This document shows, piece after piece, positions 1 through 53,129 of a DNA stretch of 53,129 bases (the first letter of the stretch is position 1; each line of letters opens with the position of its first letter). The notes under the pieces are model-generated. The model was not told the DNA's origin. It searched no databases and was given only the letters and a program-made list of their open reading frames with translations. The DNA comes from Acidobacteriota bacterium (GTDB taxonomy: Bacteria > Acidobacteriota > Vicinamibacteria > Vicinamibacterales > UBA8438). A program made the position numbers and the translations under genes. Where the stretch lies: contig VXME01000033.1 in assembly GCA_009861545.1 (NCBI GenBank), positions 1 through 53,129 on the forward strand, given 5' to 3'.

Positions 1-2
1 AG

Positions 3-48
3 GGGGTCCCTTTTCAGATTGCCGCGGGGTCCCTTTTCATCTTGCCGC
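3..48. repeat. Two tandem 23-bp repeats resembling an IS end
   Basis: Positions 3-25 and 26-48 are adjacent copies of a 23-bp unit starting GGGGTCCCTTTTCA and ending TTGCCGC. They differ at two positions only. Multiple short terminal repeats with a GGGGTC...TTTTC core are typical of the ends of IS21-family elements, so this may be the inner edge of such an element lying outside the window. No transposase is visible, so the assignment is inference. The permease homology that follows begins immediately after the second copy. Confidence 0.5.
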
Positions 49-49
49 T

Positions 50-349
50 ACCAAACGCGAGCTCGAGCTCGCCATCCGCGCGGCGCTCGGCGCCGGACCG
101 TGGGCGGTCGCGGGCCTGGCGATGCGGACGGCGCTGCAACCGGCGGCGGCCGGCATTGCGCTCGGGCTCGCGGCCGCGGCCGGCGCCAGACGGATGATGG
201 CATCCGTGCTCTTCGGCGTGGGCGCGCTGGACGTCGTGACCTGGGCCGCAGCCTGCGGGGCGCTGCTCGCCGCCTGTGTGACCGCGGGATATCTACCGGC
301 GCGCCGCGCCGCGCGGATTGATCCGATGACCGCTCTGCGGGCCGAGTGA
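50..349 (+). pseudogene. C-terminal fragment of an FtsX/MacB-type ABC permease
   Basis: The frame reads TKRELELAIRAALGA, a typical FtsX-domain segment, then two hydrophobic stretches (about 122-200 and 215-290), and ends RRAARIDPMTALRAE before TGA. This is the usual end of MacB-like and ADOP permeases (compare RRAARVEPAAALRLE in the ADOP gene at 1651-4344). Only about 100 residues remain. Upstream the frame runs straight into the 23-bp tandem repeats, and no permease-like residues precede them. The gene is therefore either broken by an insertion or cut by an assembly edge at a repeat. Convergent with the gene ending at 393. Confidence 0.7.
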
Positions 350-392
350 CGACAACTGGACGCGCCGGCGCCTGTTGCGTGCTCGCCGCTGC

Positions 393-1241
393 TCATCCAG
401 CGTGGGCGTTGCGCCGCCGGGCTGGATCGACGAGCACGACGAGCGACGAGAGTACGAGCAGGCCCGCGCCGAATGCCGCGAGATCGGCGGGCCCGATGTA
501 CCCGGCTCGCAACTGTTCCAGGATGGCGGGCACGGCAGCCGGCAGGCCGGCCACCAGCCCCGCGAAGAACAGCAGCGAGACGCCCCAACCAATTCCACGC
601 CTGCTGATCTCATCGCTCAGCCAGATGAGACACGCGGTGATCGCGGTGACGGACAGGACGAGGGTGAGTCTGAAACTCCAGCCGGGCTCGGCCACGAGCG
701 GCAACCCCTCCGGGACGACGGTCTGCTGTTCCAGCCAGATCGCGATCCCTGTCGCCTGCGCGACACCCAGCATCAGCGCGACACCCCGCACGGACCATGC
801 CATCGTCCGGCGCCCGGGGGCGCCCCGGCCACGCGCGAATCCGAGCGCGGTCGCGAGATAGGCGATGCACAGTGCCGTGACGTAGGGCATGATGCCGAGC
901 GCGAAGATCGTGCCTCCTCCGAGGTTGCCGCCGGTGAAGAGGTCGTAGAGCCCGAGCGCGCCGTGTCGGGTCACGGGTGCGAGCGCGTCGGTGTTCACGC
1001 CGGGCACGGGTACATGCGTCCCGAGCCAGTAGAGACCGATGGCCACCAGGCCCAGGAACGCCAGCGGCCGATGTTCCGCAACGTATCTTGCAGCACGTCC
1101 ACCCAGTACGCTCATCGTCTGCCTCCAGAACCACCGCGCTGACCGACCGTTTTGCCACTCTTCATACAAGTCGCCCACCAGCGGGCTGCTGGCGTCCTCC
1201 AGCCGGCCCAGGAGCCATGTTGCCAATCGGGGTGGTCTCAT
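393..1241 (-). CDS. ADOP-type prefix domain fused to an N-terminal half of SecY
   Basis: 282 residues. Residues 1-48 match the short cytoplasmic prefix found at the start of some acidobacterial permeases (RPPRLATWLL..., VGDLYEEW). From about residue 52 the protein follows SecY: GTHVPVPGVN (TM1 region), LFTGGNLGGGTIFALGIMPY (plug/TM2, residues 101-120), GVAQATGIA (TM4), and WLSDEISRRGIGWGVSLLFF (206-225), a good match to the second SecY signature, then AGLVAGLPAAV and a last hydrophobic helix (253-271). It stops where SecY would pass from TM5 to TM6, so TM6-TM10 and half of the lateral gate are absent. The start ATG overlaps the stop of the upstream PadR gene (ATGA) and has GGAAGGCGG in front. 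Its function is unknown; SecY homology is read by eye but strong. Confidence 0.75.
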   Translation of the reverse strand: MRPPRLATWLLGRLEDASSPLVGDLYEEWQNGRSARWFWRQTMSVLGGRAARYVAEHRPLAFLGLVAIGLYWLGTHVPVPGVNTDALAPVTRHGALGLYDLFTGGNLGGGTIFALGIMPYVTALCIAYLATALGFARGRGAPGRRTMAWSVRGVALMLGVAQATGIAIWLEQQTVVPEGLPLVAEPGWSFRLTLVLSVTAITACLIWLSDEISRRGIGWGVSLLFFAGLVAGLPAAVPAILEQLRAGYIGPADLAAFGAGLLVLSSLVVLVDPARRRNAHAG

Positions 1242-1573
1242 GCACGTCCGCCTTCCAGTTGCGGCAGGCCTTCCCAGAGCACGGACAGCGCCTCCCGTGT
1301 GGAGCGGGCCTCGCGCACGCCATCCGGCGTCACGCGGAAGTACCGCTTCGCGCGGCCCCCGCGTTCCGGCGTGGGCTCTCCGAGCCGGGACGTGACCAGG
1401 CCCTTGTCCTGCAAGCGCTCCAGCGCCGCGTAGACGCTGCCTATCGCGACCTCGCGGCCGGTGCCGACCTCGAGCGTGCGCGAGATCGTGACCCCGTACG
1501 CAGCATCATCCAGCCGGATGACCGCCAGCAGCACCATCAGCTCGAAGTTTCCCAGGTAGGGTCGGCCCGCCAT
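1238..1573 (-). CDS. PadR-family transcriptional regulator
   Basis: About 111 residues from the chosen ATG (MAGRPYLGNFELMVLLAV); an in-frame ATG 18 codons upstream gives a non-homologous extension. The winged-helix core is clear: AAYGVTISRTLE, IGSVYAALERLQDKGLV, and RYFRVTPDGVREAR. PadR proteins are dimeric repressors that usually control a neighbouring transporter or their own operon. Its stop overlaps the start of the half-SecY gene by four bases (ATGA), so the two are probably translationally coupled. The 77 bases upstream, before the ADOP stop, are AT-rich for this genome (ATTTTAATGAAGAAATA) and are the likely promoter/operator region. Confidence 0.85.
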   Translation of the reverse strand: MAGRPYLGNFELMVLLAVIRLDDAAYGVTISRTLEVGTGREVAIGSVYAALERLQDKGLVTSRLGEPTPERGGRAKRYFRVTPDGVREARSTREALSVLWEGLPQLEGGRA

Positions 1574-1650
1574 TTCTTTTATTTTAATGAAGAAATACGG
1601 ATGATGCAAGCGAATTGCCGACTGCACCTTTCGTCAAAGGCGGCCGCGCG

Positions 1651-4344
1651 TCATTCCAGGCGCAGCGCCGCCGCCGGCTCGACCCGTGCGGCCCGCCGCG
1701 CCGGGAGCCACACGCCCGCCAGCGCGACCGCGGCCAGCAGCAGCGGCACCGCGGCGAAGACCACCGGATCCCGCGGCGCGACCTCGAAGAGGAAGCCGGC
1801 GACCAGGCGGCTGAGGCCGTACGCCGAGGCGATGCCGAGCGCGACGCCGACCAGCGCCACCGCCATGCCCTGCCGGATCACCAGGTTGCGCACCCGGTCC
1901 GAGTCGGCGCCCATCGCGAGGCGGATGCCGATCTCCTGCGTCCGCTGCTCGACCGAGTACGCGCTCAGCCCGTAGATGCCGATGGCGGCCAGCACCAGCG
2001 CGGCACCGGCGAAGATGGTCAGCAGGAGCATGAGGAAGTCCGAGCGCGCCGTCGATCGCGACACGACGGCCTCCATGCTCAGGAGCCCCGCCACGGGAAT
2101 CCCGCCGCTCGCGACCCGCAGCTCGTCCCGAATCGTCTCGCCGAGGGCTTGCGGCGCGCCTCGGGTGCGCACGATCCACGAGAGGGGGAACATGCTCACG
2201 AGGTTGGCGTTGTGCGCATCGGGGACCTGCGCCCAAGGCACGTACATCGTGGGGCGGGGCTCGACGTCGAGGCGCCCGTCCCGCACGTCCCCGACGATGC
2301 CGACGACCTGCCGGGTCGGGCCGCCGACCACCGGTCTCCCCTTCGCGATGGTGATGCGATCGGCGAGCGGGTCGCCGTCGGGCCAGAACTGCCGCGCCAT
2401 CGACTCGTTGATGACGACCACCGGTGCAGCCCCGCCATCGTCCCGATCGGTCAGCGCGCGGCCACGCACGAGGGGGATGCCGAAGGCCTCGAAGTAGCCG
2501 GCCGAGATCGGCGTGAATGCCCCCCCGCCGTGGAACGGCCCCTCGAGGGGAAGGCCCTCGATGACGAACGGCAGGCCGAGCCCACCCCGCAGGGGGATGC
2601 AGCACGCCGCGGCGGCCGCCTCGACGCCGGGCAGGGCCGTCAACCGTTCGCGTCCCGCCCGCATCACGTCGCCGATCGCCCCCGAGGCGTCGAACCGGCC
2701 GCCGCCCAGCGACATGTTCATCGTCAGCACCCGCCGTGCGTCGAACCCGGGGTCGACGGCGCGCAGGTTGAAGAATGTCCGGATGAAGAGGGCCGCGCCG
2801 ACCAGCAGCACCAGCGCGAGCCCGACCTCGCTGACAACGAGCAGGGCGCGGGCCCGCTGCTGGCGGAACCCGCTGCCGGTGCGGCTGCCGCTCTCCTTGA
2901 GCGTCTGCGTCAGGTCCGTCCGCGAGGCGCGCAAGGCGGGGAGCGTGCCGAACACCAGGCTCGTCGCCAGCGACAGCGCGACGGTGAAGGCGAGCACGCG
3001 CCAGTCGAGGTCGACCCCGGCGCCGGCGGGACCGATGCGCGGGATGTTGCCGGGGTTGACGGCGAGAAGCAGGCGGATGCCGAGCATGCCGACGCCCAGC
3101 CCCAGCACGCCTCCCGCGGCAGACAGCACCAGCCCTTCGGTGAGAAGCTGGCGGGCGATGCGGAACCGCCCCGCCCCGAGCGCCGCGCGCACCGCCAGCT
3201 CGCGCTTCCGCGCGGCGGCGCGAACCAGCAGCAGGTTCGCCACGTTCGCACAGGCGATGAGCAGCACGAGGCTGACGGCCGCCATCAGGATCCAGAGCGA
3301 CGACCGCACGTTGCCGACCACGAGGTCCGGGAACGACCGCACGCCGAACGACTGGTTCGGTGTCAGGACGTCCGGGAAGCGCTGCCGGAACGTCTCGGCC
3401 GCAGGCTGCAGCCCCGCCGTGGCCGACTCGACGCTCGCGCCCGGCGCGAGCCGTCCGACGGCGCGGAAGAAGTGGCCGTTCATCGCGCTGTTCGGATCGA
3501 TGCGGAACGGCAGGTACACGTCGGGCGCGCCTTCCGGTCCCTGTAGCGCTTCCGTGTCGAAGGGGCCGAGGACCCCGAGCACGTTGTGGGCGTCGCCGCC
3601 GATGGGCAGCGTCCCGCCCACGATGTCCGCCGCCCCGCCGAAGCGGCGCTGCCAGAACCCGTGGCCGAGCACCACGACGCGTCCGCCGTTCGGGCGGTCC
3701 TCGTCGGCGGAGAAGGTGCGGCCCGCCACGGTTGTGGCGCCGAACAGCCGGAAAAAATCGGCCGTGACGGATCCGGCCACGATCTGCTCCGGCTCGCCGC
3801 CGGTCAGGTTGGCGGTGTTGAACAGGTACGCGGAGACGTCCTGCAAGGCGCCGGCGTGCTCGCGCCACACGTTGAACTTGGTGGGCGAGGCGATGGGAAA
3901 CGAGCGCTGGGGTCCGGTGGTCTGGAGGACGACGAGCCGGCTCGGCTCCGGGTAGGGCAACGGTTCGAGCAGGACCGTGTTGACGACCGAGAAGATCGCC
4001 GTGTTCGCGCCGATCCCCACGCCCAGCGTGAGGACGACGACCAGGACGAATCCCGGGTTCTTCAGGATGCCCCGCACCGCGTACCGCACGTCCTCGATGA
4101 TCGATTCAAGCATCGGAAACCCCGCCTGATCTCTGAGTGATTCCTTGATCTGGCCAACCCCGCCGAACTTCACGCGGGCCATCCGGCGGGCCTCGCCGGG
4201 CGCAATCCCGGCACGGACGTACTGGCTGGTGAGGAGCTCGACGTGCATCTCGAGCTCCTGCTCCGCCTCCCCCTCGAGGCGGCGGCGATCACGCAGATCC
4301 CGCAGGCGGGAGGCGAGTGCGACGACCCGTCGGCACAGGGTCAT
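1651..4344 (-). CDS. ADOP-family ABC transporter permease (MacB/FtsX type)
   Basis: 897 residues. The order is: an N-terminal permease prefix domain (about 1-75, with EQELEMHVELLTSQY and EARRMARVKFGG), a first transmembrane helix around 100-125 (LVVVLTLGVGIGANTAIFSVVNTVLL), a MacB-like periplasmic domain, a first FtsX domain (ALGAGRFRIARQLLTEGL near 390-410), a second periplasmic domain, and a second FtsX domain ending RRAARVEPAAALRLE. This duplicated layout is the one known as ADOP in acidobacteria. No ATPase partner is encoded nearby, as is usual for the orphan type. The start lies 10 bases after the stop of a PadR gene, so the two form an operon. The transported substrate cannot be told. 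Confidence 0.88.
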   Translation of the reverse strand: MTLCRRVVALASRLRDLRDRRRLEGEAEQELEMHVELLTSQYVRAGIAPGEARRMARVKFGGVGQIKESLRDQAGFPMLESIIEDVRYAVRGILKNPGFVLVVVLTLGVGIGANTAIFSVVNTVLLEPLPYPEPSRLVVLQTTGPQRSFPIASPTKFNVWREHAGALQDVSAYLFNTANLTGGEPEQIVAGSVTADFFRLFGATTVAGRTFSADEDRPNGGRVVVLGHGFWQRRFGGAADIVGGTLPIGGDAHNVLGVLGPFDTEALQGPEGAPDVYLPFRIDPNSAMNGHFFRAVGRLAPGASVESATAGLQPAAETFRQRFPDVLTPNQSFGVRSFPDLVVGNVRSSLWILMAAVSLVLLIACANVANLLLVRAAARKRELAVRAALGAGRFRIARQLLTEGLVLSAAGGVLGLGVGMLGIRLLLAVNPGNIPRIGPAGAGVDLDWRVLAFTVALSLATSLVFGTLPALRASRTDLTQTLKESGSRTGSGFRQQRARALLVVSEVGLALVLLVGAALFIRTFFNLRAVDPGFDARRVLTMNMSLGGGRFDASGAIGDVMRAGRERLTALPGVEAAAAACCIPLRGGLGLPFVIEGLPLEGPFHGGGAFTPISAGYFEAFGIPLVRGRALTDRDDGGAAPVVVINESMARQFWPDGDPLADRITIAKGRPVVGGPTRQVVGIVGDVRDGRLDVEPRPTMYVPWAQVPDAHNANLVSMFPLSWIVRTRGAPQALGETIRDELRVASGGIPVAGLLSMEAVVSRSTARSDFLMLLLTIFAGAALVLAAIGIYGLSAYSVEQRTQEIGIRLAMGADSDRVRNLVIRQGMAVALVGVALGIASAYGLSRLVAGFLFEVAPRDPVVFAAVPLLLAAVALAGVWLPARRAARVEPAAALRLE

Positions 4345-4354
4345 CGGTTGAGGC

Positions 4355-4705
4355 TCACGCGTCCTCCGACAAGCGCAGGAGCCGCGCCATGACCCCGGCG
4401 ATGCGCTCCCAGTCTTCCGTCTGGGCGGCGAGCTGACGACGGCCCGCGGCGGTGATCGTGTAGAACCGGGCGCGGCGGTTGTTCTCCGAGCGCCCCCAAC
4501 TGGCCGCGATCCAGCGCTGCTGCCGGAGTCGCAACAACGACGCGTAGACCGTGCCTTCGTTGAGTTGCAGCACGTCGTCGCTGATCTGCTCGATCCGCCG
4601 CGCGATGCCGTACCCGTGCTGTGGCCCGAGCACGGCCAGGGTCTTCAGCACCATCAGATCCAACGTGCCCTGGAGGACGTCGGCCCGCCCCTTTCCTATG
4701 GTCAT
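4355..4705 (-). CDS. PadR-family transcriptional regulator
   Basis: 116 residues with the family hallmarks in order: LQGTLDLMVLKTL, HGYGIARRIEQIS, LNEGTVYASLLRLRQQRWI, RRARFYTITAAGRRQL. The C-terminus (ERIAGVMARLLRLSEDA) is the short type common in regulators linked to ADOP permeases. It sits 10 bases upstream of the ADOP gene and probably represses this two-gene operon. It is not closely similar to the second PadR at 1238-1573, so the two regulators probably read different signals. Confidence 0.9.
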   Translation of the reverse strand: MTIGKGRADVLQGTLDLMVLKTLAVLGPQHGYGIARRIEQISDDVLQLNEGTVYASLLRLRQQRWIAASWGRSENNRRARFYTITAAGRRQLAAQTEDWERIAGVMARLLRLSEDA

Positions 4706-4792
4706 CGCACATGAGTATGCGGGCAGTCCCTGTCGGATGTCAACAAGAAGAAGGCGGCGCGCCGAGATTCCGCGTTCGAGGGGCCGGCCGTT

Positions 4793-4821
4793 TTGACAGA
4801 CGTGATCCGACGTGCTACTTT
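4793..4821 (+). promoter_or_regulatory. Sigma-70 promoter for the M56 protease gene
   Basis: TTGACA (4793-4798) and TACTTT (4816-4821) are separated by 17 bases. The first hexamer is perfect consensus and the second matches at four of six positions. Transcription would start near 4828 and leave a leader of about 220 bases before the GTG at 5048. The first part of this leader carries a palindrome; the rest (4840-5047) shows no gene that I can support. Confidence 0.6.
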
Positions 4822-4823
4822 AA

Positions 4824-4836
4824 TAGCCTGTGGCTA
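4824..4836. promoter_or_regulatory. Palindromic operator candidate TAGCC-N3-GGCTA
   Basis: A perfect 5-bp inverted repeat with a 3-base centre sits just after the -10 hexamer and over the expected transcription start, where a repressor would block initiation. M56/BlaR1-type proteases are usually controlled by a BlaI/MecI repressor that binds short palindromes at this place. No blaI gene is present in the window, so the binding protein is unknown. Confidence 0.4.
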
Positions 4837-5047
4837 AAAAAATAACGGCGTGCGGGCCGCTGGCGCACGGTCGCGCCGGTCGAACTCCGATGCGCATGCG
4901 GGCGCCGTCGCACGGCCGGCCGTCGCGTCGCGAGCGACAGATCGTCGCCGGCGCGCAAACGGCGCAAGGGAGCGCCGGTGGCTCCGCGGAGGCGCCAAGC
5001 GGCAACAGGCCGGACGGAAACGACGCGAGCGGGGAGCGGGAGGAACT

Positions 5048-6772
5048 GTGACGAGCCTGCTGGCCGCGTTGACCGTCAAGGTGTCGGCGATCCTGTTCCT
5101 GACGCTGGCCGGCGCCCGCTGCCTCCGCGCGCGGTCGGCGTCCGCGCGGCACTGGGTGCTGGCCGTTGGCGTCCTGTCGGCGTGCGCGGCGCCCGCGCTC
5201 CACGTCCTGCCGATGCCGCCGGTGGTGCGGGTGGCGCCGGTGGAGCTGCTCGCCTGGAGTGCCGGGCCGCTGTTCGAGGCGCTCCCGCTGCGCCCCCTGG
5301 TCCCGTTCGCAGGGCCGGCAGGTCCCGGTTCGCCCGGAGCCGCGCGTGGGTCGGAGCCCGGCGGATTCCGGCCCGGCCGACCTCGACCCGCGGTAGCTCG
5401 CACGGCGTTCGCTGCCGGGGTCGGCCGGTGGGCGGTGGCGATCTGGCTGGTGGGCGCGGTGGGCAGCACCATGGTGCTCCTGGTCGGGCTGGCCAGGCTT
5501 CGCTGGCTCCGCGCGGCGTCGTGTCGTGTGACGGACGGGCCGTGGCATCGGCTGTGCGGCGACCTCGCGCGGTCGTGCGAGGTGAGACGCGGCGTCGACC
5601 TGCTGGTGGGTCCGCGTCCGGGGTTGGCGGCGACGTGGGGCTGGCGGCGGCCGGCGGTCATGCTGCCGTCGGGGGCGTTCGAGTGGTCGCCGGAGCGCAT
5701 GCGCGTCGTGCTGCTGCACGAGCTTGCCCACGCGCGCCGCGGCGACTGGCTGCTGCAGATGGCGGCCGAAGCGCTGCGCTGCGTCTGGTGGTTCAACCCG
5801 CTGGCATGGTTGGTCCGAGCCCGGCTGCGCCGCGAAAGCGAGCAGGCGGCCGACGACCTGGTGCTGGCGCAGGGCGTTCCGGCCACCACCTGCGCGACAC
5901 AGCTCGTCGAACTCGCGAGAGAGGTTCGGAAACAACGGCGGACGTGGTTGCCGGCGCCGGCGATGGCGCGTCCGTCAAACCTGGAACGGAGGTTGTCCGC
6001 CATGTTGAATTCGCACACGAATCGGCGTCCGCTGACGCGCTTCGCCCGCTTCTCGAGCCTGGGCTCGATTGTGCTGGCCTCGATCGTCGTTGCCGGCCTG
6101 CAGGTCGCCGCGCAGACGTCCCGGATCGCCGGCAACGTCGTCGACCAAGCCGGGCACGTCGTGCAGAACCCCGGCCTGACGCTCACCAACCGCGCAACCG
6201 CCGAGCAACTGCGGGTGACCGGCGACGACGCCGGCCGCTTCGAGTTCGCCGAGCTGGAACCGTCGGAGTACAGCCTCGTGGTGAGGACGCCGGGCTTCGA
6301 GAGGCTGTTTCGACGGTTCTCGCTCGAAGGGGGCGAGCAGATCGAAGAAGAGCTGGTGCTCCGCCTCGGCTCCGTCGAGGAGACCATCGTGGTGACGGAC
6401 ACGGGTGAGTCGCTGACCGCGGCCAGGACGATCAGCGCCGCCACGCGGGAGCGATACCGGCAGAACCGGACCCGGGGCGGAACCATCGCGCCACCGATCA
6501 AGATCCGGGACGTAGCCCCCGTCTACCCCGCATCAGTGCGCGGCAGCGGGTTCGAGGGCAAGATCGTTCTGGAAGCGCTGATCAGGACCGACGGGACCGT
6601 CGAGGTGCTGCAGATTCTGGCCCCGGTGGACCCGGAGACGATGACGACGGTGTACCCCGACCTGGCCCGCTCGGCGGTGGAGGCGGTCGGCGGCTGGCGC
6701 TACGAGCCGACGCTGCTGCACGAGGTGCCGGTCGACACGCGGATGACCATCAACGTGACCTTTCGCCCGTAG
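5048..6772 (+). CDS. BlaR1-like M56 metalloprotease with TonB C-terminal domain
   Basis: 574 residues from GTG at 5048, chosen because GGGAGGAAC lies just upstream; the longer frame from 4850 adds only a basic, unstructured stretch. Three helices (about 3-25, 38-58, 132-155) are followed by the zinc motif HELAH (from residue 224) and the third ligand region RRESEQAADD. A fourth helix (about 338-355) is followed by a carboxypeptidase-regulatory-like beta domain (SRIAGNVVDQAGHVV...) and a C-terminal TonB domain (KIRDVAPVYPASVRG ... GGWRYEPTLL). Family knowledge: BlaR1/MecR1 proteins sense a ligand and cleave a BlaI repressor. Here the sensor is replaced by a TonB-like domain and blaI is missing, so a non-beta-lactam signal seems likely. 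Confidence 0.85.
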   Translation: MTSLLAALTVKVSAILFLTLAGARCLRARSASARHWVLAVGVLSACAAPALHVLPMPPVVRVAPVELLAWSAGPLFEALPLRPLVPFAGPAGPGSPGAARGSEPGGFRPGRPRPAVARTAFAAGVGRWAVAIWLVGAVGSTMVLLVGLARLRWLRAASCRVTDGPWHRLCGDLARSCEVRRGVDLLVGPRPGLAATWGWRRPAVMLPSGAFEWSPERMRVVLLHELAHARRGDWLLQMAAEALRCVWWFNPLAWLVRARLRRESEQAADDLVLAQGVPATTCATQLVELAREVRKQRRTWLPAPAMARPSNLERRLSAMLNSHTNRRPLTRFARFSSLGSIVLASIVVAGLQVAAQTSRIAGNVVDQAGHVVQNPGLTLTNRATAEQLRVTGDDAGRFEFAELEPSEYSLVVRTPGFERLFRRFSLEGGEQIEEELVLRLGSVEETIVVTDTGESLTAARTISAATRERYRQNRTRGGTIAPPIKIRDVAPVYPASVRGSGFEGKIVLEALIRTDGTVEVLQILAPVDPETMTTVYPDLARSAVEAVGGWRYEPTLLHEVPVDTRMTINVTFRP

Positions 6773-6892
6773 TCCGCGACGCCGGCATGCTCGGTTCGAT
6801 CCGCCGCCGGCCGGTGACCGTTGAGAGAGAGGGCACCTCGAGGATCCTCGTCGCGCCCGCAGAACTGACCGATGACCACGGACGTCACGACT

Positions 6893-7038
6893 TCAGGGGA
6901 TGTCGCCACCGGAATCGCTCAGTCCGAAGGCGGCGTCGGCGTTGGCAGTCGTTTCCAGCCAGTCGCGATAGGCTCGATGATCGCGCGCGTGTCTTCCCGG
7001 TGCGCGTAGACGAGCACGTTGACGTCGGGAAGGATCAC
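6893..7038 (-). pseudogene. Decayed VapC-type PIN toxin
   Basis: A GTG overlapping the vapB stop (GTGA) starts VILPDVNVLVYAHRED, the usual first strand and first catalytic aspartate of PIN-domain toxins. The frame then goes wrong at a (CG)4 tract (6982-6989) and stops at 6919. Reading on in the shifted frame gives DHRAYRDWLETTANADAAFGLSD, again typical VapC sequence, until a stop at 6893. The rest of the PIN domain, including the distal acidic residues, is not recognisable downstream. The toxin is therefore both frameshifted and truncated and should be inactive. Confidence 0.75.
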
Positions 7039-7274
7039 TCCACGCCGTCCACCACGTCGAGCAGGGATGCCGAGTCATCCAGATCGATTCCCGGACGCAG
7101 GCCACCCCGGCCGGTAGTCGTGAGGCGGACGCGCGTGCGCGGTTCGGCGATCGTTCGAGCCAGTCGGGCGCGTAGCGACTCCTTGATGATCGCCGTCAGC
7201 GTCATGCCGCACCTGGCCGCCTCCCGCTTTGCTTCCCGCAGGAGACTGTTCGCCAGTCGAATGGTGGTCCGCAT
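7035..7274 (-). CDS. VapB-type antitoxin (ribbon-helix-helix)
   Basis: 79 residues starting MRTTIRLANSLLREAKREA, a short N-terminal strand and helix of the type used for DNA binding by RHH antitoxins, followed by GMTLTAIIKESLRARLA and a variable toxin-binding tail that ends DSASLLDVVDGVE. The start at 7274 is chosen over the long upstream extension because the homology begins exactly here. An ATGC-ATAA-GCAT palindrome directly upstream (7276-7287) is a likely autoregulatory operator. The downstream toxin is broken, so this is now an antitoxin without partner. Confidence 0.8.
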   Translation of the reverse strand: MRTTIRLANSLLREAKREAARCGMTLTAIIKESLRARLARTIAEPRTRVRLTTTGRGGLRPGIDLDDSASLLDVVDGVE

Positions 7275-7275
7275 G

Positions 7276-7287
7276 ATGCATAAGCAT
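7276..7287. promoter_or_regulatory. Operator candidate of the vapB gene
   Basis: ATGC-ATAA-GCAT, a perfect inverted repeat ending one base before the vapB start codon. Toxin-antitoxin antitoxins normally bind palindromes over their own promoter; the link is inference from position. Confidence 0.35.
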
Positions 7288-7333
7288 GTCTCATGTGCAT
7301 CAATATGCCAACGAATGGCTCGAGGCGCGGCCG

Positions 7334-7882
7334 TTACCCATCGCGCTGTCGCGCCCACCGCAGCGCCGAGCTGGCCGTCACCGCCATGACCGCCGCCAGG
7401 AGGTTGAACAGCATGTCGATCGGGTCGAACACGCGGCTGGGCAGCGTCAACTGGATGCACTCATCGATCACCCCGATCAGCGTCGCCGCCAATACTGCCA
7501 GCAGCGCCGGCGCGGGGACGCGGCGGCCGTGGCGCGCCCGCTCCGTGAGGGCTTCGTGGATGAACAGGGCGACCACGCCGTACTCGATGAGGTGAGAGCG
7601 CTCGGTCGGGATCGACATGCGGACGAAGACCAGGAGGTAGGCGGCCAGGACCCCCAGCGCCACGGCGAGCTCGGCTCCCCCCGGCCGCACCCTGAGCCCC
7701 TGCGTCACCGCCGTCGCCACGACCAGGAGGCAGCAGGCCAGGAAGAGGCCGACGCCCAGGTTGAGGTGACCGAGCAGGTCGAACAACGTCCGCGCCAAGC
7801 CGAGGGTGGAGTAGATTGCCACCACGACGGCCAGCGTCCAGGCCCAGAGGCGCCGTTCGCGTTCGGATGCGAAGAGCGACAA
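7334..7882 (-). CDS. VanZ-like membrane protein
   Basis: 182 residues. Hydrophobic helices at about 12-32, 40-60, 70-90, 105-118, 125-143 and 155-173. The family-specific part is RSHLIEYGVVALFIHEAL followed by AATLIGVIDECIQLTLPSRVFDPIDMLFN: a conserved acidic/His-rich membrane region of VanZ-like proteins, which are named after a teicoplanin-resistance gene but mostly have unknown roles. The start is TTG at 7882 with AAAGGG upstream. It stands alone between a toxin-antitoxin remnant and the DUF433 gene, all on the minus strand. Confidence 0.8.
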   Translation of the reverse strand: MSLFASERERRLWAWTLAVVVAIYSTLGLARTLFDLLGHLNLGVGLFLACCLLVVATAVTQGLRVRPGGAELAVALGVLAAYLLVFVRMSIPTERSHLIEYGVVALFIHEALTERARHGRRVPAPALLAVLAATLIGVIDECIQLTLPSRVFDPIDMLFNLLAAVMAVTASSALRWARQRDG

Positions 7883-7975
7883 GGAGAGCCCTTTACAGTC
7901 TGGACTGCATTCTCCCTCGCCGGTTCCGCAACCATTCCGCCAAGCGGCGGCCGGCGCAGCAGTCGACCAGGAACC

Positions 7976-8224
7976 TCACCGCCGCTCCACCGAGACCGCG
8001 GCGAGCGTGTCACCCGCGATCACCGCGTGCGCGTAGGCGATGCACGCTCGGATGTCGTCCTGTTCGAGCTTCGGGTAGTCGTCCAGGATTTCCTCCGAGC
8101 TCGCTCCCTGCGCCAGCAGGCTCAGAATCGTCTCCACCGACAGGCGCATGTTCCGGACGATGGGCTTTCCGCCGAACACGTCCGGCCGAGCGGAGATCCG
8201 CTTCAGTAGTTCCGAGTTGTCCAT
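7976..8224 (-). CDS. DUF433 family protein (orphan antitoxin-like)
   Basis: 82 residues from ATG 8224, preferred over ATG 8248 because AAGGAG lies 9 bases before it. The motifs RPDVFGGKPIVRNMRLSVETIL and GASSEEILDDYPKLEQDDIRACIAYA are typical of DUF433, a small helix-turn-helix fold that usually stands directly upstream of a DUF5615 PIN-like toxin. No such toxin follows; the next gene is vanZ-like after 93 bases. It may be an antitoxin left after loss of its toxin, or a free regulator. Confidence 0.8.
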   Translation of the reverse strand: MDNSELLKRISARPDVFGGKPIVRNMRLSVETILSLLAQGASSEEILDDYPKLEQDDIRACIAYAHAVIAGDTLAAVSVERR

Positions 8225-8343
8225 GCGCTCCGACTCCTTCTTCAGCAATTCGATACTGTACTACCGGGCCCCGCGAGCTCGGACCATGTCACCGGCGTGT
8301 GGAACGTGGGCCGGCGGATCCCCTCCCTCTCGACGCACGGGGA

Positions 8344-9426
8344 TCATGGGACGCTCCCCGAATCGCCGAGCCGGGCTCCCGTATCCGCCTGCCGGTAGTC
8401 GAAGAACTCCTGCGTGAACGTCGCGGCATACTCGCCGAGTGCGGTCGTGGCCCGCCCCGACAGGGTCATCCGCGCCGGCATCCAGACGCCGCGGACGGGC
8501 GCCAGCTCCATCACCGCCTGCAGGCCGTCGGACCGCACGAGCCATCGGAACCGAAGGAAGTCGAGCCCGGCGTTCTCGAAGGCGTACTGCACTATCTGGT
8601 GAATCTCGGGATCCACCCACAGCGTTACCATCGACGTCTTGACGATCCCCCGATTGATCCGCTCGCCGGCCTCCTTCCAGAAGGCGCCGGTCGGGTAGAA
8701 CTCGATGCGCACGACCTCGCGGCCCGCGACGGTCTCGCGGCCGACGAAGTAGTACTCGCCCGGTTCCAGCGTCCACTCCAGGAAGTAGAAGAAGTCGGTG
8801 ACGAAGCGGGGCTCGGGGTCTCCCTGGTCGACCAGCTCCTGGGTCTCGGTACCACGCGTATCATCACCCGTCAGCAACTCGGTGCGCCGCCGCTCTTCCT
8901 CGCGCAGCCAGGACCGTTCGTAGCCGCGCCGCGTCGCGTCGTCGATGCCGAGACCATCTACTCGCACCGGGCTGCGCACGGCCGTTCCTTCGCGGACGTA
9001 CCACTCGTACTCGCGCACGCGTCGAAAGCTGGAGAGTCGACTGTCCGGCGGAGCGTCGAGCTCGAAAGAGGAGGTCTCTCGCAGGACGAAGTCGCCCAGC
9101 CGCCGCCACGGTGCGGCGTCCCGCCGGGCGAGCACGCGCTCCATGAACCGGTCGATGTCCTTGTCGTTGTCGTTCCGGTGGGCGTGCGGTTCCCCAGCGT
9201 GCGCGGTCGCCGTGCCGGCCTGCCTGGACGAGACCGTCGCGACCGGCTGCGTGCACGAGACCGCCGCGCCGGACGGTGCGGAAGCGAGCGTCGACGTGGT
9301 CGCCGTCGTCATGGCGACGGTGAGTGCCGCCAGCAACACGAGCGGTCCGTGGCGAGACGCCGCGTCGTACTCAGAGCGGCAAGGGACCCGCGTGGCGAGG
9401 CGCGACGAGGGATGTTCCGTGTGCAT
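8344..9426 (-). CDS. Secreted protein of unknown function
   Basis: 360 residues. A hydrophobic segment at about 28-48 (LVLLAALTVAMTTATT) in an otherwise hydrophilic N-terminus suggests export. The mature part has alternating aromatic and charged residues (YEWYVREGTAVRSPVRV, DFFYFLEWTLEPGEYYFVGRE, REVVRIEFYP, SMVTLWVDPEIHQIVQYAFENA), a pattern like the beta-sheet of LolA-type lipoprotein-sorting or related outer-membrane-associated proteins, but I cannot name a family. GGAGGACCGAC precedes the ATG. The gene is monocistronic as far as can be seen, with a weak promoter candidate at 9472-9501. Confidence 0.65.
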   Translation of the reverse strand: MHTEHPSSRLATRVPCRSEYDAASRHGPLVLLAALTVAMTTATTSTLASAPSGAAVSCTQPVATVSSRQAGTATAHAGEPHAHRNDNDKDIDRFMERVLARRDAAPWRRLGDFVLRETSSFELDAPPDSRLSSFRRVREYEWYVREGTAVRSPVRVDGLGIDDATRRGYERSWLREEERRRTELLTGDDTRGTETQELVDQGDPEPRFVTDFFYFLEWTLEPGEYYFVGRETVAGREVVRIEFYPTGAFWKEAGERINRGIVKTSMVTLWVDPEIHQIVQYAFENAGLDFLRFRWLVRSDGLQAVMELAPVRGVWMPARMTLSGRATTALGEYAATFTQEFFDYRQADTGARLGDSGSVP

Positions 9427-9683
9427 GTCGGTCCTCCGTTCGTGGGGCGGGCGCGCCGCACGGCGCTACGCATTGCACGGCGGATGCCAACGGCTGGTCA
9501 ATTGCCAACTCATTGAGACAAAGTGGTTTGGTTGGTGTGAAGAAACGTGGAACGCGGCTCGATTCAGGGTGGAGGCTGGACACCACGCGCCAACTGCTGT
9601 GCATTCAATGCACCTACACCCCCGGGGAGACGAATGGCATTCCCGAGTCGAACGGGGCGGAAGGGCTCGCGCCACGTCGGCGC
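9427..9683. other. Intergenic region between divergent genes
   Basis: No coding sequence that I can support. A weak minus-strand promoter candidate is present: TTGACC (complement of 9496-9501), an 18-base spacer, TGCAAT (complement of 9472-9477), which would serve the secreted protein starting at 9426. Nothing else was recognised. Confidence 0.3.
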
Positions 9684-9713
9684 TTGACAGGCCGAATCGC
9701 GGCTACCGATACT
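9684..9713 (+). promoter_or_regulatory. Sigma-70 promoter of the Uma2 gene
   Basis: TTGACA (9684-9689), an 18-base spacer, and GATACT (9708-9713). The ATG of the downstream gene follows 41 bases after the -10 hexamer. Confidence 0.5.
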
Positions 9714-9754
9714 CGAGAAGCGGTTCGCCGGATCTACCGAACGGGGCCGACACC

Positions 9755-10372
9755 ATGAGACCTGCGGCACACCCGGACGAATGGCGGCCTCTCACGCCGG
9801 GCGACGGCGAGTCAATCGACCGATCGGCGCGGCGGGAGCCGTGGACCGAGGCGCGGTACCTGCAGTTGACGCAGCGCTCCCGGCGGCTGCTCGAGTTCAC
9901 GGACGGCCATCTCGATATCCTGCCCATGCCGACGGACCAGCATCAGGTCATCGTGCGGTTTCTGTTGCTGGCTCTGTTTCCGCGTGCACAGGAGCTCGGC
10001 GGTACGGTGCTCTTTGCCCCGTTGCGGCTGCGTATTCGCGACGGAAAGTTCCGGGAGCCGGATCTGCTGCTCGTGCTCGACGCGAACGATCCACGCCGAG
10101 GCAACGACTTCTGGACGGGCGCCGACCTGGTGATCGAGGTCGTCAGTCCCGACGACCCTGGCCGCGACACGCAGGACAAGCGGCTGGACTACGCGGAAGC
10201 GGGGATTCCCGAGTACTGGATCGTCAATCCACTCGACGAGACGGTGACGGTGCTCGTGCTGCGAGGGACCGCCTACGTTGAACATGGCGTGTTCCGGAGG
10301 GGACAGCAGACCGATTCCGTCTGCCTGCGCGACTGCCCGCTCGACGTGGCGAGCGTGTTCGACGCGAAGTGA
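9755..10372 (+). CDS. Uma2 family PD-(D/E)XK nuclease-like protein
   Basis: 205 residues. The start ATG at 9755 begins MRPAAHPDEWRP; the long upstream frame is an antisense shadow of the previous gene. The Uma2 core is present: LLEFTDGHLDILPMPTDQHQ, LRLRIRDGKFREPDLLLV (acidic catalytic position), ADLVIEVVSPDDPGRDTQDK (E and K of the E-x-K part) and YAEAGIPEYWIVNP. The family has a restriction-endonuclease fold, is often found in many copies in cyanobacteria and acidobacteria, and has no firmly proven role. A good promoter lies just upstream. Convergent with the torD-like gene. Confidence 0.88.
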   Translation: MRPAAHPDEWRPLTPGDGESIDRSARREPWTEARYLQLTQRSRRLLEFTDGHLDILPMPTDQHQVIVRFLLLALFPRAQELGGTVLFAPLRLRIRDGKFREPDLLLVLDANDPRRGNDFWTGADLVIEVVSPDDPGRDTQDKRLDYAEAGIPEYWIVNPLDETVTVLVLRGTAYVEHGVFRRGQQTDSVCLRDCPLDVASVFDAK

Positions 10373-10400
10373 CACACTTCGCCGCAGGCTGCTCCTGGTG

Positions 10401-11096
10401 TCAACCAGACGTCGTGGCGCCGCACAGACGCGCCGATTCCGCAAGCGACCCCAGCGCAAGAAGCGCCGCGCCGCGGTAGTAGCCGGTCTCGGCGTGCTTG
10501 TCCACGAGCGCGAGACAGGTGGGAGCCCAGGCAAGCACGTGGTCCCGCAGGAAATCCTTCTGGGTTTCGAAGCATCTCCCAAGTTGAGATGCGTCGCCCG
10601 CGGCTGCGGCCTGAGCGGCCAGGTCCGACAGCGTCGCCACGAACGCCAGCTCCAGCCCCAGGTGATCGTCCGGCTCGCGGTGCATCGCCGGCGCCTGCAC
10701 GCCGAACCGCTTGTAGAGCTCCCGGACCTGCAGGGTCGACTCCTGGAAGGTGAGCTTAGTCTTGCTGCGATAGACCGACTCCCAGGGTGCGGCCAGCATC
10801 TCGCCCGGCCCCACGAAGAGCCGGTTGAAATCCCACGTCAGCGCGTCGAGCTGCGCCGGATTCCAGCCGTGGCAGAACTCGGTCAGCAACACGAGCCCCG
10901 CGGCGGTTCTGTCGTCGCCGGACGGGAAGGGCCAGGCTTCGAACAGCCGGTCCCCCGCGAAGGCGGCCAGCCACTCGGGGCGCGGCGCCTCGTAGAAGCA
11001 CCGGCCGAGGAAGTGGTAGGCGAGGGCCTGCTCCTGCTGCCGCCGCCGCCATTCGGCCGGTATCGTCCGCGCTTCGTCCGGCGCGGGGGCGGTCAA
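10401..11096 (-). CDS. TorD/DmsD-type molybdoenzyme assembly chaperone
   Basis: About 231 residues. All-helical protein with ALAYHFLGRCFYEAP near the start, LLTEFCHGW, and the family core LTWDFNRLFVGPGEMLAAPWESVY, followed by VRELYKRFGVQAP and EPDDHLGLELAFVATL. The E..D.H..E segment is the hallmark of TorD-like chaperones, which bind the Tat signal peptide of the catalytic subunit and guard it during cofactor loading. The start is probably TTG at 11096, which overlaps the dmsC-like stop (TTGA) and has AGGTGAGGG upstream. Last gene of the dms-type operon, so it is made with its client. Confidence 0.85.
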   Translation of the reverse strand: MTAPAPDEARTIPAEWRRRQQEQALAYHFLGRCFYEAPRPEWLAAFAGDRLFEAWPFPSGDDRTAAGLVLLTEFCHGWNPAQLDALTWDFNRLFVGPGEMLAAPWESVYRSKTKLTFQESTLQVRELYKRFGVQAPAMHREPDDHLGLELAFVATLSDLAAQAAAAGDASQLGRCFETQKDFLRDHVLAWAPTCLALVDKHAETGYYRGAALLALGSLAESARLCGATTSG

Positions 11097-12172
11097 ATGC
11101 CGACCCTCACCTGCATGGCGTAGAAGAGGAAGCGCCCACACACCTCCGACGCCGTGGTGAGGCCGAACGCGCCGCACGTGAGAGCGGAAGCCAGAGGATG
11201 GGGCGAGTACCCGGAGGACCCGGAAGATCCCCCGGCTCTGCGAATGCTCGCAAGAACACCACCGAGTGCCGCGGCGGCCGCGCCCAGCAGTCCCAGCCGC
11301 AGCAGGAGGATGCCGCCGTAGTCGCCGGTCAATCTCTGCACGCTCGCCGCCGCGGCCGGCAAGGGATTGGCGGCCAGCGAGGAGAGGTGGAGCGGCACGA
11401 CAACGAACTCCAGCGCCAGCGCCGCGATGCCGGCCAGCGCGAGTCCCCGCAGGGTCGCCGCCGGCGTCCCGCGGCTGGTCACGGGATCTCTTCCCGACAG
11501 AGCGTCGCCTGTCAGCGTGAGGCGCTGCGCCGCCAACCCGGCGGCCACGCCGAGGATGCCCAGCCGCAGCGCCGTGCCCCCGAACCCGGCGGGCGTCGCG
11601 AAGCTGTTCCAGGCCGGCTGGGCCGGCAGCAGGTAGATGGCGATCTGGCAGCCGAGAAACGCCAGGCCCGCCACGGCGGCGAGTCGGGGCAGCCACGTCG
11701 CGAGCGCTGGATTCGCGGGCGTCGGATTCGCCGGCTCCGGACCGGTCTCGCGCCGCCCCCTGGCCGGATTCGCTGATGGCGGACCGGCTGGCGCCGGATT
11801 CGCCGCGCGCCGCTCTTGCGCCGAACTCACTGCCCCCGAATAGGCCGCGCGCCACTCCTGCGCCACGACCGCACTCAACAGCGCCGCGAAGAGGCTCCCG
11901 AAGACGATCTCGCGGCTCAGCCAGGACGACGAGAAGTTCACGACGGCCCGCGCCGCCTGCAGCGGAGTGGAGAGATGAAAGAGGGCCGCGAACAACCCGG
12001 CCGACAGTACCGCGAGAACCGCGAGAAGCGGGGCGCGGTCAGACTCTCGACCGGCATCGGAACCTCCCCGCCGCGCCGACAGGTACTCCAGCACCCGCAG
12101 CGTAAGGAATGCGCCCACCGCCGCCTGCGTCAGGACCGTGAAGAACACGAGCGACCAGTCGCGCGTCTCCAT
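11093..12172 (-). CDS. DmsC-type membrane anchor subunit
   Basis: 359 residues. N-terminal WSLVFFTVLTQAAVGAFL and about eight hydrophobic helices fit the DmsC family, the quinol-oxidising anchor that passes electrons to the Fe-S subunit. LFHLSTPLQAARAVVNFSSSWLSREI matches the conserved His/Ser/Arg region of the family, as does the final segment with ASEVCGRFLFYAMQ. Between helices 3 and 4 lies a hydrophilic stretch of about 35 residues (roughly residues 115-150) rich in NPA repeats. The stop overlaps the start of the chaperone gene; the dmsB-like stop is 12 bases upstream. Confidence 0.85.
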   Translation of the reverse strand: METRDWSLVFFTVLTQAAVGAFLTLRVLEYLSARRGGSDAGRESDRAPLLAVLAVLSAGLFAALFHLSTPLQAARAVVNFSSSWLSREIVFGSLFAALLSAVVAQEWRAAYSGAVSSAQERRAANPAPAGPPSANPARGRRETGPEPANPTPANPALATWLPRLAAVAGLAFLGCQIAIYLLPAQPAWNSFATPAGFGGTALRLGILGVAAGLAAQRLTLTGDALSGRDPVTSRGTPAATLRGLALAGIAALALEFVVVPLHLSSLAANPLPAAAASVQRLTGDYGGILLLRLGLLGAAAAALGGVLASIRRAGGSSGSSGYSPHPLASALTCGAFGLTTASEVCGRFLFYAMQVRVGI

Positions 12173-12184
12173 GCGGCGCGCGGG

Positions 12185-12748
12185 TCAGGAGCCGACGAGC
12201 TTGAGCGGGATGAAGCGGATCGCCGGCTTGGTGATCTCCGCGTCGGGCAGCGGGCCGAACTCGGCCATGGCGCCCGGCTTGGCGGCCACTTCGTCCAGCG
12301 TGCCCCACTGCAGCGCCTTGGTCGGGCACGCCTCGGCGCACGCGGGTCCGCCGGTGCCGGCGTCGATGCGGTGCGAGCAGAAGTTGCACTTCTCCATCTT
12401 GCCGGTCTCTTCGCTGAACTGCGGCGCGTCGTAGGGACACGCCCAGGCGCAGAGACGGGCGCCGATGCACTTGCTCTCGTCGACGATGACGATGCCGTCG
12501 TCCCGCTTCGTGATGGCGCCGGACGGGCAGGCCTCGGCGCAGACGGGGACCTCGCAGTGATTGCACGACATCGAGACGTGGTACATGTAGGGCCCGCCGT
12601 CCTGGTCGCCCTCCACCGTCCGCACCTTGCGCCAGCGCGGACCCAGCTCGACCCCGTTCTCGACCTTGCAGGCGACCTCGCACGTGCGGCAGCCGGTGCA
12701 GCGGTTCGCGTCGAAGAAGAACGCCACCTGCTTTTTCGGGCCGCTCAT
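12185..12748 (-). CDS. DmsB-type 4Fe-4S electron-transfer subunit, one ligand Cys missing
   Basis: 187 residues. Four cysteine groups: CTGCRTCEVAC (17-27), CNHCEVPVCAEAC (62-74), CIGARLCAWAC (94-104) and CNFC...C...C (121, 124, 137, 141). This gives 15 cysteines where the family normally has 16: residue 97 is Ala in place of the usual Cys of the third group. The cluster formed by groups II and III may therefore be a [3Fe-4S] or use another ligand. The subunit carries electrons from the membrane anchor to the molybdenum subunit outside the cytoplasmic membrane. ATGA overlap with the upstream gene shows tight coupling. Confidence 0.9.
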   Translation of the reverse strand: MSGPKKQVAFFFDANRCTGCRTCEVACKVENGVELGPRWRKVRTVEGDQDGGPYMYHVSMSCNHCEVPVCAEACPSGAITKRDDGIVIVDESKCIGARLCAWACPYDAPQFSEETGKMEKCNFCSHRIDAGTGGPACAEACPTKALQWGTLDEVAAKPGAMAEFGPLPDAEITKPAIRFIPLKLVGS

Positions 12749-15195
12749 GCCGCGTCCCCCCGGGATGCCCCATCCCCGCCGGCGACCTCGACCATCGACG
12801 AGTTCAGCGTGTGTCCCAGCGAGATCGGCTCGTACTTGTCGGGGCTCAGGATGCTGGCCGTCTGCTTCTCGTTCACGCCGCCCCAGCCGGTGGTCACGCT
12901 CACCACCCCGCGCAGGATGCCGCGGGTCACGTGCGCCATCGCCTCGATCTCGCCGCGGTCGTTGAAGACGCGGATGCGGGCCCCTTCCTCGATGCCGCGC
13001 GGCGTCGCGTCGTCGGGATGGATCTGCAGCACCTGGCTGGCCCAGATCTCGGTCAGGAAGTCGTGGTGGTGGAAGCTGGAGTTGACGTGGTTGTGGTTCT
13101 TGCGGTTGATGAGCTGCAGCGGGTATCGCGCGGCCCGCGTTTCATCCACCCACGGCGCCTCCACCGGATGCAGGTACTCGAGCAGCGGGTCGAAGCCCCG
13201 CTCCTGCAGATACGTCGAGAAGAACTCGATGCGCCCCGACGGCGTGTCGAACTTCTTGTCGGCGAACGGGACCCACGGGTCCGGCATGGGATTGATCGGG
13301 CCCTCCTCGAGCTGCTCGAGGCTCACCCCGGTCGGCTCCAGCACGTGCCGCAGCAGGTCGTCGTCCGGCTTGTCGAAGTCGTCGCCGAAGCCGAGCCGCC
13401 TGGCCAGCTCGGTCAGGATCCAGCGGTCCGGGCGCGATTCGAACAGCGGCTCTATCGCCTGCTGCATGAGCTGGATGTAGCGGCTGCGGACGCCGGCCAG
13501 CAGATTCCGGGTCTCGAAGAGCGTGGTCACCGGCAGGACGAAGTCGGCGTAGCGCGCCGTGGTGGTCATGAAGATGTCCTGCACGACCATCAGATCGATG
13601 TTGTCGAGCCCGGCAATGATCTTCCGCGTGTTGGGGTACTGCGTCAGCACGCCCGTCCCCGCCACGTGGATGGCCCGGATCGGATGCGGCTTGCGCTCGA
13701 CCAGGTACTCCCCGAGCTTGGTGGCGGGAATGCCGGCGATGGGCTCGTTGCGCTGGACCGGCACCGGATAGTTGATGTTCCCGCCCTGCCGCAGGTAGCC
13801 GCCGTTGTCGTTGACGCCGCCGCCCAGCATCCCGATGTTGCCGGTGAGCGAGGCCAGGTAGAGGTGGCCGATGACCGTCAGCGTGCCGTGGTCGGTGCGC
13901 TGCGCGCCGGCCATGTTCTGGATGATCGCGGCGGGCCTGACGGCCGCATACTCCCGCGTGACCGGGGCGACCGAATCGGCCGGGGCGCCGGTGATGCGGT
14001 GCACCACTTCAGGGGTGTAGCGCGCGGCGATGGCGCGCATCCATTCGAAGACGGGCTGGTAGCGGACGCCGCCGACCGTGTAGTCGCCGCGCAGGGCGGG
14101 CCGTATCCCCGGCGTGTCGGGGGCAACCGGCCGGCCGCCGATCTCGTCCCAGACGACGAAGCTACCCGGCCCGCTGCCGCCGTCGGTCAACAGCCGCAGG
14201 TCACGCAAATCGACCGGCAGCGTCTCGCCGCCCGCCGGCCAGCCCCGCGACTCGGCCTGCAGGTCGCAGCCGCGCTCGCCGAGGCGGACCAGGAACGGCG
14301 CGTTGGTGAACCGCCGGACGTACTCCTCGTCGAAGAGCCCTTCGTCGAGCAGCACCTTGACCATGCCGAGGGCGTAGGCGGCGTCGGTGCCCGGCCGGAT
14401 CTGTATCCAGCGGTCCGACAGGGCCGCCGTCTCGCTCAGCCGCGGGTCGATGGTAATCAGCCGTGCGCCGTGCTCTTCCCGGGCCTGGAAGAGGTTCTTC
14501 ATGTAGCCCTGGTTCGAGACCGCCGGGTTGTTGCCCCAGGCCAGGAAGAAGCGGCTGTGGACCCACTCGTCGCGGAACTCCGACCGTCCGCCCCCGAAGA
14601 TGGCGTTGAACCCCGAACTGACCGAGGCGCAGCAGAGCTGCGAGATGATCGGCGTGTTGCCGCCGAAGCGGTTCCAGAAGGCCGAGTAGAGGCCCCGGAC
14701 GCCCGTCGACAGCGACGACCAGTTGCCGGTCCCGCCGAAGGCCAGGAACGCCTGGTTGCCGTCCTCCTCGAGGATCCGCTGGTAGCGCTCGGCGATGGTG
14801 TCGAGCGCCTCCTCCCAGGTGATCCGTTCCCAGCGGTCCTCGCCCCGCCGGCCCGCCCGGCGCATCGGGTACTTGAGCCGATGGGGGCTGTAGAGCTGGC
14901 GGATGCGGGAGATGCCGCGGGCGCAGGCGAGGATGTTGAAGTCCGGATCGCCGGTCACCTTGACCAGACGGCCGTCCTCGACGTGGGCCAGCAGCGCGCA
15001 GTGGAGGCACTCCGGGGTGTTCGCGGTGCGGACGATGCGGGTGCCGGCCGCCGCTGCCGCGGCGGCCCCCGCGCCGGAGACGCCGGCGGGCGCCCCGCCG
15101 GTCGGATAGCGGGACAGGAGCAGACCGCCGCCGCCGAGGGCCGACGCGCCGCCCACGAGGGCGCTCCACTTCAGGAAGCTCCGCCGCGACTGCAT
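12745..15195 (-). CDS. DmsA-type molybdopterin oxidoreductase, Tat exported
   Basis: 816 residues. The N-terminus MQSRRSFLKWSALVGG is a Tat signal with the twin-arginine motif. The bis-MGD enzyme core is clear (RWERITWEEALDTIAERY, LITIDPRLSETAALSDRWIQIRPGTDAA, and a C-terminal cap domain with NRKNHNHVNSSF and HPDDA). The N-terminal [4Fe-4S] site shows only Cys63, Cys66 and Cys91 (PECLHCALLAHVEDG ... ACARG); one of the four cysteines found in E. coli DmsA is absent. LCCASVSSGF lies where the molybdenum ligand is expected, but whether Cys or Ser binds cannot be decided by eye. First gene of a dmsA-B-C-torD operon. Likely a respiratory reductase (DMSO or other oxo-compound); the substrate is not known. 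Confidence 0.88.
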   Translation of the reverse strand: MQSRRSFLKWSALVGGASALGGGGLLLSRYPTGGAPAGVSGAGAAAAAAAGTRIVRTANTPECLHCALLAHVEDGRLVKVTGDPDFNILACARGISRIRQLYSPHRLKYPMRRAGRRGEDRWERITWEEALDTIAERYQRILEEDGNQAFLAFGGTGNWSSLSTGVRGLYSAFWNRFGGNTPIISQLCCASVSSGFNAIFGGGRSEFRDEWVHSRFFLAWGNNPAVSNQGYMKNLFQAREEHGARLITIDPRLSETAALSDRWIQIRPGTDAAYALGMVKVLLDEGLFDEEYVRRFTNAPFLVRLGERGCDLQAESRGWPAGGETLPVDLRDLRLLTDGGSGPGSFVVWDEIGGRPVAPDTPGIRPALRGDYTVGGVRYQPVFEWMRAIAARYTPEVVHRITGAPADSVAPVTREYAAVRPAAIIQNMAGAQRTDHGTLTVIGHLYLASLTGNIGMLGGGVNDNGGYLRQGGNINYPVPVQRNEPIAGIPATKLGEYLVERKPHPIRAIHVAGTGVLTQYPNTRKIIAGLDNIDLMVVQDIFMTTTARYADFVLPVTTLFETRNLLAGVRSRYIQLMQQAIEPLFESRPDRWILTELARRLGFGDDFDKPDDDLLRHVLEPTGVSLEQLEEGPINPMPDPWVPFADKKFDTPSGRIEFFSTYLQERGFDPLLEYLHPVEAPWVDETRAARYPLQLINRKNHNHVNSSFHHHDFLTEIWASQVLQIHPDDATPRGIEEGARIRVFNDRGEIEAMAHVTRGILRGVVSVTTGWGGVNEKQTASILSPDKYEPISLGHTLNSSMVEVAGGDGASRGDAA

Positions 15196-15279
15196 GGAGG
15201 CATCTTATAGCGTTTCGTCGAGAACGCAACTCGCCGCCGGGATCCTTCGGAGACTGCGCGTCCGGGGTCGTGTTGCGGT

Positions 15280-15288
15280 TGCTATAAT
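15280..15288 (+). promoter_or_regulatory. Extended -10 promoter (TGC-TATAAT) of the hybrid kinase gene
   Basis: TGC directly followed by a perfect TATAAT (15283-15288); no good -35 hexamer is visible, as is usual for extended -10 promoters. Transcription would start at about 15294-15295, the same place as the GTG start of the kinase frame, so the mRNA may be leaderless. Confidence 0.55.
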
Positions 15289-15293
15289 CGGCG

Positions 15294-16844
15294 GTGTCGT
15301 TCAGCGCCGCCCGACACACGTTTCCCCCCGATCTGCACGCCGCGCTCGCCGAGCTGTTCGAGACCACGCACGAGGGCATCTATCTCGGCACGCTTCCGCT
15401 CCGGGGGGAGGGCGTCACTCTCGGCGCCAATCCCCACTTGAAACTGATGTTCGGCTTCCCGCCGGAGGTCGACAAGAACGAGGTCCGCCCCTTCGACGGC
15501 GACCGGTTCGTGCATCCCGAGGCTCGGCGGACCTTCGTGCAGCGGCTGACGCGCGACGGCGCCGTGACCGACTACCTGCTCCGGTTGCGGCGGGCCGACG
15601 ACAAACCGATCTGGGTCGAGGTCAACGCACACCTTGCCGTTCCGGGCGTGCCCGAGCCGGCTCGCGTCGGGGCGCTGCTGCGCGACGTGAGCGAGCGGCG
15701 CAAGATGGAGGATCATGGCCGCGGCGTGTACCACGAGCTGCTGCAGTACGAGAAGCTGGCGGCGCTCGGCCAGACCGTATCCGGCGTGGCGCACGAGCTG
15801 AACAATCCGCTCGCCACGATTCTGACCTGGTCGGAACGCCTCGCCGGGCGCTCGGTCGACGCGCTGACCCGGCGCGGCATCGCGACCATTCTGAGCGAAT
15901 CCGAACGCGCCGCGAAAATCGTCCGCAATCTGCTGACGTTCTCGCGCAAGCACCACACGACGCGCGGCATGGTGGACCTGAACCTGGTAGTACGCGAGAC
16001 GCTGTCACTCCGGACGTACGACCAACGGGTCTCCAACATCACCACGATCGACGCCCTGGCGACGGGCCTCCCGCAGGTGTTCGCCGATGCGCATCAGCTC
16101 AAGCAGGTACTTCTGAACCTGGTCATCAACGCCGAGCAGGCCATGCTGTCGGCGAGCGGACGCGGCACCCTCATCGTCCGCACGTGGCACGAGGCCGCCG
16201 GCGGGTGCGTGGTCCTGGAGATCAACGACGACGGTCCGGGCATTCCGGACGATGTACGGCCACGCATCTTCGACGCCTTCTTCACGACGAAGTCGGCCGG
16301 GACGGGAACGGGGCTCGGCCTGACGGTCGCGAGCCGGATTGTCGAGGATCACGGCGGCAAGCTCGATATGCAGTCGGCCCCGGGGCGCGGCGCCTCGTTC
16401 TACGTGCGGCTCCCGACCAGCACCGGGCTGCCGCGGCCCGGGGCGACCTCCCCACCGCGGGAGCAACCGGTTGTCGGACGAGGCTCCGCGGTGCTCCTGG
16501 TCGAGCACGAGCCCGCGCTCGCAGAAGCCGTGCGCGATGCCCTGAAGGATGCAGGATTCCTGGTCGACGGCGCCCCGGATGGTCAAAAGGCGCTCGAACA
16601 GGCACGGACCCGGACGTACGACCTGGTGATCTGCGACCTGAAGATGCCGCGGCTGGACGGACAGGCATTCTACCGGGCGGTCGCCGGCACGGTGCCGTCG
16701 CTCGCGCGACGGATCGTATTCGTGACCGGCGACGTGGTCACGGCCGATGCCGAAGCGTTCCTGGAGGAGAGCGGCTGCCGCTGGCTGCGGAAGCCGTTTC
16801 GCCTGGCCGATCTCCTGCAGGTGGCGCGCGAGGTCAGCGCCTGA
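15294..16844 (+). CDS. PAS histidine kinase with C-terminal receiver domain
   Basis: 516 residues. PAS-like sensor (about 14-135, ending GALLRDVSERRKMED), dimerisation/phosphoacceptor helix with His167 (SGVAHELNNPLATI), ATPase domain with LLNLVINAEQAM (N box), NDDGPGIPDD (G1), FFTTKSAGTGTGLGL (F and G2), and a receiver domain (about 398-512) with phosphoacceptor Asp448, Thr478 and Lys500. The receiver's acidic pair is Glu404-His405 instead of two acids, which may weaken metal binding. No transmembrane segment, so it is cytoplasmic. Start GTG at the predicted transcription start. It sits beside a sigma-28-like gene and an NtrC-like activator; a shared pathway is plausible but unproven. Confidence 0.9.
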   Translation: MSFSAARHTFPPDLHAALAELFETTHEGIYLGTLPLRGEGVTLGANPHLKLMFGFPPEVDKNEVRPFDGDRFVHPEARRTFVQRLTRDGAVTDYLLRLRRADDKPIWVEVNAHLAVPGVPEPARVGALLRDVSERRKMEDHGRGVYHELLQYEKLAALGQTVSGVAHELNNPLATILTWSERLAGRSVDALTRRGIATILSESERAAKIVRNLLTFSRKHHTTRGMVDLNLVVRETLSLRTYDQRVSNITTIDALATGLPQVFADAHQLKQVLLNLVINAEQAMLSASGRGTLIVRTWHEAAGGCVVLEINDDGPGIPDDVRPRIFDAFFTTKSAGTGTGLGLTVASRIVEDHGGKLDMQSAPGRGASFYVRLPTSTGLPRPGATSPPREQPVVGRGSAVLLVEHEPALAEAVRDALKDAGFLVDGAPDGQKALEQARTRTYDLVICDLKMPRLDGQAFYRAVAGTVPSLARRIVFVTGDVVTADAEAFLEESGCRWLRKPFRLADLLQVAREVSA

Positions 16845-16851
16845 CGGGCGG

Positions 16852-17736
16852 TCAGGGCGCGGCGGCGGCGGGCCGGACCGCCGGCTGCCGGAGGTCTGCC
16901 TTTGCCATCCTCATCTTCGGACGCGCGCGCGGAAGCGTCCGGTTTCCGGCAGCGGCCAGCGTCCCCTTGAACTGCTCCGGGGCCAGGTCGGGCGCGAGCT
17001 GCGCACGCAGCTTCCGGATCGCTCGTGCGTGGAGCTGGGAGACGCGCGACTCGTTGACGCCGATCTCGGCGCCAATCTCCTTCATCGTCGCATCGCTGTA
17101 GTAGTAGAGACCGATGATCCTGCGTTCACGATCCGGCAGAGCGGCAATCGCCGCGCGCACGCGGTCGTTGACCTCCGTCTCCTCGCAGACCTTGTCGGGG
17201 GTCGGCGATTCGGGCGGCGTCAGCACCGGCGGCAGATCCATGCCTTCGATGCTATCGGCGGTCGCCAGCGGCGAGGTCGACTCGATGATGTTGATCCGGT
17301 TGATCGTGCGGCCGAGCGCCGCTTCGTCCGTCCCGATGTGATTCGCGAGGTCGGCCAGCGACGGCTCGCCGCCGAGGTCGTTCCGCAGCTTCTCGCGCGC
17401 GGCCTCGAGCTCACGCCGCACGCGGCGGATTCCGCGCGGCCAGGCGCCGCGACGCAGGGCGTCGATCATCGCGCCGCGCACGCGCCGCTCGGCGAACGTC
17501 TCGAACTTGATGCCCCGTCCCTCGTCGAATCGCTCCACCGCGTCGATCAGGCCGAGCATCCCGTCCTGAACCAGATCGCCGAGATCGATCGAGTGCGGCA
17601 TCGAGGCGGCCAGGCGCCGAGCCATCGCGCCGACGAACGGCACACCCGCCTCGATGCGCTCCTGCTGTGTCTTGGTGCGCGTGTTGTTCTCCATGCCCGG
17701 TTCAATGGCAATGACCGTGCCAACACGAAACCGCAT
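16852..17736 (-). CDS. FliA/WhiG-type RNA polymerase sigma factor
   Basis: 294 residues (or 280 if ATG 17694 is used; neither start has a strong ribosome binding site). Region 2 runs from VPFVGAMARRLAASMP through DLGDLVQDGMLGLIDAVERFDEGRGIKFETFAERRVRGAMID, region 3 covers EPSLADLANHIGTDEAAL, region 4 has LPDRERRIIGLYYYSDATMKEIGAEIGVNESRVSQLHARAIRKLR. The RG-I-KFETFA segment and domain layout fit sigma-28 (FliA) rather than sigma-70. No flagellar or chemotaxis gene and no FlgM-like anti-sigma is in the window, so the regulon may lie elsewhere or be non-flagellar. Convergent with the hybrid kinase, 7 bases apart; divergent from the NtrC-like gene. Confidence 0.88.
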   Translation of the reverse strand: MRFRVGTVIAIEPGMENNTRTKTQQERIEAGVPFVGAMARRLAASMPHSIDLGDLVQDGMLGLIDAVERFDEGRGIKFETFAERRVRGAMIDALRRGAWPRGIRRVRRELEAAREKLRNDLGGEPSLADLANHIGTDEAALGRTINRINIIESTSPLATADSIEGMDLPPVLTPPESPTPDKVCEETEVNDRVRAAIAALPDRERRIIGLYYYSDATMKEIGAEIGVNESRVSQLHARAIRKLRAQLAPDLAPEQFKGTLAAAGNRTLPRARPKMRMAKADLRQPAVRPAAAAP

Positions 17737-17763
17737 GGACGCGTGCCTTCGTGCGCACCTGTA

Positions 17764-17785
17764 AACCCAGTCTTGTCAGTGGGTT
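17764..17785. promoter_or_regulatory. Inverted repeat AACCCA-N10-TGGGTT between divergent regulators
   Basis: Perfect 6-bp arms with a 10-base centre, located just upstream of the sigma-factor gene in the shared promoter region of the sigma factor and the NtrC-like activator. It has the form of an operator. The rest of the region (to 17971) holds several GACCGTCA and TTGAC-like words (17838-17890) but no certain promoter. Confidence 0.3.
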
Positions 17786-17971
17786 ATGTCCCGACATGAC
17801 CGCGGGGTGTTTCTTCTGCGGCGTGCGGGCGGCGGCCGGACCGTCATTGGGTTGACGGCTGATCGCGGCCGACCGTCAATGCCTTGACATCGGCTGACCC
17901 ACGGGTCGGCCGACGACGCAGCAGGCGCGCCGATCGACCAGGAAACAGGCTGTTCTCGAGGGGTCTGCGTC

Positions 17972-19414
<1,443 letters not shown>

Positions 19415-19417
19415 GCG

Positions 19418-20671
19418 CTATGCAAAGACCCCGAGCGAGTCGAACGATCCCTTCAGCACGGCCGGGGCATCGTCGAACTTCAACCACTCCTCGATCATCG
19501 TCGCGTAGACGCGGCGGAAGTCGGTGGTCTTGATCAGGTTGCCGTCGTCGAGCGCGGTCAGGCTCGGATGCGTGCCGTAGAGCCCGCCCTGCACGTGGTT
19601 GCCGACGACGAACATCGGCGTCGCGGTGCCATGATCGGTGCCGAGGCTGCCGTTCTCCTCGACGCGGCGCCCGAACTCGGTGAACATCACGATCGCCACG
19701 TCGTCCGCCCGGCCGATCCGCTTCAGGTCCTGCGTGAAGCCGCGCACGGCGTCGGCGGTGTAGGCCAGGAGCCGCGCATGCGGGTCCGCCTGGTGCACGT
19801 GCGTGTCGAACGAGTTGCCCTGGTACGCGACGTAGTAGATGCGCGTCGGCATCTCGGCGTGGATCAGCGAGGCCACCTGCCGCAACTGCCCTGACAACCC
19901 GCCGATGCCGTAGTCGACCGGCGTCCGGTACGAAGCAGCGGCCTGCCGCACGAACTCGGAACTCTCCGCCGCATTCTGCGCCGTGCCGGCCAGGAACTCC
20001 AGGGTCGCGTTGCCCCGCGCGCCGTCGGCGGCCATGCTCGCGAGCGCGTTCTTCTCGCTCTCGGCGCCCTCGCGGCGGAAGGTGCGGGGATCGTTGAACA
20101 CGAGCGGCGAGTGGTGGCGGCTGCGGACCGCGAGCGACTGTCGGGTCCCGATGTTCACGATGCGGTTGCCCTGCGCGTCGTGGTCGTAGGCGCCGTCGGC
20201 CAGCCGCCCGAGCCAGCCCAGCGTCTCGCCGCCGTTGGGCACGCCGGTGTGCCAGCAACCCATCGACGAGAAGTGCGACAGGCTCGGGTTGTCGTAGCCG
20301 CAGCCGTGCACGACGGCCATTTCGCCGTCCTTGTACAGGCGCTCGAAACCGACCAGCGACGGGTGGAACCCGTAGCCGTCCTCGATCTCGATCACCTCGG
20401 ACCGGGGAATGCCGATGGTCGGCCGGGCGCGGTAGTACGCGTCGTCGGCGAAGGGCACCACCGTGTTCAGGCCGTCGTTGCCGCCGGAGAGCTCCACCAC
20501 CACGAGGATGCGCTCCGGGCTGGTCTCCATGCTCGTGCCCTCTAGCGCCCTGGCCGCCAGCGCGGCCGAGGTCCGGTTGAGCAGCATCGGCAGCGTCGCG
20601 CCGACGCCCAGGCCGTACATGCCCTTGACCAGGAATTCACGTCGCGAACATCCACACTTGAATCGAGCCAT
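19418..20671 (-). CDS. DUF1501 family exported protein
   Basis: 417 residues from ATG 20671 (GGGGGA six bases upstream). N-terminal CSRREFLVKGMYGLGVG is a twin-arginine-like signal. The family motifs are seen: ILVVVELSGGNDGLNTVVPF, a sulfatase/phosphatase-like first strand, YGFHPSLVGFERLY, NPSLSHFSSMGCWHTG, and the C-terminal VMFTEFGRRVEENGSLGTDHGTATPMFVVG. The alkaline-phosphatase-like metal residues (the SGGNDG Asp, and DHG) are conserved. Function is unknown; the gene almost always follows a DUF1800 gene as here (75-base gap), suggesting one exported complex. Confidence 0.9.
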   Translation of the reverse strand: MARFKCGCSRREFLVKGMYGLGVGATLPMLLNRTSAALAARALEGTSMETSPERILVVVELSGGNDGLNTVVPFADDAYYRARPTIGIPRSEVIEIEDGYGFHPSLVGFERLYKDGEMAVVHGCGYDNPSLSHFSSMGCWHTGVPNGGETLGWLGRLADGAYDHDAQGNRIVNIGTRQSLAVRSRHHSPLVFNDPRTFRREGAESEKNALASMAADGARGNATLEFLAGTAQNAAESSEFVRQAAASYRTPVDYGIGGLSGQLRQVASLIHAEMPTRIYYVAYQGNSFDTHVHQADPHARLLAYTADAVRGFTQDLKRIGRADDVAIVMFTEFGRRVEENGSLGTDHGTATPMFVVGNHVQGGLYGTHPSLTALDDGNLIKTTDFRRVYATMIEEWLKFDDAPAVLKGSFDSLGVFA

Positions 20672-20746
20672 CGTTGTCCCCCAACTCCCGCGGCTTCGAC
20701 GGCGAGCCGCCCGCGTGTCGCTTCGGCCCTTCAACTGCTCTCGCAA

Positions 20747-22549
20747 TCAGGCCAGTTGATACTCCGGCGTGCTCAGAATCAGATAGAGCAGTGCGCGCAA
20801 CGCCGCTTCGGTCTGCGGCGTATCCGACTCGATGCGGTCGCTCCCGAGCTCGTCGCGCAGGAAATCGACGAGCACGGCGCGGTCCGCGCCGCTCAGCTCG
20901 ACGCGCAGGAAACGGCGAATCAGGTGGTCGACGACCGCCCCGGACTCCGCCACCCCCGCGTCCGACAGAAGCCGAACCATGTCCAGGTCGGCGACCCGCC
21001 GCGGGATCGGATGCAGCTTCTCGAACGCCATCAGGTAGCCCATGTACCCGCCGTAGCGCGTGTTGTAGTCCTCGTCGCGATCCACGAGCCGGCTCGACTC
21101 GGCATCCCCCTGCTGCGTCGCCGCCGTGATGTTCATGCCGCGGGCGAGGCGCTCCTCCACCTGCCGGTAGATGCCCGGCACGACGCGGTCGGGCGCCCAG
21201 AACCCGTCGGTGTCGGGATACAGCACGTCGCGGAAGAGGTTGCCGCGCTGGAGGAGCGTCGCCGGCGTGACCCAGGTCCGGCCGCCGGCCCACCCCGCCA
21301 CGTTCGGCGGATTGAACAGCGTCTGTCCGAGGCCGGCGACGAGGCGGTTGAAGTCGGGAATCGTCGGCAGCTCCGTCAGCCCCAGCTTGCGGTAGGTGGA
21401 CACCACGAGGTGCGCCGGGCTCTTGATCTGGGTGGCGTACGACGGCGGGCTGTAGAAGTCCCTGGAGAGGAAGATCTTCGTCAGCAGCGGCTTCAGGCCG
21501 TAGTCGGCGTCGCGCAACGTCGCCGCCAGCTCGGTCCGGACCGACTCGGCGAGCTCTTCGCGGACGAAGTACCGGTAGAGCTTGCCGCTCACGAACTCGG
21601 CTGCGGCCGGCTGCTCCAGGATGATCCGGATGATGTCGCCGCCGTCGAACGGACCGGTTTGCCCGAGGAACGTCTTCTCCCCGAAGTCGTGCTGCTCGGC
21701 GTCGAACTCGAACGCCAGGACGTCGTTGGTCCAGCCGGTGAACGCGCGCGCTCCCTCGCGAATGTCCTGCTCGGTGTAGTTGCCGACGCCGAGGCTGAAC
21801 AGCTCCAGCAGCTCGCGGCCGAAGTTCTCGTTCGGATGATCCTTGACGTTCTCGCCGTTGTCCAGATACACGAGCATCGCCGGGTCCGTGAGGATGCCCA
21901 TCAGCAGGTCCTCGAAGCTCCCGTTGGCGTTGGCGCGCAACATCTCGTTCTGCTGCAGCATCATCCGCGTGTCGCGGACCTTCGTGTTGCCGGTCGCGAA
22001 GTGCCCGTGCCAGAAGAGCGTCAGCTTCTCCTCGAGCGGGCGCGTCGTGGCCAGCATCCGCTCGCCCCACCAGGTCGCGAGGCGCTGGGTCTCGATGGCG
22101 TTGGCGCGCAGCCCGTAGAAGAACTTGTTCACCACCGGTTGCAGGCGGCGCGACTCGCCTTCCGGCAGGACCGCCACGCCCATCGCCTCGCCCTGCTCCC
22201 GCCCGATGCGGACCGCCTCGGCCCGGCTCTTCGGGAACGGGTCCATGCCCGGATCCCAGATGGGAGAAGCGTCGAACGACCCGAGCGTGTCGGGCTGCCG
22301 CTGGTAGTCGACCAGCCACTCCACCGCGGCGGCCGGCGTCATTCCGGCCAGGTGCTCCACCTCGGCCGGGGTCCCGCCGAAACCTGCGCGCTCCAGCAGG
22401 TGGGCCGCCTTCTGGCGGTCCCATTCTCCGGCGGCGATCGGCGCGAGGTCGTTCTGCCACGAGGCTGGCCCGGCGCCCTCGCCGGCGGCCCCGCCGGGAG
22501 CCGCGCCGACCGTCAGCAGGAGTGCCGCCAAGAGTATCTGTCGTGCCAC
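20747..22549 (-). CDS. DUF1800 family exported protein
   Basis: 600 residues from GTG 22549, chosen for GGAGGA six bases upstream and for the signal peptide it gives (ARQILLAALLLTVGAAPGGAAG). Family features in order: KAAHLLERAGFGGTP, LTLFWHGHFATGNTKV, MLRANANGSFEDLLMGILTDPAMLVYLD, HPNENFGRELLELFSLGVG, EGARAFTGW, HDFGEKTFLG, and FNPPNVAGWAGGRTWV. Enzymatic role unknown; it is co-transcribed with the DUF1501 gene. The 97 bases at its 3' end include short direct repeats but no clear terminator. Confidence 0.9.
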   Translation of the reverse strand: MARQILLAALLLTVGAAPGGAAGEGAGPASWQNDLAPIAAGEWDRQKAAHLLERAGFGGTPAEVEHLAGMTPAAAVEWLVDYQRQPDTLGSFDASPIWDPGMDPFPKSRAEAVRIGREQGEAMGVAVLPEGESRRLQPVVNKFFYGLRANAIETQRLATWWGERMLATTRPLEEKLTLFWHGHFATGNTKVRDTRMMLQQNEMLRANANGSFEDLLMGILTDPAMLVYLDNGENVKDHPNENFGRELLELFSLGVGNYTEQDIREGARAFTGWTNDVLAFEFDAEQHDFGEKTFLGQTGPFDGGDIIRIILEQPAAAEFVSGKLYRYFVREELAESVRTELAATLRDADYGLKPLLTKIFLSRDFYSPPSYATQIKSPAHLVVSTYRKLGLTELPTIPDFNRLVAGLGQTLFNPPNVAGWAGGRTWVTPATLLQRGNLFRDVLYPDTDGFWAPDRVVPGIYRQVEERLARGMNITAATQQGDAESSRLVDRDEDYNTRYGGYMGYLMAFEKLHPIPRRVADLDMVRLLSDAGVAESGAVVDHLIRRFLRVELSGADRAVLVDFLRDELGSDRIESDTPQTEAALRALLYLILSTPEYQLA

Positions 22550-22653
22550 GGTGTTCCTCCGGTCTTGCCGAGCCCGGCCGCAACCAGGCCTCCGGGCGCA
22601 GAGACTCGCATGATACGTCACCGTGTACGCTTCGCCAACTGTCGGGCCGGGAG

Positions 22654-22754
22654 TGTGCCCCGCAGCACGCAACGAAGCGAAGTGCCGTGGCGAAGACGCC
22701 TGGGGCGGTGGGAGTTGGGGCCGAACACGGCGCATCGCGACGGGCTGGGCGCCG
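22654..22754. repeat. Dispersed intergenic repeat, diverged copy A
   Basis: Starts TGTGCCCCGCAGCACGCAACG and continues with GAAGCGAAG, then GGGGCGGTGGGAGTTGGGGCCGA. The same order of words occurs in copies B and C near 24.3-24.5 kb. It ends at the stop codon of the Nudix gene. No coding or transposase sequence is attached. Confidence 0.5.
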
Positions 22755-23273
22755 CTACGGCAGCACGTCCAGCGTGTAATCGAGCATGCGGTCGCCGTCG
22801 AAGACCCAGCGCCCGGCGAACCGCCGGCCGTCGATGACGAGCGGCAGCCAAAGGCGATCGTCCTCCCACATTTCGTCGAACGGAATGGCGTCGACGTCGA
22901 ACCAGAACGGCTCGGCCTCGTCCGTCTCGATGGGCGTGCCGGCCAGATCCGCCGCGCGGAAGACGTGCACGAACGTCGAGTAGCCGTCCACGAACTGGAA
23001 GCTGTGCTGCCCCCGCTTCTCCAGATGGAGCGGCGTGACGCCCAGCTCCTCGCGCACCTCGCGGACCGCGCATGCGTCGAACGATTCGCCTGCCTCCAGT
23101 CGTCCGCCCGGCCCGTTGATCTTGCCGGCCCCGAGCCCCCGCTTCTTGCGGATCAGCAGGATGCGCCGGTCCTTGACCACGAAGACGAGCGTCGCCGGAT
23201 CGACCGCGCGCCAGCACGTCCAGTCGATTTCGCGTACGCGACGGACCGGCGTGCCTCGTTCAGGCGACGGCAT
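22755..23273 (-). CDS. Nudix hydrolase, MutT/MTH1-like
   Basis: 172 residues. The Nudix box is complete: GGRLEAGESFDACAVREV followed by REELGV (G-x5-E-x7-R-E-x2-E-E-x-G). Preceding strand ILLIRKKRGLGAGKINGPGG and following FVDGYSTFVHVFRA, EPFWFDVDAIPFDEMWEDD match the 8-oxo-dGTP/oxidised purine type (MTH1-like), where WEDD contributes to base recognition. The likely role is cleaning the nucleotide pool. The start overlaps the end of the dus gene by 14 bases. Confidence 0.85.
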   Translation of the reverse strand: MPSPERGTPVRRVREIDWTCWRAVDPATLVFVVKDRRILLIRKKRGLGAGKINGPGGRLEAGESFDACAVREVREELGVTPLHLEKRGQHSFQFVDGYSTFVHVFRAADLAGTPIETDEAEPFWFDVDAIPFDEMWEDDRLWLPLVIDGRRFAGRWVFDGDRMLDYTLDVLP

Positions 23274-24333
23274 CGCCAGCCGGCTCCAGGAAGTGCATCG
23301 CGATGATGCTCTGCAGAGCCTGGACGGACTCCGCCTGATTGATGGCCGTCCGCAACTGCGAGCCGCCGTACAGCCCCTTCGTGTACCAGGAGCCGAGCGC
23401 CCGCAGCTTGTTGACGACCCACCGTTCGCGGCTGCGCGGGGGCCGCGCGCGGCGCGCCCGGGGCGGGGCCGTCCCGGGCGCCTGATGACGGAATCCGCGC
23501 GACTCGTCGACGCCCTCGCGCATCAGCAGATCGATGTAGTCGAGGAGGAAGCGCCCGCGCTCCTCGAGCGACACCTCGGGCACGGATCCATCCGCGGCCA
23601 GCACGGCGGCCTGCTGGAAAATCCAGGGATTGCGCAGCGCGCCGCGCCCGACCAGAACGCCGGCCACACCGGCGCGGGCGCGGTCGACCATCTGCTCGGG
23701 GGTCACGCAATCGCCGCTGCCCAGCACGGGGACCGCCACCTGCTCGGCGACCGTCCGAATCAATTCCCAGTCGGATTCCCCGCTGTAGGACTGCCTGGCG
23801 GTGCGCCCGTGTACCGCCACGGCCGCGGCCCCCGCGTCCTCCATCCTGCGCGCCATCGACGGCGCGTTGATGCTGCCGTCGTCCCAACCGGCCCGCATCT
23901 TGACCGTTACCGGGATGTCCACCGCGTCGGTCATCGCCCGCACGATGCGTGCGGCGTGCGCAGGCTCGCGCATCAGGCTGCACCCGGCGTTGTGCTTCGC
24001 GATCTTCGGAACCGGGCAGCCCATGTTGACGTCGACGATGTCCGCCTGCATCGCCTCGACGATCTGGGCGGCCGCAGCCATCTTGCCGGGATCGCCGCCG
24101 AAGATCTGGATCGACACGGGTCGCTCCGCTTCGGTGTACTCGGCGTACTCGAGCGTGCGGTCGATACCGCGCACGAGCCCCTCGGAGCTGACCATCTCGG
24201 TGACCACGAGCCCGCACCCGCCGCGCGCCTTCACGAGGCGGCGAAAGGCGGTGTCGGTCATGCCCGCCATGGGGGCCAGAGCGTAGCGATGATCGAGCGA
24301 AACGGATCCGATTCTCATGAGCGCTGGATCCAT
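23260..24333 (-). CDS. dusB: tRNA-dihydrouridine synthase (DusB type)
   Basis: 357 residues (352 if the second ATG at 24318 is used, which fits the family start MRIG better). FMN-dependent reductase that converts uridine to dihydrouridine in the tRNA D-loop. ALAPMAGMTDTAFRRL, VDVNMGCPVPKI with the catalytic Cys, AGCSLM, VTVKMRAGWD, AVHGRTARQSYSG, PVLGSGDC and VLVGRGALRNPWIF are all present. Between the barrel and the helical tRNA-binding domain is a basic insertion of about 25 residues (APPRARRARPPRSRERW). The gene starts two bases after copy B of the dispersed repeat, so its promoter must lie in that repeat. Confidence 0.9.
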   Translation of the reverse strand: MDPALMRIGSVSLDHRYALAPMAGMTDTAFRRLVKARGGCGLVVTEMVSSEGLVRGIDRTLEYAEYTEAERPVSIQIFGGDPGKMAAAAQIVEAMQADIVDVNMGCPVPKIAKHNAGCSLMREPAHAARIVRAMTDAVDIPVTVKMRAGWDDGSINAPSMARRMEDAGAAAVAVHGRTARQSYSGESDWELIRTVAEQVAVPVLGSGDCVTPEQMVDRARAGVAGVLVGRGALRNPWIFQQAAVLAADGSVPEVSLEERGRFLLDYIDLLMREGVDESRGFRHQAPGTAPPRARRARPPRSRERWVVNKLRALGSWYTKGLYGGSQLRTAINQAESVQALQSIIAMHFLEPAGDAVA

Positions 24334-24334
24334 T

Positions 24335-24440
24335 CTAGGACGTTGCGCCGCAGAACGCAGCGAAGCGGAGCTCTGGGGCGCAAGGTCATGGAGCGGGGGG
24401 GATGGGCCGAGACGCCGAGCCTGCGAGGCGTTTCGGGGCG
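24335..24440. repeat. Dispersed intergenic repeat, copy B
   Basis: Begins CTAGGACGTTGCGCCGCAGA, then CGCAGCGAAGCGGAG, a G-rich block (GAGCGGGGGGGATGGGCCGA) and an ACGCC...GGCGT hairpin (24411-24431). Followed head to tail, with a period of 106 bases, by copy C. Confidence 0.65.
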
Positions 24441-24530
24441 CTAGGACCTTGCGCCGCAGAAAGCAGCGCAGCGGCGCCGACGTGCCAAGAGGTCGCAGGG
24501 GGGCAGGAAGGAGAAGCGGGGCCCGCGGCA
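24441..24530. repeat. Dispersed intergenic repeat, copy C
   Basis: Begins CTAGGACCTTGCGCCGCAGA, then AAGCAGCGCAGCGG; later part diverged but still G-rich (GGTCGCAGGGGGGCAGGAAG). The remaining bases to 24613 continue as GC-rich non-coding sequence before the stop of the five-repeat gene. Confidence 0.55.
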
Positions 24531-24613
24531 GCCGCTGCCGGGACCCCGCTTCCGAGCGCCGAATGCCGGGAACGACGACCGGCTGCCAAGGAACAGCCGG
24601 CCCCGGCGCCGAG

Positions 24614-26374
24614 CTACTGTGCGGCCGAATCCAACGTCGCCGAGGCGGCGTACGCGGTGACGGCCATCACCGCCGGCGCCGCGTCGGCCGGGTGGTGCGG
24701 AGACGTGACGCTTGTCCAGGCGCCCTGCGCCAGCGCGCGGACCGCCTCCAGGCTCGCCTCGGGTACCGCGACCTCGAAGGTCAGGTACCGCCCCGCTTCG
24801 TCGGCCTCCACGAAAGTCGCCCGCAACAGGAAGCGGTTGCTGCCCCACAGACCCGAGCCGTCGTCCGGCATCGCGGTCCGGATCCCGTTGGCCTGGCTGT
24901 CGTATCCGGACCACGTGATGACGATGGGCGCGCCGGCCCGCGCATCCGTGACCGCCGCGAGACCCGCTGGCGACGCTACGCGCGACCGGACCCGCAGCGT
25001 GCCGCTGGCCTCATCGAGGGAAACGAGCTCGCCGTCCCAGCGATAGGTCGCGCCCGGGGACGGCGCCGGCCGGCGCTCCGGCGACGGCACGTACGCGTTG
25101 ACGGCCATCACCGATCGGGTTTCGCCCGCCGGATGATGCGGCGACGTCACCCTCGCCCAGGAGCCGCGCGTCAGCGACCGCACCGTCGCCAGGCTCCCCG
25201 CCGGCACCTTCGTCTTGAAGGTCAGGTAGCGCCCGGCGTCGTCGGCTTTCACGAGAGTCGCCCGCAACAGGAAGCGGTTGCTGCCCCACAGACCCGAGCC
25301 GTCGTCCGGCATCGCGGACCGGATCCCGCTCGCCCGGCTCTCGTAGCCGGACCAGGTGATGACGATCGGCGCCCCGGACTCCGCGCCGGCCACCGCCGCC
25401 AGACCCGCAGGCGAGGCCACGCGCGACTTCACCGTCACCGTGCCGGTCGATTCGTCGAGCGAAACCAGCTCGCCGTCCCAGCGATAGGTCGCGCCCGGCA
25501 GCGGTGCCGGCCGGCGGTCCCGAAGCGGCACGTAGGAATCGACCGCCAGCACGGCGGCCGACTCGTCCGACGGGTGGTGCGGCGACCGCACGCTCGCCCA
25601 GGAGCCGCGGGTCAGCGACCGCAGCGTCGCCAGGCTCTCCGCGGGCACCCTGGTCTTGAAGGTCAGGTAGCGTCCGGTTTCGTCGGTCTCCACGAACGCC
25701 GCTCGCAGCAGAAAGCGGTTGCTGCCCCACAGACCCGAATCGTCGTCCGGCATCGCAGCGCGGATCCCGCTCGCCCGGCTCCCGTAGCCGGACCAGGTGA
25801 TGACGATCGGCGCCCCCGACTTCGCACCGGCCACCGCCGCCAGACCCGCAGGCGAGGCCACGCGCGACTTCACCGTCACCGTGCCGGTCGACTCGTCGAG
25901 GGCCAGCAACTCCGCGTCCCAGCGGTAGCTCGCGCCCGGCAGCGGCGCCGGACGGCGCTCCCGCGACGCCACGTACGCGTCCACTGACAGCACGGCGGGC
26001 GACCCGTCCGACGGGTGGTGCGGCGACGTCACGCTCGCCCAGGCGCCGCGCGTCAGCGACCGCACCGTCGCCCGGCTCTGTGTGGGCACCGCGGTCTCGA
26101 AGGTCAGGTAGCGGCCCGTATCGTCGGCCTCCACGAACGTGGCCCGCAGCAGGAAGCGGTTGCTGCCCCACAGGCCCGAACCGTCATCCGGCATCGCGCT
26201 GCGGATCCCGCTCGCCCGGCTCTCGAAGCCCGACCAGTTGATGACGATGGGCTCGCCCGACTTCGCGCCGGCCACCGCGGCCAGACCGGTCTGCGACGCC
26301 ACGCGGGCCTTCACCGTCAGGGTCCCCGTCGCCTCGTCGAGTGAGACCAGCTCGCCCTGCCACCGGTAGGTCGC
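24614..26374 (-). repeat. Four in-frame 441-bp tandem repeats inside the secreted protein gene
   Basis: Unit boundaries fall at 26374, 25933, 25492 and 25051 (minus strand, 5' end of each unit). The nucleotide sequences of the units are very similar, for example the stretch around GCTGCCCCACAGACCCGA occurs near 24840, 25280, 25723 and, with small changes, 26163. The strict period and similarity point to recent duplication or gene conversion. Confidence 0.85.
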
Positions 26375-26989
26375 CCCTCGCTGCGGCGACGGACGCCACT
26401 CGGGAGACGGGTTGTAGGCCGCGATCGACAGCAACCTCGCGTCCGCCTCCGCCCCGCCGCTGGTCGTCGTGGCCGTGATCCGTGCGCCGCGGGTCAGCGA
26501 CCGCACCTTCCCGAGGCTCCCCGCAGGCAGCGGCGCCTCGAAGGTGAGATGCGCGTCGCCGGCATCGACTGCCACGAACTTCGCCGACAGGAAGCGCGCG
26601 GACTCCTCCGCGGCCGCAGCGTCGCCGTCGGCCTCGACGGCCTCCTGCACTGCCACCGGCGCGGGATCCGCACCGGCGTAGGGCACCGCCATGCGAATTG
26701 CGCCCGCCCGGTTCTCGGCGCCCGACCAGGTAATCAGGATGCGGTCGCCGGCGCGCGCCTCTTCGAGCGACGCCAGCCCGTCCGGATCGGCCGCCGGCGA
26801 CTTCACGGTCACCGTTCCGGCGGCTTCGTCGAGCGCCACGAGCTCGCCGTGCCAACGGTAGGTCGCCTCCGGGTTCGCCGCCGCCGCGGTCGCCGCCGCG
26901 CCGACCACGCACGTCAGAAGGGCGGCCCACCACCTGATCGCGCAGGTCGGGCCGGGCCTCCCTCGTCGAGCTCCTGTCTGGTTCTGCAT
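24614..26989 (-). CDS. Secreted protein with five tandem ~147-residue repeats
   Basis: 791 residues from ATG 26989, chosen because AAGGAG lies seven bases upstream. Signal peptide at about 19-38 (RWWAALLTCVVGAAATAAAA). Then five units, each opening with (A/S)TYRW- or ASYRW: residues 42-205, 206-352, 353-499, 500-646 and 647 to the end. Units 2-5 have an exact 147-residue period (441 bases). Unit 1 is longer and lacks the SGLWGSNRF motif. Conserved words per unit: GELVSLDE, GT(V/L)TVK, IVITWSG, SGIRSAMPDD, SGLWGSNRFLLRA, GRYLTF, VRSLTRG, SVTSPHHP. The alternation suggests beta-rich domains. No known family is recognised; an adhesin-like or surface-binding role is only a guess. Confidence 0.8.
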   Translation of the reverse strand: MQNQTGARRGRPGPTCAIRWWAALLTCVVGAAATAAAANPEATYRWHGELVALDEAAGTVTVKSPAADPDGLASLEEARAGDRILITWSGAENRAGAIRMAVPYAGADPAPVAVQEAVEADGDAAAAEESARFLSAKFVAVDAGDAHLTFEAPLPAGSLGKVRSLTRGARITATTTSGGAEADARLLSIAAYNPSPEWRPSPQRGATYRWQGELVSLDEATGTLTVKARVASQTGLAAVAGAKSGEPIVINWSGFESRASGIRSAMPDDGSGLWGSNRFLLRATFVEADDTGRYLTFETAVPTQSRATVRSLTRGAWASVTSPHHPSDGSPAVLSVDAYVASRERRPAPLPGASYRWDAELLALDESTGTVTVKSRVASPAGLAAVAGAKSGAPIVITWSGYGSRASGIRAAMPDDDSGLWGSNRFLLRAAFVETDETGRYLTFKTRVPAESLATLRSLTRGSWASVRSPHHPSDESAAVLAVDSYVPLRDRRPAPLPGATYRWDGELVSLDESTGTVTVKSRVASPAGLAAVAGAESGAPIVITWSGYESRASGIRSAMPDDGSGLWGSNRFLLRATLVKADDAGRYLTFKTKVPAGSLATVRSLTRGSWARVTSPHHPAGETRSVMAVNAYVPSPERRPAPSPGATYRWDGELVSLDEASGTLRVRSRVASPAGLAAVTDARAGAPIVITWSGYDSQANGIRTAMPDDGSGLWGSNRFLLRATFVEADEAGRYLTFEVAVPEASLEAVRALAQGAWTSVTSPHHPADAAPAVMAVTAYAASATLDSAAQ

Positions 26990-27386
26990 CACACTACTCC
27001 TTGAATCGCCACCGCAGATCCGAGTTGCTGCCGCGTAGCGCGTGGCACAAGCCATCCGGTATTCGTCCGCCGACGTCCCGCACCGGGACGACGCCGGGCG
27101 ATTTCCGGGGCAGGTCCGTCAACGGACCCGCGCTCCATCAACGCGCCGCTCCCAACATGGTTGGGCGACGCACGCCGAATGAAGACTGGCTTGGGAGTAG
27201 CCGTCTACATGGATGGACGGGCACTGACCGGTTGCCCGCTATGAGCATTATGGGTACGCCCGTTGCCGGGGTCAAGCCCAAATCGTGGCCGGTCGAGGAA
27301 TCTCTTCAGGGGCGGCTGGACAGGCCGGCGACCAGCGGCGGGCATCTCGGACCACGCCGACAGCCGATCGAGGCCGGCGACCGGCC
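26990..27386. other. Long intergenic region with small hairpins
   Basis: No gene that I can support. Two compact perfect hairpins are seen: CGTCCCG-CAC-CGGGACG (27074-27090) and GGTCCG-TCAA-CGGACC (27113-27128). They are upstream of the five-repeat gene and have no T-tract, so they may act in its leader rather than as terminators. Confidence 0.3.
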
Positions 27387-27444
27387 TTGACAAGCGTCGC
27401 AACCACCTCCTGTTCCTTGACAACATCGCAACCACCTCTATAAT
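27387..27444 (+). promoter_or_regulatory. Consensus sigma-70 promoter with duplicated upstream element
   Basis: TTGACA (27417-27422), a 16-base spacer and TATAAT (27439-27444) form a full-consensus promoter. Thirty bases upstream a second TTGACA (27387-27392) is followed by the same word CGCAACCACCTC that also fills the spacer of the promoter. So a roughly 28-base block containing the -35 is present twice in tandem, but only the second has a -10. Transcription would begin near 27451. Confidence 0.75.
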
Positions 27445-27450
27445 GGAAGC

Positions 27451-27642
27451 ACTGCCAGATTGTTCGTAGCCTGCCTTCCCGAAAACGGCAACTCCCAGGC
27501 CGTTAGGGGTGCTCCGGTTTGAAGCGTGTAGCGATTGTTGGCGCCCGAGCGCCCCCCGACTGCCAATGCGTCGGGGATCCAGGGAGGCATCGTACCAGCC
27601 ATCCTTCGGGCGCCGTCGTCCAAACCCGTCAGGAGGGCAACG
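27451..27642 (+). ncRNA. Structured leader or small RNA candidate
   Basis: The region between a consensus promoter and the next gene's ribosome binding site shows nested stems: outer TGCCTTCCC (27472-27480) with GGGAGGCA (27582-27589, one bulge), and inside AACGGC/GCCGTT (27484-27489/27499-27504), GGCGC/GCGCC (27540-27553) and CCCCGAC/GTCGGGG (27554-27560/27570-27576). This is the form of a riboswitch-like leader. It does not match 6S, SRP, RNase P or tmRNA landmarks that I know. No T-tract terminator follows, so read-through into the next gene is expected. Confidence 0.4.
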
Positions 27643-28602
27643 ATGTCGACCAAACCGCCAGCGGATCCGCCAATGGATCGGGGAGTCAACCCGGTCCGTC
27701 CCGCAACCGCGCCCACCCCCCGCAAGCCCGCCGCTCCGCCTCCGAAGTCGTCGGGGTTCCAGCGGTTCCTGCTTCAGTTTCTGTTGCTGGTGATCGCCCT
27801 CGGCGGCGCATTCGGCACCGGCTATCTGCTCAACGCCAACAAGATGCAGCTCGATCAGAGCAACCTTCTGCAGCAGCAGTTGGACGCGCAGGAGCGCATT
27901 CTCGCGCTCGAGCAGCAGATCGCCGAGCTTCGGGAGGTCCGGGAGAGCGGCAACCGCGTCGAGCTGGATCTGACCGAGGTGTTCGAACCGATTCGCGAGG
28001 CGGTCGGACAAATCGCGCTGGTGCGGATGGGCGAGATTTCGCGTGAGATCACGACGGAGCTCACGAGGCTGGTGGAAGCCGACCTCCCGGCGCTCGACGA
28101 TTCCGCGAACGCCACCGGCGCCACGGCGCCGGGCGCCATGCGGGGCGGGATCGACAACGGCGGCGCCGCGGGTCCGGCGTCGGAGCCGGAGGCTGCGTCC
28201 GCGGCCGGCGAGCCTGTCATCCCGCAGAGCGGCGGCAGTCCCGATTCGCTGCAGCCGAACAGCGCCGCTTCCGGTCCGGCCGAGGCTCCGGGGCCGGCTG
28301 TGGAGCTCGCCGGCAGCGAGTCGGAGAATATTGCGCCGCCCCCGGTGACGGGAGTACCGGCGGCTTCGCTCTCGTCACCTGTGAACGAGTCACCGGCGGA
28401 CGCTCTCGGACGGCCGGCGGCTGCGGAGGAGCCGGCCGCCGGAGAAGCCTCGCGTTCGGAGGCCCCGGGACCGCTGGCAGACGGGTCGGGGATCGAACCG
28501 GAGAACCGCTCCACGCAGCCGCAGCCGACCGACGTCGCCGAGCTGGTGGAGACGGCTCGACCGCCGGGGCTGCCAGGCGCCGTTCCGACCAACGAACCGT
28601 GA
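27643..28602 (+). CDS. Single-pass membrane protein with coiled coil, unknown function
   Basis: 319 residues from ATG 27643 (AGGAGGG five bases upstream). Pro-rich cytoplasmic N-terminus (1-38), one transmembrane helix (about 42-64, LLQFLLLVIALGGAFGTGYLL), then a predicted coiled coil (about 70-155) with QQQLDAQERILALEQQIAEL, and a long Ala/Pro/Ser/Glu-rich tail of low complexity (about 160-319). Topology with the coiled coil outside is likely. No family recognised. It is the only gene behind the consensus promoter and the structured leader, which suggests regulated expression. Confidence 0.75.
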   Translation: MSTKPPADPPMDRGVNPVRPATAPTPRKPAAPPPKSSGFQRFLLQFLLLVIALGGAFGTGYLLNANKMQLDQSNLLQQQLDAQERILALEQQIAELREVRESGNRVELDLTEVFEPIREAVGQIALVRMGEISREITTELTRLVEADLPALDDSANATGATAPGAMRGGIDNGGAAGPASEPEAASAAGEPVIPQSGGSPDSLQPNSAASGPAEAPGPAVELAGSESENIAPPPVTGVPAASLSSPVNESPADALGRPAAAEEPAAGEASRSEAPGPLADGSGIEPENRSTQPQPTDVAELVETARPPGLPGAVPTNEP

Positions 28603-28620
28603 AGGTTCCCGCTCGCAGGA

Positions 28621-28667
28621 CCGGCAGGCCGCGACTTACGGCAGCGACCGTGAGCGCGGCCTGCCGG
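28621..28667. terminator. Strong bidirectional hairpin between convergent genes
   Basis: A perfect 13-bp stem CCGGCAGGCCGCG (28621-28633) / CGCGGCCTGCCGG (28655-28667), whose 21-base loop holds a second stem ACGG/CCGT. It lies between the stops of two convergent genes (28602 and 28725). No T-run follows on either strand, so it may be an unusual terminator or a barrier to antisense read-through. Confidence 0.55.
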
Positions 28668-28724
28668 CCGCTCGCCGCCCGCCCGTCTGCCGTCCGACTG
28701 TTCCCTTCCTCGCGTTGATTCGAT

Positions 28725-29831
28725 TCACTCGCCGCCGTCCGCGAGCCTCGCCGCCCGGACCACCTGGTAGTCGTCGAACGCCTGCCTGACCTGGTCGTCC
28801 TTCCATTCGAAGTCGGCCTCGGCACGCAGGTTATCCAGGTACCTTGCGTATTCCGCCAGGCGGCGGTCGTTGAACACGTTCTCCGAGATCCTGTCCCGCA
28901 CTTCCTCGAAGGGTGTCGGTTCGGGCTGCGTCCAGGCCTCGAGCCTCAACACCTGGTAGCCGAGCGACGTGCGGATGGGCTCGGTGACGTCGCCGACGTC
29001 GATCTCGGCAAGCGCGTCCAGCAGCGTGCCGCTGAGCAGCGACACGTCGATGGGACCAATCAAGCCGCCGTTCGCCTTCGACGCGGCGTCGGACACGGCA
29101 ATCGCGATCAGCTCGAATTCCTCTCCGTCGATCACCCGCTGCCGGGCCTCTTCCGCATCCCGCCGGGCCTGATCGCCGGCGGCGACGCCCGCACCGCCGA
29201 GGCCCTCCGGCACGCGAATCAGAATCTCGCGCATGGTCACCGTGGCGGGCGCCGTGTATTCGGCGATGTTGGCCTCGTAGTGCTCGCGCGCCTCCACCTC
29301 GGTGAGCGTGACCGTTCCCAGCACCTCGATCTGCTGGACCTGATTGATCAGGATCTGGCGTTCCATGACACGCCGCAGGTCATCGAGGGTCATTCCCTCC
29401 GACTGGTTCAAGGCGTCCTGGAACTGCTCCTCGGTCTCGAATCCGTTCTCCGCCATGAGATCGCCGAGTATCTCGTCGAACTGCTCGTCGGTGAACTGGT
29501 AGCCGAGCTCCCGCGCCCGCTGGATCAGCAGCAGCTCGTCGACTGCGCCGGAGATCACCTCGGGCGTCAGCTCCCGCAACGCCTGGACGAGCTCCGCATC
29601 GCTGCGCGGCTGCAGACCGCGTTGGCGTATCAGGCCGACCTGCCGCTCTTCCAGCTCGGTCTGCGTGATGATGTCACCGTTGACCTTCACGAGAATGCGT
29701 TCCAGGACGATGCCCGTCGCCGTGTCCGGAGACGTCCCGCCCAGCGTCTGCGCCGCCGCCGGGGCGGCGAGCGCCGCGCCCGCGGCGCCGAGCGCGAACC
29801 ACCATCCACACCGTGTCGACTTCTGCACCAT
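28725..29831 (-). CDS. SurA/PpiC-type periplasmic peptidyl-prolyl isomerase
   Basis: 368 residues from ATG 29831 (AGAGG five bases upstream). Signal peptide RCGWWFALGAAGAALAAPAAAQ, a SurA_N-like helical chaperone domain (about 40-185: ILVKVNGDIITQTELEERQ, AVDELLLIQRARELGY), and a PpiC/parvulin domain (about 190-310) with VTMREILIRVP, ARQRVIDGEEFELIAIAVSDAASKANGGLIG and GYQVLRLE. The C-terminal helix closes the chaperone module. The role expected is folding of outer-membrane proteins. Co-directional with mfd, 43 bases after it. Confidence 0.88.
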   Translation of the reverse strand: MVQKSTRCGWWFALGAAGAALAAPAAAQTLGGTSPDTATGIVLERILVKVNGDIITQTELEERQVGLIRQRGLQPRSDAELVQALRELTPEVISGAVDELLLIQRARELGYQFTDEQFDEILGDLMAENGFETEEQFQDALNQSEGMTLDDLRRVMERQILINQVQQIEVLGTVTLTEVEAREHYEANIAEYTAPATVTMREILIRVPEGLGGAGVAAGDQARRDAEEARQRVIDGEEFELIAIAVSDAASKANGGLIGPIDVSLLSGTLLDALAEIDVGDVTEPIRTSLGYQVLRLEAWTQPEPTPFEEVRDRISENVFNDRRLAEYARYLDNLRAEADFEWKDDQVRQAFDDYQVVRAARLADGGE

Positions 29832-29874
29832 GGTTCCTCTCCCCGGCACCGGGCCGTTGCTGCAAGTGTAACCG

Positions 29875-33339
<3,465 letters not shown>

Positions 33340-33382
33340 GGTGGTGATATGGCGGCGCGGAATCGACGCCGAACCCTTGATT

Positions 33383-34738
33383 CTACCTACTCATGGGATG
33401 CGGCGCGAGGCGGACACCCGAGCTGAACGACCACCGATGACGGGGACGGTAGATCCCGGCGTCCTTCGTATGGGACTTCACGCGGAACGTGTGGAGCAGC
33501 CGATGGTAGTCGTACTGCAGTCCGTTGCGCGTGTGGGCCGCCACGTCGAGCTTGTAGGTGCCTTCGACGAGATCGAGGCTGTCGATGTCGAAGATCACCT
33601 CGCCGGCGCCCGACAGCTCGACCGGCTCGAACTCGTCGATGTCCGTGTTCGTGCCGTAGCAGCACACCCCCTCGGCATTGAAGATGCTGATCCCGAAAAC
33701 GAAGTCGCGCACCGGCTCGGACGTGCTCACCCCGAGCCGGATTGCGAGCCGGTCGCCGCTCTGGAAGACATGCGCTTCGGCTCCGTCGCGTTCGAGGGCG
33801 ACGCGGTCGATGCGCACCGGGCCCGCGCCCCAGCGCCCCTGCGCGGCCTGGAACATGTCGGCGGGCGGCTCCTCCGTGTCCAGCGGCGGGACCGCAGAGT
33901 CGTCCGGCGTGTCGTCCGCGTCGTCGCCGGACGCCTCGGTGGCCGCCAGCGCCTTCCGGTCCGCCGAGGCGATCGCATGCTCCTCGTTCCTGGCGACGTC
34001 GGTCGTGTAGGTGTGCACGACGCGGCGCGGGTCGCCCTGGCCGCGGATGCGTCCGGCATCCACCCAGACCGCCTCGTCACAGTAGCGTTGAACCAGGCCC
34101 AGTCCGTGCGTCACCAGCAGAATCGTCTTGCCGCGGCGCTTGAACTCGGCGAACTTGTCGAGGCACTTCAGGCTGAAACCCTCGTCGCCGACCGCGAGCA
34201 CCTCGTCGATGAGCAACACGTCCGGGTCGACGTGGACCGCCACCGCGAAGCCGAGCCGCATGTACATGCCGGAGGAATAGGTCTTTACCGGCGAATCGAT
34301 GAAGTCCTCGACCTCGGCGAACTCCACGATCTCGTCGAAACGCCTGGCGATCTCGCGTTTGGTCAGTCCCAGCATCACCCCGTTGATGAAGATGTTCTCG
34401 CGGCCCGAAATCTCCGGGTGAAACCCGGCGCCGAGCTCGATCAGAGCCGAGATCCGCCCCCGCACGTCCACCGTCCCGGTGGTCGGCTTGGTGATGCCGG
34501 CCACCAGCTTGAGCAACGTGCTCTTGCCCGAGCCGTTGCGTCCGATCAGGCCGACGGTAGTGCCCGGGGACACGTCCAGCGACACGCCGTCGACGGCGCG
34601 CAGCACCTCGCTCGGCTCGAGCTCGCTGGCCAGGCTTCCCTTGAGCAGGGCGCTCTTGAGCGTGGAGAACTGGCGCCGGTAGGCGTACCGGCGGTACAGC
34701 TTCGTCACGTCGCGCAACGCGATCGCGGGGCCGGTCAC
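33383..34738 (-). CDS. Polysaccharide ABC exporter ATPase (Wzt-like)
   Basis: 451 residues starting GTG at 34738, which overlaps the permease stop (GTGA) with GGAGGAAGT upstream. ATPase domain (about 1-245): VGLIGRNGSGKST (Walker A), TYSSGMYMRLGFAVA (signature), DVLLIDEVLAVGDEGF (Walker B). After an acidic linker (about 265-305) comes a C-terminal beta-sandwich domain (310-430: FQSGDRLAIRLGV, DFVFGISIFNAEGVCCYGTNT, LVEGTYKLDVAA) as in Wzt, which binds the end-modified O-antigen chain. Exports a surface polysaccharide with the permease upstream. No glycosyltransferase genes follow. Confidence 0.92.
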   Translation of the reverse strand: MTGPAIALRDVTKLYRRYAYRRQFSTLKSALLKGSLASELEPSEVLRAVDGVSLDVSPGTTVGLIGRNGSGKSTLLKLVAGITKPTTGTVDVRGRISALIELGAGFHPEISGRENIFINGVMLGLTKREIARRFDEIVEFAEVEDFIDSPVKTYSSGMYMRLGFAVAVHVDPDVLLIDEVLAVGDEGFSLKCLDKFAEFKRRGKTILLVTHGLGLVQRYCDEAVWVDAGRIRGQGDPRRVVHTYTTDVARNEEHAIASADRKALAATEASGDDADDTPDDSAVPPLDTEEPPADMFQAAQGRWGAGPVRIDRVALERDGAEAHVFQSGDRLAIRLGVSTSEPVRDFVFGISIFNAEGVCCYGTNTDIDEFEPVELSGAGEVIFDIDSLDLVEGTYKLDVAAHTRNGLQYDYHRLLHTFRVKSHTKDAGIYRPRHRWSFSSGVRLAPHPMSR

Positions 34739-35562
34739 ACTTCCTCCGCGAAAGAGTCCCGCAACCGATCGAAGAGCGCGTAGCCGGCCAGGAACAACGC
34801 GACACCGCCCAGGGCCAGCGCGAGCAGCCACTTCCAGTGCCCGAACGGTCCGTCGAAGAACAGGATCTCCTGGTACGAGATGGCGATATGGGCGAAGGGG
34901 TTGATGTCCATGAGCACCTTGCCCGCGGGCGGCAGGCCGCCGATGGAGGGCCCGCGCGACGTGACCACGGTCCACGGGTAGAGAATCGGCGTCGCGAAGA
35001 ACCAGAGGGTCAGGAGATTCCCCAGCAGGTCCTTGATGTCCCGGAAGTGCACCGTGAGCGCGGCCAGCATCAGGCCGAATCCGAGCGTGAGGATGAGCTG
35101 CACGGCGATCACGGCCGGAAACCACAGCAGCTCCGTCAAACCGGGCGGCGTATTCGAGAACAGCGCGAGGGCGATGAACAGTATCGGCAGCGCCAGAAAG
35201 AAATGCACCATGTTGGCCAGCACGGCCACCACCGGCAGCACCTCGGCCGGAAAGAGCACTTTCTTGATCAGGTTCCCGTTGGCGAGCAGCGCGTTGGACG
35301 ACTCCGTGAGCGCGGAGGTGAACCACGTCCACGGCAGCAGGCCGCAGAAGAGAAACAGCGCGTAGTTGTCCTCGACGCCGTCGAAGCGGGACGGGAGCAG
35401 GACGGAGAAGACGAAGGTGTACACGAGCAGCAGCAGCAGCGGGTTGGCGAACGACCAGAAGAAGCCCAGCACCGAGCCCCGGTAGCGCGCCTTGAGCTCG
35501 CGCACGACCAGCGTCTGGATCAGGACGCGGTACCCGAACAGCCGCCACAGATTATTCAGCAT
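34735..35562 (-). CDS. Polysaccharide ABC exporter permease (Wzm-like)
   Basis: 275 residues. ABC-2 type permease: LVVRELKARYRGSVLGFFWSF (amphipathic coupling helix before TM1), then about six helices, with GLLPWTWFTSALTESSNALLANGNLIKKVLFP and a conserved periplasmic loop near the end (INPFAHIAISYQEILF). The match is to Wzm-like O-antigen or teichoic acid exporters. Forms a four-base overlap with the wzt-like gene and its own start overlaps the PP2C gene by 11 bases. Confidence 0.92.
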   Translation of the reverse strand: MLNNLWRLFGYRVLIQTLVVRELKARYRGSVLGFFWSFANPLLLLLVYTFVFSVLLPSRFDGVEDNYALFLFCGLLPWTWFTSALTESSNALLANGNLIKKVLFPAEVLPVVAVLANMVHFFLALPILFIALALFSNTPPGLTELLWFPAVIAVQLILTLGFGLMLAALTVHFRDIKDLLGNLLTLWFFATPILYPWTVVTSRGPSIGGLPPAGKVLMDINPFAHIAISYQEILFFDGPFGHWKWLLALALGGVALFLAGYALFDRLRDSFAEEV

Positions 35563-36310
35563 GGGCCTCGATTAGTACGACCGTCACGTTGTCCGGCCCG
35601 CCCGCGGTGTTGGCTCGTCGCACCAGCTCGTCGCAGGCCTCGTGCGACGGTCGATCCATTCCGAGCGCCTCGGCGATTCCCCCGTCCGCTACGACCGTCG
35701 ACAACCCGTCCGAGCAGAGCAGGATCCTGTCACCGGGTTCGAGCGCGAGGGCGGAAACCTCGACTTCGAGTTCGGTACCGCCGGAAACGGCGCGCGTCAC
35801 GACGTGCCTCCAGGGATGTCGCCGCGCCGCCTCCTCCGTCAACCGCCCGGCCCGCACCTGTTCCTCGACCCAGGAATGGTCCCTGGTGAGCTGTGTCAGA
35901 TGTCCTCCGCGCCAGAGGTACGCGCGGCTGTCGCCGACGTGCGCGAGGGCGATGTCCCCGGCCTCGGAGAGCAGCGCCACGGCGGTCGTGGCCATGCCAT
36001 CGAGGGCGGCATCCTCGGCGATCCGGGTGGCCAGTAACCGATTCGCCTCGACCAGGGCGGCCCCCAGGCGGTCGCCGGCGCTACTCGTGCCGCCTGGGGC
36101 CGGCGCATGCGCCGTGGCGGCGGAAGGGGTTGCCGCCACGAATCGTTCGACCTCCTGGACCACGAGACGGGAAGCGATCTCGCCCGCGACGTGGCCGCCC
36201 ATCCCGTCGGCCACGATGAAGAGACCGAGGTCCTCCCGGGTGCAGAAGCTGTCCTCGTTGTTCTCGCGCCGGCGGCCTGGATCGGTACGGGCGGCGCAGG
36301 TCAGTCGCAT
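35552..36310 (-). CDS. PP2C-type Ser/Thr protein phosphatase
   Basis: 252 residues from ATG 36310 (GTG 36349 is a weaker alternative). Bacterial PP2C/Stp family: DPGRRRENNEDSF (metal-binding Asp), GLFIVADGMGGHVAGEIAS, IALAHVGDSRAYLW, LTQLTRDHSW, DRILLCSDGL and GGPDNVTVVLIEA. It removes phosphate from Hanks-type kinase targets. No kinase gene is adjacent; the position between atpC and the exporter genes is unusual for this family, which commonly sits with pknB-type genes. Confidence 0.92.
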   Translation of the reverse strand: MRLTCAARTDPGRRRENNEDSFCTREDLGLFIVADGMGGHVAGEIASRLVVQEVERFVAATPSAATAHAPAPGGTSSAGDRLGAALVEANRLLATRIAEDAALDGMATTAVALLSEAGDIALAHVGDSRAYLWRGGHLTQLTRDHSWVEEQVRAGRLTEEAARRHPWRHVVTRAVSGGTELEVEVSALALEPGDRILLCSDGLSTVVADGGIAEALGMDRPSHEACDELVRRANTAGGPDNVTVVLIEAHAE

Positions 36311-36388
36311 CTGAAACCAGAACACCCACACCGGATGCCGGCCACGCACCTGGCGGCGCGCCCAGCGGCCGGCGTCAGCCGCCGCGAA

Positions 36389-36823
36389 TCATCGCCTCCC
36401 CGCGGCTCGCATGCCGATGCGGCGGGCCACCTGCAGGCGGGACAGCGACTTCAGCAGCGCTATCCGCGCCCGCTCGAAGTCCACGTCGCCGGTCGTCGTC
36501 GCGAGTCGCTCCCGGGCGCGGCTCGCGGCCGCCTCGGCACGCTCGAGGTCGATCTCGTCGGCGCGCTCCGCCGTCCGCGCGAGAATCCGGATCCGGTCGG
36601 GCAGAATCTCCGCGAAGCCGAACGCGGCGTGCAGCCAGGTCTTCTCGGACCCCCGCCGGAACCAGATCTCACCGACCTGGAGCGTCACGAGCAGCGGCGT
36701 ATGTCCCGGGAGCACGCCCAGGTAGCCCTCGGCTCCCGGAAGGCGGACTTCATCGACCGTCTCGTGGACGATCGCGCGATCCGGGGTCACGATCTCGATG
36801 GTCAGGTGCGGCGGCAGCGGCAT
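36389..36823 (-). CDS. atpC: ATP synthase epsilon subunit
   Basis: 144 residues. N-terminal beta-sandwich with LTIEIVTPDRAIVHETVDEVRLPG, EGYLGVLPGHTPLLVTL and FGFAEILPDRIRILA, followed by the two C-terminal helices (EIDLERAEAAASRARERLA). Part of the F1 central stalk, where it couples rotation and inhibits ATP hydrolysis. Sixteen bases after atpD; last of the five F1 genes here. Confidence 0.95.
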   Translation of the reverse strand: MPLPPHLTIEIVTPDRAIVHETVDEVRLPGAEGYLGVLPGHTPLLVTLQVGEIWFRRGSEKTWLHAAFGFAEILPDRIRILARTAERADEIDLERAEAAASRARERLATTTGDVDFERARIALLKSLSRLQVARRIGMRAAGRR

Positions 36824-36839
36824 CGGTTCCGGGCTCCGG

Positions 36840-38345
<1,506 letters not shown>

Positions 38346-39218
38346 CTACAGCGCCTCGGCGCCCGACACCACCTCGATCAACTCGCGCGTGATCGCGGCC
38401 TGTCTCACCTTGTTCATGTGCAGCGTCAGCCCGTCGATCATCTCGCCGGCGTTCCGGGTTGCCGCATCCATCGCCGTCATCCGGGCCGCGTGCTCGGCGG
38501 CCGCCGATTCGAGCAGAGCGCGGAAGAACTGCGTCTCCACGTGGTGCGGAAGCAGGTCCGAGAAGATGCGCTCCGCCGGCGGCTCGAAGAGGTAGTCCGC
38601 CGACACCGCCTCGTTTTCCTCGTCCTCGGATGCGTCCAGCGTCGGGATCGGCAGCACCTGGTCGACGACCACTTCCTGCTGCATCACGCTCTTGAACTCG
38701 TTGTAGAGGATCGACACCCCCGACGCCGCCCCCGACGTGTACTGGTCGATCGCGGTTTCGGCCATCGCCTCGGCATGGCCGTACCGCAGATCGTTGAAGA
38801 GGTTCACCATCTCGAAGCGGATGTCGACGCCGCGGCGCACGAAGAAATCGCGCCCCTTGCGGCCCACCAGCCCCATCGCGACCTTGCGATCGGGCTCGAC
38901 GGCGAAGGTGGCTCCCTGTCGAATCAGATTGGAGTTGAAGCTGCCGCACAGACCCTTGTCCGCCGTGACCACGAACAGCAGGGTCGGCGCCTCGGGCGCC
39001 ACGGGCGCAGCCAGCAACGGATGGGCGGCGGCCTCTCCGGTTCGGGTCGCCAGGTCGCTGAGCACCCTTCGCATCGACTGCGCGAACGGACGGGCGCCGA
39101 CGATGCGATCCTGGGCCCGCCGCAGCTTCGACGCGGCGACGGTCTTCATCGCCTTCGTGATCTGTTCGGTGGACTTGACGGCGCGGATCCTGCGCCGGAG
39201 ATCGATGAGTGACGGCAT
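38346..39218 (-). CDS. atpG: ATP synthase gamma subunit
   Basis: 290 residues. Rotating central shaft. The N-terminal helix (LIDLRRRIRAVKSTEQITKAMKTVAASKLRRAQ) and C-terminal helix (ATRNAGEMIDGLTLHMNKVRQAAITREL) form the coiled coil inside the alpha/beta ring, with a Rossmann-like globe in between (LFVVTADKGLCGSFNSNLI). Confidence 0.96.
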   Translation of the reverse strand: MPSLIDLRRRIRAVKSTEQITKAMKTVAASKLRRAQDRIVGARPFAQSMRRVLSDLATRTGEAAAHPLLAAPVAPEAPTLLFVVTADKGLCGSFNSNLIRQGATFAVEPDRKVAMGLVGRKGRDFFVRRGVDIRFEMVNLFNDLRYGHAEAMAETAIDQYTSGAASGVSILYNEFKSVMQQEVVVDQVLPIPTLDASEDEENEAVSADYLFEPPAERIFSDLLPHHVETQFFRALLESAAAEHAARMTAMDAATRNAGEMIDGLTLHMNKVRQAAITRELIEVVSGAEAL

Positions 39219-39230
39219 CGGTCCCCCGCG

Positions 39231-40760
<1,530 letters not shown>

Positions 40761-40776
40761 CGGTCCTGAGGTGCCG

Positions 40777-41322
40777 TCACGCCGTCATGAAGCGCTGCCT
40801 GAGACGGTCGAGGTGATGCGCGAGGCTGCCGTCGAAGATCGTGCCGCCGATCCGGGTCACCATGCCGCCCACGAGACTCTCGTCCACCGCGGTCTCGAGC
40901 GTTACCTGCCGGCCGGTCGCCGCCTTGAGCCGCTCGGTGATGGACGCCACGCGCCCCGCGTCCAGCGGTGCGGCGGTCGTTAACCGCGCCCGCACGATCC
41001 CCAGATGCGCCGTAAGGCGGTCGCGATACGCCGCCAGCAGCTTCGGCAGCAGGTGGAGCCGGCCGCGCTCGGCGAGCATCAGGAGCAGCCGCCGGGCGAC
41101 CGGTGACGTCTCCGGCGTCCTGTCGAGAATCGCCTCCACGACCGCCCGCTTCGCGACGGTCGAGATTGCCCGGTTGTGAATCACGCGCGCCAGCGCCGGG
41201 TGACCGTCGACGAGCTGCTGAAACGCCGCCACGTCCCTTTCGGTTCTCCGCGGGTCGCCGCTGTCGAGGCTGACCTCGAACAGCGCCCGCGCGTACCGAT
41301 TTGCCGCCGCCTGTTCCGTCAT
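40777..41322 (-). CDS. atpH: ATP synthase delta subunit
   Basis: 181 residues. Six-helix N-terminal domain ([18 protein letters not shown] ... [17 protein letters not shown]) that caps F1, and a C-terminal domain ([29 protein letters not shown]). First gene of the F1 operon here; the b, c and a subunit genes that normally precede it are absent, and parB is the upstream neighbour. Confidence 0.93.
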
Positions 41323-41385
41323 CTTCCGCCAGTACCTGATCGTTTGGAACGTAGGTGGGTTGAACCAGCGTGGGCCAAACGGCCT

Positions 41386-41415
41386 TTTATAACATTTCGG
41401 CCGCTACGCGGGCAA
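41386..41415 (-). promoter_or_regulatory. Promoter of the atpHAGDC operon
   Basis: On the minus strand TTGCCC (complement of 41410-41415), an 18-base spacer and TATAAA (complement of 41386-41391). A GGCC-GTTT-GGCC hairpin begins just after the -10 hexamer, in the first transcribed bases. The atpH ATG follows about 60 bases on. It supports independent transcription of the F1 genes from parAB. Confidence 0.5.
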
Positions 41416-41420
41416 GCGGA

Positions 41421-42293
41421 TCACCCGTCCGACAGGAGATCGTACAGGCGCTGCAGCTCGTTTTCGGACGTGAAGCTGATCTCGATTCGCCCGCGCTTTC
41501 CCCGCTGCACGATCCTGACGCGCGTGCCGAGCGAGATGCGCAGACGCTCCTCCGCGGCGCGGACGTGGACGTCGGGCGGCGGCGTCTCCGCGGCGCGGTC
41601 CGGCTTCGGCGTCGCGGTACGCTTGACGAGCGCCTCGGCGTCGCGGACCGACAGTTCGCCTTCGCGGATCCTGCGGGCCGCCGCGAGTTGCTGCTCCACG
41701 TCGCTCAGCCCGGCCAGGGCGCGCGCGTGGCCCATGGTCAGGCGACCCGCCGCGACGTCGGTCTGCACCTCTGCCGGGAGGCCGAGCAGCCGCCGGTAGT
41801 TGGCGACCGTGGCCCGCTCCTTGCCGACCGCCTCCGCGATCTGCTGCTGCGTCATCCCGAACTCGTCGGCCAGCCGCTGGTAGGCCGCCGCTTCCTCGAG
41901 CGGGTTCAGGTCCTCACGCTGAATGTTCTCGATCAGCGCCACTTCCAGCCGCTTCGACGGCGCCATCTCCCGGACGACGACCGGCACCCGCAGCAGGCCG
42001 GCCCGCTGCGCCGCCCGCCAGCGCCGTTCGCCGGCAATGATCTCGAAGCCCGCCACCCCGTCGCGCTGCGTGACGACAATCGGCTGGATTACGCCGTGCG
42101 CCCGGATCGATTGCGCCAGCTCCTCGAGCCTCGCGTCGTCGACGGCCTGCCGCGGTTGATCCGGATTGGGGCGCAACTGATCGAGGTCGATCTCACGGGG
42201 GGAACCGCCCGGCGGCGTTTGCGCCTCGGTCGCCGGAACGTCCGGGATCAGCGCACGCAGCCCACGCCCGAGCGCCTTGCGCTTTTCAGCCAC
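41421..42293 (-). CDS. parB: Chromosome partitioning protein ParB
   Basis: 290 residues. N-terminal CTP-binding/nuclease-like domain (EIDLDQLRPNPDQPRQAVDD, GVIQPIVVTQRDGVAGFEIIAGERRWRAAQRAGL), helix-turn-helix (MTQQQIAEAVGKERATVANYRRLLGLP), and a C-terminal dimer domain (EIDISFTSENELQRLYDLL-like). Binds parS sites, of which two lie nearby (43193-43208 and 44188-44203), spreads as a clamp and is moved by ParA. Overlaps parA by eight bases. Confidence 0.95.
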   Translation of the reverse strand: MAEKRKALGRGLRALIPDVPATEAQTPPGGSPREIDLDQLRPNPDQPRQAVDDARLEELAQSIRAHGVIQPIVVTQRDGVAGFEIIAGERRWRAAQRAGLLRVPVVVREMAPSKRLEVALIENIQREDLNPLEEAAAYQRLADEFGMTQQQIAEAVGKERATVANYRRLLGLPAEVQTDVAAGRLTMGHARALAGLSDVEQQLAAARRIREGELSVRDAEALVKRTATPKPDRAAETPPPDVHVRAAEERLRISLGTRVRIVQRGKRGRIEISFTSENELQRLYDLLSDG

Positions 42294-43098
42294 GGAGTGC
42301 GCCTCCCGCCGGCAGGGGCGCGGCGCGCGTGCACGCGAGGAACTCGCGGGCCAGCGCGAGATAGGCTTCGGCGCCCTTGGACCGCACGTCGTACAGGATC
42401 ACCGGCAGCCCGTGACCCGGCGCCTCGCCCAGCCGGATGTTGCGAGGAATCGGGGTCTCGAAGACCTTGTTGCCGAAGACGCCCTGCACTTCCGCCGCGA
42501 CCTCCTTGCCGAGATTCGTCCGCAGATCCGTCATCGTCAGGACGACGCCGGCGATTTCCAGGTTCCGATTGAAGGCTTCCTTGACCTGATGCAGCGTCGC
42601 CGTGAGGGCCGCCAGGCCCTCGAGCGCGAAGTACTCGCAAACGACCGGGATGATCACGCCGTCGGCGGCGACGAGGGTATTCAGGGTGAGGAGCCCCAGC
42701 GAGGGCGGGGTATCGACCAGGATGTAGTCGAAGCGGCCGCGCACCTGCTCCAGCAGCAGACGCAGCCGCTGCTCGCGCCGGGCGGCGGAAACGAGCTCGA
42801 TCTCGGCGCCGGTCAGGTTGTGGTCCGCCGGCAGGAGCGAGAGCCCCGAGACGCACGTCGGCACGATGTAGTCGTGGGCCATCGGCGTCGACTCCGACGT
42901 CAGGGCTTCGTAGATGGTGCCGGCGGGCGCATGGTCGCCCTTCCGGCCGACACCGCTCGTCAGGTTGCCCTGCGGGTCCATGTCGACGACCAGCACGGTC
43001 TGATCGCCCAACGCCAACGACGCTGCGAGATTGATCGTCGTCGTGGTCTTGCCGACCCCGCCCTTCTGGTTGGCTATCGCAAAGATGCGAGATCTCAC
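42286..43098 (-). CDS. parA: Chromosome partitioning ATPase ParA
   Basis: 270 residues, starting GTG with GAGGTCGGG upstream. Deviant Walker A in ANQKGGVGKTTTTINLAASL, VLVVDMDPQGNLTSGVG, DYILVDTPPSLGLLTLNTL, and AVFNRNLEIAGVVLTM. The short N-terminus is that of chromosomal Soj-type ParA. Drives origin segregation together with ParB. A GTTAG-GT-CTAAC palindrome (43108-43119) just upstream of the start may be an operator. Confidence 0.95.
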   Translation of the reverse strand: MRSRIFAIANQKGGVGKTTTTINLAASLALGDQTVLVVDMDPQGNLTSGVGRKGDHAPAGTIYEALTSESTPMAHDYIVPTCVSGLSLLPADHNLTGAEIELVSAARREQRLRLLLEQVRGRFDYILVDTPPSLGLLTLNTLVAADGVIIPVVCEYFALEGLAALTATLHQVKEAFNRNLEIAGVVLTMTDLRTNLGKEVAAEVQGVFGNKVFETPIPRNIRLGEAPGHGLPVILYDVRSKGAEAYLALAREFLACTRAAPLPAGGALRG

Positions 43099-43107
43099 CC
43101 CGACCTC

Positions 43108-43119
43108 GTTAGGTCTAAC
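43108..43119. promoter_or_regulatory. Palindrome upstream of parA
   Basis: GTTAG-GT-CTAAC, a perfect inverted repeat ten bases before the parA start codon. It has the size and place of an autoregulatory site, which is inference only. Confidence 0.3.
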
Positions 43120-43185
43120 ACCCTAATGTGGGGCGTAAACCGGATCCGACGTTTCGCCATCGTACGCTTCGGTTACCTTCCAGGT

Positions 43186-43215
43186 CAACCGCTGTTCCAC
43201 GTGGAACAGCGGTTG
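43186..43215. promoter_or_regulatory. parS site inside a 30-bp perfect palindrome
   Basis: The core TGTTCCACGTGGAACA (43193-43208) matches the bacterial parS consensus (TGTTNCACGTGNAACA). The palindrome extends perfectly for seven more bases on each side (CAACCGC ... GCGGTTG). The extra arms make a strong hairpin in RNA, so the site may also end transcription coming from pyrF. Confidence 0.9.
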
Positions 43216-43299
43216 CAAGGCCCGCGATCGGGACGGAGCTCCATGGGCTCGGGGTCGCTTTCCGCCGGCCAGACGCCCAAGCGCTCCTTTAGGCAAACT

Positions 43300-44043
43300 T
43301 CAGATGCCCTCTCGTCGATCGAGGGCCCGCAACTCTGCATCGATCTCATCGATCACCCGTTGCGCGGCCGCCCGAGGGTCTGTCGCACTACGAATCGGCC
43401 GCCCTACGACGAGATAGTCTGCGCCGAGCCGTATCGCGTCCGACGGCGTTGTCAGGCGCACGTGATCGTCCGCTCCGCTCCACTTCGGACGAATCCCCGG
43501 ACTCACCAGCGTTACGTCGGGTCCGAACGCGGCTCGACACGTCCCGATGGCCGCCCCCGACACGATCAGCCCGTCGCAGCCCGCGGCCAGCATCTCCCCT
43601 CCCCGCTCCACGATGTAGTCCTCCGCGCTGATTTCCGGCCGGCCGAAGTTCGCGGGCGACAGGCTCGACAACAACGGCACCATGAGGAACTGCGGAAACG
43701 GATTCTCTCCGCGCGCTTTCCGGCCAGCGGCCAGACTGTGACGCGTGAAGACGTCATCCCTGCTCTCCGCCAGGGTCACGAACCTGATGCCCAACTCCCC
43801 TGCGTGGTCGACGAAGTCCGCAATCGTGTTGCTGATGTCGCCCGCCATCTTCAGGTCGATGAAGATCCCGCCGCGCCGATGCTCCTGAATCCGTCGCACG
43901 AGTCCGTAGAGATCACCGGCCAGAAAGAGACGCAGACCGATCTTGAAAAAGGCGACGTTCTCCAACTCCTCCACGAGCCGCTCCGCCTCGCCATGGCTCC
44001 GAACGTCGAGGGCCACGATCAGGCGGTCCTTGCCTTCCTTCAG
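43300..44043 (-). CDS. pyrF: Orotidine 5'-phosphate decarboxylase, probable CTG start
   Basis: Last step of UMP synthesis. The frame has the family sequence KDRLIVALDV (substrate-binding Asp), FFKIGLRLFLAGD, GIFIDLKMAGDISNTI (catalytic D-x-K-x-x-D region), VSPGIRPKWSGADDHVR and ADYLVVGRPIRSATDP. Only GTG at 44016 is a standard start, and it would remove KDRLI. Nine codons earlier a CTG (44043) follows the excellent ribosome binding site GGAGGTGA at six bases and gives LKEGKDRLIVALDV, the normal family start, so CTG is preferred. Two parS sites flank the gene. Confidence 0.9.
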   Translation of the reverse strand: MKEGKDRLIVALDVRSHGEAERLVEELENVAFFKIGLRLFLAGDLYGLVRRIQEHRRGGIFIDLKMAGDISNTIADFVDHAGELGIRFVTLAESRDDVFTRHSLAAGRKARGENPFPQFLMVPLLSSLSPANFGRPEISAEDYIVERGGEMLAAGCDGLIVSGAAIGTCRAAFGPDVTLVSPGIRPKWSGADDHVRLTTPSDAIRLGADYLVVGRPIRSATDPRAAAQRVIDEIDAELRALDRREGI

Positions 44044-44186
44044 AACTCACCTCCCTCCCGCCTCGCGGCGGATTCTACGAATGTCCCGCGTCCCAACTCC
44101 CTTTTCGGCTGGCGCCGGCACAAACGACGGTAGCGTCTCGGCAATCAACCGGGCGGGCTCCCGCTACCGGGTAAGTTGCGCAAGGA

Positions 44187-44204
44187 ATGTTCCACGTGGA
44201 ACAT
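44187..44204. promoter_or_regulatory. parS site
   Basis: TGTTCCACGTGGAACA (44188-44203), extended by one matching base on each side to an 18-bp palindrome. It lies between rsmG and pyrF, about 1 kb from the first parS. Confidence 0.9.
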
Positions 44205-44227
44205 CGTGCCGGAAATCCTGGCCGACG

Positions 44228-44872
44228 CTATGGTCCTCCCTTCCGAACCACCACCAGGCCACTCCCTTCAACCAGACCCGCTCCCTTCCCCAGCCCCGCT
44301 CCGGCCCGACCCGCGGAGCCCCCGGTCTCCCTCCCGCCGGCTCCGCCGAAGAACAACAGCGTGCCTCCGGCCCTCACCAGCCGTTCCAGGCAGCTTGCCG
44401 CCCCCGCGTCCAACCGGACTCCGCGCACCGTCAGAACGTCGTGAGCGCCCTGCAGCTCCGCGCGGTCCAGCAGTTCCTCGTACCTGCAGGGCTCCACCAC
44501 GACGCCGTCCAGCTTCAGTTGCCGAACCGCTTCGCGGAGGAACGCCGCCTTCCGCTCCCTCGCTTCCACCAATCTCACGACCAGCCGGGGCCTCGCGATC
44601 CTGATCGGAATCGCCGGTGAGCCGCCACCCGAGCCGATATCCACGAGCGCCGCCGCCCCCCGCGGGATGCGCCGCTCCGCCAGCAACGGTTCGACGACCA
44701 GCCGGTCCAGACCCTGGTCATCCGCACGCAGCGCCGTCAGATTCATGTGCTCGTTCCACCGCAAGAGCAACGCCACATACGCCGCCAACCGCGCGGCCAG
44801 CGCCGGCGCCAGCGGCAGCCCCGCCCGCTCCGCCCGCCCCTGCAGCCGCTCCGTCAGCCCCGCCTCCGCCAC
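44228..44872 (-). CDS. rsmG: 16S rRNA m7G methyltransferase RsmG (GidB)
   Basis: 214 residues from GTG 44872, chosen because it follows mnmG by 13 bases with GGGACGAGAGAG upstream; the TTG at 44908 would overlap mnmG. SAM-dependent methylation of G527 in 16S rRNA. ALLLRWNEHMNLTALR, the SAM loop LVDIGSGGGSPAIPI, and VEARERKAAFLREAVRQL are typical. The C-terminal part is Gly/Ala-rich (GGAGGRETGGSAGRAGAGLG), longer and less conserved than usual. Confidence 0.9.
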   Translation of the reverse strand: MAEAGLTERLQGRAERAGLPLAPALAARLAAYVALLLRWNEHMNLTALRADDQGLDRLVVEPLLAERRIPRGAAALVDIGSGGGSPAIPIRIARPRLVVRLVEARERKAAFLREAVRQLKLDGVVVEPCRYEELLDRAELQGAHDVLTVRGVRLDAGAASCLERLVRAGGTLLFFGGAGGRETGGSAGRAGAGLGKGAGLVEGSGLVVVRKGGP

Positions 44873-44885
44873 GACTCTCTCGTCC

Positions 44886-46727
44886 CTACGCGCGCACCTT
44901 GGCGCCAATCAATGCCACGGCGGCCGGCGTCACGCCGGGAATCCGCAGCGCCTGCCCCAGCGTTTCCGGCCGCGTCTCCGTCAACCGCTCCGCAATCTCC
45001 CGGGACAGCCCTGGCAGGTTCGAGTACGAGAACGACGCCGGGATACGGCGACCCTCCAGGCGCCGCGCCCTTTCGATCGTCGCTTCTTGCCGCTCCAGAT
45101 ACCCCGCGTACTTGAAGTGCGTCTCCACGCTCCAGAGATCCTCTCGCTCCTCCCCGGGCGCCACCTCCAGCCGCAACTCGTTCCCCCTGGCCAGCCAATC
45201 GAGTTCCACATCCGGCCGCCGCAACGCCTGCGACGCCCGCGCACGCTTTCCGTCCGCCAACGTCACCGTCGTCCGCGCCACCCGGCGCGCGTTCTCCTCG
45301 AACCGCGACCGCCGGTCCCGAAAGCGCGCCCACCGCCGGTCGTCGACGAGCCCGACCTCGCGCCCCCGTTCCGTCAGGCGGAGATCGGCGTTGTCGATCC
45401 GCAGCAACAGTCGGTACTCCGCCCGTGACGTGAACATGCGGTACGGTTCCAGGCAACCACGCGTCGTCAGGTCGTCGGCCAGCACGCCCAGATACGCCTC
45501 GTCCCGACCGAGCACCAGCGGCTCCTCGCCGGCAACGGCTCGCGCCGCGTTGATACCGGCCAGGATCCCCTGACCCGCGGCCTCCTCGTATCCCGACGTC
45601 CCGTTCACCTGGCCGGCCAGAAACAGCCCCGCCACGCCCTTCGCCTCGTAGCTCCGCAACAGCGCCGTCGGCTGCACGAAGTCGTACTCCACGGCATAAC
45701 CCGGCCGCATCATTTCCGCATCCTCGAGTCCCGGGAGCGCGTGGACGAGGGATTCCTGGACATCGACCGGCAGGCTCATCGAATACCCGTTCACATAGAC
45801 CTCGTCGACGTCGAGGCCCTCCGGCTCCAGAAGGATCTGGTGCCGTTCGTGATGGGGGAACCGCATGACCTTGTCCTCGAGCGACGGACAATAGCGCGGC
45901 CCGATTCCCTCGATCTGACCGTTGTACAGCGGCGACCGGTCGATGTTGGCCCGCACGATCTCGTGCACGCGCTCCGTGGTGTGCATCTGATGACACGCGA
46001 TCTGCGGCCTGTCGATGGGCCCGGTCATGAACGAGAACGGTACCGGCTGCTCGTCTCCCATCGCCTTCTCGAGCCGCTCGAAGCGGATGCTCCCCCGGTG
46101 GAGCCTGGGCGGCGTCCCCGTCTTCAGGCGGCCCCACGGGAGGCCGAGCGCCTTCAAGGATTCCGCCAGGCGCCGCGACGGCGGCTCCCCGGCCCGGCCG
46201 GCCGGCGTACGTCTCGGTCCCACGTGCACGAGGCCGTTCAGGAAGGTGCCCGTCGTCACCACGACCGCTCGCGCGTGGAGCCTTTCGCCACCGGCGTCTC
46301 CATCGGCGGTTTCGAGTTCGATCCCCGTGACGCGGTCCCGCCGCACGATCACGCCTCCAACGCGGCCGACGACCCAGGTGAGGCGTTCTTCCCGGCGGAG
46401 CGCCCCCGCGACCCACGCACTGTAGCGGCGCTTGTCCGCCTGCGCCCGCGGCGAGCGCACGGCGGGGCCTCGACTGCGATTCAGCAGCTTGAACTGGATA
46501 CCGGTTGCATCGATCGCCTCGCCCATCAGGCCGCCCAGTGCGTCGATCTCGCGCACCAGGTGACCCTTTGCCGTGCCGCCTATGGCGGGGTTGCAGGGCA
46601 TGTGCGCCACGGTCGCCTCGGACAGCGTGCAGATCGCGACCCGACATCCCATTCGGGCCGCTGCACGGGCCGCCTCCACGCCCGCGTGTCCTGCCCCGAT
46701 CACGATGACGTCGAATCGACTCTCCAC
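44886..46727 (-). CDS. mnmG: tRNA uridine-5-carboxymethylaminomethyl modification enzyme MnmG (GidA)
   Basis: 613 residues from GTG 46727 (GGAGGG seven bases upstream; 16 bases after mnmE). FAD enzyme that with MnmE modifies the wobble uridine of several tRNAs. FDVIVIGAGHAGVEAARAA (FAD site), CNPAIGGTAKGHLVREIDALGG, PLYNGQIEGIGPRYCPSLEDKV, GYAVEYDFVQP, FLAGQVNGTSGYEEAAGQG, PYRMFTSRAEYRLLLR, and C-terminal helical MnmE-binding domain. Normal length and no internal gap. Confidence 0.95.
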   Translation of the reverse strand: MESRFDVIVIGAGHAGVEAARAAARMGCRVAICTLSEATVAHMPCNPAIGGTAKGHLVREIDALGGLMGEAIDATGIQFKLLNRSRGPAVRSPRAQADKRRYSAWVAGALRREERLTWVVGRVGGVIVRRDRVTGIELETADGDAGGERLHARAVVVTTGTFLNGLVHVGPRRTPAGRAGEPPSRRLAESLKALGLPWGRLKTGTPPRLHRGSIRFERLEKAMGDEQPVPFSFMTGPIDRPQIACHQMHTTERVHEIVRANIDRSPLYNGQIEGIGPRYCPSLEDKVMRFPHHERHQILLEPEGLDVDEVYVNGYSMSLPVDVQESLVHALPGLEDAEMMRPGYAVEYDFVQPTALLRSYEAKGVAGLFLAGQVNGTSGYEEAAGQGILAGINAARAVAGEEPLVLGRDEAYLGVLADDLTTRGCLEPYRMFTSRAEYRLLLRIDNADLRLTERGREVGLVDDRRWARFRDRRSRFEENARRVARTTVTLADGKRARASQALRRPDVELDWLARGNELRLEVAPGEEREDLWSVETHFKYAGYLERQEATIERARRLEGRRIPASFSYSNLPGLSREIAERLTETRPETLGQALRIPGVTPAAVALIGAKVRA

Positions 46728-46743
46728 CCGGCAACCCTCCGCT

Positions 46744-48114
46744 TCACTTTCCGATGCAGAACTGCTCGAAAATGCGTTCGAGCACGGCATCGGGAGTGCG
46801 CCTTCCGGAAATCTCCTCGAGTGCGCGCCGCGCCTCCTCCAGATCCGCCAGCACCAGTTCCTCCGAAGCACCCGCGGCCGCAGCCTCCGACGCCCGGCGG
46901 AGCGCTGCTTCCGCCTTGCCGAGGAGATCGATGTGCCGCACGTTGGAGATGGCCGGCGTGTCGCGAATCGGCGCCCCGCCCTCGATCACTCGCTGCAGCG
47001 CACCCCGAACCCCTGCCGCGGCGCTGCCGTCGATCAGACAGGTCTCCAGCAGGGGCCGGCAGGCCGCCATCCGCGGCTCCGCCGCCGGCGACCACGCGGC
47101 TCGCAGGTCCCGCTTGTTCGCTACGACGAGCCTCGGTCGGGCCGCCGTCTCCTCCAGCAGACCCCAATCATCCGCATCGAGCGGCCGGGAGCGATCGAGA
47201 ACGACGATGACCGCCGCAGCCACGCCGAGCGCCGCACGAGCCCGGCGAACGCCCTCCGCTTCCACCTCTTCGCTCGCGGCGCGGATTCCCGCCGTATCGA
47301 CCAGGGTTACGGGAATGCCCCCGAGATCGACGGTTTCGGTCACGAGATCCCGCGTCGTCCCTGGGGTGTCCGCCACGATGGCCCGCTGTGCCCCGCACAA
47401 CGCGTTGAAAAGAGAAGACTTGCCTGCATTCGGCCGCCCTGCCACAGCCACCTGGCAACCGTCGCGAATCAGCCTTCCCCGTTGCGCCGAGACAATCAGA
47501 TCGCGGACCCGCGCCGCGAGACTCGCTGCTTCCACGCCGGCGGCCCGCGCATCGATGAAATGATAGCCCTCATCGGGAAAGTCGAGCGATGCCTCCAGCC
47601 GCGCCACCAGGTCGAAGAGCACGCGATCCAGCACGCCGATTGCCGCGGTAGCGGTTCCCTCGAGTTGATCGAAGGCCATACGCGCCTGGCGCGGCGTAAC
47701 CGCGGTGACGAGGTCGTGGATGGCTTCGGCCTGCACCAGATCGAGGCGGCCGCGGAGAAAGGCACGCAAGGTGAATTCGCCCGGTTCGGCCAATCGGGCG
47801 CCCGCCGCGGTCGCCGCCGCCACGATCTGCCGCAGAATCACCGGACTCCCGTGACCGCTGATCTCGACGACGTCCTCGCCGGTGTACGAGCGCGGGCCCG
47901 GAAAGTACGTTGCCAGAACGCGATCCACGGGGCGACGATCGGCGGGATCGAGAGCGTCGGTCAGCGTGGCGCGCCGCGGCGCCAGCCTGGACGAGGTGGA
48001 GAGAATCCGGCCTGCGATGCCGACCGCGCCTGGTCCGCTCACACGCACGATGCCCACGCCACCCGGACCGGGCGGCGTCGCGATGGCCACGATCGTGTCG
48101 TCGGTGGCGAACAT
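46744..48114 (-). CDS. mnmE: tRNA modification GTPase MnmE (TrmE)
   Basis: 456 residues. N-terminal folate-binding domain (DTIVAIATPPGPGGVGIVRVSG, SGHGSPVILRQIV, AEPGEFTLRAFLRGRLDLVQAEAI), G domain with GRPNAGKSSLFNAL (G1), DTPGTTRD (G2), DTAG (G3) and NKRD (G4), and the essential C-terminal CIGK. Partner of MnmG directly downstream. Confidence 0.96.
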   Translation of the reverse strand: MFATDDTIVAIATPPGPGGVGIVRVSGPGAVGIAGRILSTSSRLAPRRATLTDALDPADRRPVDRVLATYFPGPRSYTGEDVVEISGHGSPVILRQIVAAATAAGARLAEPGEFTLRAFLRGRLDLVQAEAIHDLVTAVTPRQARMAFDQLEGTATAAIGVLDRVLFDLVARLEASLDFPDEGYHFIDARAAGVEAASLAARVRDLIVSAQRGRLIRDGCQVAVAGRPNAGKSSLFNALCGAQRAIVADTPGTTRDLVTETVDLGGIPVTLVDTAGIRAASEEVEAEGVRRARAALGVAAAVIVVLDRSRPLDADDWGLLEETAARPRLVVANKRDLRAAWSPAAEPRMAACRPLLETCLIDGSAAAGVRGALQRVIEGGAPIRDTPAISNVRHIDLLGKAEAALRRASEAAAAGASEELVLADLEEARRALEEISGRRTPDAVLERIFEQFCIGK

Positions 48115-48216
48115 CCGCGTCCTGACCCGGCGGGCGCCCGTGCGGGACGGATCGCCACGCCGTGGGCCGACCGGCTCGCAACGTGCGTAAAGCGCGGCGG
48201 AGAACCGCCGATCACC

Positions 48217-48669
48217 TCACTCGGAAGCCGTGATGAGCACCGTCTTCAGGAAGGCGTCCCCGACGCTCTCCGACGACACGCCCTCCAGATCGGCGACCGC
48301 CAGATGCACGATCCGCCTGGCGTAGGGGTTGAGAGGACCGATCTCCTGGGCCTCTCCGGTGTCGCGAGCGCGTTGCGCGAGGATCCGTGCCGACTCGCGC
48401 AGCTCGCCGTCCTTGCCCTTCCGATAGTCCAGGCAGTCGACCACGATATGTCCATCGGCGTGCTCGCGCCGAAACGCGGCGTTGACCACGTGCTGCAGGG
48501 CATCGAGCCCCGCTGCCTTGCGTTGGAGAAACACGTCGGAACCGTCCCCGGCGAGGCGCACCCGCGTGCCGTCCTCGATCCGCTCGACCTCGACGTCGAG
48601 CGCCAGGCCCAGCGCCCGGCCGATTCCCCTGACGAAGTCGCCCATTTGCGTATCGAGTGCGTCACTCAC
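48217..48669 (-). CDS. khpB: Jag/KhpB RNA-binding protein (KH-R3H), short form
   Basis: 150 residues. A divergent KH domain (LALDVEVERIEDGTRVRLAGDGSDVFLQRKAAGLDALQHVVNAAFRRE) followed by an R3H-type domain (LNPYARRIVHLAVADLEGVSSESVG). The N-terminal Jag_N domain of many family members is missing. Conserved location right after yidC (8-base overlap) and before mnmE. Family proteins bind RNA and act in cell envelope regulation and translation. Confidence 0.88.
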   Translation of the reverse strand: MSDALDTQMGDFVRGIGRALGLALDVEVERIEDGTRVRLAGDGSDVFLQRKAAGLDALQHVVNAAFRREHADGHIVVDCLDYRKGKDGELRESARILAQRARDTGEAQEIGPLNPYARRIVHLAVADLEGVSSESVGDAFLKTVLITASE

Positions 48670-50461
48670 TTTGCCTGGCCTTCTTTCCGGATCCGGTTCC
48701 CCGGCCGCTCTTCTTCACGCGGCGTTCGGCGGGCGGCCGCACGGTGCGCGTCTTCGGGGGGCCGATGACCCGATTCGTCACGACGGTCTGCAGAATCCCG
48801 ATGACGTTGCTCGTCAGCCAGTACAGCACGAGCCCGCTCGGCGCCCAGACGAACATGAACGTGAAGACCACCGGCATGAGCATCATGATCTTCTGCTGCA
48901 TCGGGTCCGCCTGGGTCGGCGTCATCTTCTGCTGCAGCACCATCGAGGCGCCCATGACGATCGGCGTGATGTAGAGCGGATCCTCCACCGACAGATCGGT
49001 GATCCAGCCCACGAACGGCTCGCCCCGAATCTCGACCGCCGACCGGAGAAGGCTGAAGAAGGCAAAGAGAACCGGAAAGGTGAGGAGCATCGGCAGGCAC
49101 CCGCTCGCCGGGTTCACCCCGCGATCCCGATAGAGCGCCATGATCTCCTGGTTCATCTTCTGCTTATCGGGATCGGTGGCCTTCAGGTGCGAGTACCGTT
49201 CCTGAATCGCCTTCATCTCCGGCTGGACTTCCTGCATCTTGCGCATCGAGACGACGCTCTTGTGGCGCAGCGGGAAGATGACGATGTTCACGAGAATCGT
49301 GAGGATGATGATCGCCCAGCCCCAGTTGCCCACGTACGCGTGGACCCAGGTGAGCGAGCGGTGGAGCGGCACCACCAGCCACCCCAGCCACCCGAAGTCG
49401 ATCGATCTGATCAGGGCCGCGTCCACCTGCTCCAGCAGGTCGAACTCCTTCGGCCCGACGAAGAAAGGCAGGTCGATGGTCTCTCCGGGCGCCCGCAGGC
49501 TGAACGCCATGAGCTCGCGCGCCGATCCGTCGGGCGTTCGCGGCGGCAGCGGCACATAGCGATACGCCACGTCGGCCTCCTGCCGGCCGACTAGCGCAAC
49601 CGCAAGAAAGTAATGATTGTCGACCCCGGCGAAGCCGATCTGCCCGCTGTACGCCGGGCGCGCCACGACGTCCGAAGACGTCGGCCGCGTGATGCCCTCG
49701 TCCTCCACGCCCTCGACGCCCACGAGGCGGCCGAAGATTACGCCGCGCGGTCCCTCGCGGTAGACCATTCCCGAACTCGACGACTCCACGCCGCCCAGCG
49801 CCGGACCCCATGCAACGCGCGGCGCGAGCCGGCTGTCTCCATCGAATGCCGCGGCGCGGAAGTGCACGAGGTAGCCGTGCATGCCCGGCTCGAACTCGTA
49901 CTCCTTCCTGATGCGGAATCCGGACGAATCCTCGAACTCGAAGGCCAGGGTCTCCGAGCGGTCGGCGACCGCGACGCGCGACGCGCTGGGTCGATACAGC
50001 GCTTCGGCAGCGCGGGCGGTCAGCTCCGGGTCCTCGAACACCAGGGAGAACGGCGGCAGCTCGACGATCGGCAACTCGCCCGGCACGAGGTCTATCGGCG
50101 CACCCGTCTCCCGGTCCAGGTGCTCCTTGAGCAGCCAACTGACTGGTGAGGCGCCGCGATTCCGGAAGACCGCGCGTACGCGCGCGCTCTCGACCACTAC
50201 ATCGCGGGGCTCCTGGTCGGCGACCACCGGCGTGATCTCCTCGCGCGGTGGGGTCTCCGGACCGGCCGCCGGCGCGGCCGGAGTCGACGTTGCCGCCGGC
50301 GCCGGCGACTGATCGGGTGCGACGGCAGGCAGCGCCGGCTGTGGCGGCGCATCGGTTCCGGCCACCTCGCGCGGCGGCGCCGGCGGCGGTACGACGAGAC
50401 TCTGGTACACCAGGAGCACCAGCAGGGAGAGAAGGAAAGCGAGCAGGACTCTTCGTTCCAT
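48662..50461 (-). CDS. yidC: Membrane protein insertase YidC
   Basis: 599 residues. N-terminal anchor (RRVLLAFLLSLLVLLVYQSLVV), Pro/Ala-rich linker (about 28-75), periplasmic P1 beta domain (about 80-350), and the conserved insertase core with five helices (WGWAIIILTILVNIVIFPLRHKSV, GCLPMLLTFPVLFAFFSLL, PLYITPIVMGASMVLQQKMTP). The basic tail (KKSGRGTGSGKKARQSE) helps ribosome contact. Long, Gram-negative type. Inserts membrane proteins alone or with SecYEG. Confidence 0.95.
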   Translation of the reverse strand: MERRVLLAFLLSLLVLLVYQSLVVPPPAPPREVAGTDAPPQPALPAVAPDQSPAPAATSTPAAPAAGPETPPREEITPVVADQEPRDVVVESARVRAVFRNRGASPVSWLLKEHLDRETGAPIDLVPGELPIVELPPFSLVFEDPELTARAAEALYRPSASRVAVADRSETLAFEFEDSSGFRIRKEYEFEPGMHGYLVHFRAAAFDGDSRLAPRVAWGPALGGVESSSSGMVYREGPRGVIFGRLVGVEGVEDEGITRPTSSDVVARPAYSGQIGFAGVDNHYFLAVALVGRQEADVAYRYVPLPPRTPDGSARELMAFSLRAPGETIDLPFFVGPKEFDLLEQVDAALIRSIDFGWLGWLVVPLHRSLTWVHAYVGNWGWAIIILTILVNIVIFPLRHKSVVSMRKMQEVQPEMKAIQERYSHLKATDPDKQKMNQEIMALYRDRGVNPASGCLPMLLTFPVLFAFFSLLRSAVEIRGEPFVGWITDLSVEDPLYITPIVMGASMVLQQKMTPTQADPMQQKIMMLMPVVFTFMFVWAPSGLVLYWLTSNVIGILQTVVTNRVIGPPKTRTVRPPAERRVKKSGRGTGSGKKARQSE

Positions 50462-50503
50462 GAGTGGGCCTGTTACTGTACGCCGGGGCCAGAGAGTCTG
50501 TCT

Positions 50504-50785
50504 CTAGGGAGCATCGGCGCGCGGGCCGCGCGGCGCGGGAACCTGGTCGAGGCCGCCGCGACACAGAGGCTGGCACCGGACCAGCCGGCAGGCCGCGAGC
50601 CATCCTCCGCGAATCGCGCCATGCCGTGCGACTGCCTCGACGGCGTAGGCGGAGCACGAGGGCACGAACCGACAGTGCCCTCCCAGCACCTGAGCAAGGG
50701 TCACCTGATAGGACCTAATGCCGACCAGCAGCAGCCGCGCCGCCAGGGACGGTGCGCGGGCCGCGATCGGTCGCCCGACCTTCAC
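50504..50785 (-). CDS. yidD: Membrane protein insertion efficiency factor YidD
   Basis: About 93 residues from GTG 50785; an ATG at 50827 would overlap rnpA further. The small HCRFVPSCSAYAVEAVARHGA motif of the family is clear, preceded by an amphipathic helix (LAARLLLVGIRSYQVTLAQVLGG) and followed by the Cys-containing CRLVRCQPLCRGG. Peripheral inner-membrane protein that assists YidC. Its start overlaps the end of rnpA by 71 bases in another frame, as is common. Confidence 0.88.
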   Translation of the reverse strand: MKVGRPIAARAPSLAARLLLVGIRSYQVTLAQVLGGHCRFVPSCSAYAVEAVARHGAIRGGWLAACRLVRCQPLCRGGLDQVPAPRGPRADAP

Positions 50786-51122
50786 GGGTTCGTCCGTGCC
50801 GCCGGAGAGTGGCGTGATAGTCGGCATCGAGCGCCGCGAATCGAACGTCGGGAAACCCGGGCCGCAGCAACGCGACGACATCGAAGCCCGGAAGGCCTCT
50901 GCGGCGCCTGAACAGCTCGCGCATCAGGCGCTTGGCCCTGTTTCGCCGGACCGCCCCTCCGATCCGGCGCGTCGCAATGATACCCAGCCTGCTCCGGTCC
51001 AGACCGTTCGGAAGCGTGAACAGAACGAGATGGCGGCCGTGGATGCGGACACCCTGCCGCTGCACGCTGAGGAACTCCCCTCGGCGTCGGATCCGGTCGC
51101 GCCGGGAAAGCCTCCGATCCAC
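50715..51122 (-). CDS. rnpA: Ribonuclease P protein component
   Basis: 135 residues from GTG 51122; GTG 51188 would give an unusual N-terminal extension. RRDRIRRRGEFLSVQRQG and the family signature RRIGGAVRRNRAKRLMRELFRR (RNR motif contacting the RNA subunit) are present. The C-terminal tail after FDVVALLRPG is basic and longer than in E. coli. Acts with RNase P RNA (not in this window) to mature the 5' ends of tRNAs. Confidence 0.92.
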   Translation of the reverse strand: MDRRLSRRDRIRRRGEFLSVQRQGVRIHGRHLVLFTLPNGLDRSRLGIIATRRIGGAVRRNRAKRLMRELFRRRRGLPGFDVVALLRPGFPDVRFAALDADYHATLRRHGRTREGRATDRGPRTVPGGAAAAGRH

Positions 51123-51250
51123 GTCTGCGCGCCACCGTGATTCACGGGCCGGCCCGGCGTCGGCTCGTCGACACGCGGCCGGGCGCACCGTCTCGCTCGC
51201 GCAACCGGACCTGTCGACTATCTGCGCCGTTCCACGCCGCGCTCACCTGC

Positions 51251-51388
51251 TCAGGAAACCGAAAGGCGCTTCCGCCCCTTGGCCCGGCGCCGCCTCAGGA
51301 TTTCCCTGCCGGTCTTCGTGCTCATGCGCTTGCGGAACCCGTGGGTCCGCTTGCGCCGCCGGTTGTTCGGCTGATACGTGCGTTTCAT
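51251..51388 (-). CDS. rpmH: Ribosomal protein L34
   Basis: 45 residues, [20 protein letters not shown] then the invariant [22 protein letters not shown]. The ATG at 51388 is the family start. First gene of the long minus-strand series; divergent from dnaA. Confidence 0.97.
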
Positions 51389-51443
51389 GCTCTGATCATC
51401 CTCGCGGCCCGTCCTCGGCGGACACACCCGACGTGAAACGATC

Positions 51444-51473
51444 ATGGTAGCCACCGCACCGGACGCATGTCAA
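51444..51473 (-). promoter_or_regulatory. Promoter of rpmH
   Basis: On the minus strand TTGACA (complement of 51468-51473), an 18-base spacer and TACCAT (complement of 51444-51449). Transcription would begin about 50 bases before the rpmH start codon. Confidence 0.6.
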
Positions 51474-51585
51474 CGAAAACCGGAGCCCGCGCGACCTGCT
51501 CCACGAGTCGCTGGCCGGTTGTCGTCGTCCGGCGAGTGTGGTAGATTTTCGGTCCCGGTCGCGAGGCGGCACCCCCACACAGAGA

Positions 51586-51618
51586 TTTTCCACAGGGTGT
51601 GGAAGAAACTGTGGATAA
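51586..51618. other. Cluster of three DnaA boxes in the rpmH-dnaA region (oriC candidate)
   Basis: Boxes: TTTTCCACA (51586-51594, one mismatch), TGTGGAAGA (51598-51606, complement TCTTCCACA, two mismatches) and TGTGGATAA (51610-51618, complement of the perfect TTATCCACA). They repeat every 12 bases, the first on the plus and the next two on the minus strand. The position between rpmH and dnaA is a classical oriC or dnaA-autoregulation site. The remaining bases to dnaA show no gene and no strong AT-rich unwinding element. Confidence 0.75.
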
Positions 51619-51765
51619 ACAGGATGCCCATCGCCGTGCGGATCGGTCAGTGAGGGTTTGCTGGACGACGGTACAGATCACCGCAGGGATTCTTCACCCC
51701 CGCGTCGGCCCGTCGCCCACGGAATCAGCGAAACCGGCGGCAGCCGCCGGAGCAACCGCACCTCG

Positions 51766-53082
51766 ATGCCGAACAACGTCTGGTCCGAACTTCTGGCGCG
51801 CATCGAGACCAAGGTCAACCGTCACAGCTTCAACACCTGGTTCAGCCCGACCGTCTTCGTGGAGGACACCGGCGACCGCGTCACTGTCCGCGTGCCCAGC
51901 GAACTCTGCCGGAACTGGCTCACCAAGCACTACACCGCCGTAATCACGGAAGCCACCGCGGAGGTGCAGCGCAGCGGCGTCAAGATCGCCTTCGTCATCG
52001 ACGTGGACGCGGGCACCGTCGAGCCGCAGTCGCCATCCGCCTCCCGCGCCTCAGCCCCCGGCGCGGCGGCACGCGGCTTGAACCCCCGCTACACCTTCGA
52101 CTCGTTCGTCGTCGGCTCGTCGAATCAGTTCGCCCACGCCGCCTCTCTCGCCGTGGGCGAGGCGCCTTCCCGTTCGTACAACCCGCTCTACCTGTACGGC
52201 GGCGTCGGTCTGGGCAAGACGCACCTGATGCATGCGATCGGCCACTACCTGCTCGGTCAGATGCCCGACCTCAGCCTCACCTACATCTCGTCCGAGCGCT
52301 TCATGAACGAGATGATCAACGCGGTCCGCTACGACCGCATCCTCGATTTCCGGGAGCGCTACCGGAAGCTCGACGTCCTGATGGTCGACGACGTGCAGTT
52401 CCTGTCCGGCAAGGAGGGAACCCAGACCGAGTTCTTCCACACGTTCAACTCGCTGTACGACGCGCAGAAGCAGATCGTCATCAGCAGCGACTGCCCGCCG
52501 CACGAGATCCAGCAGCTCGAGGAACGCCTGAGATCGCGATTCGAATGGGGCCTGATCGCCGACATCCAGTCGCCGGATCTGGAAACCAAGATCGCGATCC
52601 TCAAGAAGAAGGCCGAGGCCGAGACCGTCCCGCTGCCCGATGATGTGGCGCTCTACATCGCCAGCGGCATCAAGTCCAACGTCCGGGAGCTGGAGGGATC
52701 GCTCATCCGACTCATCGCGTACGCCTCGCTGACCGGCAACGCGATCTCGCTGGCCCTGGCCCAGGACGTCCTCCGCAACATCCTCCACCGCGACGAGCAG
52801 CCGGTGACCATCGACATGGTCCAGAAGTTCATCGCCAACTACTACAGGCTCAAGCTCGCCGACCTGAAGGGCCGCAACAGCTCCAAGGCGGTGGCGCGCC
52901 CAAGGCAGATAGCGATGTTCCTCTGCAGGACCCTGACGGACGCCTCGCTCCCGCAGATCGGCAAGAGCTTCGGCCGCGACCATTCGACCGTCGTCCACTC
53001 GATTCGCAAGGTCGAGGGGCAGTGCAAGGCCGACCGCGAGTTCCACAACCTGGTCAACAGCTTCATCGAGACGTTCCGCTAG
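51766..53082 (+). CDS. dnaA: Chromosomal replication initiator DnaA
   Basis: 438 residues from ATG 51766; the longer frame from 51658 is not homologous. Domain I (NVWSELLARIETKVNRHSFNTWF), a short linker, domain III AAA+ with GGVGLGKTHLMHAIG, LDVLMVDDVQFLSGK, SDCPPHEIQQLEERLRSRFEWG (arginine finger), and domain IV HTH with the signature GRDHSTVVHSIRKVE. Complete. Followed at its stop codon by a further copy of the dispersed repeat. Confidence 0.97.
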   Translation: MPNNVWSELLARIETKVNRHSFNTWFSPTVFVEDTGDRVTVRVPSELCRNWLTKHYTAVITEATAEVQRSGVKIAFVIDVDAGTVEPQSPSASRASAPGAAARGLNPRYTFDSFVVGSSNQFAHAASLAVGEAPSRSYNPLYLYGGVGLGKTHLMHAIGHYLLGQMPDLSLTYISSERFMNEMINAVRYDRILDFRERYRKLDVLMVDDVQFLSGKEGTQTEFFHTFNSLYDAQKQIVISSDCPPHEIQQLEERLRSRFEWGLIADIQSPDLETKIAILKKKAEAETVPLPDDVALYIASGIKSNVRELEGSLIRLIAYASLTGNAISLALAQDVLRNILHRDEQPVTIDMVQKFIANYYRLKLADLKGRNSSKAVARPRQIAMFLCRTLTDASLPQIGKSFGRDHSTVVHSIRKVEGQCKADREFHNLVNSFIETFR

Positions 53083-53129
53083 GAGTCTGCGCCGCAGAAA
53101 ACAGATGCGACAATTGTAGGCGCGAGCCG
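53080..53129. repeat. Dispersed intergenic repeat, copy D (cut by window end)
   Basis: CTAGGAGTCTGCGCCGCAGA followed by AAACAG: the same head as copies B and C (CTAGGAC..TGCGCCGCAGAA). Its first bases contain the dnaA stop codon TAG. The later part diverges and leaves the window. Confidence 0.55.

Follow-up and report, generated by a model that had tools for sequence, protein, structure and literature searches.

An N-terminal half of SecY coupled to a PadR gene in Vicinamibacterales: extent, relatives and a possible role in membrane signalling

SecY usually occurs as one full-length protein whose two halves depend on each other. For a proto-SecY, an antiparallel homodimer has been proposed (PMC8675477), and no paper on a natural half-SecY was found in a search of open PubMed Central. 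HAAS-PadR dyads have been described (PMC11237479) as an alternative to two-component systems: when the membrane sensor changes conformation, its cytoplasmic helical domain relays the change to a PadR protein encoded alongside. N-terminal helical domains of the HAAS type are carried by multi-TM proteins, FtsX/MacB included. Also, autorepression by PadR in operons with multi-spanning proteins has been shown experimentally in Listeria, where the PadR-repressed membrane proteins can be effectors (PMC6624303).

The window, i.e. the whole stretch of DNA analyzed, comprises 53,129 nucleotides from an Acidobacteriota bacterium of the order Vicinamibacterales (contig VXME01000033.1, assembly GCA_009861545.1). 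It holds a gene in which the N-terminal half of SecY follows a small cytoplasmic prefix, directly coupled to a padR gene.

Extent, fold and topology of the half-SecY protein

The gene and its parts are located as follows:

393..1241, minus strand: half-SecY gene (prefix plus SecY TM1-TM6), 282 aa from an ATG start, supported by the ORF, SecY profiles, orthologues and structure
1071..1241, minus strand: soluble prefix domain of the cytoplasmic side, formed by residues 1-57 with three predicted helices (structure model; weak NF038404 match)
429..1070, minus strand: SecY-like membrane domain, TM1-TM6, residues 58-271
882..905, minus strand: FALGIMPY, the plug/lateral-gate motif of SecY TM2
429..491, minus strand: TM6 (residues 251-271), then a short basic cytoplasmic tail (RRR), with no SecY C-half beyond

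The reading frame given in the initial annotation (minus strand, 282 aa, ATG start) is confirmed, and its similarity to SecY is far above chance, with significant profile matches over residues 70-270, where a missing SecY match had been named as grounds for refutation. PF00344 matches residues 111-277 with 85.9 bits against a cut-off of 32.2 (E=4e-24), covering profile positions 1-153 of 306, and TIGR00967 matches residues 64-243 (E=4e-30) with 105 bits, far below its equivalog cut-off of 253.6. The accessory SecY2 profile gives 46.4 bits (cut-off 353), less than the SecY profile. Residues 57-277 of the 282-aa protein are thus a genuine SecY N-terminal half. When the three closest orthologues are combined in a profile, SecY chains of known structure are matched (best chain E=4e-51), and the alignment with E. 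coli SecY (5abb_A, E=7e-45) extends to residue 244, through TM6; therefore the protein stops in the C4 loop, on the cytoplasmic side between TM6 and TM7, and not at the TM5/TM6 hinge, as had been supposed. The protein does not have the two pseudo-symmetric halves and ten TMs of SecY, since it ends after TM6 with no C-half downstream.

No remnant of a C-half was found downstream of the gene at the window locus, and a search of the window's genome with PF00344 yielded no separate C-half gene. Profile and downstream sequence scans ruled out that the locus encodes a complete SecY or that a frameshift conceals the C-half. The genome carries one ordinary full-length SecY on another contig and nothing else matching PF00344, and the half-SecY is therefore a paralogue of the normal SecY. 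A full SecY is present in the three genomes where one could be found (the window's genome, G000, and two genomes with orthologous units, G020 and G080). As a separate observation, genome G078 holds beside its normal SecY a second, very divergent SecY-like frame (L173, G078:C17 6039-6701; 449 aa, ~33% identical), which may be SecY2-like or contamination.

The AlphaFold2 model of the half-SecY (pLDDT 88, pTM 0.75) was built from 78 aligned sequences that included SecY N-halves, which biases it toward SecY, so that the fold is partly built in; a model from the four half-SecY members alone is poor (pLDDT 46). The layout comprises three prefix helices (residues 5-14, 20-30 and 35-56, within the whole-protein model), TM1, the plug-region helices and TM2-TM6. 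Its best PDB matches are all SecY/Sec61 (VIA Z up to 16.0, rmsd 3.4, 184 residues). Several VIA alignments extend to chain residues ~400, as if TM6 took the place of SecY's TM10, and are too uncertain to use.

Among the SecY columns that are at least 90% conserved, 45 of 80 are kept in at least three of the four half-SecYs (the window protein and the three orthologues described below). The motifs FALGIMPY and WLSDEISRRGIGWG, already pointed out in the initial annotation, are both present, the former in all four proteins (in one with F replacing Y), and the P.PG and GG.L positions of SecY are also kept. The cytoplasmic SecY stretches KEGE.GR.KITQYTRY and GEQITERGIGNG are largely changed. K/R counts in cytoplasmic versus periplasmic loops are 9/2 (window protein), 11/3, 12/3 and 7/4. 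This bias, present in all four instead of the low K/R bias of dual-topology proteins, gives a single orientation, N-in/C-in.

Orthologous units, selection and origin

Units of the same composition (padR, ATGA overlap, prefix, half-SecY, stop) occur in three other genomes, G024, G020 and G080. The additional prefix plus half-SecY proteins and the conserved PadR linkage that the initial annotation proposed to look for were thereby found, with padR overlapping by ATGA in all four units, and the orthologous loci hold half-SecY, not the full-length SecY that had been considered for close relatives. The total of four units, all from draft genomes, comes from three genera and two families of the same order, with G020 and G024 being close relatives. 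These two represent another genus of the window's family (~52% half-SecY protein identity, 73% for PadR), and G080 another family (41% half-SecY identity). The flanking genes differ, being ADOP permeases in the window and, by inspection, ferredoxin, biotin-carrier and racemase-like genes in G024 and G020; the ADOP neighbor of the window unit is missing at the orthologous loci. In the three closest members, from two genera, the frames are open with equivalent ends, and the frame is also open in the second family, where the C-terminus of the G080 protein diverges after TM5; no alignable TM6 was found in it, and no reading frame restores one.

Between G024 and G020, dN is 0.035 and dS 0.156 for half-SecY, a synonymous excess with P=3.3e-7 under neutrality, and dN/dS is 0.025/0.388 for PadR. 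In these genomes the half-SecY is under purifying selection. Because of this selection and of the three orthologous units elsewhere in the order, it is not a fresh truncation. G010, from another genus of the window's family, contains a decayed, frameshifted half-SecY fragment (G010:C200, L125 6207-6423), 60% identical to residues 205-252 and nearest to the half-SecY type (WLSD.ITRR type, WLSDAITRRRIGRG); therefore the gene has also been lost. Outside the order no half-SecY was seen among the matches listed for 193 genomes of the class and 396 sampled genomes of the phylum (best 6-12 candidates per genome), a search that could miss weak members and in which a prefix-bearing one should rank near the top.

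When N-halves are placed on a tree, the four half-SecYs group together in 92% of bootstrap trees, on long, fast-evolving branches, and in the best tree they join the SecYs of the order itself (82/94). A position outside the order's SecYs is not rejected by the AU test (p=0.42), and diagnostic columns, only 8 in number, favor the order's SecY by 16 cells to 2. We read the half-SecY as derived, apparently recently, from a SecY of this lineage by duplication and shortening, and not as a remnant of the half-SecY that is proposed in PMC8675477 to have preceded the duplication.

The padR gene and the shared prefix domain

Upstream of the half-SecY gene the following features are found:

1238..1573, minus strand: padR gene, encoding 111 aa if read from the ATG at 1573; a GTG at 1627 may give a longer form
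1238..1241, minus strand: ATGA stop/start overlap of padR and half-secY, the same in L126, L127 and L170
1572..1596, minus strand: candidate PadR operator, a perfect inverted repeat ATTTCTT-N11-AAGAAAT that ends on the padR start codon
1651..4344, minus strand: neighboring ADOP permease (context)

The upstream gene encodes a PadR wHTH according to PF03551 (44.1 bits against a cut-off of 27, E=2e-11), and its ATGA coupling, as initially annotated, is present and conserved. TIGR03433, the profile of acidobacterial ADOP-linked PadR proteins, does not reach its cut-off of 101.8 bits, with 33.1 for the window and 40.0 for G080. At the same place of padR, G024 and G020 carry the inverted repeat ATTTCATG-N9-CATGAAAT, so that the three closest units have perfect repeats with arms of 7-8 bp at one position; each sequence, when shuffled, would contain an equally good repeat anywhere in the stretch in 2-3% of cases, and these are not three independent cases because G020 and G024 are close relatives. 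No such repeat was found at the G080 padR, and a promoter scan gave nothing above threshold.

Around the unit, the contig starts inside the end of another ADOP gene (1-349, plus strand), and directly before this end the permease sequence is interrupted by a tandem 23-nt repeat (ggggtcccttttca..ttgccgc, positions 3-48), which may mark the edge of a mobile element or of the assembly. On the other side, a plus-strand gene at 4850-6772 adjoins a divergent padR-ADOP pair; by eye its product resembles BlaR1, with the zinc motif HELAHARRGDW, and its C-terminus is TonB-like.

The prefix has the motif PP..A..LL...L.GDL.EE...GRS..W(F/Y)WRQ, and a search of 161 genomes of the order with its profile yields 25 genes, spread over 21 genomes. 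A PadR match lies near the start and on the same strand in 23 of these genes, 19 of which show the exact 4-nt padR overlap. Half-SecY is the cargo in 4 genes and an ADOP-like permease in 2; another 5 encode an enzyme of the dienelactone-hydrolase type preceded by one TM, and the other 14 encode small proteins of about 2 or 4 TMs. The prefix is thus wider in distribution than the acidobacterial permeases to which the initial annotation had confined it. In the hydrolase units (L113, L114, L115, L116 and L117, from G011, G026, G023 and G006), padR stands directly upstream of the prefix, one TM and the enzyme, and the prefix is 59-68% identical to the window's. The window's genome has a second prefix gene (G000:C126 19115-19270; L119, L177), which encodes 144 aa, the prefix plus two hydrophobic segments, and is ATGA-coupled to its own padR.

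Across 23 pairs, the identities of PadR and of the prefix show a correlation (Mantel r 0.48, 0/2000 permutations) that can result from co-inheritance alone. Moreover, the padR tree places the window's padR beside the hydrolase units (82% identity) and apart from the other half-SecY units (73%), while the half-SecY membrane parts form one group; this shows that PadR and prefix remain paired as the membrane cargo is exchanged. By these comparisons, the prefix-PadR pair is a reusable module with differing cargoes.

Permease prefix domain 2 of ADOP transporters (NF038404) has the pattern PP..A..LL..GDL.EE..W.WR(Q/E) in common with the half-SecY prefix, with scores of 13.2 bits for the window, 13-15 for half-SecY prefixes in general and 15-27 for relatives, all below the cut-off of 35. 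The half-SecY prefix model matches an ADOP-length gene in G160 (E=8e-9), and an ADOP in L124 bears a related prefix. Identity of the prefix with HAAS or permease prefix 1 is unsupported: the 25 prefixes have no column corresponding to the GxP motif of HAAS, and the profile of permease prefix 1, taken as HAAS representative from the FtsX/MacB example in PMC11237479, shows no similarity (hhalign probability 1.4%).

Proposed function and comparison with known systems

The best explanation, to which we give a probability of about 0.5 and which develops the PadR-controlled membrane sensor suggested in the initial annotation, is an autoregulated two-gene dyad of PadR and a membrane protein, with the half-SecY as the membrane-sensing domain. 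PadR would silence the operon by binding the inverted repeat at the padR start codon. The second gene would yield an N-in/C-in membrane protein made of the cytoplasmic prefix and the SecY N-domain plus TM6, the prefix being the dedicated partner of its PadR. A trigger at the membrane part, e.g. an altered lipid state or the binding of a Sec component or of a segment that is hydrophobic or resembles a signal peptide, would cause a change that passes through the prefix to PadR; PadR would then leave the operator, and the operon, perhaps with other genes, would be switched on. In this scheme, we infer PadR binding, the prefix-PadR contact and the direction of signalling, and as stimulus the lipid state, a Sec partner or a helix resembling a signal peptide would fit the retained SecY surfaces. 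The explanation is favored by the four units kept in differing neighborhoods, the purifying selection, the PadR-prefix pairing across cargoes, the inverted repeats at the three closest padR genes and the published PadR operons and dyads; the missing GxP motif and the divergent G080 member, at whose padR no such repeat was found, speak against it. PadR could alternatively do no more than keep in check a membrane protein whose target lies elsewhere.

The strongest rival has the half-SecY as effector and PadR as a conditional switch, so that the half-SecY, once PadR allows its synthesis, would bind Sec partners (SecE, a face of the SecY C-half, YidC or signal peptides) and block, spare or remodel the normal SecYEG. 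The 45 of 80 conserved SecY columns that are kept, including the FALGIMPY gate/plug motif of TM2, P.PG and GG.L, argue for it, together with the full SecY alongside in G000, G020 and G080 and the precedent of PadR-repressed membrane proteins acting as effectors (PMC6624303). However, the prefix and its own PadR are common to unrelated cargoes, suggesting that signalling is the common function, and the cytoplasmic SecY positions (KEGE.GR.KITQYTRY; GEQITERGIGNG) are largely altered, and this reading is considered less likely than the sensor.

A stand-alone protein-handling device, in which the half-SecY alone or as a dimer would be an insertase or channel like proto-SecY, appears very improbable. 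It would make use of the retained N-half fold and TM2/TM5 motifs, and an antiparallel homodimer is the form proposed for proto-SecY (PMC8675477). Nonetheless, such a dimer, also envisaged in the initial annotation, is unlikely here because the K/R counts (9/2, 11/3, 12/3, 7/4) fix one orientation, inverting a subunit would put its cytoplasmic prefix, carried by every copy, on the wrong face of the membrane and the additional TM6 breaks the two-fold design; the branches are also long and fast-evolving, and the best tree puts the clade among the order's SecYs. Equally improbable is a truncated relic, in which a PadR/prefix gene would have taken over a SecY duplicate that is now degenerating. The frameshifted fragment in G010 (L125 6207-6423), the fast evolution of the four copies and their patchy distribution would agree with it, but the open frames and equivalent ends of the three closest members, the open frame in the second family, the purifying selection (P=3.3e-7), the conserved ATGA coupling and the lack of C-half remnants downstream do not, and conservation has already largely refuted it. 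The half-SecY thus has the appearance of a genuine protein of membrane signalling that is being maintained, and not of a broken gene.

A conserved, regulated gene for the N-domain only shows that this half of SecY can be maintained on its own, and it offers a natural test object for the role of each half and for ideas of an ancestral half-size SecY. Also, as part of a signalling dyad, it would extend PadR/membrane-domain signalling to a translocon-derived cargo. Rather unlikely, the half-SecY would be a free-standing receptor (or mini-insertase) for hydrophobic or signal-peptide-like segments or Sec components, reporting via PadR with no need of the C-half; if so, half of the universal translocon would have been re-used as a natural, functional single-domain SecY.

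Compared with SecY (PF00344, TIGR00967), the half-SecY has homologous sequence and fold, equal TM order and orientation and the plug/TM2 motif, whereas it lacks the C-terminal half with TM7-10 and the C4/C5 loops, carries a fused N-terminal prefix, is padR-coupled and stands beside a normal SecY. Operons of the LltR-Lmo0600 type in Listeria (PMC6624303) likewise join an autorepressing PadR and a multi-spanning membrane protein; in this case the cargo differs, with no SecY part in the Listeria operons. Finally, the HAAS-PadR dyad (DUF1700-type), as given in the available part of PMC11237479, combines a small cytoplasmic helical N-terminal domain, varied multi-TM modules and a stand-alone PadR neighbor, as here; such a PadR wHTH neighbor is found in 4 of 4 half-SecY units and 23 of 25 prefix genes, and the FtsX/MacB example of that text resembles ADOP. 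SecY is not among the cargoes named there, and unlike HAAS, the prefix has neither GxP nor profile similarity to permease prefix 1. For these last two reasons the unit is not filed as HAAS, and it is described as one that would work like a HAAS dyad.
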